Below are positions 1-64,000 of a stretch of DNA of 64,000 nucleotides, piece by piece. The stretch comes from Gemmobacter megaterium. Its GTDB lineage: Bacteria; Pseudomonadota; Alphaproteobacteria; Rhodobacterales; Rhodobacteraceae. The notes under the pieces were generated by a model, which saw only the letters and a list, made by a program, of their open reading frames with translations, was not told the DNA's origin and ran no database searches. Location of the stretch: NCBI RefSeq assembly GCF_900156815.1, contig NZ_FTOT01000001.1, forward strand, positions 186,001-250,000, written 5' to 3'. A program made the translations under genes and the position numbers. Every line of letters starts with the position of its first letter. Within the stretch, counting starts at the first letter, position 1.

Positions 1-255
1 GCGGGGCGCCTTTTGCGTTTGCATGGGGCCGTAGGCCGGGCCAGGGCTTGGCGGGCAGGGGCCTTTCCGCGCCCCTTTGCATGACGCCTGCGCACGCCGT
101 GCCGTCAAAGGACAGGTCTGTCAGAGCGAATGAGGACAGGCCGGGGCAGCGATCCTGCGGCCCCGGCCCGTCCTGCCTGCGTCACGCCGTTTGTGGGGGC
201 GGCGGGGCGGCACATCGCCGCCCGGCGCGGTGTTGTGGCAATCGGCCACAGGGCG
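1..255. other. Intergenic region at left edge
   Basis: No convincing gene is seen here. The first 20 bases look like the right arm of a GC hairpin followed by a T-rich run, which would suit a plus-strand terminator whose left arm lies outside the window. A perfect 7-bp inverted repeat with a 5-base loop lies at 205-223, about 33 bases past the stop of the minus-strand RND pump gene, and could help end that transcript, although no U-run follows it. Confidence 0.4.
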
Positions 256-3200
256 CTATTCTGCGGCCGCGGTCAGGGTCTTGGTCGGTGGGTGCAATGT
301 CTGTTCCACCCGATCCAGACGCGCGGCAAGGCCCGCCCGTTCGGCATCGGCTTCGACCACGCGGCGCGAAAGCTCTTCGGGGGGCAGGGTTTCGGCCTCG
401 GCCTCCCTGGGGCCGATGATGCCACTGAACAGCCGCGCGATCAGGCGCGAGAGGTCGTCCATGATCAGGTAGAAGGCCGGGACGACAACCAGGCTGAGCA
501 CGGTAGAGACAATGATGCCGCCGATCACCGCCGTGGCCATCGGCGCGCGGAATGCCCCGCCTTCCCCGACGCCAAGCGCCGAAGGCAGCATTCCTGCCGA
601 CATGGCGATCGAGGTCATCACGATGGGCTGGGCGCGCTTGTGCCCGGCCTCGATGACCGCTTTCAGCCTGTCCAGCCCCTGATTGCGCATCTCGATGGCA
701 AAGTCGATCAGCAGGATGGCGTTCTTGGTGACGATCCCCATCAGCATCAGCATTCCGATCAACACCGGCATCGACAGCGCCGAATTGGTCAGGATCAGCG
801 CCGCCGCCACCCCGCCGATGGCCAGCGGCAGCGACAGCAGGATGGTGAAAGGTTGGATCACCGATTTGAACAGCAGGATCAGCACCGACAGCACGAACAG
901 CAGACCCATGATCATGGCATTGCCAAAGCTGACCATCAGTTCGTCCTGGATTTCGGCGTCGCCCGCCTTGGCCACCCGCACCGATGCCGGCAATTCCACC
1001 CCGCTGACAAGTTCCATGAAACGGTCGGTTGCAGTGCCAAGTGCCACGCCCACCGGCAGATTCGCCCCGATGGTGGCGCGGCGTTCGCGGTTCATCCGGT
1101 CGATCAGGGCCGGGCCTTGCGAAATGGTGATGTCGGCCACGGCCAGCAGCGGCACCGAGACCCCCGCGCCATTGGTCACGCGCAGCGCGCCGATCCGGGC
1201 AATGTCGGATCGCGCAACATCGTTCAGCCGGACGCGGATCGGCACCTGACGGTTGTCGATCGACAGTTTCGCCAGCGCGGCATCCTGATCGCCGATGGTG
1301 GCGACGCGGACCGCTTCGGCAATCGCGGCGGTGGTGATGCCCAGCCGCGCCGCTTCGTCAAGCCGGGGGGTGATCTGGAGTTCCGGCCGTGGCAGTGCAC
1401 CTTCGGACGACACATTGGCCAGCAGCGGATCGCCGGACAGCGCCTCCTCCAGTCGCCGCACCGCCTCGGACAGATCGGCCTCGTTCTGCGACAGGATGGA
1501 ATAGGAGATGTCGCGTTCGCCGCGGTCGTTCAGCTTGATCGAGCGGGAATCGGGGATCTGGGCCAGCCGGTCGAAGATCTCGGCCTCGATCACATTCTGC
1601 GGGCGGATGCGTCCGTGGCTCTCCATGGCCGGGATCATGTGGCCGACCAATGGCAGGCCCTGCGCAACGGTGCTCAGCCGGTAGCTCAGCCGGTGGTCCA
1701 GCCGTTCCAGAACCACGGTGATCGAGGCGCGGCGCACGTCCATGTCACCTTTGGGCGAGGCGCCGCCCAGAACATAGATGCTCTCGATCCCTTCGACATC
1801 GGCGATGGCGCGCACCATTGCAGAGGTGGTGCGGTCGGTTTCCTCAAGCGTGGTGCCGGGGGGCAGTTCGACGCTGACCGAGATGCGGCTGACATCCTCG
1901 GGGGGCATGAAGGCGCCGGGTACCTTGAGCATGAAATGCACCGAGATGATCAGCACCACGATGCCGGTGAGCAAGGTCAGATAGCGCGCGGGGATCCACA
2001 GCAGGCGGCCCGAGGTCGAGGTGCGGACAAAGCGCAGATAGCCGCGCATGATCAGCCCGTCCTTGTGGTCGTCGTCATGGGCGGCGTCCTTGTCGCGCAT
2101 CAGATAGGCGGCCATCATCGGCGTGATCAGCCGCGCGACCAGCAGCGAGAAGAACACCGAGATCGCCACCGTCATGCCGAACTGCCGGAAATACTGCCCC
2201 GGAATCCCTGGCATGAAGCTGACGGGGGCAAAGACCGCGATGATGGTGAAGGTGGTGGCGATGACGGCAAGGCCGATTTCGTCGGCGGCCTCCATCGCGG
2301 CGCGGAACGGGGTCTTTCCCATGCGGATGTGCCGGGCGATGTTTTCAACCTCGACGATGGCATCGTCAACCAGAATGCCGGTCGCCAGGGTGATCGCCAG
2401 AAAGGACACGAGGTTCAGCGAAAACCCCAGCAGGTCCATCACCCAGAAGGTCGGCACCGCCGACAGCGGAAGTGCCACCGCAGCGATCAGCGTGGCCCGC
2501 CAGTTGCGCAGGAAGGCAAAGACCACCAGCACGGCCAGCAAGGCGCCTTCCATCAGGGTGTGCAGCGCGCTTTCATAGTTGCCATAGGTATAGAACACCG
2601 TGTCATCGACCAGCGAGATTGCCACGTCGGGGTGTTTCTCGCGCAGCAGGTCCAACTGTTTGCCGACCGTCTCGGCGACCGTGACCTCGGAGGCGCCCTT
2701 GGCGCGGTAGACCGCGAATGTCACCACCTGATCGCCGTTGAAGCGTGAAAAGCTGCGCAGTTCCTCGTAGGTGTCCCTGACCTCGCCCAGATCGGACAGG
2801 CGCACATGGCGCCCGCCACCGACGGCGATGGTGGTCTGTGCCAGTTTCTCGACGGTGTCGGCGTTGCCAAGGGTGCGGATCGCCTGTTCGCTGACGCCCA
2901 CTTCGGCGCGGCCTGCACCAAGGTTGGTATTGGTCAGGCGCAACTGCTGGCTGACCGCCTGGGCGGTTACGCCCCAGCTGTTCAGCTTGACCGGATCAAG
3001 CTCGATACGGATCTCGCGGTCGGCGCCGCCATAGCGGTCGATCCGGCCGATGCCGGGTTGGCCCTGAAGGGCGCGCTTGACGGTATCCTCGACGAACCAG
3101 CTCAGTTCCTCGATGGTCATGTCGGGGGCCGACACCGCAAAGGACTGGATCGGCGCCCCTTCGACGTCGATCCGGGCGACCACGGGGTCATCGGCGCTGG

Positions 3201-3561
3201 CGGGCAGGTTGCCGCGAATCCGGTCGATGGCATCCTTGGTGTCCTGCACCGCCTTGTCGGTCGGGATCTCGATGCGGAATTCGACCGAGGTGGTGGACAC
3301 GCCGTCCGTGACCTTGGAATAGATGTTCTTGACCCCGGCGATCCCGGCGACGGCATCCTCGATTTCCTTGGTGATCTGGCTTTCCATCTCGACCGGCGAG
3401 GCGCCGGTCTGCGGGACGGTGACAGAAACCAGCGGCACGTCGATGTTGGGAAAGCGCGTGATCGGCAGGGTGTTGAACGAATTCCACCCCAGCAGCATCA
3501 GGATCACAAAGGCCAGGATCGGGGCGACAGGGTTGCGGATGGCCCAGGCGGAAAAATTCAT
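256..3561 (-). CDS. RND-family efflux permease (AcrB/MexB superfamily)
   Basis: This is a 1101-residue inner-membrane pump of the resistance-nodulation-division family, which uses proton influx to export hydrophobic compounds through a trimeric complex. The N-terminus (MNFSAWAIRNPVAPILAFV) is the usual first helix, followed by periplasmic loop motifs and the fourth transmembrane segment with the paired aspartates of GILVDDAIVEVEN. Two repeated six-helix halves are visible. The last 45 residues form a hydrophilic, probably coiled-coil tail. The start is the ATG at 3561, 7 bases after the stop of the fusion-protein gene; an upstream in-frame start gives only an unlikely 19-residue extension. 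The gene is third in a TetR-MFP-RND operon. No outer-membrane channel gene is present in the window. The substrate is unknown; it could be a hydrophobe/amphiphile pump rather than a metal pump, since heavy-metal signatures are absent. Confidence 0.95.
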   Translation of the reverse strand: MNFSAWAIRNPVAPILAFVILMLLGWNSFNTLPITRFPNIDVPLVSVTVPQTGASPVEMESQITKEIEDAVAGIAGVKNIYSKVTDGVSTTSVEFRIEIPTDKAVQDTKDAIDRIRGNLPASADDPVVARIDVEGAPIQSFAVSAPDMTIEELSWFVEDTVKRALQGQPGIGRIDRYGGADREIRIELDPVKLNSWGVTAQAVSQQLRLTNTNLGAGRAEVGVSEQAIRTLGNADTVEKLAQTTIAVGGGRHVRLSDLGEVRDTYEELRSFSRFNGDQVVTFAVYRAKGASEVTVAETVGKQLDLLREKHPDVAISLVDDTVFYTYGNYESALHTLMEGALLAVLVVFAFLRNWRATLIAAVALPLSAVPTFWVMDLLGFSLNLVSFLAITLATGILVDDAIVEVENIARHIRMGKTPFRAAMEAADEIGLAVIATTFTIIAVFAPVSFMPGIPGQYFRQFGMTVAISVFFSLLVARLITPMMAAYLMRDKDAAHDDDHKDGLIMRGYLRFVRTSTSGRLLWIPARYLTLLTGIVVLIISVHFMLKVPGAFMPPEDVSRISVSVELPPGTTLEETDRTTSAMVRAIADVEGIESIYVLGGASPKGDMDVRRASITVVLERLDHRLSYRLSTVAQGLPLVGHMIPAMESHGRIRPQNVIEAEIFDRLAQIPDSRSIKLNDRGERDISYSILSQNEADLSEAVRRLEEALSGDPLLANVSSEGALPRPELQITPRLDEAARLGITTAAIAEAVRVATIGDQDAALAKLSIDNRQVPIRVRLNDVARSDIARIGALRVTNGAGVSVPLLAVADITISQGPALIDRMNRERRATIGANLPVGVALGTATDRFMELVSGVELPASVRVAKAGDAEIQDELMVSFGNAMIMGLLFVLSVLILLFKSVIQPFTILLSLPLAIGGVAAALILTNSALSMPVLIGMLMLMGIVTKNAILLIDFAIEMRNQGLDRLKAVIEAGHKRAQPIVMTSIAMSAGMLPSALGVGEGGAFRAPMATAVIGGIIVSTVLSLVVVPAFYLIMDDLSRLIARLFSGIIGPREAEAETLPPEELSRRVVEADAERAGLAARLDRVEQTLHPPTKTLTAAAE

Positions 3562-3568
3562 GGCGCCC

Positions 3569-4765
3569 TCAGTTGGTTGCGGCCAGAACCGGGTTGACCC
3601 GGTCGCCATCGCGCACAAAGGCGCCTGCCTTGGTCACAACGCGGTCGCCGCCGGTCAGGCCCGACACGATCTCGACCATGCCGCCGTCGCGGATGCCGGT
3701 TTCGACCGTCACGCGGGACACATGGCCCTGCGCATCGACCCGCATCACGGTTGCCCCGGCAGGGTCCGTGCTGACTGCGGTGACAGGCACGGCCAGGCCC
3801 ATGCGCCGCGCCACCAGGATTTCGGCATCGGCAAACATGCCGGAAACCAGGATGCCGGGCTCCTCCAGCCGGATCCGGGCATGGCCCAGCCGCGTGGCCT
3901 GATCAACCGTCGGTTCGACCAGACGCACCGTGCCGGACAGCACCCGCGACGCACCGGCGACGCGCAGTTGCGCCGTTTGCCCCGGTGCGATGCGGATCAG
4001 GTCGCGCTCTGCCAGTTCTACCCGCAGCTCCAGCGCGCCGTCGCGCATCAAGGTGAACATCGGCTGACCTGCGGCCGATGCGATGGCGCCGACCTGCGCG
4101 TTGCGGGCCACGATCGCCCCGGCCACCGGGGCCACCACATCGGTCCGGTTGAGGTTGAGTTCGACATTCGCCAACTGGGCCTCGGTGCTGGTCAACTGCG
4201 CCCGCGCGGCTTCAAGCGACTGGCGGGCCACGGTGACACGGGCCGTCGCGGCCATGGCACTGGTCTGCGCCTGATCCAGCGCGGCCTGGCTGGCATTGCC
4301 ACCCTCGCGCAGGGCGCGGGCACGATCGGCGACCCGCCGTGCTTCGTCCGAGGAGGCTTCGGCCTCCAGCACCTGCGCCTCGGCCTGGGCCACGGTGGCG
4401 CGGGCCGCCGCGACAGAGGCCAGCAACTGGCTGCGGTTCAGGTCAAGCGTGGTCTTGGACAGCCGCGCCAGCACCTGGCCCTCGGCCACCCGGTCTCCGA
4501 CATCGGCAAGCAGCGCGTCAATCGGCTGGCCTTCGATCAGGGGCGCCACCTGAACGGTTTCCAGCGCCTGCACCAGCCCGCCCGCAAAGATGCGGTCGGA
4601 CAGCGATGCCACCTTGACCGGCGACACGGTGATCGCGGGCAGCACCGGGGCCGGTGCCCCGGCGGCCAGCGCGGTTGCGGTTTCGGCCAGCACGGCCTGC
4701 GGGGCGTGCCCCACAGTGGCCATGACAAGAACAAGCGCGATACTGGGAATGGAACGGGGTGTCAT
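3569..4765 (-). CDS. Efflux RND transporter periplasmic adaptor subunit (membrane fusion protein)
   Basis: This is a 398-residue HlyD/AcrA-type adaptor that bridges the RND permease to an outer-membrane channel. The N-terminus is a signal peptide (MTPRSIPSIALVLVMATVGHA). It is followed by a lipoyl half-motif (around APLIEGQPIDALLADVGDRV), a long alanine/glutamate-rich coiled-coil hairpin (roughly residues 105-175), the second lipoyl half (VAPVAGAIVARNAQVG) and a beta-barrel plus membrane-proximal domain. The ATG at 4765 overlaps the stop of the TetR gene by four bases (ATGA), which indicates translational coupling. The earlier in-frame start codons fall inside the TetR gene and give a non-native arginine-rich sequence. 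Confidence 0.93.
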   Translation of the reverse strand: MTPRSIPSIALVLVMATVGHAPQAVLAETATALAAGAPAPVLPAITVSPVKVASLSDRIFAGGLVQALETVQVAPLIEGQPIDALLADVGDRVAEGQVLARLSKTTLDLNRSQLLASVAAARATVAQAEAQVLEAEASSDEARRVADRARALREGGNASQAALDQAQTSAMAATARVTVARQSLEAARAQLTSTEAQLANVELNLNRTDVVAPVAGAIVARNAQVGAIASAAGQPMFTLMRDGALELRVELAERDLIRIAPGQTAQLRVAGASRVLSGTVRLVEPTVDQATRLGHARIRLEEPGILVSGMFADAEILVARRMGLAVPVTAVSTDPAGATVMRVDAQGHVSRVTVETGIRDGGMVEIVSGLTGGDRVVTKAGAFVRDGDRVNPVLAATN

Positions 4766-5403
4766 GTGCGGGATGTCTCCGGGCGGGCGGCGGCGACCTC
4801 GTCGAGCAGGCTGTCGATCTGGCGCAGGATCAGGACGGTCAGGGCCTCGCCATCGACATCGCCGATGCGCAGGCGCGTGGTGCAGGCCTTGACCAGCAGC
4901 ACGATCAGGCGGGCATGGGCGGCAAACCGCTGCCAGGCCGTATCGAAATCCAGCCCGGTGGCCGTGCCGAAGGCGCGGACCAGGTAGGTGGTTATCTCGC
5001 GTTCCACACGTCCCACGACGATGGCCAGTTCGGGTTTGCGCAAGGCGGCGGCGGTGATCTCGGCCCGCAACGGGGCATCGGTGCACATTTCGGCATAGTT
5101 GCGCACCCGTTCCGCCAGGGCGATCCGCAATGTGGCCAGCGGATCGGGCGCCGAGGCGACGCGGGCGAAATGCGCCTCGACATCTTTCAGATCATGGCGG
5201 ATCAGTTCCTCGACCATGGCGGCCTTGGACGGGAAATAGCGGTAGAAGTTGCCGACGCTCATGCCCGCAGCCCGCGCCAGTTCCTGCATCGACGCGCCAT
5301 CGAACCCCTTTTCGGCAAAGACATGCCGCACCGCATCGAGGATCTCTGCCTCGCGCGGGGTGGGAGGCTGGGCCTGGGCGTCAAGCGGCGCAAGATGGGT
5401 CAT
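4762..5403 (-). CDS. TetR/AcrR-family transcriptional regulator
   Basis: This is a 213-residue regulator with an N-terminal helix-turn-helix: AVRHVFAEKGFDGASMQELA, then AAGMSVGNFYRYFPSKAAMVEEL. This is the classic TetR fold, and the C-terminal half should bind the inducer. It is the first gene of the TetR-MFP-RND operon and overlaps the adaptor start by four bases. A 16-base inverted repeat at 5430-5445, 27 bases upstream of its ATG, is a likely autorepression operator. By family precedent it represses the pump until a pump substrate binds. The chosen ATG at 5403 removes about 90 residues of low-complexity upstream reading frame. Confidence 0.92.
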   Translation of the reverse strand: MTHLAPLDAQAQPPTPREAEILDAVRHVFAEKGFDGASMQELARAAGMSVGNFYRYFPSKAAMVEELIRHDLKDVEAHFARVASAPDPLATLRIALAERVRNYAEMCTDAPLRAEITAAALRKPELAIVVGRVEREITTYLVRAFGTATGLDFDTAWQRFAAHARLIVLLVKACTTRLRIGDVDGEALTVLILRQIDSLLDEVAAARPETSRT

Positions 5404-5429
5404 TGGGCAGGGCACCCTTTGGGGCGGGA

Positions 5430-5445
5430 GTGAACGTTCATTCAC
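5430..5445. promoter_or_regulatory. Candidate TetR operator
   Basis: GTGAACGTTCATTCAC is an inverted repeat (GTGAA, six bases, TTCAC) that also contains the perfect 10-base palindrome TGAACGTTCA. It lies between the TetR-MFP-RND operon and the divergent dioxygenase-hydrolase gene, so the regulator may control the dioxygenase genes as well as its own operon. Confidence 0.6.
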
Positions 5446-5659
5446 ACGCAGATGGATCCGAACCGGACCCCCGTCAAGGGCTGGACTCCTGCATTTTCCG
5501 GGGCTGTGGCGAAATGCTGCGGCGGTGCTGCATTTTTCGCCACCTGTCAGGCCGAACCGGCGTATGGTCGGGCGATCCGTAAGGCGATCAGGCGCGGGGC
5601 ACGCCTGCGCCGCTGGGCGACGGGGGCCGCAAGGGGCGGCAGACAAGAAGGGGCCGCAC

Positions 5660-7168
5660 ATGACCACAGGCATTCATCACGTCACCGGGCTGACTGCGGA
5701 CGCGCAGGCGAATGTCGATTTCTATGCCGGATTCCTCGGGCTGTCGCTGGTCAAGCAAACCGGCGGCTACGAGGATGCCGAGCAGTTGCACCTGTTTTGG
5801 GGCGATGCCGCGGGCAGCCCCGGTACTCTGGTCAGCTTTCTGGTCTGGCCGATGGCGGGGCGCGGGCGCACCGGGCTGGGGCAGGTGTCGGAACTGGCGC
5901 TGCGCGTGCCGGTGGCCAGTATCGGCGACTGGCTGACGCGCGCCCTGTCGGCGCATGTGCCGGTGCACGGGCCGGTGCGGGAATTCGGCGAGCCGGTGCT
6001 GCGCCTGACCGACCCGGACGGGATGATCGTCAAGCTGGTGGGTGTCGGCGACGGGCCGATGCGGATCCGGGGCGTGACCATCCTGACCGATACACCGCAA
6101 GAGACGGCCAGCTTCCTGACGCGGTTCGGCTATCGTGCCGCAGCGGTCGAAGGCCCGTTCCAGCGCATGGAATCGCAAAGCGATGTGGTGGATCTGCGGG
6201 CCTCGGCGGGTTTTGTGCCCTCTATCCCCGGCGCGGGTGTGGCCGACCATGTGGCGTTCCGCGCCCCGGATGCGGCAGCGGTCCGGGCCATGCGGCTTGC
6301 GCTGAAGGATCATGGGCCGACCCAGGTGCATGACCGCAAGTACTTCCTGTCGCTGTATGTGCGGGAACCGGGGCACACACTGATCGAATATGCCACCGAT
6401 GGCCCCGGCATGGCGGTGGATGAACCCGCCGACCGGCTGGGCCGGATCCTGATGATTCCGCCCGAGGCGGCGGGGCGGGCCGACGACCTGCGGGTCATGC
6501 TGCCGCAATTCGCCTTGCCGGGCGAGGAGCGGTTTCCGATGCGCGATCTGCCGTTCGTCCACCGTTTCCATCGCCCGCAGAACCCGGACGGATCGACGCT
6601 TGTGCTGCTGCACGGAACGGGCGGCAACGAGGCGGATCTGATGCCGCTGGCTCACCAGATCGCGCCGCGTGCCACGTTGCTGGGGGTGCGTGGCCGGTCC
6701 ACCGAGGAAGGGGTGAACCGCTGGTTCCGCCGCTTTGATGCCACGCGCTATGATCAGCAGGATATTTCCTTTGAATCCATGGCGTTCGCGGCATTTGTTG
6801 CAGAGGCGGTGAAAGGCTACGGGCTGGATCACGCGAGAATGGCGTTTGTTGGATACTCCAATGGAGCCAATATATTGGCGGCGATTCTTCAACTTCGTCC
6901 CGGCGTTGTCCGCACGGCCGTCCTGCTGCGAGGGCTGCAACCGCTGGAAGATCCGCCCGCGCCCGACCTGACCGGCACGCGCGCGCTGATGCTGACCGGG
7001 GCCGAGGATCCCTATGGCCGTCTCGCGCCGCCGCTGGAAACCGCCCTGCGCGCGGCGGGGGCCGAGGTGACTGCGCAGGTGCTGGCCGCAGGGCATGAGC
7101 TGACGCGCGAGGACGCCACCCTTGCCGCCCGCTGGTTGGCGGCGGCGCCATATCCGGCCGAGGGCTGA
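5660..7168 (+). CDS. VOC-family ring-cleaving dioxygenase fused to alpha/beta hydrolase (MhqO-MhqD-like)
   Basis: This 502-residue protein has two parts. Residues 1-270 or so form a double glyoxalase/extradiol dioxygenase fold, starting [20 protein letters not shown], with a second module around [12 protein letters not shown] and a metal-ligand-like IEYATD. Residues 310-500 form an alpha/beta hydrolase of the phospholipase/carboxylesterase type, with oxyanion motif HGTGG (His318), nucleophile GYSNG (Ser400), Asp450 and His479 as a complete catalytic triad. In Bacillus the homologous functions are separate genes (mhqO/mhqA and mhqD) for hydroquinone and quinone detoxification; here they are joined. 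The ATG at 5660 is preceded by AGAAGGGG. A second dioxygenase gene follows. The substrate is inferred, not shown. Confidence 0.88.
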
Positions 7169-7331
7169 ACTGCGGCGCGGAAGGCGGCGTGCGCTGCATC
7201 TCCCGCACCGCGCGCCTCTGGAGCAGGCCAGGGCGTGGAACGTGTCAGGGGGGATCGGCGTTGACCCCGACAGTATGCGCGCAGGCAGGCGCGGCGCAGA
7301 TCGGGACGTGTTTCAGGGCGAGGAGGACATC

Positions 7332-8267
7332 ATGGAATTGCAGGGGATCCATCATCTGACGGCAATCACCGCAAATGCCAGCGGCAACAAGCGGTTCTAC
7401 ACCGAAACACTGGGGCTGCGGCTGGTGAAAAAGACGGTCAACCAGGACGATACCAGCGCGTGGCATCTGTTCTATGCCGATGGGCTGGCCAGTCCGGGGA
7501 CCGACATCACCTTTTTCGACTGGCCGACGGGGCCGGAGCGGCGGGGCAGCCGGTCTGTTGTCTGCACCGGCCTGCGCGTGGCCCCTGACAGTCTGGACTG
7601 GTGGGCCGACCGGCTGCGCAAGGCCGGACTGGCGCAGGGCGACAGGGGCGTTCTGGACGGTCGCGCATCGCTGGAGTTCGAGGACCCCGAAGGTCAGCGC
7701 CTGCGGTTGGTGGCTGATGCGGCGGGACCGGCCCATCCCTGGCACGGCAGTCCGGTCCCGCCCGAGCATCAGATTCGCGGGCTGGGGCCGGTCACGCTTT
7801 CGGTGAACGATCTGGCGCCGACACGCAGGGTGCTGGAAACCGTGATGAACATGCGGGAGGTGCGGGCCTACGATCTGGCGGATGCCGCCGTCCATGTGTT
7901 CGAGATGGGGCCGGGTGGCGCGGCGGCCGAGGTGCATGTCGCAGTGCATCCCGGCCTGCAACGGGCGCGGCAGGGCGCGGGCGGCGTGCATCACGTCGCC
8001 TTTCGCACACCGGATGCTCAGGGGATCCGGGCCTGGGCGGAACGGCTGGCCGCGCAAGGGATCCAGTCGTCGGGCGAGATCGAGCGGTATTACTTCCGCA
8101 GCCTGTATTTCCGTGAACCGGGCGGAACCCTGTTCGAAATCGCCAGCGACACGCCCGGCTTTACGGTGGACGAGCCGCTGGACAGCCTGGGCGAGCGCTT
8201 GTCGCTGCCGCCATTTCTGGAACCACAGCGGGCGCGGATCGAGGCGGGGTTGAAGCCGATCGACTAG
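7332..8267 (+). CDS. VOC-family ring-cleaving dioxygenase (MhqO/LinE-like)
   Basis: This is a 311-residue protein with two glyoxalase/bleomycin-resistance modules. Metal-ligand histidines lie in GIHHLTAIT near the N-terminus and [11 protein letters not shown] in the second half, with the third ligand expected in [10 protein letters not shown]. It should cleave aromatic diols such as hydroquinones with a divalent metal. A strong ribosome site (GAGGAGG) lies just before the ATG. It follows the dioxygenase-hydrolase fusion by 163 bases and is a clear paralogue of that protein's first half. Its stop overlaps that of the convergent CoA-transferase gene in the tetramer CTAG. Confidence 0.9.
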
Positions 8268-9409
8268 CTTTTGAACGCCCAGCTCCCCTCGCCCAGTGCC
8301 GGTGCGGCCTTTTCCGTGATCAGCGGGCTGCGCGAAAAGCGGATCGGGCTGCGCAGGCCGGGGATGCCTTCGGGTTCGACGCGCATCGCGCGGGCGGCGA
8401 CCTGCGGGTCGTCCAGCGCCTCGGCCACGGTGTTGATCGGGCCTGCGGGGACGCCGGCCTTGTCCAGCAGGGCAATCAGCGCGGCGCGGGGATGGGTCTG
8501 TGTCCGGTCCGTCAGCAGCGGGATCAGCGCATCGCGGTTGGCCACGCGCGCGGGGTTGGTGGCATAGGGGGGCGCGACGCTCAGATCCTCGCAGCCCAGC
8601 ACACGGCACAGGGCGGCGAATTGCCGGTCGTTGCCACAGGCGATGATCAGATGGCCATCGGCGGCAGGAAACACCTGATAGGGCACAATGTTCGGATGGG
8701 CGTTGCCTAGGCGGGTCGGCACCATGCCACCCAGCAGGTAGTTCGTTGCCTGATTGGCCAGCACGGCGACGCCGGTATCCATCAGCGACAGATCCAGGTG
8801 CTGCCCAAGGCCAGACCGGGCACGCTCTGCCAGCGCCGCCTGCACGGCGATCACGCCATAGAGCCCGGTGAACACGTCGATCCAGGCCACGCCGACCTTT
8901 TGCGGCTCGCCCGAGGGGTCGCCGGTCAGATCCATGATGCCGCTCAGTCCCTGCACCATGAAGTCATATCCGGGCTGCGCCGCGCGCGGCCCGGTCTGGC
9001 CAAAGCCGGTGACAGAGGCATAGATCAGGCCGGGATTGCGGGCCGAGAGCGTGGCATGATCCAGCCCGAACTTGCGCAGGCCGCCGAGTTTGAAATTCTC
9101 GATCACCACATCGGCGCTGTCGATCAACTGCCCGAGGCGGGCCAGATCGCTGGCATTGCCGAAATCGCAGGTGACGGAGGTCTTGCCGCGATTGGCCGCG
9201 TGGAAATAGGCCGCGACCCGCTCGGTCGTGCCATCGGCGCGCGGGCGGTCGATGAAGGGAGGGCCCCAGCGGCGGGTGTCGTCGCCTTCGGGCGCCTCGA
9301 CCTTGATCACCTCGGCGCCAAGATCGGCCAGGGTCTGGCCGATCCAGGGGCCAGCCAGGATGCGGGCCAGTTCGACGACCTTGAGGCCCTTGAGCGGAGC
9401 ATCGTTCAT
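8264..9409 (-). CDS. CoA-transferase family III (CaiB/BaiF type)
   Basis: This 381-residue protein has the family III start ([33 protein letters not shown]) split over its first 45 residues, then [14 protein letters not shown] and the [13 protein letters not shown] core, all typical of formyl-CoA:oxalate and succinyl-CoA-type transferases. It moves CoA between carboxylic acids through an aspartyl intermediate. The start overlaps the stop of the upstream AbrB-family gene by four bases, so the two are probably translated together. The acid substrate cannot be read from the sequence. Confidence 0.92.
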
Positions 9410-10500
9410 GTCAGGGGATCCTTTGGCAAGAAGCGCAGCGCGGCACGGGCGACCAGCACGGCCAGCACGATGCGCACCAGATGATGCAGGGTGACATAGA
9501 CTGCCGACAGGTGCAGCGAGATGGCGACCAGCGCCATTTCACTGATCCCGCCGGGGGCAAAGGCCAGGATGACCGCCGAGGCGGGTTCGCTGACCGGCCC
9601 CGACAGCAGCAGCGCAATGCCAAGTGCCAGCAGCAACGAGGCGGCGATGGCCACCACCGACAGGCGCATGGCCAGCCACAGGCGGCGCGGCTCCAGCCCG
9701 GCAAAGCGCGTGCCCAGGGATGTGCCCACCACCCACTGGGTCAGCACGATCATCCAGCCGGGCGGCGCAGCCGCCGTCAAGCCCGAGGCATGGGCCAGCG
9801 CCGACAGCAGCAACGGCCCCGACAGCACCGCCGCCGGAAGGCCCAGCCGCTGCGCGCCCAGATAGCCCAGCACCCCCGAAGCCGTCAGGATGGCCACATC
9901 CCTCAACGTCAGGGTGACATCGGCGCCGGGCATGGCACTGCCCGATCCGCTGCCGACGGCATGGCCGGTGACCAGCGAAAACAGCAGCGGCACCAGGACG
10001 ATGCACAGGATCAGGCGCAGGAATTGCAGCATGACCAGCATCTGCATTTCCGCCCCCCGCGCCTCGCCCATGTCCAGCGCCTCGATGAACCCGCCGGGCA
10101 TGGCCGAAAAGAACGCGGTGGGCGGGTCGATCCGCCCAAGGCGGCGGTAGATGTGGTAAGAGACCCAGTGCGCCAGCGGAACAAAGGCGAATACCGCAAG
10201 GACAGTGGGCCACCAGTGCAGCGCCTGGCCCAGAAAGTCGGACGGAAAGCTGGCCCCGATCGCCACGCCGATGATGGGGATGAAGGCGTTGCGCCAATGC
10301 TGCGGAACGCCCGGCAGGGCGCCCAGAAGATGCACCCGTGTCGCGGCGGCCACCGCGACTGTCAGCATGGCGCCCAGCAGCACCCCCAGCGGCAGGCCCA
10401 CCGCCCAACCGGCCAGCCCCCCCGCCGCGCCAAGCGCGAATGTGGCAAGCACCGGGGGCAGGCGGTGCCCCCGCATCAATCCGGTTCGCCAACTGGCCAT
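9406..10500 (-). CDS. AbrB-family membrane protein (ammonia monooxygenase-like, AbrB duplication family)
   Basis: This 364-residue integral membrane protein has about ten hydrophobic helices in two similar halves. The AbrB-duplication hallmarks are PIIGVAIGASF in the first half and the paired pattern FFSAMPGGFIEALDMGEARGAE and FAPGGISEMALVAISLH. The family was loosely named after ammonia monooxygenase, but it is a putative transporter or regulator. ATG at 10500 was chosen because upstream starts only add a polar, basic stretch. The gene overlaps the CoA-transferase start (ATGA), which links its unknown substrate to a carboxylic acid that is activated as a CoA ester. Confidence 0.85.
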   Translation of the reverse strand: MASWRTGLMRGHRLPPVLATFALGAAGGLAGWAVGLPLGVLLGAMLTVAVAAATRVHLLGALPGVPQHWRNAFIPIIGVAIGASFPSDFLGQALHWWPTVLAVFAFVPLAHWVSYHIYRRLGRIDPPTAFFSAMPGGFIEALDMGEARGAEMQMLVMLQFLRLILCIVLVPLLFSLVTGHAVGSGSGSAMPGADVTLTLRDVAILTASGVLGYLGAQRLGLPAAVLSGPLLLSALAHASGLTAAAPPGWMIVLTQWVVGTSLGTRFAGLEPRRLWLAMRLSVVAIAASLLLALGIALLLSGPVSEPASAVILAFAPGGISEMALVAISLHLSAVYVTLHHLVRIVLAVLVARAALRFLPKDPLT

Positions 10501-10552
10501 GCGTCGTCCTTTTGGCGCGCAAGGCACCATCATCGGCAGGGAAGTGCAAGGG

Positions 10553-10759
10553 CTACCAGTGCGGAGGTTTCTGGTCGGCGAGCGGGATGGCATGGCTGCC
10601 ATCCGCCTCGCGTTCGGCCTCGCGTTCCAGCAGCAGGCCGACGCGGCGTTTCAGCCGGTCGATCTCGCGGCCCTGCGCGGCGGTGACATCGGACAGATCC
10701 TCGACCGTGCGGGTCAGATGCGCGACAAGGGTTTCCAACTGGGTCAGGCGGGTGTCCAT
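10553..10759 (-). CDS. slyX: SlyX family protein
   Basis: This is a 68-residue protein that is nearly all predicted coiled coil: LTQLETLVAHLTRTVEDLSD, then a heptad pattern through REIDRLKRRVGLLLERE, ending in the conserved tail ADQKPPHW. That tail and length identify SlyX, a small protein of unknown molecular role. It sits 52 bases upstream of the AbrB-family gene on the same strand, but I see no functional link. Confidence 0.92.
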   Translation of the reverse strand: MDTRLTQLETLVAHLTRTVEDLSDVTAAQGREIDRLKRRVGLLLEREAEREADGSHAIPLADQKPPHW

Positions 10760-10777
10760 GACGGGCCTTTGATCTGG

Positions 10778-10795
10778 GGGCCCCGCGCGGGGCCC
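10778..10795. repeat. Perfect GC hairpin
   Basis: GGGCCCC, four bases, GGGGCCC. It lies in the gap between the reductase and slyX, close to a longer hairpin at 10818-10850. No U-run follows on either strand. Confidence 0.45.
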
Positions 10796-10817
10796 GTTGG
10801 ATATGCGGTGGAACCTG

Positions 10818-10850
10818 GCGCCACGGCGCGGCCACCGGCCGCCGTGGCGC
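10818..10850 (-). terminator. Candidate terminator hairpin after the CurA-like reductase gene
   Basis: This is a perfect 10-bp inverted repeat (GCGCCACGGC and GCCGTGGCGC) enclosing an inner GGCC-ACC-GGCC loop. It starts 11 bases past the reductase stop. It lacks a clear U-run, so it may end transcription with Rho or protect the 3' end of the mRNA. Confidence 0.5.
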
Positions 10851-10860
10851 TGCCCCAGGA

Positions 10861-11892
10861 TCAGCCCGGATCGGCGCCGATGCGGACCAGTTGCTTGCCG
10901 TCGTTCTTGCCTTGCAGCAGGCCCATGAAGGCGGCAGGGGCGGCGTCCAGCCCGTCGGCGATGGTTTCGCGCCATTTGATCTGGCCCGCAGCGACAAGGG
11001 GCTGCACTTCGGCCAGGAATTCGGGGGTATGGGCGTAGTGGTCAAAGACGATGAAGCCCTCGATCCGCAGGCGCCGGGTCAGGACGGTGCGCCAGACCGG
11101 GGGCAGGGGGGGAGGGTTGTCCACGCCGGAATACCAGGCGATCGTGCCGCAGACGGCGATGCGGCCATGGACATTCATGCGCGGGATCACCGCCTCCAGA
11201 GTCTTGCCGCCGACGTTTTCGAAATAGACATCGACGCCATCGGGCGCCGCCGCCTTGATCTGGTCCGACAGGGTGCGGGCATCGGGGGCGGCGCGGTGGT
11301 CAAGACAGACATGGCAGCCATACTCCTGCACCGCGCGGGCGCATTTGGCGGCCCCGCCGGCGACGCCGATTACCCGCATCCCCTTGCGTCGCGCCAGTTG
11401 CGCGGCAAGGCTGCCGACGGCGCCGGTCGCCGCCGAGACGACGATGGTTTCGCCCGGTTGCGCGGCGGCAATGCGGTTCAGCCCTGTCCAGGCGGTCATG
11501 CCCGGCATTCCCAGCACCCCCAGCCAGGCGGCCAGCGGTGCGGCGCCCGGTTCCACCCGCTTGACCTCGCGCGCGGGGACCAGCGCATGTTCGGCCCAGG
11601 GCATCAGTCCGTAGACCACATCGCCGGGCGCAAGCGACGGATCGCCCGAGGAGATCACCTCGGCCACGCAACCTGCATTCATCGGTGCGTCGATCTCGAT
11701 GGGCGGCACGTAGGATTTTGCCGCGCTCATCCGTCCGCGCATATAGGGATCGAGCGACATCCAGATCACCCGTACCAGCACCTCGCCAGGGCCGGGATCG
11801 GCCAGGGTGGTGGGTTCGAGCCGGAAATTCTCGGGTCCGGGTTCGGCTTCGGGGCGCGAGGCCAGCACGATCTGGCGGGTTTGCTGGGTCAT
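10861..11892 (-). CDS. NADP-dependent medium-chain oxidoreductase (CurA/YncB-like, zinc-independent)
   Basis: This is a 343-residue protein with the leukotriene-B4-dehydrogenase/curcumin-reductase layout. The N-terminal GroES-like part contains the family mark SLDPYMRGRM, followed by a Rossmann domain with AATGAVGSLAAQLARRKG and VYFENVGGKTLEAV. Zinc-binding residues are absent. Enzymes of this family reduce the carbon-carbon double bond of enals, enones and curcumin with NADPH. Its ATG overlaps the stop of the upstream FAD oxidoreductase by four bases, so the two form a coupled pair. Confidence 0.93.
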   Translation of the reverse strand: MTQQTRQIVLASRPEAEPGPENFRLEPTTLADPGPGEVLVRVIWMSLDPYMRGRMSAAKSYVPPIEIDAPMNAGCVAEVISSGDPSLAPGDVVYGLMPWAEHALVPAREVKRVEPGAAPLAAWLGVLGMPGMTAWTGLNRIAAAQPGETIVVSAATGAVGSLAAQLARRKGMRVIGVAGGAAKCARAVQEYGCHVCLDHRAAPDARTLSDQIKAAAPDGVDVYFENVGGKTLEAVIPRMNVHGRIAVCGTIAWYSGVDNPPPLPPVWRTVLTRRLRIEGFIVFDHYAHTPEFLAEVQPLVAAGQIKWRETIADGLDAAPAAFMGLLQGKNDGKQLVRIGADPG

Positions 11893-13313
11893 GGTCGGGT
11901 CTCCTCCGGGTTTTGCGGCAGCACCTTGCCGGGGTTCATCAGGTTCAGCGGATCAAAGGCGGACTTGACCGCCTGCATCATCTCCAGCACCAGCGGATCC
12001 TTGCGGCGCCGCATCGAGGCCAGCTTGGACAGGCCGATGCCATGTTCCGCGGAAAAGCTGCCATCCAGTTCCGCCACCACATCCTCGATGGCCGAGCGGA
12101 TGGCGTCCAGCAGTTCGGGCGTCGCCGTGCTGGGAAAGACGGTGTAATGCAGGTTGCCGTCGCCCAGATGCGCCACTGTCAGATCGGTGGCGCCCGCGTC
12201 CAGCGCAGCAAGGCGCAGGGGCATCCGGTGCAGGAAATCCTGCACCCGGTCCAGCGGCACGCAGACATCGGTATCCACCAACGGCCCACGGGTCAGCGCC
12301 AGTTCCGCCGCCGCCTCGCGCCGTGCCCACATGGCGGCGCGCTGTGCCTCGGTCCGGGCGACAACGGCATCCAGTACGGCGCCCTCGTCCATCATGGCGG
12401 CGAGGGTTTCTTCCAGCAGATCCACAACGGGGATCGCGCCATCGGGGCGCGGCTCGGCGTCGCGCGGGGCCGTGGCGCCCAGTTCGACCAGAATCGTCAC
12501 CTCATGCCGTTCGGCAAAGGGCTGGCCCAGATCGGGGCGCAACTGCGCCAGACGGTCCATATAGCCACCGGGCATGAATTCATAGGCTTCGACCAGCCCG
12601 CCCGTCACCTCTTGCAGCCGGTTCAGCAGCGTCAGCGCGGCCGCCAGCGATGGGGCAGCCAGCGTTGCGGTGGCATGGGCGCGCGGCGCAGGCACCAGTT
12701 TCATCGTGGCGGCGGTGATCAGGCCCAGCGTGCCTTCGGCACCGATGAACAGATCCTTGAGCGCATAGCCCGAATTGTCCTTGTGCAGTTCCTGCATCAG
12801 GTTCAGCACCCGGCCATCGGGCAGCACCACCTCCAGCCCCAGACACAGGCCACGGGTAGACCCATAGCGCAGCACGTTGGACCCGCCCGCATTGGTGGAC
12901 AGCGCGCCGCCCAGCATGGCCGATCCGCGCGCACCGAACCACAGGGGCAACAGCAACCCGTGATCGGCCGCCGCGTCATGCAGCCGGGCCAGCACGACCC
13001 CCGCCTCGGCCACCACGACCCGCGCCTCGGGCTTGAGCGCGCGGATGCGGTTCAGCCGTTCCAGCGACAGCATCAACTGTCCAGGCGCCTTGGTGCCGCC
13101 GACCAGCCCGGTATTGCCCCCCACCGGCACCACGGGCACCCGCGCCTCATGGGCAAGCCGCATCACGGCGGCCACCTCTTGCGTGGTTCCGGGCCGCACC
13201 ACGGCCAGCGGCGACCAGGTATAGCTGCCGGTCCAGTCGCGGCTGTGGCTTGCGGCGTCGGCACCGGCAAGTACATTGCCCGCGCCGACGATGGCGCGCA
13301 GACGGTCGAGCAT
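11889..13313 (-). CDS. FAD-binding 2-hydroxyacid dehydrogenase (GlcD/D-2-hydroxyglutarate dehydrogenase-like)
   Basis: This 474-residue flavoprotein has an N-terminal PCMH-type FAD domain (VVPVGGNTGLVGGT, GGALSTNAGG, IGAEGTLGLITAA) and a C-terminal FAD-oxidase domain ending in GIGLSKLASMRRRKDP...LNLMNPGKVLP. These are the marks of D-lactate, glycolate-subunit and D-2-hydroxyglutarate dehydrogenases. The ATG at 13313 is preceded by GGGGAAACAGG; an upstream TTG would add seven residues and is less likely. It shares an operon with the CurA-like reductase. The exact hydroxyacid is unknown. Confidence 0.9.
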   Translation of the reverse strand: MLDRLRAIVGAGNVLAGADAASHSRDWTGSYTWSPLAVVRPGTTQEVAAVMRLAHEARVPVVPVGGNTGLVGGTKAPGQLMLSLERLNRIRALKPEARVVVAEAGVVLARLHDAAADHGLLLPLWFGARGSAMLGGALSTNAGGSNVLRYGSTRGLCLGLEVVLPDGRVLNLMQELHKDNSGYALKDLFIGAEGTLGLITAATMKLVPAPRAHATATLAAPSLAAALTLLNRLQEVTGGLVEAYEFMPGGYMDRLAQLRPDLGQPFAERHEVTILVELGATAPRDAEPRPDGAIPVVDLLEETLAAMMDEGAVLDAVVARTEAQRAAMWARREAAAELALTRGPLVDTDVCVPLDRVQDFLHRMPLRLAALDAGATDLTVAHLGDGNLHYTVFPSTATPELLDAIRSAIEDVVAELDGSFSAEHGIGLSKLASMRRRKDPLVLEMMQAVKSAFDPLNLMNPGKVLPQNPEETRP

Positions 13314-13376
13314 CCTGTTTCCCCGCTTTGTCAATCGGCGGCATCCTTGCCGATCTGCGCGGCGGATGCCAGAGCC

Positions 13377-14042
13377 TCACTGACCCTGCGCGAGGTCCAG
13401 AAGCTCGATGACCTGCGGCCCCATGGCCTCGACGATCTTTGCCACGCCGTCGCGGTTGGGATGGATCCCGTCGGCCTGCATCAGGTCGCGCATCAGCGAC
13501 AGATTGCTTTCCCCGCGAACCAGCGGCTTGAGAAACACCTCTCCCAGCAGCGCGCCATGCTTTTGCGCCAGTTCGGCGTACATGGTGTCAAAGGCCAGCT
13601 TGTATTCGGGGCCGTAATTGCCCGGCGCCTCCATCTGCATCAGCAGGACCGGCACGCCCTTGACCGCCGCCGCGGTCAGGATGCCGTCCAGATTGGCCTT
13701 GCTGCTGGCCGGGTCGATCCCGCGCAACAGGTCGTTGCCGCCCAGGGTCACGATCATGGCATCGGCGGGTTCGGCCAGCGTCCAGTCCAGCCGTGACAGC
13801 CCTCCGGCGGTCGTGTCACCCGAAACCCCCGCATTGTTGATCACCACGTCCCGCCCCTGATCGGCCAGCCATTTCGCCAGTTGCGGCACGAAACCATCGC
13901 CCTCGGGCAGGCCATAGCCTTGCGTCAGGCTGTCCCCAAGGGCAACAAGGCGTTGCGGTTCCGCAGCCACAGCCGTGGCGCCGAATGCCAGCGACAGGTT
14001 GAGAACCGCCAGCGCCGCCCCATATCGGACGGAACGGGCCAC
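13377..14042 (-). CDS. tesA: Arylesterase/multifunctional acyl-CoA thioesterase I-like (TesA, SGNH hydrolase)
   Basis: This 221-residue exported esterase of the SGNH family uses a GTG start at 14042. It has a signal peptide of about 27 residues (LAVLNLSLAFGATAVA), block I GDSLT with catalytic Ser38, block II Gly73 in NNAGVSGD, block III GGND with Asn103, and block V DGIHPN with Asp191 and His194. All catalytic residues are present. It is divergent from a YbbA-type ABC ATPase with only 7 to 16 bases between the start codons, the same arrangement as tesA/ybbA in Escherichia coli. It hydrolyses thioesters and aryl esters in the periplasm. Confidence 0.92.
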   Translation of the reverse strand: MARSVRYGAALAVLNLSLAFGATAVAAEPQRLVALGDSLTQGYGLPEGDGFVPQLAKWLADQGRDVVINNAGVSGDTTAGGLSRLDWTLAEPADAMIVTLGGNDLLRGIDPASSKANLDGILTAAAVKGVPVLLMQMEAPGNYGPEYKLAFDTMYAELAQKHGALLGEVFLKPLVRGESNLSLMRDLMQADGIHPNRDGVAKIVEAMGPQVIELLDLAQGQ

Positions 14043-14058
14043 GGACAGGATGGATGTA

Positions 14059-14742
14059 ATGGGCGACACGGTGCTTTCCTTGCGCGATGCGCGGCTGACG
14101 CTGGACGGCAATGCCGGGCCAGTGGAGATTCTGAAAGGCATCACGCTGGACGTGGCGCAGGGTGAAACGCTGGGATTGGTCGGGCCTTCGGGGTCGGGCA
14201 AGTCGTCTCTCCTCATGCTGATGGGCGGGCTGGAACGTGCCACCGGCGGGCAGGTGCTGGCGCTGGGCCAGGATCTGACGACGATGGACGAAGACCGGCT
14301 TGCCCGCTTTCGCATGGCCAATATGGGGGTGGTGTTTCAATCGTTCCACCTTATCCCGACCATGACCGCGCTGGAAAATGTCGCGGTGCCGCTGGAACTG
14401 GCTGGCGTGGCGGATGCGTTCGACCGTGCACGGGCCGAACTGGAGACGGTGGGGCTGGCGCATCGTGGCGGACATTATCCCGCGCAGATGTCGGGGGGCG
14501 AGCAACAGCGCGTGGCGCTGGCACGGGCCGCCGTGGTGCGGCCGCGCATCCTGCTGGCCGATGAACCGACCGGCAATCTGGACGGCGTGAACGGCGCCGC
14601 GATCATGGATCTGCTGTTCGGCCTGCGGGACCGGCATGGTGCCACCCTGGTCCTCGTGACTCATGCGCGCGAACTGGCCGACCGCTGCGACCGGGTCGTG
14701 CGGCTGGTGGATGGCATGGTGGCAGAGCCGGTGGCGGCCTGA
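14059..14742 (+). CDS. ABC transporter ATP-binding protein (YbbA/LolD type)
   Basis: This 227-residue ATPase (230 if the in-frame ATG at 14050 is used) has Walker A GPSGSGKSS, a Q-loop in VVFQSFHLIPTMTALENV, signature MSGGEQQRVALARA, Walker B ILLADEPTGNLD and an H-loop in LVLVTHA. This matches the YbbA/LolD/MacB ATPase group, whose partner is an FtsX-fold permease. No such permease follows: the next gene, 34 bases downstream, is a DUF1801 protein. The arrangement opposite tesA is conserved, but the membrane partner appears lost or located elsewhere. Confidence 0.93.
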   Translation: MGDTVLSLRDARLTLDGNAGPVEILKGITLDVAQGETLGLVGPSGSGKSSLLMLMGGLERATGGQVLALGQDLTTMDEDRLARFRMANMGVVFQSFHLIPTMTALENVAVPLELAGVADAFDRARAELETVGLAHRGGHYPAQMSGGEQQRVALARAAVVRPRILLADEPTGNLDGVNGAAIMDLLFGLRDRHGATLVLVTHARELADRCDRVVRLVDGMVAEPVAA

Positions 14743-14776
14743 CCCCGAAGCCCCCGCAACACAGGGCGGACCACTC

Positions 14777-15199
14777 ATGACCGACGACGGAAAACCGCAA
14801 CCACGCCTTTTGTCCGGCGGAAACCCCCAGATCGCCAAGGGCTATGGCGAGGCGCCGGTCCGGGCCTGGCTTGCCGCCGCGCCGGGGTGGAAGGGCGATG
14901 TCTGCCTGCGCCTTGATGCGGTCATCAGCGCCACGGTTCCGCAGGTCTGCAAGGCGGTCAAGTGGAACTCGCCGCTGTACGGGATGGCACAGGGCGAATG
15001 GTTCCTGGGGCTGCATTGCCTGACCCGCTATGTGAAGGTTGCGTTCTTTACCGGCGCCGGTCTTGTGCCGCCGCCGCCCGTTGCCTCGAAACAGCCAGAC
15101 GTGCGCTATCTGCATGTCTTCGAGGACGGGCGGCTGGACGAGGCGCAGGTGGCCGACTGGGTGGCACAGGCCAGCCGTGTGCCAGGCGTGCGGATGTAG
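14777..15199 (+). CDS. DUF1801 domain-containing protein
   Basis: This is a 140-residue cytoplasmic protein with the DUF1801/YdhG-like pattern: VCKAVKWNSPLYGM around residues 55-68, then GLHCLTRYVKVAFFTGAGL, and the C-terminal YLHVFEDGRLDEAQVADWV. The molecular function of this small domain is unknown. It lies 34 bases after the ABC ATPase and may share its transcript. No membrane segments are seen, so it does not replace the missing permease. Confidence 0.85.
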   Translation: MTDDGKPQPRLLSGGNPQIAKGYGEAPVRAWLAAAPGWKGDVCLRLDAVISATVPQVCKAVKWNSPLYGMAQGEWFLGLHCLTRYVKVAFFTGAGLVPPPPVASKQPDVRYLHVFEDGRLDEAQVADWVAQASRVPGVRM

Positions 15200-15327
15200 C
15201 CTGCGCTCCTTGCGTCCGGGCAGGGCTCCCGCCGAACGGCTCTCCCGCCACGGTGGACGGCTGGGGTGGAGCCTGTCGCGCAAGAGACGCATTCCACGTT
15301 TGGGCCGCCCTCGCGACGCACGCGCCC

Positions 15328-15355
15328 TTGACTCGGGGGGCGGTTGGCCTATTCA
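15328..15355 (+). promoter_or_regulatory. Sigma-70-like promoter for the cobalamin operon
   Basis: TTGACT at 15328-15333 matches the -35 consensus at five of six positions. After a 16-base spacer comes TATTCA at 15350-15355. The predicted start, near 15362, falls right at the 5' edge of the riboswitch, which supports the call. Confidence 0.6.
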
Positions 15356-15357
15356 GG

Positions 15358-15542
15358 GCGCACTTCGGTTCCGTCCGGGCCTGCCCGGCGGATGAAAAGG
15401 GAACGCGGTCCGGCCATCTGGCCAAATCCGCGGCTGCCCCCGCAACTGTAGGCGGTGAGCGACGGCCAGACACACCACTGGGGCATCCGCCTCGGGAAGG
15501 TTGGCCCAAGCGATGACCCGCAAGCCAGGAGACCTGCCGAGG
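15358..15542 (+). promoter_or_regulatory. Cobalamin (B12) riboswitch
   Basis: The leader shows the conserved parts of the adenosylcobalamin riboswitch in order: the P3 region GGTTCCGTCC with GATGAAAAGGGAAC, the core GGCTGCCCCCGCAACTGTA near 15432-15450, the CACCACTGGG segment, and the B12 box GCAAGCCAGGAGACCTGCC at 15520-15538. When the coenzyme is plentiful this RNA shuts down expression of the btuB operon that follows. The promoter is directly upstream. Confidence 0.95.
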
Positions 15543-15586
15543 TGATCACCTTTCCGACGCGCGGGGTGCGCGGACGGAGGCGGACT

Positions 15587-15634
15587 CCCGCCCATGGTGA
15601 CGCATTCACCGTCGGCGGGAAGGGCAACCTTTCC
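15587..15634 (+). promoter_or_regulatory. Two competing hairpins after the riboswitch (possible expression platform)
   Basis: Hairpin A (15587-15619) pairs CCCGCC with GGCGGG and GGTGA with TCACC. Hairpin B (15617-15634) pairs GGGAAGG with CCTTTCC around a GCAA tetraloop. They share bases 15617-15619, so only one can form fully. No U-run follows and neither covers the btuB ribosome site directly, so their role in switching is an inference. Confidence 0.45.
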
Positions 15635-15686
15635 AATGACTTGACGTCATACCGGGCCGATCCGGCCCAACGGAACAGGACTTGCC

Positions 15687-17552
15687 ATGCCTCGTCAGGC
15701 CGTCTCTTTCATCACTTTGCTTGCCGCCGCGCCGCTGGCGCTGGCCAGCCCCCTTGCCGCCCAGGTCGTCACGCTGGACGAAATCGTCCTCAGCGCCAAC
15801 CGGACCCCCGCCGAACTGGCACGCACCGGGCTTTCGGTGTCGGTCGTCACGGCCGAGGATCTGGAAAAGGCCGGTGATCTGCAACTGTCCGATTATCTGG
15901 CGCGTCTGCCGGGCGTCGGCGTGGTCCAGTCCGGGCCTGCGGGCACATCCGCCAACCTGCGCATCCGTGGCGCAGAGCCGCGCTATGTGGCGGTATATGT
16001 CGATGGAATCCGCGTCGACGATCCGACCGGGATCGCCAGCGAGTTCGATTTCGGCGCCATGTCAACGGCGGACATCGGCCGGGTCGAGGTGCTGCGCGGT
16101 TCGCAATCGGCGCTCTGGGGCAGCTCTGCCGTTGGCGGCGTGATCAATATCACCAGCCGCAAGGCGCTGAAGGACGGGCTGAGCCAGGAGGCCGCCATCG
16201 AGGGTGGCAGCTATGGCACGGTCGCCGGGCGCTATGGCCTGGGCTACAAGACCGACCGGGTCGAGACGCATTTCACCCTGTCGCATCGCCGCACCAAGGG
16301 GTTCTCGGCCTATGATACCCTGCCGCCGAACCCGGCGCTGGAACCCGACGGGATGGAGGCGACGCGGCTGTCCTTTGGCGCGCGCTACGCGCTGACCGAT
16401 GCGGTGGCGCTGGGCGTTTCTGCATTCGCCCAGACGACCGAACATGACTATGACGGCTGGGGCGCCGATGCCGCGAATATCCAGAAGCGCAAGGAATGGG
16501 GCGCGCGGGTGTTCGGCGAATGGTCGGTGGGCAATTCCACCCATGTGCTGGATGTGACCCGCTATCGCATCTCGCGCGATCAGTTCGCCGCGGGCGTTCC
16601 GGATGGCAGTTTTACCGGCGTGCGCACCGGGCTGAGCTATCAGGGCACGACCGAGTTCTCGAATACGTTCACGCTGGTCTATGGCGCGGACAGCATGAAG
16701 GAAACCGCGTTCAACGCCTCGCTGCCCACCGGCGGCAGCACCCGAATTTCCGGCGTCTATGTGCAGGGGCTGTTCCGGCCCATCGACACGCTGGACATTT
16801 CGGCCAGCCTGCGGCGCGACGACAATTCGCGGTTTGGCGGCCACAGCAGCGGGCGTCTGGCGCTGGCCTGGCAGGCGGCACCGGGCCTGACGCTGCGTGG
16901 TGCGGCCTCGACCGGGTTCCGGGCACCGTCGCTTTACGAACAGTTTGGCGATCCGACTTGGGGTATCGCGGCCAATCCCGGCGTCGGCCCGGAGAAAAGC
17001 CGCAGCTTCGAGATCGGGGCGGATTATGCCATGGCAGGCGGGGCCTCGTTCGGGCTGACGCTGTTCCACATCGACGTGGACAATGCGATCACCTATTGCG
17101 GGGCCCGGGCCAGTGCCTGCGTGACACCGTTGCCGGGCGGGTTCACCAACCTCTACGAGAACGCGCCGGGCCGGTCCAAGCGGCGCGGGCTGGAACTGTC
17201 GGGCGCCCTGCCGCTGGGGGAACGCGCGGATCTGGGGCTGGCCTATACCTATACCGATGCGCGCAACCCCGCAGGTGCCCGCCTGGCCCGCGTGCCGCGC
17301 CATGCGCTGTCGCTGTCGCTGGATGGCAAGCTGTCCGAGCGGCTGACCGGCCAGCTTTCGCTGCGCCATTCGGCAGGGCGGACGGATGTGGCCGATTTCA
17401 CCGTGGTGAATGCCGGGTTCAGCTATGCGCTGGGCGCCGATACCGCGCTGAGCCTGCGGGTCGAGAACCTGTTCGACAAGGCCTATCAGACCGTGCCCGG
17501 CTATGGCACCTCGGGCCGCGCGGTCTATGTCGGGCTGAAGACGAGCTTCTGA
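15687..17552 (+). CDS. btuB: TonB-dependent vitamin B12 receptor
   Basis: This is a 621-residue outer-membrane receptor. A signal peptide (residues 1-25, ending LAAQ) is followed by a TonB-box-like LDEIVLSANRT, the plug domain (VSVVTAEDLEKAGDLQLSDYL, LRIRGAEPRYVAVYVDGIRV, VEVLRGSQSALWGSSAVGG) and a beta-barrel that ends in the aromatic VYVGLKTSF, the C-terminal phenylalanine being a barrel-assembly signal. The riboswitch upstream and the BtuFCD genes downstream fix the substrate as cobalamin or other corrinoids. The ribosome site is ACAGGA. This is the first gene of the salvage operon. Confidence 0.95.
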   Translation: MPRQAVSFITLLAAAPLALASPLAAQVVTLDEIVLSANRTPAELARTGLSVSVVTAEDLEKAGDLQLSDYLARLPGVGVVQSGPAGTSANLRIRGAEPRYVAVYVDGIRVDDPTGIASEFDFGAMSTADIGRVEVLRGSQSALWGSSAVGGVINITSRKALKDGLSQEAAIEGGSYGTVAGRYGLGYKTDRVETHFTLSHRRTKGFSAYDTLPPNPALEPDGMEATRLSFGARYALTDAVALGVSAFAQTTEHDYDGWGADAANIQKRKEWGARVFGEWSVGNSTHVLDVTRYRISRDQFAAGVPDGSFTGVRTGLSYQGTTEFSNTFTLVYGADSMKETAFNASLPTGGSTRISGVYVQGLFRPIDTLDISASLRRDDNSRFGGHSSGRLALAWQAAPGLTLRGAASTGFRAPSLYEQFGDPTWGIAANPGVGPEKSRSFEIGADYAMAGGASFGLTLFHIDVDNAITYCGARASACVTPLPGGFTNLYENAPGRSKRRGLELSGALPLGERADLGLAYTYTDARNPAGARLARVPRHALSLSLDGKLSERLTGQLSLRHSAGRTDVADFTVVNAGFSYALGADTALSLRVENLFDKAYQTVPGYGTSGRAVYVGLKTSF

Positions 17553-17603
17553 CATGGCAAAATCCGGGGGTGCAGATGTGGCAAGGGGGACACTGCCCCC
17601 CAG

Positions 17604-17624
17604 GGCGCCGGGGGGACCGGCGCC
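17604..17624. repeat. Perfect 8-bp hairpin between btuB and btuF
   Basis: GGCGCCGG, five bases, CCGGCGCC. It has no following U-run. It may stabilise the 3' end of the btuB message or weaken read-through, so that the receptor is made in excess over the ABC transporter. Confidence 0.5.
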
Positions 17625-17658
17625 TTGCCCCGGCCTATGGGGATCAGGGCGAAAGGGG

Positions 17659-18468
17659 ATGCTCGCGATCCTTTTCGGCCTGATGACCGGGACGTCGGTC
17701 CTGGCTGCACCGCAGCGCGTGGTGTCGGTGAACCTGTGCACGGACCAGTTGGCAATGCTGCTGGCCGATCCGGGGCAACTGCTGTCGGTGTCCTATCTTG
17801 CGGCGGATCCGCGTGCCTCGGTCATGGTCGAGGCGGCGGCAGGCCGGGTGCTGAACCGCGGCGGCGCGGAAGAGGTGTTTCTGATGCGCCCCGATCTGGT
17901 GCTGGCCGGTACCTATACCGCGCGGGCCTCGGTCGATCTGTTGCGGCGGCTGGGGGTCGCGGTGGTGGAACTGCCGCCTGCAAACCGGCTGGCCGATGTG
18001 CCCGCGCATCTGCGCGCGGTCGGGGCGGCCCTTGGCCAGCAGGCGCGCGCCGAGGCGCTGGTGGCCGAGTTCAACGCCGGGCTGGAGGCCGTGCGCGTGC
18101 CGCAGGTTCCTTCGGTGACGGCGGCTTTTTATCATCCGAACGGCTATACCACGGGGGCCGGGACATTGGCCGATGACATCCTGTCGGTGACGGGCTTCAT
18201 CAACGCGGGCGCGACTGCCGGGGTGACGGGCGGGGGGATCCTGCCGCTGGAACGGCTGGTGATGGTGGCGCCCGAGTTGATCGTCACCTCGGCCCCCTAT
18301 CCGGGGGCATCGCGGTCCGAAGACATCCTGCGGCACCCGGCGCTGGAGGTGCTGCGCGCCAAGGCGGCGGCGCGGCGCATGTCGGATGCGGACTGGATCT
18401 GCGGCATTCCGCATATCCTGCGGGCGGTGGCCGGGATGGCCGCGGCGCACAAGGCCCTGACGCCATGA
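17659..18468 (+). CDS. btuF: Cobalamin ABC transporter substrate-binding protein
   Basis: This 269-residue periplasmic protein of the BtuF/FepB class starts with a short signal peptide (MLAILFGLMTGTSVLA, cleavage before APQRV) and then the family pattern RVVSVNLCTDQLAMLLA. It has an RPDLVLAGTYT strand and a C-terminal lobe with LERLVMVAPELIVTS. It delivers cobalamin to BtuCD. An upstream in-frame ATG at 17554 would add 35 Pro/Gly-rich residues ahead of the signal peptide, so 17659 is preferred. The stop overlaps the btuC start by four bases. Confidence 0.9.
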   Translation: MLAILFGLMTGTSVLAAPQRVVSVNLCTDQLAMLLADPGQLLSVSYLAADPRASVMVEAAAGRVLNRGGAEEVFLMRPDLVLAGTYTARASVDLLRRLGVAVVELPPANRLADVPAHLRAVGAALGQQARAEALVAEFNAGLEAVRVPQVPSVTAAFYHPNGYTTGAGTLADDILSVTGFINAGATAGVTGGGILPLERLVMVAPELIVTSAPYPGASRSEDILRHPALEVLRAKAAARRMSDADWICGIPHILRAVAGMAAAHKALTP

Positions 18469-19445
18469 GGGTGATCCTGCCCCTGGCCGTGCTGGTGGTG
18501 GCCTTGTTCGCCGCCTCGTTGCTGATCGGTCCGGCTGCGATCGGGTTGCGCGCCTCGCTGCACGCCTTGGTGACGGGAGAGGGCGAGGCGGTGGTCCTGG
18601 TCATGCGCGAAATCCGCCTGCCGCGGGCCTTGCTGGGGCTGATGGTGGGCGCGGCGCTTGGGCTGTCGGGCGCGGCGATGCAGGGCTATCTGCGCAATCC
18701 GCTGGCAGAGCCGGGGCTGATCGGCGTGTCGCCTGCCGCATCGCTGGGCGCGGTGGTGGCCATGCAGACCGGGCTGGTGGCGATGTTCGCCCCGGCCTTG
18801 CCGCTGGCGGCCCTGCTGGGTGCGGGCCTGTCGGTGGCGTTGCTGTTCGTGCTGGCCGGGCCGGGCGGCGGGGCGCTGGCGCTGATCCTGGCGGGGGTGG
18901 CCTTGTCGGCGCTGGCAGGGGCGCTGACCTCGCTGGTGCTGAGCCTGTCGCCCAATCCGTTTGCAATGATGGAGATCGTGTTCTGGCTGATGGGGTCGCT
19001 GGCCGACCGCTCGATGCTGCATGTCTGGCTGGCCGCGCCGGTGATGGCGCTGGGGGTGGGGCTGCTGTGGCGCACGGGCCGGGGCCTTGATGCCTTGACG
19101 CTGGGCGAGGATGCGGCGGCCTCGCTCGGGATCCCGCTTGCGCGGCTGCGCGCGCAGGTGGTGCTGGGGGTGGCGGCGCTGGTCGGGGCGGCTACGGCGG
19201 TGGCGGGGGCGGTAGGCTTTGTCGGGCTGGTTGTGCCGCATCTGTTGCGGCCGCTGGTGGGCGGGCGCCCTTCGGCGCTGTTGCCGGTCTCGGCGCTGGG
19301 GGGGGCTGCGGTGGTGCTGGCGGCCGATATTGCCACCCGCGTCATCGCGCCGGACCGGGATCTGAAACTGGGGGTGCTGACCGCCATCGTGGGGGCGCCG
19401 TTCTTTTTCCGGCTGATCTGGCAGATGCGGCGGGGGGCGGAATGA
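18465..19445 (+). CDS. btuC: Cobalamin/iron-siderophore-type ABC transporter permease
   Basis: This 326-residue membrane protein of the FecCD/BtuC family has about ten helices. Typical motifs are IRLPRALLGLMVGAALGLSG, AMQGYLRNPLAEPGLIGVS and the C-terminal GLVVPHLLRPLVGG, which contacts the ATPase. It forms the corrinoid channel with BtuD. It overlaps btuF and btuD by ATGA tetramers, so the three proteins are translationally coupled in stoichiometric order. Confidence 0.93.
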   Translation: MRVILPLAVLVVALFAASLLIGPAAIGLRASLHALVTGEGEAVVLVMREIRLPRALLGLMVGAALGLSGAAMQGYLRNPLAEPGLIGVSPAASLGAVVAMQTGLVAMFAPALPLAALLGAGLSVALLFVLAGPGGGALALILAGVALSALAGALTSLVLSLSPNPFAMMEIVFWLMGSLADRSMLHVWLAAPVMALGVGLLWRTGRGLDALTLGEDAAASLGIPLARLRAQVVLGVAALVGAATAVAGAVGFVGLVVPHLLRPLVGGRPSALLPVSALGGAAVVLAADIATRVIAPDRDLKLGVLTAIVGAPFFFRLIWQMRRGAE

Positions 19446-20188
19446 GCTTGCTGGACCTGCGCGACCTGAGCGTGACCCGTGGCGCGGTGCCCGTGCTGTC
19501 GCGCATTTCGCTGGCGGTGGCCGCAGGCGAGTTTGTCGGGCTGGTCGGGCCGAACGGGGCCGGCAAGACCACCCTGTTGCGCGCGGCGCTCGGGTTGGTG
19601 GCGCATGAGGGATACGCCTCGCTCTCGGCCCTGCCGGGGATGGCGCGGGCGCGGCAGGCGGCGTTCTTGCCACAAACCCGCGAGGTCGCCTGGCCCGTCT
19701 CTGTTGCGGCGCTGGTGGGTTTGGGGCGGGTGCCGCATGGCCGCAAGATGCAGGCGCAGGACCATCAGGCGGTGGATCACGCCCTGCACCGGATGGATCT
19801 GGCCGAATTCCGCGCCCGCAATGTGCTGGAACTCTCGGGCGGGGAACTCGCGCGCGCCCTGATCGCCCGTGTTCTGGCGCAGGAGACCCCGCTGCTGCTG
19901 GCCGACGAGCCGGTGGCAGGGCTGGATCCGGCGCATCAGATCCGCACGATGCAGGTGTTCCGCGATCTGGCGGATCAGGGGCGCGGGGTCGTCGCCTCGG
20001 TCCATGACCTTGGGTTGGCGGCACGGCATTGCACGCGCCTTGTGGTGCTGTCGGGCGGGCGTGTCGTGGCCGATGGCGCGCCGATGCAGGTGCTCGATGA
20101 TGCGACGCTGGCCACGGTGTTCGGCATCCGCGCCTTTCGCGCACAGTCCGATGGCCCGGTGCTGATGCCGCTGTCGGTGCTGCCATGA
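19442..20188 (+). CDS. btuD: Cobalamin ABC transporter ATP-binding protein
   Basis: This 248-residue ATPase of the FepC/BtuD class has Walker A GPNGAGKTT, signature LSGGELARALIARVLA, Walker B LLLADEPVAGLD and the H-loop in VASVHDLGLAARHC. It powers BtuC. It overlaps btuC upstream and cbiZ downstream by four bases each. The signature has ELARA in place of the more common QQRVA, which is normal for this subfamily. Confidence 0.93.
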   Translation: MSLLDLRDLSVTRGAVPVLSRISLAVAAGEFVGLVGPNGAGKTTLLRAALGLVAHEGYASLSALPGMARARQAAFLPQTREVAWPVSVAALVGLGRVPHGRKMQAQDHQAVDHALHRMDLAEFRARNVLELSGGELARALIARVLAQETPLLLADEPVAGLDPAHQIRTMQVFRDLADQGRGVVASVHDLGLAARHCTRLVVLSGGRVVADGAPMQVLDDATLATVFGIRAFRAQSDGPVLMPLSVLP

Positions 20189-20856
20189 TCCGCGTGACGC
20201 TGGAGCGCCCGTGGCTCGAGGCACGGCTGCCGCGCCCGATGCGGGCGCTGAGCTGGGCGCCGGTCGGCGGCGGCACCACCATGACCGACCGTGTTCTGTG
20301 GCGCGAGGTCAGGAATGCCGACCTGACCCCCGATTTCGATGCGCTCGGCTGGTTCGAGGCGGAAATGGCGCTGCGGGCGCCGGGGGCGGTCGGCCTGATG
20401 ACATCGCGCGACATCGGCGGCTGGCACGAGGCCGTGGCGCAGGTCGAAGGCATCCGCGCCCATGCCCTTGCCACTGCGGGCCTCTCGAATGCCGAAGCGG
20501 TCGGGCGGCGCTTGCCCTGGCATTCGGCAGACTATGGCACGATCAACCTTCTGGTGGCGGTCGAGGGCGGCCTGACCGACACCGCCCAGCTTGAAGCGCT
20601 GAGCGTGGCCGTCCAGGCCCGGACCGCCGCGGTGATGGAAGGCGGGCTGCAACTCGCCACCGGGCTGGCAACCGGGACCGGCACCGATTGCGTGGTGCTG
20701 GCCTGCGATCCGGGCAGGATCCGTCACGCCGGGTTGCATACCGCAGTGGGCGAGGCGGTGGGCGCCGCCGCCCGCGCGGCCATGACGCGCGCCACGGCCG
20801 ACTGGCTGGCATGGCGCGCCGCCAAGCGGCAGGAAAGGGACATCCACGATGTATGA
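20185..20856 (+). CDS. cbiZ: Adenosylcobinamide amidohydrolase
   Basis: This 223-residue protein has the CbiZ pattern: GLMTSRDIGGWHEA around residues 70-83, INLLVAVEGGLTDTAQLEAL, the stretch QARTAAVMEGGL and ATGTGTDCVVLAC near residues 167-180. CbiZ cuts the amide bond that holds the aminopropanol arm of adenosylcobinamide or pseudo-B12, releasing cobyric acid, so foreign corrinoids can be rebuilt into the cell's own cobalamin. Its place in the B12 import operon fits this. It overlaps btuD by four bases and the next gene by eight. Confidence 0.9.
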   Translation: MIRVTLERPWLEARLPRPMRALSWAPVGGGTTMTDRVLWREVRNADLTPDFDALGWFEAEMALRAPGAVGLMTSRDIGGWHEAVAQVEGIRAHALATAGLSNAEAVGRRLPWHSADYGTINLLVAVEGGLTDTAQLEALSVAVQARTAAVMEGGLQLATGLATGTGTDCVVLACDPGRIRHAGLHTAVGEAVGAAARAAMTRATADWLAWRAAKRQERDIHDV

Positions 20857-21622
20857 ACGGATCATCTGCCTGACCGATGAAACCGTCGAAACGCTGTATC
20901 TGCTGGGCCAGGACCACCGCATCGTCGGCGTCACCGGCTATGCCACCCGCCCGGCACGGGTGCGGCGCGAAAAGCCGCGTGTCTCGGCCTTCACCTCGGC
21001 CAATATCGGCAAGATCCTCGATCTGTCGCCCGATCTGGTGCTGACCTTCTCCGACCTCCAGGCCGATATCGTCGCCGATCTGGTGCGCGCAGGCGTGGCC
21101 GTCCATGCCTTCAACCAGCGCGACATTGCCGGCATCCTGTCGATGATCCGCACGCTGGGCGCCTTGACCGGCGCCATGGACCGCGCCGAGGAACTGGCCA
21201 GCGGCCACGAGGCTCGCATCCAGGCCCTGCGCGCCGATGCCCCCGACCGGCGCCCCCGCGTCTGGCTCGAAGAATGGGACGATCCGCTGATCTCGGGCAT
21301 CGGCTGGGTGTCGGAACTGGTCGAGATTGCCGGCGGGCAGGACGTATTCCCCGAACTTGCCAGATGCAAATCCGCCCGCGACCGTATCGTCACCCCCGAT
21401 CAGGTGGCCGCCCGCGCGCCCGAAATCATCATCGCCTCGTGGTGCGGCAAAAAGGTGGTGCCCGCCCGCATCGCGGGCCGTCCGGGGTGGCAGGCGTTGC
21501 CCGCCGTGCAGGCTGGCCGCATCCACGAGATCAAGTCGCCCATCCTGCTCTCGCCCGGCCCCGCCGTGCTGGGCGACGGGCTGGAGGCGATGGTGCGCCT
21601 GATGCGGCAGACCAGCACCTGA
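20849..21622 (+). CDS. BtuF-like corrinoid-binding protein without signal peptide
   Basis: This 257-residue protein has the same class of fold as BtuF: RIICLTDETVETLYLLGQ, RIVGVTGYATRP, SANIGKILDLSPDLVLTFSD and the second lobe with PEIIIASWCGKK. It starts at the ATG at 20849 behind a strong AGGAAAGGGA site inside cbiZ, and there is no signal peptide or lipobox. Such leaderless relatives are known in many proteobacteria. Its coupling to cbiZ suggests a cytoplasmic corrinoid-handling job, such as holding or presenting substrate, rather than transport. It is the last gene of the operon. Confidence 0.85.
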   Translation: MYERIICLTDETVETLYLLGQDHRIVGVTGYATRPARVRREKPRVSAFTSANIGKILDLSPDLVLTFSDLQADIVADLVRAGVAVHAFNQRDIAGILSMIRTLGALTGAMDRAEELASGHEARIQALRADAPDRRPRVWLEEWDDPLISGIGWVSELVEIAGGQDVFPELARCKSARDRIVTPDQVAARAPEIIIASWCGKKVVPARIAGRPGWQALPAVQAGRIHEIKSPILLSPGPAVLGDGLEAMVRLMRQTST

Positions 21623-21646
21623 GCCCGGCTTGCCCGGCGCTGCCTG

Positions 21647-21678
21647 TTCATCTTGCCCCAAATACCCCCGCCGGAGGC
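21647..21678 (-). repeat. Repeated terminator-like element, copy 1
   Basis: This 32-base element matches the one at 26262-26293 in 31 of 32 positions. Read on the minus strand it gives CCTCC-GGC-GGGGG followed by TATTT, a short hairpin with a T-rich tail, so it could stop transcription coming from asd. It lies about 80 bases past the asd stop. Confidence 0.6.
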
Positions 21679-21713
21679 AGCAACGGCCCCACCGGGTGCC
21701 GCGCCACAGGCAA

Positions 21714-21737
21714 AGGGCCGCCCTTGCGGACGGCCCT
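21714..21737. terminator. Hairpin between convergent B12 operon and asd
   Basis: AGGGCCG and CGGCCCT pair around a 10-base loop, followed by CTCTTG on the plus strand and TTTGCC on the minus strand. It may serve transcripts arriving from both sides. Confidence 0.45.
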
Positions 21738-21759
21738 CTCTTGATACGCTGCGCCGTCC

Positions 21760-22785
21760 TCAGCCCTTTTTCAGGCAGCGGCTTCCCAGCACTTCGGCGA
21801 TCTGCACCGCATTCAGCGCGGCACCCTTGCGCAGGTTGTCCGACACGCACCAGATGTTCAGGCCGTTCTCGATGGTCTCATCCTGCCGGATGCGGCTGAT
21901 ATAGGTCGCATATTCACCAACGCATTCGATGGGGGTGATGTAGCCGCCCGCCTCGCGCTTGTCGACGACCAGGATCCCCGGCGCCTCGCGCAGGATGTCG
22001 GTGGCCTCTTCCCAGTCGAGATAATCCTCGAACTCGATGTTGATGGCCTCGGAATGGCCGACAAAGACCGGAACGCGCACGCAGGTGGCCGTCACCTTGA
22101 TCTTGGGATCAAGGATCTTCTTGGTTTCGGCCACCATCTTCCATTCTTCCTTGGTCTCGCCCGAGTCCAGGAACACGTCGATATGCGGGATCACGTTGAA
22201 GGCGATCTGCTTGGGGTAGACGCTGGGCGCGACCTCCTGTCCGGGGACAAAGATGCCCTTGGTCTGGTTCCACAGCTCGTCCATGGCCTCCTTGCCGGTG
22301 CCCGACACGGATTGATAGGTCGAAACGACGACACGCTTGATCCGCGCGCGGTCATGCAGCGGCTTCAGCGCCACCACCATCTGCGCGGTCGAGCAGTTGG
22401 GGTTGGCGATGATGTTCTTCCTGGAATAACCCACCACCGCATCGGCGTTCACTTCCGGCACGATCAGCGGCACATCCGGGTCATAGCGATAGAGCGACGA
22501 GTTGTCGATCACCACGCAGCCGGTGGCCGCCGCCTTGGGCGCATAGACCTTGGTCGCGTCCGAACCGATGGCGAACAGCGCAATGTCCCAGCCGGTGAAA
22601 TCGAACGTGTCCAGATCCTGGGTCTTCAAAGTTCGGTCGCCGAAGCTCACTTCGGTTCCCAGCGACTTGCGCGACGCCAGTGCCGCGATTTCGTCCACGG
22701 GGAATTCACGCTCCGCCAGGATGTTCAGCATTTCCTTGCCGACATTCCCGGTAGCGCCCACGACAACGACCTTGTAGCCCATCAT
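21760..22785 (-). CDS. asd: Aspartate-semialdehyde dehydrogenase
   Basis: This 341-residue enzyme reduces aspartyl phosphate to aspartate semialdehyde, the branch point for lysine/diaminopimelate, threonine and methionine. It has the N-terminal Rossmann motif VVVVGATGNVGKEML, the catalytic cysteine in NIIANPNCSTAQM (Cys131), and the substrate-binding TCVRVPVFVGHSEA in the C-terminal half. The tandem ATGs at 22785 and 22782 both follow AGGAGG; the second has the better spacing and loses only one residue. It stands alone and faces the MFS gene across a 484-base gap. Confidence 0.97.
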   Translation of the reverse strand: MMGYKVVVVGATGNVGKEMLNILAEREFPVDEIAALASRKSLGTEVSFGDRTLKTQDLDTFDFTGWDIALFAIGSDATKVYAPKAAATGCVVIDNSSLYRYDPDVPLIVPEVNADAVVGYSRKNIIANPNCSTAQMVVALKPLHDRARIKRVVVSTYQSVSGTGKEAMDELWNQTKGIFVPGQEVAPSVYPKQIAFNVIPHIDVFLDSGETKEEWKMVAETKKILDPKIKVTATCVRVPVFVGHSEAINIEFEDYLDWEEATDILREAPGILVVDKREAGGYITPIECVGEYATYISRIRQDETIENGLNIWCVSDNLRKGAALNAVQIAEVLGSRCLKKG

Positions 22786-22886
22786 GGCCTCCTGAGTTCA
22801 GAACCCCGCCGCATCTGCGCGGCACGGGCGTGTGGCGAATACCGCATGGGGGCGGCAGGGGAAAGCGAAAGCAGGAAAGCGTGAAT

Positions 22887-22917
22887 GTCAGAATGACGAA
22901 AAACACGTCATTCTGAC
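22887..22917. repeat. 12-bp perfect inverted repeat
   Basis: GTCAGAATGACG, a 7-base A-rich spacer (AAAAACA), then CGTCATTCTGAC. It is about 100 bases upstream of asd and 350 bases upstream of the MFS gene. It could be an operator for a dimeric regulator or an RNA hairpin. No regulator gene is adjacent. Confidence 0.8.
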
Positions 22918-23047
22918 GGGGACGCGGGCAGATTGCGGCATTGCGCGCCGGAGGACCGCGAACAAAAGGGCGGCCCCCCGCGCCAATGCCGTGCGTTCGC
23001 GCGATCCGGCTCGTCAGATCCGCGCGGACGTGCGCCGCTGTGCTGCT

Positions 23048-23070
23048 CCCCTCCCCCTCGTGGGGAGGGG
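23048..23070. repeat. C/G-rich perfect hairpin
   Basis: CCCCTCCCC, five bases, GGGGAGGGG, followed by more G-runs. It resembles widespread intergenic C/G-rich repeats of proteobacteria and may affect transcription between the divergent genes. Confidence 0.55.
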
Positions 23071-23269
23071 ATGGGGGAGGGGGGGCGCGCAAAGATGCGG
23101 CGACCGGATGGACACGCCGCCGCGCTACCCGATCAGGCAGCGCCGATGGCTGTTGCCGGTCCCGCCATCATTGCCGCCCCTGCATGGCGGATATGATGGC
23201 CCGCCCCCCTTGCCCTGGCGGTCCTGCCAGGCGAGATGTGATGTTCGCGCAAACAGACAGGACTCCGTG

Positions 23270-24481
23270 ATGACCATGACCGCCCCCGCACCGGGTGAGG
23301 ATGCGGCCCCCATGCCCCCTCGTATCGGCATCGTCATTCCTGCGCTTGCCATGGGGGGATTTGCCATCGGCACTGTGGAATTCGCCGCCATGTCACTGGT
23401 GCCCTATTACGCTGCCGACATGGGGGTCGATCCTGCCCGTGCGGCCCATGCCATTTCGGCCTATGCGCTTGGCGTCGTGGTCGGCGCACCATTGCTGGCA
23501 GTGCTGGGTGCACGCATGGCGCGCAAGACGCTGCTGGTCGCGCTGATGGTGCTCTATGCGCTGGCCAATCTGGCGGCGGCACTTGCCCCCGATTTCGCGC
23601 TGCTGATGCTGTTCCGCTTTCTCTCGGGTCTGCCACATGGCGCCTATTTCGGGGTGGCGGCACTGATGGCCGCCGGGCTGGTGGCGCAGGGCCGGCGCAC
23701 CTGGGCGGTGTCGATGGTCATGCTGGGCCTGACAGTGGCGACGCTGGTTGGCGTGCCGCTGGCCAATCTGCTGGGGCAGGGCATCGGCTGGCGCTGGGGC
23801 TTTGCCATGGCGGCGGGCCTTGCAGGTGTGACCGCAGTACTGGTCGCGCGATTTGCGCCTCTTGACCGGCCCGACCCGCGCGCCAACCCGCTGGCGGAAC
23901 TGTCGGCTCTGGCCAATCGCCAGGTGCTGCTGACCCTGGCGACCGGGGCCATCGGCTTTGGCGGGCTGTTCGCCGTCTATACCTATGTCGCCAATACCTT
24001 GCAGGAGGTGACGCTGGCCCCGGCCTGGGCCGAGCCGCTGGTGTTCCAGACCTTTGGCCTTGGCATGGTGCTGGGCACGCTGTTCACGGGGCGGGTCGCC
24101 GACCGCTGGGGGCTGCTCCAGACGACCGCAGGGCTGATCGTGCTGTCCTGCGTGGCGCTGGTGGCCTATCCTACCACGGTGCACAGCCTGGGGCTGATGG
24201 TGCCTTGTGTCTTTGTCATCGGCTTTGGCGGATCGTTCGGACTGGCCTTGCAGACCCATCTGATGGATGTGGCAGGTCGCGCCCAAACTATGGCAGCGGC
24301 CATGCACCATGCCGCCTTCAATGCGGCAAATGCACTGGGGCCCTGGCTGGCCTCTGTCGCGGTGGCCGCAGGGCTGGGGTATGCCTCGACCGGGTTCGTC
24401 GGCGCGGCGCTCGCGTTGGGCGGGCTGGTGGTTCTGGGGCTAACGGCGCTCGATTTGCGCCGCAGCCGCAGCCGCGGCTGA
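23270..24481 (+). CDS. MFS transporter (DHA1-type drug or sugar exporter, AraJ-like)
   Basis: This 403-residue inner-membrane protein has twelve predicted helices. Features include GGFAIGTVEFAAMSLVPYYA in helix 1, the conserved loop ARMARKTLLVALM (motif A region), RFLSGLPHGAYFGVAAL in helix 4 and GRVADRWGLLQT in the second half. This pattern fits the AraJ/purine-efflux group of the drug:H+ antiporter family 1. The ATG at 23270 follows ACAGGACTCC. Its nearest neighbour downstream, erpA, is convergent, so it is a single-gene unit. The exported compound is unknown. Confidence 0.9.
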   Translation: MTMTAPAPGEDAAPMPPRIGIVIPALAMGGFAIGTVEFAAMSLVPYYAADMGVDPARAAHAISAYALGVVVGAPLLAVLGARMARKTLLVALMVLYALANLAAALAPDFALLMLFRFLSGLPHGAYFGVAALMAAGLVAQGRRTWAVSMVMLGLTVATLVGVPLANLLGQGIGWRWGFAMAAGLAGVTAVLVARFAPLDRPDPRANPLAELSALANRQVLLTLATGAIGFGGLFAVYTYVANTLQEVTLAPAWAEPLVFQTFGLGMVLGTLFTGRVADRWGLLQTTAGLIVLSCVALVAYPTTVHSLGLMVPCVFVIGFGGSFGLALQTHLMDVAGRAQTMAAAMHHAAFNAANALGPWLASVAVAAGLGYASTGFVGAALALGGLVVLGLTALDLRRSRSRG

Positions 24482-24499
24482 TCGGCCCGCGCGCCGCTC

Positions 24500-24832
24500 T
24501 CACATCGAAAAGCTGGTGCCGCAGCCGCAACTGCTGGAGGCATTGGGATTGTCGATCACGAACCGCGCTCCGATCAGCTCTTCGGTAAAGTCGATCCGCG
24601 CCCCCGACAGGAACGGCAAGGACACCGGGTCGATCAGCACGGTCTGACCATCCTTTTGCAACACCAGATCATCCTCGGCCGGATCATCCAGCTTGATATC
24701 GTAGTGAAACCCCGAACAGCCTCCTCCTTCGACAGCCACGCGCAAGGCGCGCGCCACTCCGGTCGCCTCGGCAATCTCGGCAAGCCGGGCAAAGGCGCGG
24801 TCGGTCACGGTCGGCGGCAGGGTCAGCGTCAT
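24500..24832 (-). CDS. erpA: Iron-sulfur cluster insertion protein (ErpA/IscA type)
   Basis: This is a 110-residue A-type carrier with the HesB fold: RVAVEGGGCSGFHYDI near residues 31-46, IDPVSLPFLSGARIDF, and the C-terminal SSSCGCGTSF. The three cluster-binding cysteines are Cys39, Cys102 and Cys104. It hands assembled iron-sulfur clusters to target enzymes. In-frame ATGs also occur at 24847 and further upstream; 24832 gives the usual family length. It is divergent from the dGTPase gene. Confidence 0.93.
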   Translation of the reverse strand: MTLTLPPTVTDRAFARLAEIAEATGVARALRVAVEGGGCSGFHYDIKLDDPAEDDLVLQKDGQTVLIDPVSLPFLSGARIDFTEELIGARFVIDNPNASSSCGCGTSFSM

Positions 24833-24908
24833 CGCTTTGGCATCCATGCTGGCAATGCTGTTACGCAGCGAATATAGGGACACACACGCCCGCCGACAAG
24901 GAAGCCCG

Positions 24909-26075
24909 ATGTTCGCCCCCTATGCCTGCCTGCCCGACCAGAGCCGCGAACGGCTTCACGCCGAACGGATGAGCACCTTTCGCAGCCCCTATCAGCGCGA
25001 CCGTGACCGCATCATCCATTCCAGCGCCTTCCGTCGACTGAAACACAAGACCCAGGTGTTTGTCGAACACGAAGGCGATTACTACCGCACCCGCCTGACC
25101 CATTCCATCGAAGTGGCGCAGGTGGCGCGCACGCTGGCGGGGGTGCTGGGGCTGAATACCGACCTGGCCGAGGCGGTGGCGCTGGCGCATGATCTGGGCC
25201 ACACGCCCTTTGGCCATACCGGCGAAGATGCGCTGGCCGCCCTGATGGCACCCTATGGCGGGTTCGATCACAATGCCCAGGCGCTGCGCATCGTGACGCG
25301 GCTGGAACGGCACTATGCCGATTTCGACGGGCTGAACCTGACCTGGGAAACCCTTGAAGGCATCGCCAAGCACAATGGCCCGGTAACCGGCCCGAATGCC
25401 GATCCGAAACACGCGCGCGATCCGCTGCCCTATGCACTGGCCGAAGCGAATGCCGAGTGGGATCTGGAACTCTCGACCTTTGCCAGCGCCGAGGCCCAGG
25501 TGGCCGCGATCGCCGATGACGTGGCCTATTCGCACCACGATCTGCACGATGGCCTGCGCTCGGGCCTGTTCAGCGAAGACGACCTGATGGATCTGCCCGT
25601 CACCGGCCCGGCCTTCGAGGCGGTGGACCGGATGTATCCCGGCCTCGACCGGATGCGGCGGCGCCACGAGGCGCTGCGACGGGTGTTCGGCGTGATGGTC
25701 GAGGATGTGATCGCAGTGGCCAGGAACCGGCTGGACGCCGCACAACCGAAATCCGCCGACGAGATCCGCGCGATGGAGGGGACGGTGATCCGGTTCTCCA
25801 AACCGCTTTATCAGGAACTCAAGGCGATCCGGTCCTTCCTGTTCACCCGCATGTACCGCGCGCCTTCGGTGATGGTGGAACGCGCGCGGGTGTCGGCGGT
25901 GATCGCCGATCTGTTCCCGCTGTTCATGGCCCAGCCCGACCTGCTGCCGGACGAATGGCAGGCCGATGTCGCGGCGGCGCAGGATGAAACCACCCTGGCG
26001 CGCACGGTGGCGGATTATGTCGCCGGCATGACCGATCGCTTCGCCTTGCAAGAACACAGCCGCCTGCTCGGCTGA
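24909..26075 (+). CDS. dgt: Deoxyguanosinetriphosphate triphosphohydrolase-like protein
   Basis: This is a 388-residue HD-domain phosphohydrolase. The N-terminal SPYQRDRDRIIHSSAFRRL and the HD metal site, RLTHSIEVAQ with VALAHDLGHTPFGHTGEDAL, are the dGTPase family marks. The enzyme splits dNTPs to nucleoside and triphosphate and helps control the dNTP pool. The length is typical of the shorter alphaproteobacterial type. AAGGAAG precedes the ATG and a -10-like TATAGG lies near 24875. Confidence 0.93.
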   Translation: MFAPYACLPDQSRERLHAERMSTFRSPYQRDRDRIIHSSAFRRLKHKTQVFVEHEGDYYRTRLTHSIEVAQVARTLAGVLGLNTDLAEAVALAHDLGHTPFGHTGEDALAALMAPYGGFDHNAQALRIVTRLERHYADFDGLNLTWETLEGIAKHNGPVTGPNADPKHARDPLPYALAEANAEWDLELSTFASAEAQVAAIADDVAYSHHDLHDGLRSGLFSEDDLMDLPVTGPAFEAVDRMYPGLDRMRRRHEALRRVFGVMVEDVIAVARNRLDAAQPKSADEIRAMEGTVIRFSKPLYQELKAIRSFLFTRMYRAPSVMVERARVSAVIADLFPLFMAQPDLLPDEWQADVAAAQDETTLARTVADYVAGMTDRFALQEHSRLLG

Positions 26076-26098
26076 CCACGCGCTCCCGCACCCGTGCC

Positions 26099-26115
26099 GC
26101 GCCCCTGCGGGGCGC
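26099..26115 (+). terminator. Candidate terminator after dgt
   Basis: GCGCCCC-TGC-GGGGCGC is a perfect 7-bp stem 23 bases past the dgt stop, without a U-run. Confidence 0.4.
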
Positions 26116-26261
26116 CGCCCGGCTTTGGGCCAGGCAGCGCGCAGGCGCGCTGCGCACCGCATCTGCCATCTGCCCGCACGGGGCGCGCGAGCGCCGGATC
26201 AGAGTGCAGGCCCCACCGTGGCGGTGGAACCGCCGCCCGGCACGGATCGACGCCGCGCTGT

Positions 26262-26293
26262 TTCATCTTGCCCAAAATACCCCCGCCGGAGGC
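26262..26293 (-). repeat. Repeated terminator-like element, copy 2
   Basis: This copy differs by one base from the copy at 21647-21678 and has the same orientation. On the minus strand the CCTCC-GGC-GGGGG hairpin is followed by TATTTTGGG, a better T-tract than copy 1. It lies 35 bases past the pyrC stop, so it probably terminates pyrC. Confidence 0.65.
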
Positions 26294-26327
26294 ATCCGAC
26301 GCCACCACCAGGGGCCGCGGCCAGTGG

Positions 26328-27374
26328 TCAGTCCCCGGCCACGTCCCAGAACACCTCAAATCCGGGGTCGAAGACGGTGACGGGCCCTGCGCCGGTGTGG
26401 ATCTTGTCGGGGAAGCGTGTCGGGGTTTCGCGCTTCACCAGCCGCAGCATATCGGAATTGGCCGGAAGGCGGTAATAGGCCGGGCCGTTGAGCGAGGCAA
26501 AGGCTTCAAGCCGGTCAAGCGCGCCGTCCTGTTCAAAGACATGGGCCAACAGAGCCATGGTATTGGTGGCGGTGAAGCATCCGGCGCATCCGCAGGCGCA
26601 TTCCTTCAGCGGATCGACATGGGGCGCGCTGTCGGTGCCCAGAAAGAAGCGCGCATCGCCCGAGGTGGCCGCAGCCCGCAGCGCCAGGCGGTGTTCTTCG
26701 CGTTTGGCGACGGGCAGGCAGTAATAATGTGGGCGGATGCCGCCAACCAGCAGGTGGTTGCGGTTGATGATCAGATGATGAGTGGTGATCGTCGCGGCCA
26801 GATCCTGGCCGGCCGCGCGCACGTAGTCCACGCCTTGTGCGGTGGTGATATGTTCCATCACCACGCGCAGGCCGGGGGTGGCGCGGCGGATCGGGTCGAG
26901 CACGCGGTCGATGAACACCGCCTCGCGGTCAAAGATGTCGACGGCCGGGTCCGTCACTTCGCCATGCACGCAGAGCGGCAGGCCGATCTCTGCCATCACC
27001 TCCAGCACGCCGCGCACCTTGTCGAAGTCGCGCACGCCGGAATGGGAATTGGTCGTCGCCCCGGCGGGATAGAGCTTGACCGCCTTGATCAGCCCGCTGC
27101 GCGCCGCTGCGCGCAGATCGGCGGCATCGGTGCCCTCGGTCAGATAGAGCGTCATCAGCGGCTCGAACGACATGCCGTCGGGCAGGGCGGCCAGGATGCG
27201 GTCGCGGTAGGCGGCGGCATCGGCGCCGGTGACCACCGGCGGCACCAGGTTCGGCATGATGATCGCGCGGGCGAAATGGCGCGCGGATTCGGGCAGGATA
27301 CCTTCCAGCATCGCGCCATCGCGCAGGTGCAGGTGCCAATCGTCGGGGCGGCGGAGCGCGAGTTCTGTGACCAT
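26328..27374 (-). CDS. pyrC: Dihydroorotase
   Basis: This 348-residue zinc amidohydrolase of the short (class II, E. coli PyrC) type closes carbamoyl-aspartate to dihydroorotate in pyrimidine synthesis. The metal ligands are visible in order: [10 protein letters not shown] (His14, His16), the carbamylated-lysine region [33 protein letters not shown] and LGTDSAPH with the catalytic aspartate. No other pyrimidine gene is next to it. The repeated terminator-like element follows the stop. Confidence 0.96.
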
Positions 27375-27433
27375 GCCCCGGACCTAGCCGAATGGCAGGG
27401 CGATTTCCAGTCCCCGCGCGCCGGTGCCGCCCG

Positions 27434-27961
27434 TCAGTGACCGCTGGCCATCGCTGGCCGATTGGTTTCGAACAGGAACCAGACACGGCGTTCGGCGGCG
27501 TCGATCCATTCGTCGATCATGGCAGAGCTGGCATGGTCGCCATGATCGTCGCAGGTGGCCTTGGCCTTGCGCAATGCGGCGACCAGGGCGCGGTTGTCGT
27601 CGGTCAGTTCGGCCAGCATCTTGTCTGGGGAAACGAAATCGGCCTCGTTTTCCGTGATGCCGCTGGTTCCGATCACCTGGGCCAGCGATTTCAGCGCGGG
27701 GCCACCGATCTTGCGGGCGCGTTCCGCCACATCGTCGGTGATCCCGATGATCTCGGCGGCCTGCTCGTCCAGCATGAGATGATAGTCGCGGAAATGCGGC
27801 CCCGAGACATGCCAGTGAAAGTTCTTCGTCTTGAAGTGCAAGGCATAAAGATCGGCCAGAACGCGGTTCAGCGCGGCGGAAATGTCCTTGACGGCATTGT
27901 TACCCAGATCGCTGGGCGTGGCGAGGCGGGGTTTGGTCTTGAGGTCGGTTGTGGTGGCCAT
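27434..27961 (-). CDS. dps: Dps-family DNA-binding/ferritin-like protein
   Basis: This is a 175-residue protein that forms dodecameric ferritin-like shells. The inter-subunit ferroxidase site is visible in FHWHVSGPHFRDYHLMLDEQ (residues about 48-67) and the partner helix in HGDHASSAMIDEWIDAAER. It oxidises and stores iron with hydrogen peroxide and protects DNA. The N-terminus carries lysines (DLKTKPRL) that could contact DNA. It is a single gene between pyrC and gdhA, all on the minus strand. Confidence 0.93.
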   Translation of the reverse strand: MATTTDLKTKPRLATPSDLGNNAVKDISAALNRVLADLYALHFKTKNFHWHVSGPHFRDYHLMLDEQAAEIIGITDDVAERARKIGGPALKSLAQVIGTSGITENEADFVSPDKMLAELTDDNRALVAALRKAKATCDDHGDHASSAMIDEWIDAAERRVWFLFETNRPAMASGH

Positions 27962-28018
27962 GGATGTCTCCTGTCAGGTTGGCGCAGGATTTCCCTGCGA
28001 CGTCCCCAGGAAGACGCG

Positions 28019-28049
28019 CCCCGCGCCAGGATGGTTCCATGGCGCGGGG
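28019..28049 (-). terminator. Terminator hairpin after glutamate dehydrogenase
   Basis: CCCCGCGCCA and TGGCGCGGGG form a 10-bp stem around an 11-base loop that can itself pair GGA with TCC. It begins 12 bases past the gdhA stop. The minus-strand tail CGCGTCTTCC is only mildly U-rich. Confidence 0.6.
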
Positions 28050-28060
28050 CTTTGGGGCGG

Positions 28061-29491
28061 TCAGAGCCCCTTGGAGCGATAGGTCGCGGCCACGCGGTCG
28101 ATGGCGACGATATAGGCGGCGACGCGCAGATCCTCGACATCCTGGCGGCCATGCCAGATTTCGCGCATCGACTGATAGGCGGTGCGCATGGTGTCATCCA
28201 GGCCCGAGCGCACCAGCGCCAGTTCGTCTGAACCTGTCAGGAACTTTTCGCGGAATTCCGGCTTCAGCTCCCATCCAAGGCCCTTGTCGGCGGACAGGCG
28301 TTCCAGTTCCTCGACCAGCAGGCGCGAGCGCGATTCCTCGGCTCGGCGCTGCATCCGGCCAAAACGGATATGCGACAGGTTCTTGACCCATTCGAAATAC
28401 GAGACGGTCACGCCGCCGGCATTGGCATACATGTCGGGAATGATCACGCAGCCCTTGCGGCGCAGGATTTCATCGGCGCCAAAGGTGATGGGGCCGTTCG
28501 CAGCCTCGATGATCAGCGGCGCCTTGATCCGTTCGGCATTGCCGATGTTGATCACCCCTTCCATCGCGGCGGGAATCAGGATGTCACAGTCGGTTTCAAG
28601 CACCGCCGCGCCCTCAGCCACATATTGGCCATGGGCATAGTCCTTGACCCCGCCGGTGGCCGCCAGATGGGCGCGCAGATCCTCGATGTCCAGGCCGGCC
28701 GCATTCAGCACCGCGCCGTCGCGTTCGATCACCGCGATGATCTTGGCGCCATCTTCCTCGGACAGGAACTTGGCGGCATGATAGCCCACATTGCCCAGGC
28801 CCTGCACCACGACCCGCTTGCCGTCCAGCGTGCCGGTCAGCCCGGCCTTGGCCATATCCTCGCGGTGGCGGAAGAATTCGCGCAGCGCATATTGCACGCC
28901 CCGGCCCGTCGCCTCGACCCGGCCGCGTATCCCGCCCGAGTTCAGCGGTTTGCCGGTGACACAGGCGGCGGCGTTGATGTCGGTGGTGTTCATGCGGCGG
29001 TACTGATCGACGATCCAGGCCATTTCCCGTTCGCCCGTGCCCATGTCGGGGGCGGGCACGTTCTGCGCCGGGTGGATCAGGTCGCGCTTGATCAACTCAT
29101 AGGCAAAGCGGCGGGTGATCTGTTCCAGCTCGCGCTCGTCATATTGGCGCGGGTCGATGCACAGGCCGCCCTTCGATCCGCCGAAGGGCGTTTCGACCAG
29201 CGCGCATTTGTAGGTCATCAGCGCGGCCAGCGCCTCAACCTCGTCCTGGTTGACGTTGGTGGCATAGCGGATGCCGCCCTTGACGGGTTCCATATGTTCG
29301 GAATGCACCGAGCGATAGCCCACGAAGGTCTCGATCTTGCCGCGCAACCGCACGCCGAACCGCACCGTATAGGTGGAGTTGCAGACCCGGATCTTCTGCG
29401 CCAGCCCGGCGGGCAGGTCCATCAGCGCGACCGCGCGTTCGAACATCAGGTCGACAGATTCCCGAAAGCTGGGTTCGCCGGAATGGTGCAT
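28061..29491 (-). CDS. gdhA: Glutamate dehydrogenase (Glu/Leu/Phe/Val family)
   Basis: This 476-residue enzyme has the dimerisation/substrate domain with PVKGGIRYATNVNQDEVEALA, KCALVETPFGGSKGGL (substrate lysines) and QNVPAPDMGTGEREMAWI (catalytic aspartate), then a Rossmann domain with VVVQGLGNVGYHAAKFL. It interconverts glutamate and 2-oxoglutarate plus ammonia. The ATG at 29491 lies behind GGGAGGAAACGCA, better placed than an upstream in-frame start at 29512. GGSKGG in place of the common GGAKGG is a small variant. Coenzyme preference is not clear from sequence alone. Confidence 0.94.
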   Translation of the reverse strand: MHHSGEPSFRESVDLMFERAVALMDLPAGLAQKIRVCNSTYTVRFGVRLRGKIETFVGYRSVHSEHMEPVKGGIRYATNVNQDEVEALAALMTYKCALVETPFGGSKGGLCIDPRQYDERELEQITRRFAYELIKRDLIHPAQNVPAPDMGTGEREMAWIVDQYRRMNTTDINAAACVTGKPLNSGGIRGRVEATGRGVQYALREFFRHREDMAKAGLTGTLDGKRVVVQGLGNVGYHAAKFLSEEDGAKIIAVIERDGAVLNAAGLDIEDLRAHLAATGGVKDYAHGQYVAEGAAVLETDCDILIPAAMEGVINIGNAERIKAPLIIEAANGPITFGADEILRRKGCVIIPDMYANAGGVTVSYFEWVKNLSHIRFGRMQRRAEESRSRLLVEELERLSADKGLGWELKPEFREKFLTGSDELALVRSGLDDTMRTAYQSMREIWHGRQDVEDLRVAAYIVAIDRVAATYRSKGL

Positions 29492-29835
29492 TGCGTTTCC
29501 TCCCGTATGCATGGACCTTGCGGAGCCGTACTACAGGGTTAGCCCCGCTTTGCCCGGCGATCCACCGCGAAGTGATGGCGGAATGCTCCGAATCACCTGC
29601 ACTTTGGCGCGAGGAGGTTAACGAAGCCCGAAATTTTCCGGTGCAACACTGTTGTCGAAACGCCCCTCAATCCGGTGGGGCAGAGCCTGTCCGTTTCCGG
29701 CCTCTGGGGAAAAATGCATAAAATTCGGCAGCTTCGCCCTACTTATGCCACAGGAATTAGGGATTTTATCGTCTGGTGACTCTGGCGGACGCACGCCCGT
29801 CCGACAGAGCCGCGAATTTCACGAGGCGAGGTATC
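29492..29835. other. Divergent gdhA-tadG intergenic region
   Basis: This is a 344-base gap without a supported gene. The part nearest tadG (29700-29775) is notably AT-richer than its surroundings and contains GCATAA and TTATGC as a 6-bp inverted pair at 29716-29748. It probably carries the tad promoter, but I cannot assign -35 and -10 boxes with confidence. A GAGGAGGTTAACG stretch near 29610 looks like a ribosome site but no convincing gene follows it. Confidence 0.5.
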
Positions 29836-31509
29836 ATGGTGCAAGGTTCTCTCATACAGCCCCCACGCCGGGCCATCGGGTCCGGGCGTTCCTGCCTGCT
29901 GTCCCGTGCGGCGCGGTTTCGCCGGGATGAAGACGGCAGCATGTTGTTCTTTTCGATGGTCGTGCTGCTGATCATGTTGTTCGTTGGCGGGATGGCCATC
30001 GACATGATGCGCTACGAGGCCGAACGTTCGCGCACCCAGGCCACGGCCGATGCGGCCGTTCTGGCCGCTGCTGCGATGCGTCAGACACGGCCACCGGCCC
30101 AGGTGGTGCAGGACTGGTTCGACAAGGCCGATCTGTCCGACTCGCTGACCGGCGTGATCGTTGACAACGGCCTGAACTTCCGCACCGTCCGCGCCCAGAC
30201 ACGCACCGTCACGCGCCCCTATTTCATGCAGATGCTGGGGGTGGACGAATTGCGTTCGAACGCCGCCAGCACGGCCGAGGAACGCCGTACCAACGTGGAA
30301 ATCGTGCTGGTGCTGGACATTTCGGGCTCCATGCAGGGGACCAAGCTGACGCGGCTCAAGGATGCGGCGGTCGAATTCGTGACGAACATCCTGGAAGAAG
30401 ACACCGAGAACCGGGTCTCGATCTCGATCGTGCCCTATAACGGGCAGGTGAATGTCGGGCCCGATCTGCGTGACCGCTTCAATGTGCTGGGGACGCACAA
30501 CCGTTCGTATTGTATCGACCTGCCGCACAGCAGCTATCAGCAGCTTGCGCTGCCGACCTCGACGCCGATGTATCAGCACGCCTTTGCCGATACCTACAAC
30601 ACGTCCAATACATCGACATCCTGGAGCACCTCGAACATGACGCCCGGCACCACCAACGTCTGGTGCCCGGTCAATTCGACCAACAGGGTCCGTGTGCACA
30701 GCAACAACCTCACGCTGTTGACAAGCCAGATCCGCAACCTCGAAGCCGTCGGCGCCACCTCGATCGACGCAGGTCTGCGCTGGGGCGTGACGCTGATCGA
30801 CCCCGGCTCGCGGCCGCTGATCACCTCGCTGGCGAATGGCGGGATCGTGCCCAACACCTTCCGCAACCGCCCGTTCGACTATGATGACGAGGAAGTGCTG
30901 AAGGTCATCGTGCTGATGACCGATGGCGAACATTGGCCGAACGAGTTTGTGAACGATGATTTCAAGTCGGGCGACTCGCCGATCTACCGGCACAGCGACG
31001 GATATTATTCGATCCATCACCCCGGCAGATCCGGCAGCAACAAATACTGGGTGCCGCATCGCAGCGAATGGCGTGCCGTTCCGTGGTCGGGCTCGACATG
31101 GTGTTCGGCCTGGTCCTGCGTGGCGACGGCAACCCGCAACCCGCTGCCGTGGCAGACAGTCTGGGTGAACCTGCGGGTGCAATGGGTGGCCAACCAACTG
31201 TATCGCCGGGCCCTGGGCGGCAGCGTCAACAGTTGGGTCGAGCATCTGCGCACCCGCGAGGGCACCGTCATCGGGGCGGGACCGCACGAGGTCAGCCGGA
31301 TGGATACCCGCATCAATACGCTGTGCACGCTGGTCAAACAGCAGAACGTCGCCATCTTCGGCATCGCCTTCGAGGCGCCGACGAACGGCCAGAACCTGAT
31401 CCGCAACTGTGCCTCGCCAGGCCGGTTCTATGATGTGAACGGGCTGGACATCTCGACCGCGTTCCGTGCGATCCGCGCCCAGATCAGCGCGCTGAGGCTG
31501 ACGCAATGA
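29836..31509 (+). CDS. tadG: TadG-like pilus assembly protein with von Willebrand A domain
   Basis: This 557-residue protein has an N-terminal cytoplasmic patch ending FRRDEDGS, one membrane helix (residues about 36-55, MLFFSMVVLLIMLFVGGMA), a TadG-type helix (AERSRTQATADAAVLAAA) and a VWA domain whose metal site is DISGS (Asp161, Ser163, Ser165), with a later MTDGEHW. Between these lies a long Ser/Thr/Asn-rich insertion. It belongs to the tight-adherence (Flp) pilus system and should sit in the inner membrane with its domain in the periplasm. GAGGCGAGG precedes the ATG. It overlaps the next gene by ATGA. The main tad cluster is not in this window. Confidence 0.9.
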   Translation: MVQGSLIQPPRRAIGSGRSCLLSRAARFRRDEDGSMLFFSMVVLLIMLFVGGMAIDMMRYEAERSRTQATADAAVLAAAAMRQTRPPAQVVQDWFDKADLSDSLTGVIVDNGLNFRTVRAQTRTVTRPYFMQMLGVDELRSNAASTAEERRTNVEIVLVLDISGSMQGTKLTRLKDAAVEFVTNILEEDTENRVSISIVPYNGQVNVGPDLRDRFNVLGTHNRSYCIDLPHSSYQQLALPTSTPMYQHAFADTYNTSNTSTSWSTSNMTPGTTNVWCPVNSTNRVRVHSNNLTLLTSQIRNLEAVGATSIDAGLRWGVTLIDPGSRPLITSLANGGIVPNTFRNRPFDYDDEEVLKVIVLMTDGEHWPNEFVNDDFKSGDSPIYRHSDGYYSIHHPGRSGSNKYWVPHRSEWRAVPWSGSTWCSAWSCVATATRNPLPWQTVWVNLRVQWVANQLYRRALGGSVNSWVEHLRTREGTVIGAGPHEVSRMDTRINTLCTLVKQQNVAIFGIAFEAPTNGQNLIRNCASPGRFYDVNGLDISTAFRAIRAQISALRLTQ

Positions 31510-32051
31510 CAGCCGTCCGGCGCCTGTCCAGCCGCCTGCGCCGCTTTGCGCAGGCGGAGCAGGGGTCCGTCACGCTGGACTTCGTGCTGATGTTGCCGCT
31601 GGTGCTGACGATCCTGCTGGCCTCGTTCGAGGCGGGCTATTCCATGCTGCGGCTTGTCATGCTGGAACGCGCGCTGGACATCACCGTGCGCGATCTGCGG
31701 GTGGGGGCGATGGGCACCAGCCCGACGCATGACCAGGTGCGCGACCGATTCTGCGACGAGGTGATGCTGATGCCTGCCTGCCGGTCTGAACTGAAGCTGG
31801 AAATGCGGCTGATCAACCGTGCCAACTGGACGGGTTTCACCACATCGCCGACCTGTATCGACCGCACGACCAACATCAACCCCGCGCTCAGCTTTACCCA
31901 GGGCGGCACGAACGACATTGTGACGATCCGCGCCTGTGCGGTGTTCGACCCGTTCTTTCCGACAACCCGTTTCGGGTTGCGGCTCGATCTGGATGCGTCC
32001 GGCGGCTATCAGCTGGCCGCCAATTCAACCTTTGTGAACGAACCGAGGTAG
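31506..32051 (+). CDS. TadE-family pilus assembly protein
   Basis: This 181-residue protein has the TadE pattern: a basic start (RRLSSRLRRFAQAEQGS), then a single hydrophobic helix VTLDFVLMLPLVLTILLASF with the conserved glutamate replaced by aspartate before the FVL, and a periplasmic domain with paired cysteines. TadE-type minor pseudopilins help build Flp pili. It overlaps tadG by four bases. Confidence 0.85.
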   Translation: MTAVRRLSSRLRRFAQAEQGSVTLDFVLMLPLVLTILLASFEAGYSMLRLVMLERALDITVRDLRVGAMGTSPTHDQVRDRFCDEVMLMPACRSELKLEMRLINRANWTGFTTSPTCIDRTTNINPALSFTQGGTNDIVTIRACAVFDPFFPTTRFGLRLDLDASGGYQLAANSTFVNEPR

Positions 32052-32054
32052 GCC

Positions 32055-32615
32055 ATGCATTGCCTGTTGTGCCGTCTGCGGCAGACCCTTCGTCGGTTCC
32101 GGCAGGACGAGCGGGGCATCGTATCGACCGAAACCATACTGGTCATGCCCCTGTTGATGTGGGTGTTCATGGCGATGTTCGTCTATTGGGATGCGTTCCG
32201 CGCCCATAACACCAGCATCAAGGCCAGCTATGCCATCGCCGATCTGATCTCGCGCGAGAATGCGCCGGTGAACAATGCGTTCATCGGCGGGATGCACAGC
32301 CTGTTCCGCTACATGGTCGCCACCAACGAAGGCACCTGGCTGCGCGTGAGTTCGGTGCAATATGATGCGTCGCAGGATCGCTACAACGTGCTGTGGTCGC
32401 GGACGACCAACACCCATCGCTCCCCGGCGCATACGACCGCGACCATGGTGGCTATGCGGCCCAAACTGCCGGTGCCCGCGAATTCCGACACGCTGATCGT
32501 GGTGGAGACCTGGCGCCAGTTCTCTCCCGCCTTCAAGGTCGGGCTGGAACGGCGGACGTTTTACGAAACATCGGTGGTCCGCCCGCGCTTTCTGTCGCCG
32601 CTGCCGATCTCCTGA
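32055..32615 (+). CDS. Second TadE-family protein
   Basis: This 186-residue protein shows the TadE-type N-terminus, FRQDERGIVSTETILVMPLL, whose STE glutamate before the helix is the typical pseudopilin mark, followed by a periplasmic domain. It begins four bases after the previous stop and completes a three-gene TadG-TadE-TadE set. It lacks the VWA domain of tadG. Confidence 0.85.
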   Translation: MHCLLCRLRQTLRRFRQDERGIVSTETILVMPLLMWVFMAMFVYWDAFRAHNTSIKASYAIADLISRENAPVNNAFIGGMHSLFRYMVATNEGTWLRVSSVQYDASQDRYNVLWSRTTNTHRSPAHTTATMVAMRPKLPVPANSDTLIVVETWRQFSPAFKVGLERRTFYETSVVRPRFLSPLPIS

Positions 32616-32618
32616 GCC

Positions 32619-33113
32619 TCAGCCGTTGCGGCGGCGCACCAGTTCCGACAGCATCGCCGCCATTGCCTTGGCCTCGACCCGCGCCGTGGTGCCGCCCACG
32701 CCAAGGCGGCGACCCAGCCGCCACCACAGCCCCGGCGCCCAGCCGACCGGGGCAGGGCGGCTCAGCGTGATCACAAAGCCGCCCGCAGGCTTGAACAATG
32801 CGATGGCGCTGTTGTCCACGCTGACGATGTCGGCCAGTTCGACCAGCACGCGCCCGCCATCGCCCTCCCGCAGGGCGCGGGGGGTCAGCTCCAGCCCGCG
32901 GGCCGTGGCCTGCCAAGTGCGCCACGCCATCCATAGCAGAGCCATCCCCACCAGCGGCAAGCCTATGCGCAGCGGCATCCGATCTGCGGGCATCTCCAGC
33001 CCGGCCAGCGCTGCCATGGCGCCGAAGGCGACCAGCATCGCCACGCCCGTCACCCGCCGGATCGGCGAGGGTTTCAGGCGCAGCAGGATATGGGAGGTGT
33101 CCGTGCGGGTCAT
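32619..33113 (-). CDS. Hypothetical two-helix membrane protein
   Basis: I do not recognise a named family. The 164-residue product has two close hydrophobic helices (residues about 20-42 and 47-65) and then a soluble part beginning LELTPRALREGDGGRVLVELADI, which resembles the PH-like domain found after two helices in many small bacterial membrane proteins. AGGAGCC lies before the ATG. It converges on the TadE genes with three bases between stops. Confidence 0.75.
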   Translation of the reverse strand: MTRTDTSHILLRLKPSPIRRVTGVAMLVAFGAMAALAGLEMPADRMPLRIGLPLVGMALLWMAWRTWQATARGLELTPRALREGDGGRVLVELADIVSVDNSAIALFKPAGGFVITLSRPAPVGWAPGLWWRLGRRLGVGGTTARVEAKAMAAMLSELVRRRNG

Positions 33114-33269
33114 GGTGGCTCCTGTCGGGTTCGCGCGGGCATAGCGCAAACGGTCCGCGCCGCAAACCCTGCGCGTGCGCGCACAGATCTGCCGCCGTTG
33201 ATGCGCCTTATTTCACAGGCCGGTTTGCACTAGATTGAGGCAACGCAACCGATCCCGGAGCCTCCCGCC

Positions 33270-34181
33270 ATGTCGATCCGCCCCGTTGACCGCCAGAGCC
33301 TGGCTACCCCCACGCTGGAAGGCGCTGGCGTGCACCTGCACCGCGCCTTTGGCTTTCACGATCCCAAGCGCCATGACCCGTTCCTGCTGTTCGACGATTT
33401 CCGCGGCGACCACCCCGGCGACTATGCGGGCGGCTTTCCCTGGCACCCGCATCGCGGGATCGAGACGATCACCTATGTTCTGGCCGGCAGCGTCGATCAT
33501 GGCGATTCGCTGGGCAATGCCGGGCGGCTGAAGGCCGGGGACGTGCAATGGATGACGGCCGGGTCGGGCATCCTGCACCAGGAAATGCCCAAGGGGAACG
33601 CGCAGGGCCAGATGCACGGCTTTCAGTTGTGGGCCAATCTGCCGCGTGACCTCAAGATGACCACGCCGCGCTATCAGGACGTCAAGTCGCGCGATATTCC
33701 CGAGATCCTGGAAGATGACGGCACGGTGGTGAAGGTGATCACCGGCAATTTCTGGGGGCGCTCCGGTCCGGTTGACGGGATCGCCGCCGATCCGCTGTAT
33801 CTTGACATCTATGTGCCACCCCTGCGCCGCAAGACCTTTCCCATCGACACCCGCCGCAAGGCCTTTGCCTATGTCTTTGAAGGGGCGGGCAAGTTTGCCG
33901 ATGCGTCTGATCCGCGCGGCGTGCTGCTGGAAAAGGAAGTGCGCGGCGAGGAGGTGAACATCCGCGATCTGTCGGGCAACCGCACGCTGATCCAGTTCGG
34001 CAAGGGCGACGAGGTGGCGGTGCAGGCGGGGCCGGATGGCCTGCGGTTTCTGCTGGTGGCCGGAGCACCGATCCAGGAGCCGGTGGCCTGGCATGGCCCC
34101 ATCGTGATGAACACCGCCGAGGAACTGCGCACCGCCATGGCGGAACTCAGGAACGGCACCTTCATCAAGCCGGCGCATTAG
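33270..34181 (+). CDS. Pirin family protein
   Basis: This is a 303-residue bicupin. The metal site of the N-terminal cupin is complete: FPWHPHRGIET (His59, His61) and GILHQEMP (His103, Glu105). Family members act as quercetin dioxygenases or as redox-sensitive regulators; which applies here is unknown. The C-terminal cupin (IDTRRKAFAYVFEGAG) lacks metal ligands as usual. It is monocistronic, upstream of tal. Confidence 0.94.
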   Translation: MSIRPVDRQSLATPTLEGAGVHLHRAFGFHDPKRHDPFLLFDDFRGDHPGDYAGGFPWHPHRGIETITYVLAGSVDHGDSLGNAGRLKAGDVQWMTAGSGILHQEMPKGNAQGQMHGFQLWANLPRDLKMTTPRYQDVKSRDIPEILEDDGTVVKVITGNFWGRSGPVDGIAADPLYLDIYVPPLRRKTFPIDTRRKAFAYVFEGAGKFADASDPRGVLLEKEVRGEEVNIRDLSGNRTLIQFGKGDEVAVQAGPDGLRFLLVAGAPIQEPVAWHGPIVMNTAEELRTAMAELRNGTFIKPAH

Positions 34182-34212
34182 GCGGGCGGGGGCCGGGGCG
34201 CGGCCCAAGGGT

Positions 34213-34240
34213 TTGCGCCCCCCGCTGTGCGTGGTATAGC
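34213..34240 (+). promoter_or_regulatory. Possible promoter for transaldolase
   Basis: TTGCGC at 34213-34218, a 16-base spacer and TATAGC at 34235-34240, 28 bases before the ATG. The -35 match is weak. Confidence 0.4.
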
Positions 34241-34268
34241 GCCGCCAAACCAGCCCCCGAGGATTGCC

Positions 34269-34922
34269 ATGAAATTCTTCGTCGATACCGCCGATGTCGC
34301 CGCCATTGCCGAGCTGAACGAGCTGGGCATGGTCGATGGCGTGACCACCAACCCCTCGATCATCATGAAATCCGGCCGCGATATTCTTGAAGTGACGAAG
34401 GAGATTTGCTCCATCGTCTCGGGCCCGGTCTCGGCAGAGGTCGTCGCCACCAAGGCCGAGGACATGATCGCCGAAGGCCGCAAGCTGGCCGAGATTGCCG
34501 AGAATATCGCCGTCAAGGTGCCGCTGACCTGGGACGGGCTGAAAACCTGCAAGGTGCTGTCCTCTGAAGGGCGGATGGTCAACGTGACCCTGTGCTTCAG
34601 CGCCAATCAGGCATTGCTGGCGGCCAAGGCCGGGGCGACCTTCATTTCGCCCTTTATCGGGCGTCTGGACGATATCAACCTGGACGGGATGGAGCTGATT
34701 TCCGATATCCGCCAGATCTATGACAACTACGATTTCCAGACGCAGATCCTGGCCGCCTCGATCCGCACGGTGAACCATGTGCGCGAATGCGCGCTGGTGG
34801 GCGCCGATGTGATGACCGCGCCGCCCTCGGTGATCAAGGCCATGGCCAACCATGTGCTGACCGACAAGGGGCTGGAACAATTCATGGCCGACTGGGCCAA
34901 GACCGGGCAGAAAATCCTCTGA
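34269..34922 (+). CDS. tal: Transaldolase (small TalC/MipB type)
   Basis: This 217-residue class I aldolase has the transaldolase subtype pattern [30 protein letters not shown], the Schiff-base lysine in [11 protein letters not shown] (Lys83) and VSPFIGRL-like [11 protein letters not shown]. It moves a three-carbon unit between sugar phosphates in the non-oxidative pentose phosphate route. The fructose-6-phosphate aldolase FSA is a close relative, but the sequence and length suit transaldolase. A strong promoter for the next gene overlaps its stop. Confidence 0.94.
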
Positions 34923-34946
34923 CACGGTGGCTGTGTTCGGTATAAA
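34919..34946 (+). promoter_or_regulatory. Strong sigma-70-like promoter for DUF484-xerC
   Basis: CTGACA at 34919-34924 (five of six to consensus), a 16-base spacer and TATAAA at 34941-34946 (five of six). The -35 box overlaps the tal stop codon. The predicted start near 34953 lies 27 bases ahead of the DUF484 ATG. Confidence 0.7.
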
Positions 34947-34979
34947 CTGCCCCGGAGTGGCACCAGACCGGAGAACGGC

Positions 34980-35696
34980 ATGACGCCAGGGGCAGGGCAA
35001 CCGGGCCGCATCGGCCTGACCGATGACATGCGCGATCAGATCCTCTCGGCCCCCGAGGCAATTCTCGGGGATCCAGAGGTGATGCGGGCGCTGATTGCCG
35101 CGAACGACCGGGCGATGGGCGAGAATATCGTCGATCTGCGCGGCGTGGCGATGCGGCGGCTGGAAGGGCGGCTGGACAAGCTGGAAGACACCCACCGCAG
35201 TGTGATCGCAGCCGCCTACGAAAATCTGGCAGGCACCAATATCGTGCATCGCGCTGTGCTTCAGTTGCTGGAGCCGGAAACCTTTCCGGCCTTTCTGGCC
35301 TCGCTTGCCACGACGGTGGCCACGACCCTGCGGGTCGAAAGCCTTGCGCTGGTGCTGGAAAGCCCAGAGGGCCACGCAGCCCCGCCGCTGGCCGCGCCCG
35401 TGCGCGTCGCGCCGCCGGGATTTGTCGACGCCTATCTGACCGCCAGCCGCGGCGGTCCGGTGCGGCCGGTGGTGCTGCGCCAGACGGTGGCCGATACGGC
35501 GCTGGTGCATGGCGACATGGCGCCCGACATCCGCTCCGAGGCGGCCATGCGGCTGGATCTGGGGCCGCGCCGGCTGCCTGGCATGTTGGTGCTGGGATCC
35601 GAGGATCCGCATCAGTTCCGCCCGGCGCAGGGCACCGACCTGTTGGCCTTTCTTGCCGCCAGCTTCGAGCGCGTGATGCGCCGCTGGCTGTCTTGA
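34980..35696 (+). CDS. DUF484 family protein
   Basis: This is a 238-residue protein with the GAF-like DUF484 fold: ILGDPEVMRALIAANDRAMGENIVDLRGVAMRRLEGRL split over residues 29-65, then a coiled-coil and a GAF-type half ending LLAFLAASFERVMRRWL. A DUF484 gene just upstream of xerC is widespread in proteobacteria, but its function is unknown. Its stop overlaps the xerC TTG start (TTGA). Confidence 0.9.
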   Translation: MTPGAGQPGRIGLTDDMRDQILSAPEAILGDPEVMRALIAANDRAMGENIVDLRGVAMRRLEGRLDKLEDTHRSVIAAAYENLAGTNIVHRAVLQLLEPETFPAFLASLATTVATTLRVESLALVLESPEGHAAPPLAAPVRVAPPGFVDAYLTASRGGPVRPVVLRQTVADTALVHGDMAPDIRSEAAMRLDLGPRRLPGMLVLGSEDPHQFRPAQGTDLLAFLAASFERVMRRWLS

Positions 35697-36622
35697 CCGA
35701 TCATCCGGGCATCTCGGCCGCGGCCCGTGCGGCCATGGCCGACTGGCTGGCGCAGATGAAGGCGCTGGATGGCGCCAGCCCGGCAACGCTGGAGGCCTAT
35801 GCGGGCGATGTCGGCCGCTGGCTTGCGTTCATGGCCGGACATCACGGCGGCGGGCAGGGGCTTGCCGCATTGGCATCGACCTCCAGGTCCGATCTGCGCG
35901 CCTTCATGGCGCATGAACAGGGCCGGGGGGTGGGCGCGCGGTCGCTGGCGCGGCGCCTGTCGGCGGTGAAGTCCTTTACCCGCTGGATCGCTGATCGCAG
36001 CGATACCGATGCCACCGCCCTGCTGGCCACCCGCGCGCCCCGCCACCGCCCCAAGCTGCCCCGCCCCCTGACCCAAGAGGGCGCCCGCGCCGTGCTGGAC
36101 GAGGTTGCCACCGATGCGCGCGAGGATTGGATCGGCGCGCGCGATATGGCGGTGGTGACGTTGCTTTATGGGTGCGGGCTGCGGATCTCCGAGGCGCTGG
36201 GGCTGACCGGCGCCGACCATCCGCTGCCAGAGGTGATGCGCATCATTGGCAAGGGCGGCAAGGAGCGGCTGGTTCCGGTGCTGCCGGCGGCGCGGGCGGC
36301 GGTGGCGCGCTATGCCGCGCTGTGCCCGTTCGAGATATCGCGCGATGGCGCGCTGTTCCGTGGCGCGCGCGGGGGGGCGCTGTCGCCGCGTCTGGTGCAA
36401 CTGGCGATGGAAAAGGCCCGCGCCCGTCTGGGTCTGCCTGCCACGGCCACACCCCACGCCCTACGGCATTCCTTTGCGACGCATCTGCTGTCGGCGGGTG
36501 GCGATCTGCGGGCAATCCAGGAACTGCTGGGCCATTCGTCGCTGTCCACGACCCAGGCCTATACCGCGGTTGACGCGGCCCGCCTTGCCGAAGTCTATGC
36601 GCGCGCTCATCCGCGGGCATGA
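35693..36622 (+). CDS. xerC: Tyrosine recombinase XerC
   Basis: This 309-residue recombinase resolves chromosome dimers at dif with XerD during division. The N-terminal SAM-like domain covers residues 1-110. The catalytic part has the active-site arginine in GCGLRISEALGL (Arg164), lysine in GKGGKERLVPV, HALRHSFATHLL, GHSSLSTTQ and the nucleophile in TTQAYTAVD. The start is a TTG at 35693 that overlaps the DUF484 stop; the first in-frame ATG (35735) would remove 14 residues of the first helix. It is a core chromosomal gene, not a mobile-element integrase. Confidence 0.92.
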   Translation: MTDHPGISAAARAAMADWLAQMKALDGASPATLEAYAGDVGRWLAFMAGHHGGGQGLAALASTSRSDLRAFMAHEQGRGVGARSLARRLSAVKSFTRWIADRSDTDATALLATRAPRHRPKLPRPLTQEGARAVLDEVATDAREDWIGARDMAVVTLLYGCGLRISEALGLTGADHPLPEVMRIIGKGGKERLVPVLPAARAAVARYAALCPFEISRDGALFRGARGGALSPRLVQLAMEKARARLGLPATATPHALRHSFATHLLSAGGDLRAIQELLGHSSLSTTQAYTAVDAARLAEVYARAHPRA

Positions 36623-36675
36623 TGGAAACCGCGCGCCTGATTGAAACCATGCCGAACCCGGAGCTAGTCTGACCC

Positions 36676-37368
36676 ATGCTGTCTGAACTGAGGGCCTATT
36701 CCGTCCATATGCTGACCGCCACCGGCGCGGTCTGGTCTATGCTGGCCCTGCTGGCGGCGGTTGACGGCAACTGGGACATGATGTTCGTCTGGCTTGTGGT
36801 GGCCTTTCTGGTCGATGGCATCGACGGGCCGATGGCGCGGAAATACGACGTCAGGTCCAACGCCCCGCAGATTGATGGTGTGCTGCTGGATCTGATCATC
36901 GACTATCTGACCTATGTGTTCATTCCGGCCTATGCGCTGTTTGCCAGCGGCCTGCTGCCGGGATGGACGGGATGGGTGGTGATCATCATCATCACCTTTG
37001 CCTCGGCGCTGTATTTCGCCGACACCCGGATGAAGACCAAGGACAATTCCTTTGCCGGGTTTCCGGCGTGCTGGAACATGGTCGCGCTGGTGATCTTTGC
37101 GCTGCGCCCCGAGTTCTGGGTCTCGTTGCTGCTGGTCGTGGTGCTGGCGGCGACGATGTTCACGCCGCTGAAGTTCATCCACCCCGTGCGCACCCGGCGC
37201 TGGCGCGCGCTGTCGCTGCCGGTCGCGCTGGCCTGGACCTTCTTTGCCGGTTGGGCAGCCTGGGTTGATTTCCACCCGCAAAGCTGGGCGCATTGGGGGC
37301 TGGTCCTCACCTCGATCTATCTGCTGGGCGCGGGAATCGCCCAGCAGCTTGTCCCCGCGCGCAGCTAG
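36676..37368 (+). CDS. pcs: Phosphatidylcholine synthase
   Basis: This is a 230-residue membrane enzyme with about six to eight helices. The CDP-alcohol phosphotransferase site is Asp47-x2-Asp50-Gly-x2-Ala-Arg55, then Gly68-x3-Asp72-x3-Asp76 in DGVLLDLIIDYLTY. The 12-residue gap between Arg55 and Gly68, together with the ending motif NMVALVIFAL, is typical of Pcs, which condenses choline with CDP-diacylglycerol. This pathway is common in Rhodobacteraceae and Rhizobiales. It follows xerC by 53 bases but has its own likely promoter. Confidence 0.95.
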   Translation: MLSELRAYSVHMLTATGAVWSMLALLAAVDGNWDMMFVWLVVAFLVDGIDGPMARKYDVRSNAPQIDGVLLDLIIDYLTYVFIPAYALFASGLLPGWTGWVVIIIITFASALYFADTRMKTKDNSFAGFPACWNMVALVIFALRPEFWVSLLLVVVLAATMFTPLKFIHPVRTRRWRALSLPVALAWTFFAGWAAWVDFHPQSWAHWGLVLTSIYLLGAGIAQQLVPARS

Positions 37369-37373
37369 GCGGG

Positions 37374-37661
37374 TCAGGCCGGGCGCCGGGCCACCAACCG
37401 CGCCTCGGCCATCAGCGCGATCAGCAAATCCACATGGCGGGCGATGCTGTAGGCGGCATCGCCTGCCATGCGCGTGGCTTCGGCCCGCGCTTCGGCATCC
37501 AGCAATGCCGCCAGCGCACGTTCGGGCGCTGACGAGGCAGAGGCCCCCAGCAGTCGCCGAAGATCCCGGTCGCGGCGATAATCGGCAACGCCGATGCGCG
37601 CGGCCCGGATCATCAGGCGCGGGCGGCGGATGGCGGAAAACAGGGCGAGCAGATCGGTCAT
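37374..37661 (-). CDS. DUF6477 family protein
   Basis: This 95-residue soluble protein is of a Rhodobacterales family: RRPRLMIRAARIGVADYRRDRDLRRLLG followed by DAEARAEATRMAGDAAYSIARHVDLLIALMAEARL. It is arginine- and alanine-rich, probably all helical. The ATG at 37661 sits behind AAGGAGA. It is divergent from the DUF6456 regulator, as is common in this family of bacteria. Function unknown. Confidence 0.85.
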   Translation of the reverse strand: MTDLLALFSAIRRPRLMIRAARIGVADYRRDRDLRRLLGASASSAPERALAALLDAEARAEATRMAGDAAYSIARHVDLLIALMAEARLVARRPA

Positions 37662-37745
37662 GGCGGTCTCCTTCCAGTATGGGCAGAGCATAGCGCGCCA
37701 CAACCTGGCGTTGCGTTTCGCAGTGTTTCGGCGCGCGCAACATTC

Positions 37746-37758
37746 GCTAATGTTTAGC
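37746..37758. repeat. Small inverted repeat upstream of DUF6456 gene
   Basis: GCTAA-TGT-TTAGC, a perfect 5-bp dyad in the divergent promoter region. It is short enough to be chance. Confidence 0.4.
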
Positions 37759-37791
37759 ATTTGGAAACAATCATGGCGAAACCGGCTGATT

Positions 37792-37808
37792 TTAACCATG
37801 GCGTAACC
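37792..37808. promoter_or_regulatory. CtrA-like binding site
   Basis: TTAACCATGGCGTAACC contains TTAA, seven bases and GTAA, one mismatch from the alphaproteobacterial CtrA consensus TTAA-N7-TTAA; the first half also carries the common TTAACCAT form. It lies 80 bases before the DUF6456 ATG. Confidence 0.45.
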
Positions 37809-37887
37809 AATGCCCTCATAGGTTGTGCAAACGTAAACAACAGCCGGGCCGAACCCTGGCAAACAGGCAGCAAATGGAACCGAACGG

Positions 37888-39000
37888 ATGATGACGGGGA
37901 ACCTGACAACAGATGTGCAGGTGCCGGGCTGGTTGCCCGACATGGTGCGCAATTACCTGGATCACGCCCGCGAAGGGCTGTCCTTGCGCGAAATTGCGCG
38001 GCGCGAGGGGCTGCACGCCTCGACCGTGCTGCGACAGGTGCGCCGGATTGAAAACCGGCGCGACGATCCGCTTGTCGATGCGGCGCTCGACCATCTGGTG
38101 CGCAGCAGTGATGCGCAGCCCGGCCCCCAGCCCAAGGAGACCCCAAGCATGACCGCACCGATCCGCACCGATGCCATGCTGACCGATGCCGCGACCCTGG
38201 CCCGCGAAGGCCGCCGCATCCTGCGCCGTCTGTCCGAGCCCGGCGCCATGCTGGCCATTGCGCCCGACATGGAAAAGGCGGCAGTGCTGCGCGAATTTCC
38301 CGATGGCCGCAGTGCGCGGACCGCGGTAGTGGATCGCGCGGTTGCCCAGGCCTTCGCGCTCAAGGACTGGATCGCCTGCCGCCGCCCCGGTCGCGTCGCC
38401 AGCTATGAAATCACGCCAGCCGGCCGGGCGGCGCTGAAGCGGTTCCTGGAGGAGGAGGCGGCACATGGCATGGCAGAGGCGCCGCAGATCTTTGCCGCCC
38501 AGCACCGTGTCTGGGGGGAACGCACGGTCGATGACGATGGCGAGCCGCGCCGCATCCGCTACAACATGGCCGAAAGCCCGGCTGTCGCGCTGGGGCGGCG
38601 GCGCGACAAGGACGGCGTGCCCTTCCTGTCGGCAGAGCAGGTCGCGGCGGCCGAACGTCTGCGCGAGGATTTCGAACTGGCCCAGATGGGGCCGCGCGTG
38701 GCCCAGAACTGGGACCGTTTCCTGACCGCAGGCACGCGCGGCGATTTCGGCCCCGGACGGGGCCCCGCCGAAGGGCCGCGCGGGGCGCGCGAACGGGTCG
38801 CCGCCGCACTGCGCGATCTTGGCCCCGGTCTGGGGGACATGGTGTTGCGCTGTTGCTGCTATCTCGAAGGGTTGGAAACGGCGGAAAAGCGGCTGGGCTG
38901 GTCGGCGCGTTCGGGCAAGGTGGTGTTGCGGATCGCGCTTGACCGGCTGCGGCGGCACTACCAAGAGACCTATGGCGGTTCTACCCCGCTGATCGGCTAG
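37888..39000 (+). CDS. DUF6456 domain helix-turn-helix protein
   Basis: This 370-residue protein has an N-terminal helix-turn-helix (YLDHAREGLSLREIARREGL then HASTVLRQVRRIE), a middle replication-initiator-like winged segment (DRAVAQAFALKDWIACRRPGRV) and a C-terminal DUF6456 domain (LSAEQVAAAERLREDFELAQMG, then LRDLGPGLGDMVLRCCCYLEG). Homologues are restricted to Rhodobacterales and relatives. A DNA-binding role is likely but targets are unknown. The ATG at 37888 is followed by a second in-frame ATG. The neighbouring CtrA-like site suggests cell-cycle or motility-linked control. Confidence 0.85.
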   Translation: MMTGNLTTDVQVPGWLPDMVRNYLDHAREGLSLREIARREGLHASTVLRQVRRIENRRDDPLVDAALDHLVRSSDAQPGPQPKETPSMTAPIRTDAMLTDAATLAREGRRILRRLSEPGAMLAIAPDMEKAAVLREFPDGRSARTAVVDRAVAQAFALKDWIACRRPGRVASYEITPAGRAALKRFLEEEAAHGMAEAPQIFAAQHRVWGERTVDDDGEPRRIRYNMAESPAVALGRRRDKDGVPFLSAEQVAAAERLREDFELAQMGPRVAQNWDRFLTAGTRGDFGPGRGPAEGPRGARERVAAALRDLGPGLGDMVLRCCCYLEGLETAEKRLGWSARSGKVVLRIALDRLRRHYQETYGGSTPLIG

Positions 39001-39055
39001 GGGTTGCGGCGGCGGGCGCCTTGCGGCAGCCTCGCGCCAGCCGCAGGAGCCCGCC

Positions 39056-39679
39056 ATGCACCCCAACCCCGCCTTTCGCCAGACCCCGCAGTCCGAGATG
39101 CTGGACTTTGCCCGTGCCAGGGGCTTTGGCATTCTTGTGCTTGGGGCCGCTGACGGGCCGCTGCTGGCGCATGTGCCCTTTGTGCTGTCCGAGGATGGCG
39201 CGTTTGCCGAATTCCATCTGGCGCGGTCCAACCCCATCGCCCGCGCCCCGGTGGGGGTTGCGGTTCTGGCCATCAGCGGCCCCGATGCCTATGTCTCGCC
39301 GGATTGGTACGGGCTGGAGGATCAGGTGCCGACATGGAATTACGTTGCAGTGCATCTGCGCGGCCGGATCGCCCCGGCAGAGCCGCAGTCCCTTGCCCCG
39401 CATCTCGACAGGCTGTCCGCCCGGTTCGAAAGCCGCCTGGCCCCCAAGACCCCCTGGACCTCTGGCAAGATGACCGCAGGCGTCATGGAGCGGATGATGC
39501 GCGGCATCCTGCCGTTCCGGCTGCATGTCGAGGATGTCCAGGGCACCTGGAAACTGGGGCAGAACAAACCGCCCGAGGCCCAGGCCGGTGCAGCGGCGGG
39601 CATTTCCGCCCATCCGCTTGGCAGCGAGGCGCGCGAGATCGGCGCACTGATGGCCGCCCGTCAGTCGGCGGGCATCTGA
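39056..39679 (+). CDS. PaiB-like FMN-binding protein
   Basis: This 207-residue split-barrel flavoprotein begins MHPNPAFRQT and has the family pattern AHVPFVLSEDG, FHLARSNPIAR, AYVSPDWYG and VPTWNYVAVHLRG. It is often named FMN-binding negative transcriptional regulator after Bacillus PaiB; direct DNA binding is not shown for most members. It ends within a 19-base overlap with the convergent lipoprotein gene. Confidence 0.9.
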   Translation: MHPNPAFRQTPQSEMLDFARARGFGILVLGAADGPLLAHVPFVLSEDGAFAEFHLARSNPIARAPVGVAVLAISGPDAYVSPDWYGLEDQVPTWNYVAVHLRGRIAPAEPQSLAPHLDRLSARFESRLAPKTPWTSGKMTAGVMERMMRGILPFRLHVEDVQGTWKLGQNKPPEAQAGAAAGISAHPLGSEAREIGALMAARQSAGI

Positions 39680-39915
39680 CGCAGCCCCGCCGCCCGCGCC
39701 CGCAGCCGGGCTGCCCGCGCCTCCAACTCGGCTTCGGCTGTCGTGGCACGGCCAGGGGCATCCGCCGCCGCCAGCAGGTCGGGCATCGGCGCCAGGGTTG
39801 GGTAGGCTGCGGCCTTGGCCACCGCACTTTCCCGCATCGCCACATCGGGCAGGCTGGCACAGGCTGCCAGCATCAACAGGGCACCAAGGCACAGGGGCAG
39901 GGCAGGTCGGGTCAT
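39661..39915 (-). CDS. Small lipoprotein (hypothetical)
   Basis: This 84-residue product has a type II signal peptide, MTRPALPLCLGALLMLAAC, with lipobox LAAC and lipidated Cys19. The mature part is a short alanine/arginine-rich helix (AEAELEARAARLRARAAGL). The alternative ATG at 39924 would add three residues. It is probably an envelope-anchored protein of unknown function. Its 3' end overlaps the PaiB-like gene by 19 bases, and its start is near the TetR operator. Confidence 0.8.
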   Translation of the reverse strand: MTRPALPLCLGALLMLAACASLPDVAMRESAVAKAAAYPTLAPMPDLLAAADAPGRATTAEAELEARAARLRARAAGLRQMPAD

Positions 39916-39992
39916 CGCGGGCATCCGGTTGGCTGTGGCGCACCCTAGACCGCGACGGGGATCCGGGGCAAGCCGCCCTGTCCGGGGTTGAA

Positions 39993-40008
39993 CTGAACAA
40001 CCGTTCAG
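39993..40008. promoter_or_regulatory. Candidate TetR operator
   Basis: CTGAAC-AACC-GTTCAG is a perfect 16-base inverted repeat, 13 bases upstream of the TetR gene's ATG. It lies between that gene and the divergent lipoprotein gene. Confidence 0.65.
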
Positions 40009-40021
40009 ATACCATGGCGCC

Positions 40022-40609
40022 ATGGCACGCAAGACAGGCTCGCATTCCGAAATCACCGGCCCTCGGGTCCGCGCCGCCGCGCTGCGGCTGTTCGCACAGC
40101 ACGGGTTTGCCGCCGTCTCGATGCGTCAGATCGCGGCCGAGGTGGGGGTGCAGGCCGGAGCGCTGTATCTTTACACCCCCGACAAGCAAAGCCTGCTGGC
40201 CGAACTGATGGCCGATCATATGGATGAACTGCTGTCCAGCCTTGCGGCGGAACCGATGCCGGAAGAGCCGGTGGCACGGCTGGCCGCCTTTGCCCGCTTT
40301 CACATCGGCTTTCATCTGGAGCGGCCCGAGGCGGTGTTCATCGCCTATATGGAACTGCGCAACCTGACCCCCGAGAATTTCGCCCGGATCGAGGCGATGC
40401 GCCGCCGCTATGAGGATGCGCTCGAAGCCATTCTGTGCGCCGGTTGTGCCAGCGGTGCCTTTCGTGCGCCCGATACCAAGCTTGCCACCCTTGCCCTGAT
40501 TGCCATGCTGACAGGTGTCACCACATGGTTCCGCGACGGGGGCCGGTTGTCGCGCGCCGATGTGGCTGCGATCTATGCTGATATGGCCTGCAAATCGGTC
40601 CGGGCCTGA
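40022..40609 (+). CDS. TetR/AcrR-family transcriptional regulator
   Basis: This 195-residue regulator has a clear N-terminal helix-turn-helix: RVRAAALRLFAQHGFAAVSM, then RQIAAEVGVQAGALYLYTPDK. The C-terminal part is helical and ligand-binding by family (residues about 70-190, RFHIGFHLERPEAVFIAYM). The palindrome at 39993-40008 just before the ATG is likely its own operator. No adjacent enzyme or pump gene betrays its target, apart from the divergent small lipoprotein. Confidence 0.9.
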   Translation: MARKTGSHSEITGPRVRAAALRLFAQHGFAAVSMRQIAAEVGVQAGALYLYTPDKQSLLAELMADHMDELLSSLAAEPMPEEPVARLAAFARFHIGFHLERPEAVFIAYMELRNLTPENFARIEAMRRRYEDALEAILCAGCASGAFRAPDTKLATLALIAMLTGVTTWFRDGGRLSRADVAAIYADMACKSVRA

Positions 40610-40641
40610 GATCCTGCGCGGTGGGATTGGCCGGGGCCGCC

Positions 40642-40666
40642 AAGGGGGGCCGCAGGCGCCCCCTTT
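40642..40666 (+). terminator. Possible terminator after TetR gene
   Basis: AAGGGGG and CCCCCTT pair around a GC-rich loop, followed by TGCC. It lies between the converging TetR and priA genes and could act in both directions. The pairing is imperfect inside. Confidence 0.4.
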
Positions 40667-40680
40667 GCCTGGCGTGAGTG

Positions 40681-42894
40681 TCAGAGAAAGCTTTGCGGGT
40701 CGATATCGACTGCCAGCCGCACGGCGGCCGGAACGCTGACTTGCGCCAGCCAGGCGGTCAGCGCGGGTTGCAATGCGCAGGACTTTGGTGCCTTGACCAG
40801 AAGGCGCACCCGGTGCCGCCCCCGCACGCGGGCGATGGGCGCCGGGGCGGGGCCCCAGACCTCGGCGCCCACGGCGCGCAGCGGGCCATCGCGGCGCACC
40901 AGCTCTGCCCCCAGATCAAAGGGGGGCTGCGGATCGGTGGCGGACAGGATGATCCCGGCCAGTCGCCCATAGGGCGGCATCCCGGCCATCTGGCGCGCCT
41001 CGGCCTCTGCCTGCCAGAATCCTTCCTCGTCCCCAGACAGGATCGCGCGGATCACCGGATGATCGGGCTGATGCGTCTGCAACAGCGCCAGCCCAGGGCG
41101 TTCGGCCCGGCCTGCGCGCCCGGCGACCTGCCGCATCAACTGGAATGTGCGTTCGGCGGCGCGCAGATCCGACCCTTGCAGGCCCAGATCGGCATCCACC
41201 ACCCCGACCAGCGTCAGCCGGGGAAAGTTGTGCCCCTTGGCAACGATCTGGGTGCCGACGATGATGTCGGCGCCCCCTTCGGCAATCGCGGCGATATCCT
41301 CTTTCAGCGCCCGCGCGCTGGAATAGAGGTCAGAGGACAGCACCTTGACCCGCGCGTCGGGCCACAGCGCGCTGGCCTCTTCCGCCATCCGCTCGACACC
41401 GGGGCCAAGCGCGGCCAGCCGCCCTTCGACCCCGCAGGACGGGCAGGCGGTCGGGATCGGTTTGCTGGCGCCACATTGGTGGCAGATCAGCCGCTGCTGA
41501 AAGCGGTGCTCGACCATCCGGGCATCGCATTGATCGCAGCCGATCTGCTGCCCGCAGGCCCGGCAGATCGTCACCGGCGCAAACCCGCGCCGGTTGAGAA
41601 ACACCAGCGATTGTTCCCCCAGCGCCAGCCGTGCCGTGATGGCCTGTTGCAAGGCCGGGGCGATCCAGCGGTTCGAGGGCAATCCGGCCGCGCGCAGGTC
41701 TACGGCCTGCATGTCGGGCAGTTCGGCAGTGCCGAACCGCGCCCCCAGATCCACCCGGCCATAGCGCCCCGATCGTGCATTGGCCCAGCTTTCCAGGCTG
41801 GGCGTGGCCGAGGCCAGCACCACGCGGGCCCCGGCAATGGACCCGCGCAGAACCGCCATGTCGCGGGCATTGTACAGAACGCCCTCTTCCTGTTTGTACG
41901 AGGTGTCGTGTTCCTCATCCACCACGATCAGCGCCAGATCGCGGAACGGCAGGAACAGCGCCGAGCGTGCCCCGACGACAAGGCCGACGCCACCTTCGGC
42001 CGACATGCGCCACAGGCGGCGGCGTTCGGCAGGGCTGACGCCGGAATGCCATTCGCCCGGCAAGGCGCCAAAGCGCGCCTCGACACGGGCCAGGAAATCC
42101 GCCGTCAGCGCGATTTCGGGCAGCAGCACCAGCGCCTGCCGTCCTTGCGCCAGCACATCGGCAACGGCATCCAGATACACCTCGGTCTTGCCCGATCCGG
42201 TCACGCCCTTGAGCAGCGTGGTGCCATAGCCGCCCTGCCGCAGCCCTGCGCGCAAGGCGGCGGCGGCGGCAGCCTGTTCGGACGACAGCTCCGGCCCTCG
42301 GGTCGCGGGATCCAGCCGGGGATAGGGCAGATCGCGCGGCACCTCGCCTTCGGTCAGCACGCCTTGGGCGATCAGCGTCTTGATCACGGCGGCGCCGACC
42401 CCGGCGGCGCGGCACAGATCGGCCTGGGGCACCCCGGCGCCGCCCAGTTCGGCCAGCACCTCCAGCACACGGGCGCGGGCTTCGGTGCTGCGGGCAGGCA
42501 GGGTGCCGGTGGCCCGGATCAGGCGGCGCATCTGCGGCGGATCGGCCAGACCCGGCACGCGGCTGGCCAGCCGCAGCATGGCGGGCAGGGGGGTCAGGGT
42601 ATAATCGGCGGCCCGGCTCAGGAACTGCCGCAGTTCCTCTTGCATCGGGGGGGCGTCAAGGACGGTGTCGATCCGGCGCAGGCGGGCCGGGTCGAACCCG
42701 CCCGCGCCCGGCCCCCAGACCACGCCGATCACCTGGCGCCGCCCCAGCGGCACGACAACCCATGCGCCGGTGGCCACGCCGCCTTCGGGCGCCAGATAAT
42801 CCAGCGCCCGCAGCGGCATGTCCGGCGTCAGCACCGAAACAAGGGCGCCGGGGGGAAAATCGTGGACGGGCATCGGCAGGGGGTCCGGGGGCAT
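40681..42894 (-). CDS. priA: Primosomal protein N' (replication restart helicase)
   Basis: This 737-residue helicase restarts replication at stalled forks. It has the N-terminal 3'-DNA-binding domain, Walker A KGVTGSGKTEVYL, Walker B VVDEEHDTSYKQ, helicase motifs GARSALFLPF and ATPSLESW, and a zinc-binding region with eight cysteines beginning CRACGQQIGCDQC and ending CPSCG, then QVAGRAGRAERPG. The ATG at 42894 is preceded by GTGGAGCC; an upstream in-frame start adds 30 residues of low-quality sequence. It is divergent from the MarR gene. Confidence 0.96.
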   Translation of the reverse strand: MPPDPLPMPVHDFPPGALVSVLTPDMPLRALDYLAPEGGVATGAWVVVPLGRRQVIGVVWGPGAGGFDPARLRRIDTVLDAPPMQEELRQFLSRAADYTLTPLPAMLRLASRVPGLADPPQMRRLIRATGTLPARSTEARARVLEVLAELGGAGVPQADLCRAAGVGAAVIKTLIAQGVLTEGEVPRDLPYPRLDPATRGPELSSEQAAAAAALRAGLRQGGYGTTLLKGVTGSGKTEVYLDAVADVLAQGRQALVLLPEIALTADFLARVEARFGALPGEWHSGVSPAERRRLWRMSAEGGVGLVVGARSALFLPFRDLALIVVDEEHDTSYKQEEGVLYNARDMAVLRGSIAGARVVLASATPSLESWANARSGRYGRVDLGARFGTAELPDMQAVDLRAAGLPSNRWIAPALQQAITARLALGEQSLVFLNRRGFAPVTICRACGQQIGCDQCDARMVEHRFQQRLICHQCGASKPIPTACPSCGVEGRLAALGPGVERMAEEASALWPDARVKVLSSDLYSSARALKEDIAAIAEGGADIIVGTQIVAKGHNFPRLTLVGVVDADLGLQGSDLRAAERTFQLMRQVAGRAGRAERPGLALLQTHQPDHPVIRAILSGDEEGFWQAEAEARQMAGMPPYGRLAGIILSATDPQPPFDLGAELVRRDGPLRAVGAEVWGPAPAPIARVRGRHRVRLLVKAPKSCALQPALTAWLAQVSVPAAVRLAVDIDPQSFL

Positions 42895-43016
42895 GGCTCC
42901 ACCCTTGCACTGCGCGGCGGCGGGGCACAAGGCCCCCGCCCCCGCGCGGACCAGCGCAGGCGATTGCGGTTGACGCCCGCGCATGTCAGTCTGGGCGCAG
43001 ACGGGAAGGCAGGGGC

Positions 43017-43478
43017 ATGGCTGGGGACGAGGCGTTCGATCTGGGGGGCTTTCTGCCCTATCTGCTCAATCAGGCGGCCGAGGCAACCTCGCGCGATTTT
43101 CAGGCGACCTATCGGGCGGCCTATGGGTTCACCCGCACGCAATGGCGCGTTCTGGCGAATCTTGGCAAGTTCGGCTCCATGACCGCGCGCGACATCTGCC
43201 GCATCACCCATATGGACAAGACCAAGGTCAGCCGCGCCGTGGCCGGGCTGGAGACCGAAGGCTATCTGACCCGTGCGCCCAGCCCGCAGGACCGGCGGGC
43301 CGAGATCCTGTCGCTGACGGTGGCCGGTCGCGCGGCCTTCGATGATCTGGGCCTGCGGGCCATCAGCTATGACGCGGCATTGCGGGCCGAACTGGGGCCG
43401 GATCTGGCCGGGCAACTGGATGCCTTGCTGCGCCGCCTGATCGGGCGCGGCGGGTTGGAGTTGCCCGCCGAGGACTGA
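43017..43478 (+). CDS. MarR-family transcriptional regulator
   Basis: This 153-residue winged-helix regulator has TRTQWRVLANLGKFGSMTARDI, then THMDKTKVSRAVAGLETEGYLTRAPSPQDRRAEI, the recognition helix and wing of the MarR fold. Its ligand and target are unknown. GGAAGGCAGGGGC precedes the ATG. It stands between priA and the glycosyltransferase gene, with no obvious regulated partner. Confidence 0.92.
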   Translation: MAGDEAFDLGGFLPYLLNQAAEATSRDFQATYRAAYGFTRTQWRVLANLGKFGSMTARDICRITHMDKTKVSRAVAGLETEGYLTRAPSPQDRRAEILSLTVAGRAAFDDLGLRAISYDAALRAELGPDLAGQLDALLRRLIGRGGLELPAED

Positions 43479-43542
43479 GGCCGCCACCATCGCGCCGGGC
43501 GCCCTTGCCCCCCCCCGCTGGCGTGCCGGGGCAGGCGGGCGG

Positions 43543-45852
43543 TTAGTGTTCCGCCTCGCCCGCGTGATGGACGGTGAAGAAGAAATCCGCAGGCAGATCA
43601 GCCGCCAGCGCGACATCGTCGGGGATCACCTGCGGCCCGGCGTTGAACACCGCCGATCCGAAATGCGGCGTGCGGCGCGACAGGGTTTCCATGCGCGGGC
43701 CGGTCAGTTCGGCATAGAACGCCTCGTAATTCGGGGTGGCGCGCAATTCCGCGATCTTGGCGCGATGGGCCGCCACACAGCCCTGATGGGCGGCGCGGAT
43801 CTCGGGGTCGGCCAGCAGCCGGTCATATTCGGCGCGCAACAAGGGAAGCCGCGACTGGATCGACGGATCGTGCACCACGTTGTGGTTCATGCGGAACCAG
43901 TAGTGCAGGCCCTGATCGCGGTCCACATGGTTGACCCGGCCCCGGTCGCGCTTGACCAGAAAGCTTTCGGCCGATCGCACCGCATAATGGTTCAGTTGCA
44001 CCCAGTCATAGCCAAAGGTCTCGACCGTCGAACGCCAGCCGTTGCGGAACATGGTCCGGGGCATCCGCTTGCCCGATCCGGTCAGCCAGCGCACCTGATC
44101 CCACAGGTCGGGCTTGAGCCCCTTGGGCCGGTGAACCCCCAGTTTCTTGTAGATGTCGATGTTGCGAAACAGCGTCTTGAACCCCCAGGCCTGATGCGGC
44201 TTGCGCATCATTTCGGGGGCGGCCAGCGGAAACTGGTCCAGCAGGAACAGGTCGTCATACCCTTGCACATCGGCATTCCCGAACAACCGCCAGGTCAGGC
44301 TGATCATGTTCGCACCGGGCAGCGCCTGTTCCATCGCGGCATAGAGCGTCGGCAGCCGCCCGTCGCCCAGCTTGATGTTGATGAATTCGTCCACATCCAT
44401 GCAGATCGCCCAATCGGCGGCCTGCATCAGCGGCTCTGCCTCGGCGGCCTGAAGTGCGGCGTGTTGCGGCTTGAGCGTGTCGCCGGGGCGGTAGGGGTTG
44501 GCGCGGTGCTGGACCAGACCCTTGGCCTGCAACAGATCCAGAAAACTGTCGGTGCCATCGGTGCAATCGTTGGTATAGATCAGGAAATCCTCGACCCCGA
44601 TCGCGCGGTGATAGGCCAGCCATTCCAGGATGAACGGCCCCTCGTTCTTCATCGTGGTGACAATGGCGGTGCGGTTGCGGCCCGGCACCGGGATCCGGCG
44701 CTCTGACGCGGGCGCGCGCACGGGTTTCCAGCCAAAGGTCCGGGTCGCAAGCGTGACCAGCGCCGGATCCTCGATCAACGAGGTCTTGGGCGCCAGTTCC
44801 GACGAGGCGCGGCCCGGCACCCGCAGCGCCATGGCGCGCAGGAACGGCACCACCACGCCCGGATCCGGCTTGGCATAGGACACGCGGATCGTGCGCCAGG
44901 TGTTGTCGATCCCCGCCTTGCGTGGGGCCACGCCCCAACGGGCAATCCCGCGCCGGGCGTCGAACTGGCGGCAGATGTGATCGCCAAAGCGGGCAGGTTG
45001 TCCCGCCCGCACCCGCCAGGGATAGATCCGGTGCCCTGCCATCAGGATCACCCCGTTGCGGGCCTGATCGCAGAGGTCAAAGGCGGTGGGCGCATCCGCA
45101 GCGCGGGGGGCCAGGATGTCGCAGCAATCCAGCAGCAGCACGGCCCGCGCATCGCCCAGCCAGCGCCATTTCAACAGCTCCAGCACCAGCCCTTCGCCAA
45201 GCTGCGCGCGCCATGGGTCGGGCTCGGGCGGGGTCATGCGGTCCTTGCCGGGGGCATCGGGCGCCAGGAAGGGATGGGTTTCCGGGCCGCGGTCCGGCTT
45301 GCCCAGCGGCATGTCGGGTTCCACCAGCACCACAACCGGCGCGATCCCTTCGGCCTCCAGCGCCGCCTGCAACCCATTGGCAAAGGCGGCATGATCGGTC
45401 TCGGGCGGGGCGCGGTTGACGATCAGCGCGGCATCGGCGCCATGGTGGCGCATGTGATAGGCCAGCCATTCCGCCACCGCCTGCGGGGGTTCCTCCAGCC
45501 GGAAGGCCAGCAGCACATTGCGCCCGGCCAGCGCGGCGCGTTCCTGCGGTTGGGCGGCGATGTCGGCGGTACCTTCGGCCAGCGCCAGCCGCACAGGGCC
45601 GTCGGCGCGGGCGTCATAGAGGATGCCGCCCGACACCTCACGAATCTCCAGTGCCTCGGCATGGCCGGGACCGGGCAGCGGGGCAAAGGCCGCGCGGTCG
45701 GTCCCGCTGGCGAAAAACGCCCGCAGGCGGCCCGGATCGTCAGGTTCCGCCACAGCCCCCAGCAAGGCCAGATCCCCGCCGACCAGTCGCGCCACCAGCG
45801 GGCGCCGCAGCACCTGTGCCGACTTGCCTGTCGTTGCCGTGTCCGAACCCAT
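43543..45852 (-). CDS. Glycosyltransferase family 2-like protein with two GT-like domains
   Basis: This is a 769-residue cytosolic-looking protein without clear membrane helices. The C-terminal half is a GT2/GT92-like domain: AIVTTMKNEGPFILEWLAYHRAIGVEDFLIYTND, followed by the metal-binding CMDVDEFINI (near residue 485). The N-terminal half repeats the same pattern in weaker form (LAFRLEEPPQAVAEWLAYHMRHHGADAALIVNRAP), suggesting an ancient duplication with a probably inactive first copy. It is expected to transfer sugar to a surface polysaccharide or other acceptor. It is divergent from a GT32-like gene. Confidence 0.85.
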   Translation of the reverse strand: MGSDTATTGKSAQVLRRPLVARLVGGDLALLGAVAEPDDPGRLRAFFASGTDRAAFAPLPGPGHAEALEIREVSGGILYDARADGPVRLALAEGTADIAAQPQERAALAGRNVLLAFRLEEPPQAVAEWLAYHMRHHGADAALIVNRAPPETDHAAFANGLQAALEAEGIAPVVVLVEPDMPLGKPDRGPETHPFLAPDAPGKDRMTPPEPDPWRAQLGEGLVLELLKWRWLGDARAVLLLDCCDILAPRAADAPTAFDLCDQARNGVILMAGHRIYPWRVRAGQPARFGDHICRQFDARRGIARWGVAPRKAGIDNTWRTIRVSYAKPDPGVVVPFLRAMALRVPGRASSELAPKTSLIEDPALVTLATRTFGWKPVRAPASERRIPVPGRNRTAIVTTMKNEGPFILEWLAYHRAIGVEDFLIYTNDCTDGTDSFLDLLQAKGLVQHRANPYRPGDTLKPQHAALQAAEAEPLMQAADWAICMDVDEFINIKLGDGRLPTLYAAMEQALPGANMISLTWRLFGNADVQGYDDLFLLDQFPLAAPEMMRKPHQAWGFKTLFRNIDIYKKLGVHRPKGLKPDLWDQVRWLTGSGKRMPRTMFRNGWRSTVETFGYDWVQLNHYAVRSAESFLVKRDRGRVNHVDRDQGLHYWFRMNHNVVHDPSIQSRLPLLRAEYDRLLADPEIRAAHQGCVAAHRAKIAELRATPNYEAFYAELTGPRMETLSRRTPHFGSAVFNAGPQVIPDDVALAADLPADFFFTVHHAGEAEH

Positions 45853-45910
45853 GCACCTGCCCTCGCCTTGCCGTCTTGCGCGGCCCCGGACGGGCTATAG
45901 CATGGCTGGG

Positions 45911-45937
45911 CCGATAGACAAAACGCTTGTGTGTCAA
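45911..45937 (-). promoter_or_regulatory. Possible promoter for the 769-residue glycosyltransferase
   Basis: On the minus strand TTGACA (45937-45932) is a perfect -35, but the next TATCGG (45916-45911) is only 15 bases away. The short spacer lowers the confidence. Confidence 0.35.
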
Positions 45938-46019
45938 GCCTATGCCCCAATTCAGTCAGATTGTTTCCGTAGCGCAGTCAGGATAGGCTTCACGGGCGCG
46001 TGGCGCGAGGGGATGTGCG

Positions 46020-46892
46020 ATGGTCAAAGAGTATCGGGTCGGGGCGCTGTGGATCGGCGGCAGCCTGAGCTATCTGGAACAATTGTGCCTGAAATCCTTT
46101 GTCGATGCCGGCCAGCATATCGTGCTGTACACCTACCAGGGTGTGACCAATGCGCCCGAGGGGGTGGAACTGGCCGATGCGAACACGATCCTGCCGCAGA
46201 CCGGCTTTCTGCGCCATACCCGCACCGGCAGCCCGGCGCTGCATTCCGATCTGTTCCGCTATCACATGCTGGCCCAGCATGACGATCTGATCTGGGCCGA
46301 TACCGATGCCTATTGCGTCCGGCCCTTTGCCACCACGACCGGCCATTTCTACGCGTGGGAATCGAAGCATGGGTTGAATGGCGGCGTTCTGGGCCTGCCA
46401 CGCGACAGTGCCACGCTGGCGGCATTGTTGGAATTGACCAGCGACGAATTTGCCATTCCCGAATGGTTTGATGATGCGGAAAAGGCCCGGATGCAGGCGT
46501 TGAAGGACGCGGGCACCCCGGTTCATGCGGCGGAAATGCCCTGGGGGGTCTGGGGGCCTGCGGCGCTGACGCATTACCTCAAGAAAACCGGCGAGGTGAA
46601 ATTCGCCTTGCCGCAGGTGGCGCTGTATCCGTTCCACTACAAGGATCGCCGCCTGATGCTGCGCCCCGGCATAGAGATGTCGGAATATGTGACGGACGAA
46701 ACCTATTCGATCCATTTCTACGGCCGCCGGATGCGCGCCCGGATCCTTCAGGTCGAGGCGAACGGCATTCCGCGCCCGCGTTCCGTGATCGGCAAGTTGC
46801 TAAGGAAACATGGCATCGACCCCACGCTGGCACCGCTGAAACGCCCGGCCCTTCCCGATCCCGAGATGGCCGACGATGACGGAGCCGCCTGA
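46020..46892 (+). CDS. GT32-like glycosyltransferase (DXD sugar-binding)
   Basis: This 290-residue protein resembles the DXD-containing GT32/capsular sugar transferase group: LWIGGSLSYLEQLCLKSF near the start, then SDLFRYHMLAQHDDLIWADTDAYCVRPF with Asp94 and Asp96 as the DXD pair, and WGPAALTHYLKK further on. It likely transfers a nucleotide-activated sugar. It is abutted by the next gene (TGAATG), so they form an operon. Confidence 0.82.
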   Translation: MVKEYRVGALWIGGSLSYLEQLCLKSFVDAGQHIVLYTYQGVTNAPEGVELADANTILPQTGFLRHTRTGSPALHSDLFRYHMLAQHDDLIWADTDAYCVRPFATTTGHFYAWESKHGLNGGVLGLPRDSATLAALLELTSDEFAIPEWFDDAEKARMQALKDAGTPVHAAEMPWGVWGPAALTHYLKKTGEVKFALPQVALYPFHYKDRRLMLRPGIEMSEYVTDETYSIHFYGRRMRARILQVEANGIPRPRSVIGKLLRKHGIDPTLAPLKRPALPDPEMADDDGAA

Positions 46893-48254
46893 ATGAGCCC
46901 CGAGGCGCTGCTTGACCGGCTGGATCTGCGCGAGGTTGCGACATTCGCCGATCTGGGGGGCGGATCGCGCGATCTGGCGCTGGCGGCCTATCGGCGCTGG
47001 GATTGCGATATCGTGCTGGTCGATCTGGACCGCAAGGGGCAATTCCCCGAGGGGGAAAGCGGCTGGCTGGCCGCGCGCCGCGCCGATCTGATCGGGCAAG
47101 GGGTGGATCCTGCGCGTCTGCATGTCGTGCGGTCGGTCAAGGGGCTGAGGCCCTGGGATCTCATCGCCAATCAGGGCGCCTATGGCGACCGATGGAAGAT
47201 CAAGCATCTGGCCCCGGTGCTGGCGCATTGCCTGCACGCGGACAGCCGGATGGTACTGGACATCCGCAAGGGATCTGGCGGCTTTCCGTTCCTCAAGGCG
47301 TTTGGCGCCACCGAGATTCTGGCCGAGGACGAGGGCGGCGACCTGCGCCGCGTGCTGTTCACGCCCAATCCGCCCGCACAGGGGCAGGAACACGACCCGG
47401 AATGGACAAAGATTGCCACGCAACTTGCCGGGACCGAAGGGTTTTTCCGCGAAAAGAACGGGCATTCCTTTCTGTTCGTTCCCCGGTCGCCCGATGTGCT
47501 GGTCGTCACCTTTGACAACCTCGACATCGCCATGAACAAGCGCGCCGAGCGCCGCCCCTGGGGGTTCGAGTTCATCGAGAAACAGGGCTGGTCCATGCTG
47601 GGCGCCATGGCGGGCGGCTGGACCTGGTACCGCGAGCCATCGGTCTGGGCGGAATTCGACCGGCTGCGCGACGAAGGGTTCTTTGCCCGGTTCGGTCGGG
47701 TGGTGTTCTATGGGGCCTCGATGGGCGGCTATGCGGCGGCGGCGTTTTCTGCCGCCTGTCCGGGGGCGGATGTGGTGGCGATTTCGCCGCAATCCACCCT
47801 GGACCGGGGGCTGGTGCCGTGGGAAACCCGCTACAAGACCGCCTGGGACCGCGATTTTTCCGGCCCCTATGGCGATGCGGCGCAGGTGTCGGGTGCCGCG
47901 CGTCGGGTGACGATCCTGTATGATCCCTATGAGCCGCTGGACGCGGGCCATGTGGCGCGGTTCACGCAGCCCAATGTGCTGAAACTGCGCGCGCCCCTGA
48001 TGGGGCATCGGCTGGGGTCGTCGCTGCATCAGATGGGCATTCTGACCCCGACCATTCTGGGTGCGCTGGATGGCACGCTGACGGGGGAAGAGTTCTACCG
48101 CCGCCTGCGCGCGCGGCGCGACTTTCCCCGCTATCAGCGGGAATTGTTCGAGCGGACAGCGCGCAAGCACCCCGAACTTGCCCGCCGTCTGGGCCGCTGG
48201 GTGCTGGCGCGTGGCGAAAACCGTGCGATCCGGCAGGGGCTGGCGGCGCTGTAG
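46893..48254 (+). CDS. Methyltransferase-like/alpha-beta hydrolase fusion protein
   Basis: This 453-residue protein has an N-terminal segment with a Rossmann-like start (VATFADLGGGSRDLALAAY) that resembles SAM-methyltransferases up to about residue 140, then an alpha/beta-hydrolase-like half with VTFDNLDIAMNKR and the nucleophile elbow YGASMGG (Ser276). A later GHRLGSSLHQMG may carry the catalytic histidine. I do not recognise a named family for the whole. It starts immediately after the GT32-like gene and probably modifies the same surface glycan or glycolipid, an inference from position only. Confidence 0.75.
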   Translation: MSPEALLDRLDLREVATFADLGGGSRDLALAAYRRWDCDIVLVDLDRKGQFPEGESGWLAARRADLIGQGVDPARLHVVRSVKGLRPWDLIANQGAYGDRWKIKHLAPVLAHCLHADSRMVLDIRKGSGGFPFLKAFGATEILAEDEGGDLRRVLFTPNPPAQGQEHDPEWTKIATQLAGTEGFFREKNGHSFLFVPRSPDVLVVTFDNLDIAMNKRAERRPWGFEFIEKQGWSMLGAMAGGWTWYREPSVWAEFDRLRDEGFFARFGRVVFYGASMGGYAAAAFSAACPGADVVAISPQSTLDRGLVPWETRYKTAWDRDFSGPYGDAAQVSGAARRVTILYDPYEPLDAGHVARFTQPNVLKLRAPLMGHRLGSSLHQMGILTPTILGALDGTLTGEEFYRRLRARRDFPRYQRELFERTARKHPELARRLGRWVLARGENRAIRQGLAAL

Positions 48255-48273
48255 CCACCAGCCCCTCCAAAGG

Positions 48274-49356
48274 TCAGGCCGCCTTGGGGCTGGCCAGCAT
48301 GGAGCGCATGATATCCTCCAACCCGACCACGCCGCGCGGCTGACCCTGACGGGACAGCACCGTGACCAGATCGCCGGGGGCGTCCATCAGCCGCTTGGCA
48401 GCGTCTTCCAGCGTGGTGTTGCCGGGCAGGTGAAGCTGTGGCCAGTCCAGGCCATCGGCCTTGCGCCGCAGGATGGAGCGCAGGCGCACGACGCGGCCCC
48501 GGTTCACCTCCTTGACGAAGGCGCGGACGTAATCGTTCTGCGGGTTCAGCACGATTTCCTCGCCCGTTCCTTGCTGCGAGATTTCGCCCGCCCGCAGGAT
48601 GACGATCTTGTCGCCCAGCCGCAGCGCCTCGTCGAGGTCATGGGTGATGAACACGATGGTCTTGCCCAGTTCCTTTTGCAGATCCAGCAACACGGATTGC
48701 ATATCCATGCGGATCAGCGGATCCAGTGCCGAAAATGCCTCGTCCATCAGCAAGATAGGGGCATCGTTGGTCAGCGCGCGGGCCAGTCCGACCCGCTGTT
48801 GCATACCGCCCGACAACTGGCTGGGATAGCGGTTCTCATAGCCTTTCAGGCCCACCCGTTCGATCCAGTGCTGTGCACGCTTGGCGCTGTCGTCGCGCCC
48901 GATGCCCTGGATGTCCAGGCCATAGACCGCATTTTCCATCACCGTGCGGTGCGGCAACAGGGCGAATTTCTGGAACACCATCGCCGTCTTGTGGCGCCGG
49001 AAGGTGCGCAGTTGGTCCGGGGACATGGCCGCCACGTCCTGTCCGTCGATCAGAACTTCGCCCGCCGTGGGCATGATCAACCCGTTCACATGGCGCAGCA
49101 GGGTGGATTTGCCCGACCCCGACAGCCCCATGATGACCGAGATCTTGCCAGCCGGCAGATCGGTGGAAATATCCTTCAGCCCAAGGGTGTGGCCATATTT
49201 CCGGTTCATCTCTGTCTTGGTCATGCCCGCGCGGGCAGCTTCGACATGTTTCGCAGCATCAGGGCCGAAGATCTTGTAAAGATTACGGATCTGAATGCCG
49301 GGAACGGTATCGTCATCGTCCGCCGGGGGCAGATCGGTCTGGGTCCGGTCACTCAT
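48274..49356 (-). CDS. proV: Glycine betaine/proline ABC transporter ATP-binding protein
   Basis: This 360-residue ATPase carries Walker A GLSGSGKSTLLRHVNGL, signature LSGGMQQRVGLARAL, Walker B ILLMDEAFSALDPLIR and the H-loop HDLDEALRLGD, followed by a C-terminal CBS-like regulatory part (ending VVGLEDIMRSML). DEAFSALDPLIR is characteristic of ProV/OpuAA. The ATG at 49356 lies behind GGAGGCGACAG and overlaps the proW stop by eight bases; two upstream in-frame starts are worse placed. It is the last gene of the proXWV operon. Confidence 0.94.
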   Translation of the reverse strand: MSDRTQTDLPPADDDDTVPGIQIRNLYKIFGPDAAKHVEAARAGMTKTEMNRKYGHTLGLKDISTDLPAGKISVIMGLSGSGKSTLLRHVNGLIMPTAGEVLIDGQDVAAMSPDQLRTFRRHKTAMVFQKFALLPHRTVMENAVYGLDIQGIGRDDSAKRAQHWIERVGLKGYENRYPSQLSGGMQQRVGLARALTNDAPILLMDEAFSALDPLIRMDMQSVLLDLQKELGKTIVFITHDLDEALRLGDKIVILRAGEISQQGTGEEIVLNPQNDYVRAFVKEVNRGRVVRLRSILRRKADGLDWPQLHLPGNTTLEDAAKRLMDAPGDLVTVLSRQGQPRGVVGLEDIMRSMLASPKAA

Positions 49357-50260
49357 CTGTCGCCTCCGCATGACGTTGCAGCCGCTTGCCATAGGCCTGC
49401 GAGGCGCGGTCGAAGGCGATGGCAATCGCCACCAGCGCGAATCCGTTCAGGAAGCCCATGGTAAAGAACTGGTTGTTGATGGCCTGGAGCACGTTCTTGC
49501 CCAGCCCTCCTACGCCGACCATCGAGGCCACGACGACCATCGACAGCGACATCATGATGGTCTGGTTCACCCCCGTCATCAGGGTGGGCAGCGACAGCGG
49601 CAACTGCACGTTCCACAGTTTCTGCCGTTCGGACGAGCCAAAGGCATCGGCGGCCTCGATCACCTCGCGGTCGACCAGCCGGATGCCAAGGTTGGTCAGC
49701 CGGATCATCGGTGGCGTGGCATAGATGACCACAGCGATCATGCCGGGCACCTTGCCGATGCCGAAGATCACCACAACCGGGATAAGGTAGACAAAGCTGG
49801 GCAGTGTCTGCATCACGTCCAGAACGGGGGTGATCAGGCGTTGGGCCCGGTCCGACCGGGCCGACAGAATGCCGATGGGCAAGCCGATGATCACCGCGAC
49901 GAGGGTACAGACCGTCACCATCGCCAGGGTGATCATCGAATCGGCCCACAGGCCGAACCAGCCGATGCCCAGCAGCGCGACGGCGGTGCCGGCGGCAATG
50001 CGCCACGACCGGCTTGCGCCATAGGCGGCGGCCACCAGAGCCGCAAAGACCACGATCCACGGGCTGTTGACGAACAGGCTTTCCAGTCCGTTCAGGAATT
50101 TTTGCAGCGGCGCCGTTGCCGCGTCGATCCAGGGTGACATGTCCCGCACCAGATCCCGAAAGCCGGTATCAATGCTGCGCCGCATCTGGCGAAGGCTGCT
50201 GCCGCTGAGTTCCGGGGCACTGCACAGGAAATCGGGCAGCCCCCAACAGGAAGACGCCAT
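49349..50260 (-). CDS. proW: Glycine betaine/proline ABC transporter permease
   Basis: This 303-residue membrane protein has about seven helices. The coupling region EAADAFGSSERQKLWNVQLPLSLPTLMTGVNQTIMMSLSMVVVASMVG includes the ATPase-contact loop and the ProW/OpuAB signature, here split over residues 208-256. The N-terminal hydrophilic part resembles the E. coli ProW tail. GGAGAGGCC precedes the ATG at 50260. Transcription from proX must pass the terminator-like hairpin at 50286-50315. Confidence 0.94.
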   Translation of the reverse strand: MASSCWGLPDFLCSAPELSGSSLRQMRRSIDTGFRDLVRDMSPWIDAATAPLQKFLNGLESLFVNSPWIVVFAALVAAAYGASRSWRIAAGTAVALLGIGWFGLWADSMITLAMVTVCTLVAVIIGLPIGILSARSDRAQRLITPVLDVMQTLPSFVYLIPVVVIFGIGKVPGMIAVVIYATPPMIRLTNLGIRLVDREVIEAADAFGSSERQKLWNVQLPLSLPTLMTGVNQTIMMSLSMVVVASMVGVGGLGKNVLQAINNQFFTMGFLNGFALVAIAIAFDRASQAYGKRLQRHAEATDE

Positions 50261-50285
50261 GGCCTCTCCTTTCGATGGTTGGGTC

Positions 50286-50315
50286 AAAAAAGGAAACCGC
50301 CCGGCAAGGCCGGGC
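50286..50315 (-). terminator. Intrinsic terminator-like hairpin between proX and proW
   Basis: On the minus strand GCCCGGC-CTT-GCCGGGC is followed by GGTTTCCTTTTTT. It ends 26 bases ahead of the proW start. Partial termination here would make more binding protein than permease. Confidence 0.75.
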
Positions 50316-50339
50316 AGTCGCCGAATGCTCTGCTATGCC

Positions 50340-51347
50340 TTACAGGGCGCCCTTGACCTTTTCGGCCGTGGCCTCGTCAAGCCACGCCTGCCAGATCTCC
50401 GGGTAGGTTTCAAAGAAGTGCCAGGCGGCATCTTCGTTCGTGCCCTGGTTTTCATCCATCCAGGCCAGAATGGCGTTGACCGTGTCGTTCGACCACGACC
50501 GCTTGCCAAGATAGCCCATGACGATGGCGTTGTTCTCGGCCACATTCTTGGTCACGACTGTGAACACTTCGGCCACTGGATATTCGGTCAGCTTGGGATC
50601 CTCGCAATCCGGCACGGCGGTGCAGCGGTTGAATTCCTCCATGTCCAGCTCGGTGCCGAACGGCAGCTTCACCATGTCGTATTTGCCAAGGATCGCGGTC
50701 GGGGCCCAGTAGTAGCCAAGCCAGCCCTGTTCCCGCTCGTAGGCATTGCCGATCGAGCCATCGAGACCGGCCGCCGATCCGCTGTCCACCAGGTCAAAGC
50801 CCTTGTCGCCCGCGCCGACGGCACGATACAGGTTTTCGGTGGTGATCTGGCAGTTCCAGCCGGCCGGGCAATTCATGACGGCGCCGCGCTCGGGGCGTTC
50901 GGGGGCGGGGAACAGATCGGGGCGTTCCAGCGCATCGGCCACGGTCTTGATCTCGGGGTGGGCATCCGCGATGTATTTCGGGATCCACCAGCCTTCGACG
51001 CCACCATCCGTCAGGATCTGCGCGGCCTCGATCAGGCGGCCTTCGTTGAAGGCAACGGTCAGCGGGTCTTTCACCGCATTGACCCAGAGCTCGGGGGCGA
51101 TGTCGGGCTCACCCTTTTCGTTCATCGAGGTGAAGGTCGGCATGGTGTCGCCCGTCACCAGATCGACAGTGCATCCATAGCCTTCTTCCAGAATGATCTT
51201 GTCGACCCAGGCCGCGACACCGGCAGAGGCCCAGTTCATCTCGGCGATCGAGACGCGGCCACAGCTTCCGGCGTCTTGCGCCATGGCTGTGCCTGCCATC
51301 AGGCCCGAGCAAAGCGCAATGGCCGACACATGAAACAGTTTCGTCAT
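50340..51347 (-). CDS. proX: Glycine betaine/proline ABC transporter substrate-binding protein
   Basis: This 335-residue periplasmic protein of the OpuAC/ProX family starts with a signal peptide (MTKLFHVSAIALCSGLMAGTAMA, cleaved before QDAGS). Ligand-type aromatic residues are visible in EMNWASAGVAAWV, GWWIPKYIAD and GYYWAPTAILGKYD. It binds quaternary ammonium osmolytes or proline betaine; the precise ligand cannot be read. AAGGACAG precedes the ATG. It is the first gene of the operon, with a 200-base leader. Confidence 0.92.
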   Translation of the reverse strand: MTKLFHVSAIALCSGLMAGTAMAQDAGSCGRVSIAEMNWASAGVAAWVDKIILEEGYGCTVDLVTGDTMPTFTSMNEKGEPDIAPELWVNAVKDPLTVAFNEGRLIEAAQILTDGGVEGWWIPKYIADAHPEIKTVADALERPDLFPAPERPERGAVMNCPAGWNCQITTENLYRAVGAGDKGFDLVDSGSAAGLDGSIGNAYEREQGWLGYYWAPTAILGKYDMVKLPFGTELDMEEFNRCTAVPDCEDPKLTEYPVAEVFTVVTKNVAENNAIVMGYLGKRSWSNDTVNAILAWMDENQGTNEDAAWHFFETYPEIWQAWLDEATAEKVKGAL

Positions 51348-51834
51348 ACGGACTGTCCTTCGTTTTCGTGCAGCGCAAATAAAAGACCCGCCGTGGCGCT
51401 GCCCCACGACGACCCGCTGGATTTTTGTGCTTCCATCGAATGCCGCCAACAGGCAGCAAGAAGCTGGTGCGCAATGCGAGACCGCATCGCAGATGTGCTC
51501 CACCATTCCTGCCGGATCGGCATCGGGCGGCACAAAACGCGCAACAGATGGCGCGAACAAATCTACATATAGTCTATTGATCGCGGATTATCAAACCCTT
51601 GTGTGCATCTATGTGCAAAAATGTGAGGGTGCGGCCCGGCATGCCCGAGCGCAGCCTGTGTTTTCAGGCGGTTGCCGGCCTGTCGGGATTGCGCGGGATC
51701 CGGTCGGACGGCCCGGTCGGGCCGGGCGATAACCCGCCGACAGGCGCCGGATCGGCAGGCGGTCGGGCGCCTATGCCTGCGCCGCTGTGTCGTAGGCGCT
51801 TGGCGCGGGGACGGCCCTGCGTCATCAAGGCCAT
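51348..51834. other. proX leader and divergent intergenic region
   Basis: This 487-base gap has the proX promoter and a TTGAT-N8-ATCAA dyad near 51577-51594, a long untranslated leader toward proX, and no convincing gene. Short frames inside lack ribosome sites. Confidence 0.55.
51566..51594 (-). promoter_or_regulatory. Promoter for proXWV
   Basis: On the minus strand TTGATA (51594-51589), 17 bases, TATATG (51571-51566). The -35 box overlaps an inverted repeat TTGAT-N8-ATCAA at 51577-51594 that may bind a repressor. The predicted start near 51558 leaves a leader of about 210 bases. Confidence 0.65.
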
Positions 51835-52122
51835 ATGACACATGCACCTTTGCCACCGCCCGGCGTTGGATCGCCCTTCCTGACGATTGACGATGCGCTG
51901 ATCCTGCGCAGGGGGGTGCGTGGCGTTGTCGCGGTCGATGTGCGGCTGATCGGCGCGCATCCGACGGCCGGGGCCGAAGTCGTGGCGTTTCTGGAGGCCG
52001 AGGGGCTGGAAACCTCGATGCAGCGTATCGAACATATGCAGCCACCGCCCTTGCGGCGTCTGGTGTTCCGCTATGCCGGAAACCGCGCAGAACTGACGGT
52101 GGCGCCCAACGCGGCCGATTGA
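51835..52122 (+). CDS. Hypothetical protein
   Basis: I do not recognise this 95-residue product. It starts MTHAPLPPPGVGSPFLTIDD and then looks like a small alpha/beta domain (GVVAVDVRLIGAHPTAGAEVVAFLEAEGLETSMQRIEHM), with no signal peptide or membrane helix. Codon use matches the neighbourhood. AAGGCC lies close to the ATG. It converges on rimO, with 55 bases between the stops, and is divergent from proX. Confidence 0.6.
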   Translation: MTHAPLPPPGVGSPFLTIDDALILRRGVRGVVAVDVRLIGAHPTAGAEVVAFLEAEGLETSMQRIEHMQPPPLRRLVFRYAGNRAELTVAPNAAD

Positions 52123-52177
52123 CCGACGGGGCGCGCTGCGCGTCTTTGACGCGGCATCGGGGGTCGGCGCCCCGGAG

Positions 52178-53569
52178 CTATGCCCCTTGCAGGACGCGGC
52201 GCCCCCACAGGTCGTAGTCGCCCGCCTCGTCCACATCGACCGTGACGATATCGCCGGGGGCCAGACCGTCGAAATCCTCGTCGATGAACAGGTTGCCGTC
52301 GATTTCCGGCGCATCGCCCTTGGTGCGGCAGGTGGCGCCGTTCTCATCCACCTCGTCCACGATCACCTGGATCGTCTGGCCGACCTTGGCCGCCAGCTTG
52401 GCCTCGGAGATGGCCTGGGCCTTTTCCATGAAGCGGGCGAACCGCTCGGCCTTGACCGCCTCTGGCACATGGTCGGGCAGATCGTTCGACCGGGCGCCCG
52501 CGACGTTTTCGTATTGAAAGCAGCCGACCCGATCCAGTTGCGCCTCGTCCAGCCAGTCCAGCAGCGTCTGGAATTCGTCCTCGGTCTCGCCCGGATAGCC
52601 GACAATGAAGGTGGACCGCAGGGTGATGTCCGGGCAATCGCGGCGCCAGGCGGCGATTTCGTCCAGCGTTCGCGCCGCAGCCGCTGGCCGGGCCATGCGC
52701 TTGAGCACGTCGGGGTGGGCGTGCTGGAACGGGATGTCCAGATAGGGCAACACCAGACCTTCGGCCATCAGCGGGATCAGGTTGCGCACATGCGGATAGG
52801 GATAGACATAATGCAACCGCACCCAGGCGCCCAGCGACCCCAGATCGCGGGCAAGATCGGTGATATGGGCGCGGTGGCCGCGCGCCTCTTCATGTTTCAG
52901 ATCAACCCCATAGGCAGAGGTGTCCTGGCTGATCACCAGCAATTCGCGCACACCTGCCGCGACGAGGCGCTCTGCCTCTTTCACCACGGCATAGGCGGGG
53001 CGGGACACCAGTCGGCCGCGCATGTCCGGGATGATGCAGAACTTGCACTTATGGTTGCAACCCTCTGAAATCTTTAGGTAACTATAGTGTCGCGGCGTCA
53101 GGCTTACCCCGGTTGCGGGCAACAGGTCGACGAATGGGTCCGGTGCGGGCGGCACCGCCTTGTGCACCGCATCCAGCACCTGTTCGTATTGATGCGGGCC
53201 GGTCACGGCCAGAACCTTGGGATGCGTGCCGGTGATATAGTCCGGCTCTGCCCCCAGACAGCCCGTCACGATCACCCGGCCGTTTTCGCGGATCGCCTCG
53301 CCAATCGCCTCCAGGCTTTCGGCCTTGGCGGAATCCAGGAATCCGCAGGTGTTCACGATCACCGCTTCGGCGCCCTTGTAGTCGGGCGAGATGGCATAGC
53401 CCTCGGCCCGCAGACGGGTGAGGATGCGCTCACTGTCCACCAGCGCCTTGGGGCAGCCAAGGCTGACCATACCGATGGTGGGTTGGCCGGGCCGGGCCGG
53501 TTCAGAGAACCGGGGGGCAGGCGCGAGATCCGGGCGAAGGCTGGGAGGGTTCTGGCTCATGCGCGGCAT
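52178..53569 (-). CDS. rimO: Ribosomal protein S12 methylthiotransferase
   Basis: This 463-residue radical-SAM enzyme adds a methylthio group to Asp of ribosomal protein S12. The N-terminal UPF0004 cluster cysteines are Cys39, Cys75 and Cys104 ([19 protein letters not shown]). The radical-SAM motif is CNHKCKFC (Cys171, Cys175, Cys178). The C-terminal TRAM domain is present ([23 protein letters not shown] region). ATGs at 53569 and 53560 are both possible, the first nearer to AGGGA. Confidence 0.95.
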
Positions 53570-53599
53570 ATATCCCTGAAAGATGGCGCCGGAAAGGGG

Positions 53600-54232
53600 T
53601 CAGCCGATCAGTCCGGTGCCGCGAATGCCGTCGATGATGAACTGGATCGCCAATGCCGCCAGCAGCATCCCCAACAGCCGCGTCACCAGCAAGGTTCCGG
53701 TGCGTCCCAGCGCGCGGGCCATCGGGTCCGCAATCAGAAAGCTGGCCCAGGTGATGGCGATCACCACCAGCATCACCGCCTCGACCACCAGAAACCCGGT
53801 CAGCCCGCCGCCGGCCTGACCCACCAGCAGGATCATCGAGGCGATGGCCCCCGGCCCGGCCAAGAGCGGAATGGCCAGCGGCACGACCGACGGATCCTCG
53901 ACCTGATCGGCCTCGGCATCCTGCGCCTTGTCCTCGCGGCGCCGCGTGCGACGTTCGAACAGCATGTCCAGCGCGGTCAGGAACAACAGCATCCCGCCCG
54001 CAATGCGAAAGGCGGGCAGGGTGATGCCGATCAGCGTCAGAAGTTGTTCCCCCACAGCCCCGAACAGGGTCAAGACCCCCGCGGCGACCAGACAGGCCCG
54101 CAGGCCGATGCGGCGGCGCTGTGCCGGGGTCATTCCATGGGTCAGGGACACGAACAGCGGCACCAGCGCCAGCGGGTCGATGATGACAAGCAGCGTGGTA
54201 AAGGCCGCAAGAAGGAAGGTGATGTCGATCAT
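53600..54232 (-). CDS. MarC family membrane protein (UPF0056)
   Basis: This 210-residue protein has six helices with the MarC signs ITFLLAAFTTLLVIIDPLALVPLFVSLT at the start, IAGGMLLFLTALDMLFE and PLAIPLLAGPGAIASMILLVG in the centre. The name comes from the E. coli multiple-antibiotic locus, but the family has no proven drug function. A charged loop (RRTRRREDKAQDAEADQ) lies between the halves. It lies between rimO and an ABC-F gene, all on the minus strand. Confidence 0.93.
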   Translation of the reverse strand: MIDITFLLAAFTTLLVIIDPLALVPLFVSLTHGMTPAQRRRIGLRACLVAAGVLTLFGAVGEQLLTLIGITLPAFRIAGGMLLFLTALDMLFERRTRRREDKAQDAEADQVEDPSVVPLAIPLLAGPGAIASMILLVGQAGGGLTGFLVVEAVMLVVIAITWASFLIADPMARALGRTGTLLVTRLLGMLLAALAIQFIIDGIRGTGLIG

Positions 54233-54290
54233 GGCGGCGCCCCTGCTGAATGCTGCCAGCAGATCAGGCGCGGCCCCGGTCCGTCAAGCC

Positions 54291-56138
54291 TCAGCCTTCG
54301 GCGGCCTCCAGCCGCTCCTGCGCCTCCAGCCACAAGGCCTCGGCCCGGCCGGTCGCCTCTTCGATTTCGGCGAATTTGCGGTTCCAGCCTTCCAGCTCGT
54401 GGATGCGGGCGTCGTCGTAAAGCCCCGGATCGGCAAGCTTTTCCGAAACCTTGGCGCGCATCTGTTCCAGCTTGGCCATCCGGTCCTCGCATTTGCGGAC
54501 CTCGGCGCGCAAGGCCAGGATGCTATCGCGCGAGGGCCGCGGACGGGAGTCGCGCTTTTCGCCCTTGGGGCCGGGAACCTCGCGGTCCAGCAATTCGGCG
54601 CGGTAGGCCTCCAGATCCTTGCCATAGGGGGCGACCTGTCCGCCCTTGACCAGCCACAGCCGGTCGGCCACCAGCCCCAGCAGGTGCATGTCGTGGCTGA
54701 CCAGCACTACGGCGCCGGAATAGGCTGTCAGCGCCTCGACCAGCGCCTCGCGGGATTCGATGTCGAGGTGGTTGGTCGGCTCGTCCAGGATCAGCAGATG
54801 CGGCGCGTCGAGCGTGGCAAGAACCAGCGACAACCGCGCCTTTTGCCCGCCCGACAATTTGGCGACGACGGTATCGGCCTGATCGGCCAGCAGGCCGAAC
54901 CCGGCAAGCCGGGCGCGCAGCTTTGACTGATGTTCGTCCGGGCGCTGGCGCTGAATATGGTTCAGCGGCGTCTCGTCCAGATGCAGTTCGTCCACCTGAT
55001 GCTGGGCGAAATAGCCGATGCGCAGCTTGGACGACCGGGTGATCTGGCCTGCCATGGTCGGCAGCTTGCCCGCCAGCAACTTGGACAGGGTGGATTTCCC
55101 TTCGCCGTTGCGGCCCAGCAGGGCGATGCGGTCGTCCTGATCTATGCGCAGCGACAGCCCTTTCAGCACCGCGCGGCCATCATAGCCGACGGCCACCCCT
55201 TCCATGCTGATGATGGGGGGCGACAGTTCCTCGGGCTCGGGAAAGGTGAACACCTGCTTGCGCGCCTCTTCGGGCGGGGTGATCGGTGTCATCTTTTCCA
55301 GCATCTTCAGGCGGCTTTGCGCCTGCACGGCCTTGCTGGCCTTGGCGCGAAAGCGGTCGACGAAGCTTTGCAGATGCGCGCGCCGGGCATCCTGCTTGCG
55401 CGCCTCGGCGGTCTGGACGGCAATGCGTTCGGCGCGCTGGCGGGCGAACTGGTCATATCCGCCTTGCCAATAGGTCAGCTTGCGGGCGTCCAGATGCAGG
55501 ATGCCCTGCACCGCGCGGTTCAGCAGGCCGCGGTCATGGCTGATGATGATCACTGTATGCGGATAGCGCGCCAGATAGCTTTCCAGCCACAGCGCGCCTT
55601 CCAGATCCAGATAGTTGGTCGGTTCGTCCAGCAACAGCAGATCGGGCTGCGCAAACAGCACCCCGGCCAGCGCCACGCGCATCCGCCAGCCGCCCGAGAA
55701 ATCCGAACAGGGGCGCAACTGGGCCTCGGCATCAAAGCCCAGACCGCGCAGGATCGCGCTGGCCCGGCCTTCGGCCGACCAGGCGTCGATATCGGCCAGT
55801 CGGGTCTGGATATCGGCGATGCGGGCGGGGTCGGTCGCGGTCTCTGCCTCGGCCATCAGGCTGGCGCGTTCGGTATCGGCCTGCAACACCGTTTCCAGCA
55901 GCGAGGTCGAGGACGACGGCACCTCTTGCGCCACGCCGCCGATCCGCGCGCGTAGCGGCATGGCGATTTCGCCACCCTCCAGCGCAAGCTCTCCCCGGAT
56001 CAGCCGGAACAGCGTGGTCTTGCCCGCGCCGTTGCGCCCGACAAGGCCCACCTTGTGGCCTGCGGGAATGGTGGCACTGGCGCCCTCGAACAGGGGGCGG
56101 CCTTCGACGGAATAGGTGATGTCATCTATGCGTAGCAT
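54291..56138 (-). CDS. ABC-F family ATPase (YheS-like)
   Basis: This 615-residue soluble protein has two ABC cassettes in one chain. The first has Walker [15 protein letters not shown], signature [15 protein letters not shown] and Walker [15 protein letters not shown]; the second has [28 protein letters not shown] and [15 protein letters not shown] basic linker of about 80 residues ([20 protein letters not shown]) joins them. Such proteins bind the ribosomal E site and rescue or time translation. The C-terminal helix pair is typical of YheS. No membrane domain exists, so it is not a transporter. A second ABC-F protein, Uup, lies nearby. Confidence 0.93.
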
Positions 56139-56319
56139 GGCAGGGGGTTGCCCTGTGTCGGCGCGGTTGTCAATCGTGGCTGCGGCTGCGCGACCTTGCC
56201 TGCGGGGCGCAGTCCGCCGCGCGATGCGGGGTTTTCAAGGTTGCGGCCCCGTGCTAGGGCAGGCGCCGCAACGGGCCGGGCATGGGGCGCGGCCCGAACC
56301 CGAATTTCCAGAGGGCATC

Positions 56320-56742
56320 ATGGCCATCGAACGCACCCTGTCGATCATCAAACCCGACGCCACCCGCCGCAACCTGACCGGCAAGATCAATGCCAAGTTC
56401 GAGGAAGCCGGCCTGCGCATCGTCGCACAAAAGCGCATCCATCTGTCGCTGGCTCAGGCGCAGAAATTCTACGAAGTGCACGCCGAGCGTCCGTTCTTTG
56501 GCGAACTGACCGAATTCATGGCATCCGAGCCGGTGGTCGTGCAGGTGCTGGAAGGCGAAGGCGCCATCCTGAAGAACCGTGACGTGATGGGCGCCACCAA
56601 CCCGGCCAATGCGGCCGATGGCACCATCCGCAAGGAATTCGCCCTGTCGGTCGGCGAGAACTCTGTCCATGGTTCGGACGCGCCCGAGACCGCTGCGGTC
56701 GAAATCGCCTATTTCTTCTCGGGCCTCGAACTGGTCGGCTGA
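56320..56742 (+). CDS. ndk: Nucleoside diphosphate kinase
   Basis: This 140-residue enzyme, the standard family length, transfers phosphate from ATP to nucleoside diphosphates. It shows [15 protein letters not shown] at the start, the nucleotide-site [21 protein letters not shown] and the phospho-histidine in ENSVHGSD (His117). GAGGGCATC precedes the ATG at 56320. A strong terminator follows. Confidence 0.97.
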
Positions 56743-56764
56743 TCGGCCCGTCCGGCACAGTGGG

Positions 56765-56789
56765 GGCCGCCCGGCTGGGCGGCCTTTTT
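56765..56789 (+). terminator. Intrinsic terminator after ndk
   Basis: GGCCGCCC-GGCT-GGGCGGCC with TTTTT directly after the stem, 23 bases past the stop. Confidence 0.9.
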
Positions 56790-56882
56790 CATGTCCGACG
56801 ACCTGATCGCGGCTGCCCCAAATCCGCTGTGCCGCATCCGGGCCTGTGCAGACGGTCGGCGGCAAACACTTGGCTGCAAGGT

Positions 56883-56918
56883 CAAAAACACAACGGCCCC
56901 CGCGTGTGGCAGGGGCCG
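56883..56918 (-). terminator. Intrinsic terminator after cold-shock gene
   Basis: On the minus strand CGGCCCC, an 11-base loop, GGGGCCG, then TTGTGTTTTTG. It lies 49 bases past the cold-shock stop and faces the ndk terminator. Confidence 0.75.
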
Positions 56919-56966
56919 CGCAGATGCCACAGGCATACGCCAGTCATAGGCCGTCAGGCAGTGGCC

Positions 56967-57173
56967 TCAGGCCAGTGCGAGGTTGGTCGCCGATTCGCGG
57001 CCATCACGGCTTTTCTCGATGTCGAAGGTGACCGGCTGGCCATCTTTCAGCGCGCGGATGCCCGCACGTTCCAGCGCGGTGATGTGGACGAACACGTCCT
57101 TTGCGCCGCCTTCGGGGGCAATGAAGCCAAAGCCCTTGGTGGTGTTGAACCATTTCACGGTGCCCTTGGCCAT
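56967..57173 (-). CDS. cspA: Cold-shock protein (CspA family)
   Basis: This is a 68-residue single-domain OB-fold nucleic-acid binder. RNP1 is KGFGFIAP and RNP2 is DVFVHITALE; the start MAKGTVKWFNTTKG is standard. It melts mRNA structure at low temperature or during growth change. ACAGGAG is placed eight bases before the ATG. A promoter and a leader of about 115 bases lie upstream, as common for csp genes. The long read-through frame upstream is not part of the gene. Confidence 0.96.
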   Translation of the reverse strand: MAKGTVKWFNTTKGFGFIAPEGGAKDVFVHITALERAGIRALKDGQPVTFDIEKSRDGRESATNLALA

Positions 57174-57294
57174 CGTGAAAACTCCTGTCGTTTTGCCGTC
57201 CGCGGAATTGCGACGGCCCGGCGCAGTCAAGTCAGGTCGATAACTGGCGGCCTTGGGCAGACAGGAGGTCGAATAGAAAGACGTCGCGGCAGAA

Positions 57295-57322
57295 ATAATC
57301 ACAGGAATCTGCGACAGTGCAA
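57295..57322 (-). promoter_or_regulatory. Possible cold-shock gene promoter
   Basis: On the minus strand TTGCAC (57322-57317), 16 bases, GATTAT (57300-57295). It gives a leader of about 115 bases, in which temperature control of csp mRNA usually resides. Confidence 0.5.
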
Positions 57323-57368
57323 GGAAAATCAGTGGCGCTTGACCTTGGCGCCGCAGGGCCCTAACGGC

Positions 57369-59201
57369 ATGGCCATGGCACGCGCACCCCTTCTGCAACT
57401 CTCTGGCATCTCGCTGACCTTTGGCGGCAATCCTGTGTTCGACGGGCTGGATCTGGTGGTCCAGCAAGGGGACAGGGTGGCCCTTGTGGGCCGCAACGGG
57501 TCTGGCAAGTCCACCCTGATGAAAATCATGGCCGGCAGTGTCGAGGCCGACGCGGGCAACCGCGTGGTGCCGCCCGGCGTGACGGTCGGGTATATGGAGC
57601 AGGATCCCGATCTGTCCGGCTACGACACGCTGGGCGACTATGCGGTCGCGGGCCTGCCCGAGGGCGAAGGCTGGAAGGTCGAGGCGGTCGCCGAAGGCTT
57701 GCGGTTCGATCTCTCCACCCCGGTCGCCACCGCATCGGGCGGCGAGCGGCGGCGTGCGGCGCTGGCGCGGCTGATGGCCGAGGCGCCCGAACTGATGCTG
57801 CTGGACGAGCCGACCAACCATCTGGACATTTCGGCCATCGAATGGCTGGAGACCGAGTTGCAGGCAACCCGCGCCGCCTATGTGCTGATCAGCCATGACC
57901 GGGCCTTTCTGCGCCGCCTGACCAAGGCCACGCTCTGGCTGGACCGGGGCGAGGCGCGGCGGCGCGACTCCGGCTTTGACGGCTTTGAGGAATGGCGCGA
58001 ACAGACTTGGGCCGAAGAGGACGCCGCCCGCCACAAGCTGGATCGCAAGATCAAGGCCGAGGCGAAATGGGCCGTCGAAGGCATTTCCGCCCGCCGCAAG
58101 CGCAATCAGGGCCGCGTGCGCGCGCTGGAGGCGTTGCGGGCCGACCGTGCGGCGCAGATTCGCCGCCAGGGCACTGCGGCGCTGGAGCTGGACGCAGGCC
58201 CGCAATCGGGCAAGCGGGTGATCGAGGCGGTGGGGATCGGCAAGGATTTCGGCCATGGCCCGGTGATCCGCGACTTCTCGCTGCGCGTGATGCGGGGCGA
58301 CCGTGTGGCCTTTGTCGGCCCGAATGGCGCGGGCAAGACAACGCTGCTGAACCTGCTGACCGGAAAGATGCCGCCCGATACCGGCACGATCGCCCTTGGC
58401 ACCGGGCTGGAGATGGCGGTGTTCGATCAGGCCCGCGCGCAGCTGGACCCCGAGGCAAGCCTGTGGGACAGCCTGACCAACGATCCGCAGATGAGCGTTT
58501 CGGGCAGCTCCGATCAGGTCCTGGTGCGCGGGACGCCCAAGCATGTCGTCGGGTATCTCAAGGATTTCCTGTTCGATGAACGGCAGGCGCGCGCGCCGGT
58601 GCGGTCGTTGTCGGGCGGGGAAAAGGCGCGGCTGCTGCTGGCCCGGCTGATGGCACGCGAATCGAACCTGCTGATCCTTGACGAGCCGACCAACGATCTG
58701 GATGTGGAAACGCTGGATCTGTTGCAGGATATTCTGGGCGAATATCCGGGCACCGTGCTGCTGGTCAGCCACGACCGGGATTTCATCGACCGGGTGGCGA
58801 CCCAGACGGTGCTGCTGGAAGGGCAGGGCCGTGCCACCGTCTATGCGGGCGGATGGAGCGACATGCAGGCGCAACGTGCCCTGGCGGCGCCTGCGCCGGT
58901 TGCCGCTGCGGCGCCTGTCGCCGCGCCTGCCAAGGCCACCGCCGCGCCAAAACCCGCGCCTGCGACGGTCCGGGCCGGGCTGAGCTTTACCGAACGCAAG
59001 CGCCTGGACGATCTGCCTGCGGTCATGGCCCGGCTGGAGGCGGAAATCGCCAAGCTGACCGAACTGCTGGCCACGCCCGACCTGTTCATCGCCGAGCCGG
59101 TCAAGGCCCGCAAGGCATCCGACATGCTGGCAGACCGCCAGGCCGCGCTTGCCGCCGCCGAGGAAGAGTGGCTGGAACTGGAGGACAGGGCGGGCGGCTG
59201 A
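57369..59201 (+). CDS. uup: ABC-F family ATPase Uup
   Basis: This 610-residue soluble ABC-F protein has two cassettes: ALVGRNGSGKSTLMKIMAG, signature ASGGERRRAALARLM and [13 protein letters not shown]; then [31 protein letters not shown] and [15 protein letters not shown] long alanine/proline linker (residues about 505-535) leads to a C-terminal coiled-coil DNA/ribosome-binding domain (SFTERKRLDDLPAVMARLEAEIAKL), the Uup hallmark. It is linked to rRNA processing and prevention of replication errors. The ATG is at 57369, with a second in-frame ATG at 57375. Confidence 0.95.
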   Translation: MAMARAPLLQLSGISLTFGGNPVFDGLDLVVQQGDRVALVGRNGSGKSTLMKIMAGSVEADAGNRVVPPGVTVGYMEQDPDLSGYDTLGDYAVAGLPEGEGWKVEAVAEGLRFDLSTPVATASGGERRRAALARLMAEAPELMLLDEPTNHLDISAIEWLETELQATRAAYVLISHDRAFLRRLTKATLWLDRGEARRRDSGFDGFEEWREQTWAEEDAARHKLDRKIKAEAKWAVEGISARRKRNQGRVRALEALRADRAAQIRRQGTAALELDAGPQSGKRVIEAVGIGKDFGHGPVIRDFSLRVMRGDRVAFVGPNGAGKTTLLNLLTGKMPPDTGTIALGTGLEMAVFDQARAQLDPEASLWDSLTNDPQMSVSGSSDQVLVRGTPKHVVGYLKDFLFDERQARAPVRSLSGGEKARLLLARLMARESNLLILDEPTNDLDVETLDLLQDILGEYPGTVLLVSHDRDFIDRVATQTVLLEGQGRATVYAGGWSDMQAQRALAAPAPVAAAAPVAAPAKATAAPKPAPATVRAGLSFTERKRLDDLPAVMARLEAEIAKLTELLATPDLFIAEPVKARKASDMLADRQAALAAAEEEWLELEDRAGG

Positions 59202-59204
59202 CGT

Positions 59205-59669
59205 CTAGAAGGCGCCTTCCTTCACCGCCTCCATCGCCACATGGGTCGAGGTCGAGGCCACATGCGGCAGCGCCGAAATCCGTTCGCCCAGCACGCGGCG
59301 ATAGTCCTGGATGTCGCTGGTGCGCACCTTCAGCAGGTAGTCGAACCGGCTGGCGATCATGTGGCATTCCTCGACCTCGGGCACGGCCAGTATGGCCTTG
59401 TTGAACGCCTGCAAGGCGGCTTCGCGCGTGTCTGACAGCTTGACCTCGACAAATGCGACATGGGCCTGGCCCAGACGGATCGGGTCCAGCATGGCCCGGT
59501 AGCCGGTGATGATGCCGCCGTCCTCCAGACGTTTCAGACGCGCCTGCGTGGGGCTTTTCGACAGGCCGATGCGCCGGGCCAGTTCGGTAACGGCGATGCG
59601 CCCATCGGTTGCAAGAATGCGCAGAATCGCATGGTCGAGTCGGTCCAGTTCTGCCAGGGCGGATTGCAT
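59205..59669 (-). CDS. putR: Lrp/AsnC-family regulator, probable PutR
   Basis: This 154-residue protein has the Lrp helix-turn-helix (LDRLDHAILRILATDGRIAVTELARRIGLSKSPTQARLKRLEDGGIITGY) in its first 65 residues and the effector-binding RAM domain after it (AFVEVKLSDTREAALQAF, then ASRFDYLLKVRTSDIQDY). It is divergent from putA with 104 bases between start codons. In Rhodobacter capsulatus the homologue PutR activates putA in response to proline, so I infer the same here. Confidence 0.92.
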   Translation of the reverse strand: MQSALAELDRLDHAILRILATDGRIAVTELARRIGLSKSPTQARLKRLEDGGIITGYRAMLDPIRLGQAHVAFVEVKLSDTREAALQAFNKAILAVPEVEECHMIASRFDYLLKVRTSDIQDYRRVLGERISALPHVASTSTHVAMEAVKEGAF

Positions 59670-59687
59670 CGTGATTTTCCATATTTT

Positions 59688-59702
59688 CGGGCCATTCGCC
59701 CG
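59688..59702. promoter_or_regulatory. Inverted repeat in putR-putA region
   Basis: CGGGC-CATTC-GCCCG in the 104-base divergent gap, 19 bases from the putR start. It is a candidate PutR site, although Lrp-type sites are usually degenerate. Confidence 0.4.
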
Positions 59703-59773
59703 TTGCAGGGCCAACTACGGGACAAATGGCCGCCCGATCTGCGCTATCCTGCCACAAACCGGAGCGCCCCGCC

Positions 59774-62700
59774 ATGACCCAGACCTTCGCCGATCTGCCC
59801 CCCGCCATCACCCACGAGTCGTTGCGGGACGAAACCGCATTGCTGCACGATCTGATCGCTCAGGCCGCGCTGTCGCCCGCAGACCGCTCGCGCATCGTCG
59901 CCGCCGGTGCCGATCTGGTGCGGCGCATCCGCTCCAGCGCCAAGCCGGGGCTGATGGAGGTGTTCCTGGCCGAATATGGCCTGTCCACCGACGAAGGCAT
60001 CGCCCTGATGTGTCTGGCCGAGGCCCTGTTGCGGGTGCCGGACGCCGAGACGATGGACGCGCTGATCGAAGACAAGATCGCGCCGTCGGACTGGGGCAGG
60101 CATCTGGGCAAATCGGCCTCCAGTCTGGTCAATGCCTCGACCTGGGCGCTGATGCTGACCGGCAAGGTGCTGGACGACCGCGAGCCGGGCATTGCCGGGC
60201 ATCTGCGCGGGGCCATCAAGCGGCTGGGCGAACCTGTGATCCGCCGTGCCGTGGGCCAGGCGATGAAAGAGATGGGCCGCCAGTTCGTGCTGGGGGAAAC
60301 CATCGAGGCCGCGATGAAGCGCGCGGCAGAGCTGGAGGCCAAGGGCTTTACCTACAGCTACGACATGCTGGGCGAAGCCGCGCGGACCGAGGCGGATGCC
60401 CGCCGCTATCACCTGTCCTATTCCAAGGCGATCACCGCGATTGCCACTGCGGCAAAGTCGCGCGACATCCGCACCAATCCCGGCATTTCGGTCAAGCTTT
60501 CGGCCCTGCACCCCCGCTATGAGGTGGCCAAGCGCGACCGGGTGATGGAGGAACTCGTGCCCCGCGTCCGCGCGCTGGCAGGTCTGGCCAAGGCCGCGAA
60601 CCTCGGGTTCAACATCGACGCCGAAGAAGCGGACCGGCTGGCCCTGTCGCTGGAGGTGATCGAGGCGGTCCTGTCCGACCCGGCCCTGCGCGGCTGGGAC
60701 GGGTTCGGCGTTGTGGTGCAGGCCTATGGCCGGCGCTGTGGCGCGGTGCTGGATTGGCTGCATTCCCTGGCCACCCGGCTGGACCGGCGGATCATGGTGC
60801 GGCTGGTCAAGGGCGCCTATTGGGACGCCGAGGTCAAGCGCGCCCAGGTGCTGGGGCTGGAGAGCTTTCCCGTCTTCACCCGCAAGCAGGCGACCGATGC
60901 CAGCTATCTGGCCAATGCCCGCAAGCTCTTGCGGATGACCGACCGGATCTATCCGCAATTCGCGGGTCACAATGCCCATACCGTGGCGGCCGTGCTGGAC
61001 ATGGCGCAGACCGAAGGGGTGGACAGGGCGCAGTACGAATTCCAGCGACTGCACGGCATGGGCGAACGGTTGCATGACATCGTCCATGCCGATCAGGGCA
61101 CCGGCTGCCGGATTTACGCCCCCGTCGGCGCCCATCGCGATCTGCTGGCCTATCTGGTGCGGCGGCTGCTGGAAAACGGTGCCAATTCCAGCTTTGTCAA
61201 TCAGATCGTCGATGACGAGATCGCGCCCGAACAGGTCGCCGCCTGCCCGTTGAGCGCGTTGGAGGCGATGGGCACCGGCCCCAATCCGGTGCTGCCGGCG
61301 GGTCCGGCGATCTTTGGCGCCCGCCGCAATTCGCGCGGGTTCGATCTGACCGATGCGGCCGATCTGGCGCTGATCGAGACGGCGCGGGCGCCGTTCATGG
61401 ATCATTGCTTCGAAGCGGCGCCGCTGCTGGCAGGCACGGCGCAGCCTGCGGAAACCGTGGTGGTGCCCGATCCGGCCCATGCGCCGGGGGTGGCTGCGCA
61501 GGGCGCTGGCGGGGATGCCTGGAACCGGGCGATGGGGGCGGGCCGTGCAAGCTGGGCCAGCCGGGGCGATGTGGCCATCGCCTTTGACGCGGCGCGGATC
61601 TGGCAGGCGGGGCCGGGCGAGCGGGCGGCGGTGCTGCGCCGCGCGGCGGATATGTACGAGGCGGAGTTCGGACCCATCTTTGCGCTGCTGGCGCGCGAGG
61701 CGGGCAAGACGCTGGCCGATGCGGTTGCCGAACTGCGCGAGGCGGTGGATTTCCTGCGCTATTATGCCGACGGGGCCGAAGGGCTGGCGCGACCGGCGCG
61801 CGGGGTATTCGTCTGTATCTCGCCCTGGAACTTTCCGCTGGCGATCTTCACCGGGCAGGTGGCCGCCGCCCTGGCGGCGGGCAATGCGGTGCTGGCCAAA
61901 CCGGCCGAACAGACGCCCCTGATCGCGGCGCTTGCGGTTGATCTGCTGCACCGTGCCGGGGTGCCGCGCACCGCCTTGCAACTGCTGCCGGGCGATGGAG
62001 GCATCGGGGCCGCGCTGACCGCAGATGCGCGGGTGGCGGGCGTGGCCTTTACCGGATCGACCGCCACGGCGCAGATCATCCGCCGCGCGCTGGCCAATGC
62101 GGCCCCCGAGGCGGTGCTGATCGCTGAAACGGGCGGGTTGAATGCGATGGTGGTGGACAGCACCGCCCTGCCTGAACAGGCGGTGCGCGATATCGTCGGA
62201 TCGGCCTTCCAGTCGGCCGGGCAGCGGTGTTCGGCGCTGCGGTGTCTGTATGTGCAGGAGGATATTGCCGACACGGTGCAGGACATGCTGCTGGGGGCCA
62301 TGGAGGATCTGGCGATTGGCGATCCCTGGCATTTCGCCACCGATGTCGGGCCGGTGATTGACGCCGAGGCCGCAGGGGATATTCGCGCCCATATCGCCGC
62401 CGCGCGGGCCGAGGGGCGTGTGGTCAAGGCGATGACCGTGCCGGAGGCAGGCCATTTCATCGGGCCCACGGTGATCCGGGTGGCCGGTATCGCGGATCTG
62501 GACCGCGAGATCTTTGGGCCCGTGCTGCATCTGGCAACCTTCCGGGCGCAGGATCTGGATGCGGTGATAGATGCCGTGAATGCCTCTGGCTTTGGATTGA
62601 CCTTCGGGCTGCACAGCCGGATCGACGACCGGGTCCAGCGCATTGTCGAGCGGATCCGGGTGGGCAATACCTATGTCAACCGCAACCAGATCGGGGCGGT

Positions 62701-63271
62701 TGTGGGCAGCCAGCCCTTTGGCGGCGAGGGGCTGTCGGGCACGGGGCCAAAGGCGGGCGGGCCTGACTATCTGCATCGCTTCACCAAGGGCGATCTGCCG
62801 CAGGCGGGGCAGTGGGACCGCGCGGCCGATCCGGCGCAGGTGCAGCTTGCGCTGGGTCGGGTGCAGGTGCCGCAAGCGGCGCTGACCAGTTGCGATCTGC
62901 CTGGGCCAACGGGCGAATCCAACCGGCTGACCACCCATGCGCGCGGCCCGATCCTGTGCCTTGGCCCTGGGGCAGAGGCGGTGGCGGCCCAGGCGGCGGC
63001 CGTGCGGGGCGCAGGCGGCGTTGCGATCGAGGTGCAGGGCAGGCTGGAGCCTCGGGCGCTGACGGCGCTGCATGGCTTTGCGGCGGCGGTCTGGTGGGGC
63101 GATGGGGCCACGGCACAGGCGTTGCAACAGGCGCTGGCCGCGCGAACCGGGCCGATCCTGCCGCTGATCCGCGAACAGCCAGATGCAAGCTGGGTGCGGC
63201 TGGAACGGCATGTCTGCATCGACACCACGGCATCGGGCGGTAATGCCCAGTTGCTGGCGGCATCGGGCTGA
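59774..63271 (+). CDS. putA: Bifunctional proline dehydrogenase/delta-1-pyrroline-5-carboxylate dehydrogenase
   Basis: This 1165-residue enzyme turns proline into glutamate in two steps. Residues about 1-470 form the proline dehydrogenase barrel with NPGISVKLSALHPRYE and FGVVVQAYGRR; the aldehyde dehydrogenase part has ISPWNFPLAIFTGQ, Glu785 in IAETGGLN and the nucleophile Cys819 in SAGQRCSALRCL. The C-terminal 150 residues are the extra domain of long PutA proteins. The N-terminal ribbon-helix-helix DNA-binding domain of enteric PutA is missing, so regulation is left to the divergent PutR. ATG 59774 follows GGAGCGCC. Confidence 0.96.
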   Translation: MTQTFADLPPAITHESLRDETALLHDLIAQAALSPADRSRIVAAGADLVRRIRSSAKPGLMEVFLAEYGLSTDEGIALMCLAEALLRVPDAETMDALIEDKIAPSDWGRHLGKSASSLVNASTWALMLTGKVLDDREPGIAGHLRGAIKRLGEPVIRRAVGQAMKEMGRQFVLGETIEAAMKRAAELEAKGFTYSYDMLGEAARTEADARRYHLSYSKAITAIATAAKSRDIRTNPGISVKLSALHPRYEVAKRDRVMEELVPRVRALAGLAKAANLGFNIDAEEADRLALSLEVIEAVLSDPALRGWDGFGVVVQAYGRRCGAVLDWLHSLATRLDRRIMVRLVKGAYWDAEVKRAQVLGLESFPVFTRKQATDASYLANARKLLRMTDRIYPQFAGHNAHTVAAVLDMAQTEGVDRAQYEFQRLHGMGERLHDIVHADQGTGCRIYAPVGAHRDLLAYLVRRLLENGANSSFVNQIVDDEIAPEQVAACPLSALEAMGTGPNPVLPAGPAIFGARRNSRGFDLTDAADLALIETARAPFMDHCFEAAPLLAGTAQPAETVVVPDPAHAPGVAAQGAGGDAWNRAMGAGRASWASRGDVAIAFDAARIWQAGPGERAAVLRRAADMYEAEFGPIFALLAREAGKTLADAVAELREAVDFLRYYADGAEGLARPARGVFVCISPWNFPLAIFTGQVAAALAAGNAVLAKPAEQTPLIAALAVDLLHRAGVPRTALQLLPGDGGIGAALTADARVAGVAFTGSTATAQIIRRALANAAPEAVLIAETGGLNAMVVDSTALPEQAVRDIVGSAFQSAGQRCSALRCLYVQEDIADTVQDMLLGAMEDLAIGDPWHFATDVGPVIDAEAAGDIRAHIAAARAEGRVVKAMTVPEAGHFIGPTVIRVAGIADLDREIFGPVLHLATFRAQDLDAVIDAVNASGFGLTFGLHSRIDDRVQRIVERIRVGNTYVNRNQIGAVVGSQPFGGEGLSGTGPKAGGPDYLHRFTKGDLPQAGQWDRAADPAQVQLALGRVQVPQAALTSCDLPGPTGESNRLTTHARGPILCLGPGAEAVAAQAAAVRGAGGVAIEVQGRLEPRALTALHGFAAAVWWGDGATAQALQQALAARTGPILPLIREQPDASWVRLERHVCIDTTASGGNAQLLAASG

Positions 63272-63282
63272 CCCGGCAAGGG

Positions 63283-63302
63283 GGGCGGCCAGCGTGCCGC
63301 CC
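63283..63302 (+). terminator. Candidate terminator after putA
   Basis: GGGCGGC-CAGCGT-GCCGCCC, 12 bases past the stop, with only a weak pyrimidine tail (GCCGTCTT). Confidence 0.5.
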
Positions 63303-63350
63303 GCCGTCTTGACGCTTGACGCCCAGAGCGGCACGGGGCAGCGTGGCCCC

Positions 63351-64000
63351 ATGTTTCCGATCCGCGATCACAACCCGTCTGGCCGCACGCCCTGGATCAC
63401 CTGGGCGCTTATGGCGATCAACATTGCCGTGTTTCTGGCAACCTGGCCGCTGTTGCCCAGCGAAGAGGCTGCTTTCGTGCTGTTCGACGCCTGGGGAATG
63501 GTGCCGGGCCGGATCAGCATGGGCCAGGACTGGCAGACCATCCTGACCTCGATGTTCCTTCATGCCGGGTGGATGCACATTGCGGGCAACATGCTGTTCC
63601 TGTGGATCTTTGGCGACAACATGGAAGATGCCTTTGGCCATTTCGGCTTTCTGGCATTCTATCTGGCCGCCGGGCTGGCGGCGGCGCTGATCCAGTTGGG
63701 CGCCGATCCCTGGTCGCCCATTCCGATGGTGGGCGCCTCGGGGGCGATTGCCGGGGTGCTGGGGGGCTATCTGTTGATGTTCCCGCGCGCCAGGGTGGAT
63801 ATCCTGGTGATCATCATCATCTTTTTCCGCATCTTTCCGGTGCCGGCCTGGATCATGCTGGGGCTGTGGTTCGCCTTTCAGCTTGTCGGCGGGTTTTCCG
63901 CCCCCTCGGACGAGGGGGGCGTGGCCTATTGGGCCCATGCGGGGGGCTTTGTCGCCGGGGTGGTGATGACGGTTCCGCTCTGGCTGCGCCGCGGCGGACC
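63351..64000 (+). CDS. Rhomboid family intramembrane serine protease (partial, runs off the window)
   Basis: The first 216 codons are present and the frame stays open to the end of the window. It shows the rhomboid architecture: a first helix (ITWALMAINIAVFLATW), the HAGWMHIAGNMLFLWIFGDNME loop region, the catalytic serine in GASGAIAG (Ser130) and the catalytic histidine in AHAGGF (His196). The protease cuts membrane proteins within or near the lipid bilayer; targets are unknown. It starts 79 bases after putA. Confidence 0.92.
   Translation, partial: MFPIRDHNPSGRTPWITWALMAINIAVFLATWPLLPSEEAAFVLFDAWGMVPGRISMGQDWQTILTSMFLHAGWMHIAGNMLFLWIFGDNMEDAFGHFGFLAFYLAAGLAAALIQLGADPWSPIPMVGASGAIAGVLGGYLLMFPRARVDILVIIIIFFRIFPVPAWIMLGLWFAFQLVGGFSAPSDEGGVAYWAHAGGFVAGVVMTVPLWLRRGG

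Follow-up and report, generated by a model that had tools for sequence, protein, structure and literature searches.

A ring-cleaving dioxygenase fused to an alpha/beta hydrolase in Gemmobacter megaterium and many related bacteria

The fusion gene and its two halves

The window (i.e., the whole stretch of 64,000 nucleotides analyzed) carries on the forward strand, at 5660-7168, a gene for a ring-cleaving dioxygenase fused to an alpha/beta hydrolase. It is a single open frame of 502 codons (502 aa), running from the ATG at 5660, which agrees with the aligned start in most relatives, to the TGA at 7168. Three parts can be distinguished: (i) the dioxygenase half, residues 1-280 (5660-6499), made of two VOC modules (residues about 1-128 and 135-280) with the ligands H7, H197 and E243; (ii) a linker, residues 281-300 (6500-6559); (iii) the alpha/beta hydrolase half, residues 301-494 (6560-7141), with the triad S400/D450/H479. 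An earlier note on this DNA had read a pair of VOC modules followed in frame by an alpha/beta hydrolase, and this reading is borne out: both halves of the ORF align to solved proteins.

Among the Pfam families, Glyoxalase is over its cut-off and the Abhydrolase families are found only below theirs. The NCBIfam MhqD equivalog NF047577 matches the hydrolase half with an E-value of 1.1e-33 and 116.6 bits, i.e., short of its cut-off of 325 bits. This model is narrow, since none of the 14 control genomes, B. subtilis among them, reaches that cut-off. In a wide sense the hydrolase half is MhqD-like: it has a Ser-Asp-His triad, the nucleophile S400 sits in GYSNG (GxSxG context), and the fold is that of 2H1I/3B5E. 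The dioxygenase half has the features of the MhqO/MhqE/PcpA type, i.e., two VOC modules per chain and a two-His-one-Glu site. H7, H197 and E243 align with His-11, His-218 and Glu-266 of B. subtilis MhqO (3OAJ), the residues named as metal ligands of MhqO in PMC12673573. These ligands are invariant in the 54 fusion proteins (that of the window and 53 others, 53-77% identical to it), and so are S400, D450 and H479, the triad being located where the earlier note had placed it.

With phmmer, residues 1-289 match MhqO (3OAJ, E 3e-44) and residues 290-495 match the M. loti carboxylesterase Mll8374 (3B5E, E 6e-50). By sequence, the next solved proteins are 1ZSW and PcpA (4HUZ) for the dioxygenase half, B. 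cereus 2H1I and Atu2452 (2R8B) for the hydrolase half. The AlphaFold2 model obtained with the 54-row alignment is confident, linker included, apart from the very end (mean pLDDT 93.1, pTM 0.89, linker blocks 90-93, terminal residues <50). VIA-align was used as a second look at the Foldseek matches, 50 entries being listed. Among these, the best is MhqO (3OAJ), with Z 38.2 over 287 residues (residues 1-289), followed on the same half by 1ZSW (Z 36.4) and PcpA (Z 34.8). Mll8374 (3B5E) superposes on residues 281-496 with Z 33.6, 2H1I on the hydrolase half with Z 31.7, and acyl-protein thioesterases come behind with Z about 24. Among the matches listed, carboxylesterases and acyl-protein thioesterases come nearest to the hydrolase half of the model.

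MhqO and Mll8374 are, among the matches listed, the closest solved structures of their respective halves. MhqO shares the three ligands but has no hydrolase part and is only 34% identical; Mll8374 is 44% identical but stands alone. PcpA, a 2,6-dichlorohydroquinone 1,2-dioxygenase, shares the fold of the dioxygenase half with 22% identity only. No solved structure among the matches listed superposes on both halves, each fitting one of them. The DPP4-type entries, which cover a longer span, were discarded as full-length relatives for their rmsd of 17-19 A. BphD-, MhpC- or LigY-type C-C hydrolases are absent from the 50 entries, a list of re-scored Foldseek matches too short to exclude them.

VOC folds serve dioxygenase, isomerase and thiol transferase reactions alike; glyoxalase I belongs to this superfamily, and glyoxalase II is a metallohydrolase, unlike the serine hydrolase half of the fusion. 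The VOC half could accordingly be a glyoxalase-like isomerase or a thiol transferase whose reaction is completed by the hydrolase, and maize glyoxalase I and human GLOD4 do match the model (Z about 22). The likeness is one of logic only, a metalloenzyme making a thioester that a hydrolase cleaves (PMC4360819). The matches of MhqO, 1ZSW and PcpA are much stronger, and all 54 proteins retain the two-His-one-Glu set of MhqO, which makes this reading quite improbable.

Distribution of the fusion and constraint on its linker

Relatives were scanned with exact peptide patterns taken from both halves; the 54 loci returned, from named genomes, are therefore biased toward close relatives. The same domain order was found as one ORF in 53 of them, the remaining one (L083) being broken. 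The fusion-bearing loci belong to Rhodobacterales, to many Hyphomicrobiales (Mesorhizobium, Bosea, Labrys, Rhizobium, Aminobacter), to Brevundimonas and to some unclassified assemblies.

Of 295 sampled genomes from the family of the window, 130 match the fusion profile at E <=1e-20. Among the matches listed, ten genomes, that of the window counted, have an intact fusion (>800 bits, with 500 or more of the 509 positions covered) and one (G013) has a broken copy; the remaining matches listed are lone dioxygenases or separate pairs. Nine separate dioxygenase/hydrolase pairs were read as ORFs. In G030 a stop is flagged within the match; it is most likely the end of the gene, since one ORF spans query residues 1-493. 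At the same threshold, 11 of 240 genomes sampled from the class match, and 2 of these have the fusion. Three of four genus mates carry it, and G002 (90% complete) gives no match. It must be noted that one genome (G325) has two intact copies on separate contigs (L138 and L139).

The joining of two genes by a sequencing or assembly error has to be considered, as adjacent split pairs exist within the same family. All 54 aligned rows are free of gaps in the linker and of internal stops. In 11 locus pairs the linker pN does not exceed 0.07, with pS of at least 0.14 in 10 of these; the pair L057/L080 is too similar for pN/pS of the linker to tell. Judged from these substitutions, the linker is under purifying selection. 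With the same ORF in 53 loci of other genomes, this gap-free and constrained linker, and fusions of >800 bits in 10/295 family genomes among the matches listed, an error is extremely improbable and was rejected. The earlier note would have abandoned the fusion had it been such an error, with relatives carrying split genes; on the contrary 53 of the 54 loci keep one ORF. The fused gene has been passed on by inheritance in many related bacteria.

NCBI annotation already lists such fusions as 'VOC family protein' (WP_074967566.1). Among the papers listed from the open-access literature searched, no title or beginning of an abstract announces a dioxygenase-hydrolase fusion of this kind. It is an uncommon fused variant of a known pair and no new system.

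Neighbours of the fusion and the TetR-RND block

A second ring-cleaving dioxygenase (311 aa), of a different subfamily, follows on the forward strand at 7332-8267, as the earlier note had it. Its nearest solved protein is 1ZSW, with which it forms, in the dioxygenase tree, a well supported group together with the Skermanella second dioxygenase and Deinococcus. A third, more distant dioxygenase of the same type is found elsewhere in the genome of the window (G000:C24:76454-77377).

Neighbours were counted with tblastn in the 54 loci and the window, over about 4 kb on either side (less in a few loci), at E <=1e-20 (1e-10 for FMN reductase) and at least 55% of the seed. Five families recur beside the fusion: pirin (25/55 loci), second dioxygenase (22/55), LysR (22/55), FMN reductase (17/55) and GST (15/55). 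At least one of them is present in 44 of the 55 loci, at least two in 34, and none in 11. None of them is found in any of 40 control windows (9.5 kb each), drawn from 7 genomes with the fusion, on a different contig or >40 kb away from it; this control is partly post hoc, because the families were picked for recurring. For comparison, the whole 4.17 Mb genome of the window contains 6 genes that one LysR seed detects at the same level. The family names were borne out by Pfam on ten examples.

The window itself keeps only the second dioxygenase, LysR, pirin, GST and FMN reductase not being found within 4 kb of its fusion. A weak pirin-family match (28% identity) is located far from the fusion, at 33327-33905 of the window (G000:C27:219327-219905), and is the sole pirin match in this genome. 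Among the 22 dioxygenase neighbours, 13 (window included) group in the tree with the second dioxygenase of the window, four (L057, L066, L069, L080) belong to a different subfamily, and five (L037, L046, L050, L059, L083) were left out of the tree. The fusion is immediately preceded, in L057, L066 and L080 (Aquamicrobium, Mesorhizobium), by a separate pair of dioxygenase and hydrolase genes belonging to another subfamily.

On the other side of the fusion, a TetR-MFP-RND block is located on the opposite strand, i.e., divergent from it. The TetR regulator of this RND operon (Pfam TetR_N) occupies 4762-5406 on the reverse strand, the start at 5406 being our choice (the longest frame starts at 5673). 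The palindrome TGAACGTTCA lies at 5431-5440. It is exact; with one mismatch allowed, 0.85 chance sites are expected in the window. The same decamer occurs upstream of tetR in L030 (Gemmobacter nectariphilus, genus mate G001). With the chosen start, the distance from the decamer to tetR is 24 bases in the window and 22 in L030; this spacing fits an operator of tetR itself, which the palindrome probably is.

The earlier note had suggested that the fusion, the pump and this operator may form a single electrophile-defence unit. In its favour, block and fusion diverge from each other in L030 as they do in the window, with the palindrome upstream of tetR in both; an RND permease gene is found near a split pair of Paroceanicella (no other such neighbour was noted in the annotated plasmid regions), and a TetR-like gene near a fusion of Rhizobium WL3. 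However, within flanks of about 4 kb the block was not found in 53 of the 54 other loci, L030 being the exception, and the palindrome is about 220 bases from the start of the fusion and close to tetR. The claim of one unit is thus weakened to the point of being very unlikely. Between tetR and the fusion, the window contains a near-perfect inverted repeat (GTGGCGAAATGCTGC / GCTGCATTTTTCGCCAC, 5506-5543); it is not evident in L030, where this region aligns poorly.

Split counterparts, trees and putative function

Separate pairs, as well as trios of two dioxygenases and a hydrolase, are found in Bacillota, Deinococcota and Alphaproteobacteria. Pairs or trios were seen in Roseomonas, Skermanella, Meiothermus, Priestia, Metabacillus, Deinococcus and B. 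velezensis. Of these, the trios lie on plasmids of Skermanella, Meiothermus, Priestia and Metabacillus, and on two Deinococcus plasmids, where a MarR gene precedes them. Dioxygenase genes have a MarR neighbour in three Deinococcus plasmids and in B. badius. The fusion gives a context to these trios in three phyla.

The kinship with separate quinone-stress genes of Bacillus, put forward in the earlier note, holds; its choice of MhqO as the partner of MhqD does not, for in Bacillus and Staphylococcus the operon partner of MhqD is the dioxygenase MhqE, as described in PMC6798810. The split counterpart is therefore mhqED. In mhqRED of S. aureus and mhqED of B. subtilis, as in the fusion, a dioxygenase adjoins an MhqD-type hydrolase (PMC6798810), and a similar adjacent pair is found in a plasmid locus of B. 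velezensis (L128). The differences are that mhqRED makes two proteins under MarR/MhqR control, whereas the fusion is one chain with LysR near in 22/55 loci; in the window no MarR-type MhqR is next to the enzymes, the regulator neighbour being TetR. According to PMC6798810, methylhydroquinone raises the expression of mhqRED in S. aureus 35- to 67-fold, and the operon is derepressed when MhqR is absent. MhqA, MhqE and MhqO are termed thiol-dependent dioxygenases (PMC6798810, PMC4360819), still to be characterised in the words of the latter.

The dioxygenase tree (72 sequences, 18 of the 54 fusion halves included, midpoint root) places the 18 alphaproteobacterial halves in one clade (100/100) with a long stem. 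This clade arises from a fork (97/84) with MhqO, the MhqE-type protein of B. velezensis, the Priestia/Metabacillus dioxygenases, paired alphaproteobacterial dioxygenases and one Meiothermus protein; the B. velezensis branch is long, and the Meiothermus row may be drawn in falsely. The fork leaves the order undecided, so that neither MhqE nor MhqO is favoured as nearest kin. The label MhqE for the B. velezensis gene is based on gene order: hydrolase, nitroreductase and winged-helix regulator genes accompany it, in what we take to be the yodE-yodD-yodC-yodB locus. Dioxygenases paired with a hydrolase also occur outside the MhqO/MhqE branch (Gemmobacter fulvus type, Meiothermus, Deinococcus, B. 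badius), and pairing is therefore no mark of that branch alone. PcpA is located elsewhere, on a very long branch, with an unsure placement.

In the hydrolase tree (48 rows), the sister group of the fusion hydrolases is made up of Deinococcus hydrolases (100/99). Mll8374 falls within the fusion clade, on a long branch and with an unsure place. This solved orphan carboxylesterase, to which the fusion gives a context, retains part of the fusion linker; it looks as if it were a fusion relative stripped of its dioxygenase half.

A dioxygenase-hydrolase fusion is also found on plasmid pRadio2 of Deinococcus radiophilus (L100, 2986-4532), behind MarR and two further dioxygenase-type genes. A frame change splits its sequence into two annotated VOC genes. 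Its linker, LPDEERRPSRDLGWVHR, resembles that of the alphaproteobacterial fusions. For the hydrolases, an exclusive clade of D. radiophilus and the 18 fusions is rejected by the AU test (p 6e-5), because other Deinococcus join D. radiophilus and Mll8374 nests within the fusions. The dioxygenase pieces of D. radiophilus match Meiothermus as well as the alphaproteobacterial fusions. There may thus have been one ancient fusion followed by losses, or two fusions.

A natural fusion suggests that the dioxygenase and the hydrolase work in succession on one substrate, and it offers a single protein in which this shared substrate can be sought. By analogy with the known pairs, it is rather probable that the fusion is a single-chain pair of the MhqE-MhqD type acting in quinone/electrophile detoxification. 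The two VOC modules would bind a metal via H7, H197 and E243; the dioxygenase half would cleave, with O2, the ring of a hydroquinone or of a related quinone-derived aromatic, as its homology with MhqO/MhqE and PcpA suggests; the serine hydrolase half would then hydrolyze the ring-cleavage product. We infer likewise an induction by quinones, and a benefit of the fusion in that it would secure a 1:1 supply and the closeness of both activities. The second dioxygenase, FMN reductase (perhaps a quinone reductase), GST, pirin and LysR neighbours would fit such a detoxification module. Against this reading weigh the four neighbour families missing beside the fusion of the window, the 11 loci devoid of all five, the NF047577 score below its cut-off, the hydrolase pairing seen outside the MhqO/MhqE branch, and the inactivity of a purified MhqO described below.

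The papers differ on the hydrolase that accompanies these dioxygenases: MhqD is termed an esterase that might act in quinone catabolism in PMC6798810, and the mhq hydrolase a C-C hydrolase, as a proposal, in PMC12673573. The latter leads to another reading, i.e., catabolism of lignin-derived biphenyls or catechols, with meta-cleavage by the dioxygenase half and hydrolysis of a C-C bond by the hydrolase half. The same paper proposes mhqPOD of Paenibacillus for the catabolism of 5,5'-di(dehydrovanillic acid) (DDVA), gives a 400-1000-fold induction of the mhq operon by DDVA, and mentions mhqO-hydrolase pairs in Agrobacterium and Ochrobactrum (PMC12673573). Some rarer neighbours of the fusion point the same way: ABC-transporter ATPases (9 loci), isochorismatase-type hydrolases (7), a TctC-type receptor (5) and aldehyde dehydrogenase (4). 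The ABC-transporter and TctC genes, which speak against the quinone reading, would suit uptake and catabolism. However, purified Paenibacillus MhqO was inactive on four substrates, hydroquinones not among these, according to PMC12673573, and the hydrolase half is closest, among the matches listed, to carboxylesterases/acyl-protein thioesterases. Biphenyl catabolism is thus unlikely; quinone detoxification is favoured over it because pirin, LysR, dioxygenase, FMN reductase and GST are the commonest neighbours.

A more speculative form of the quinone reading, to which a rather low but real probability is given, is that the fusion removes thiol adducts. Quinones and glutathione give thiol-hydroquinone adducts. 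PcpA-type cleavage beside a chlorine gives an acyl chloride; in the same way, opening the ring at the bond that joins the carbon with the hydroxyl to the carbon with the sulfur would give a thioester. The acyl-protein-thioesterase-like half would hydrolyze this thioester at once, releasing glutathione and a harmless acid. If true, de-adduction would account for the association of a carboxylesterase-like protein with a ring-cleaving dioxygenase, seen from Bacillus to Paracoccus, as well as for the recurrence of GST genes beside the fusion.
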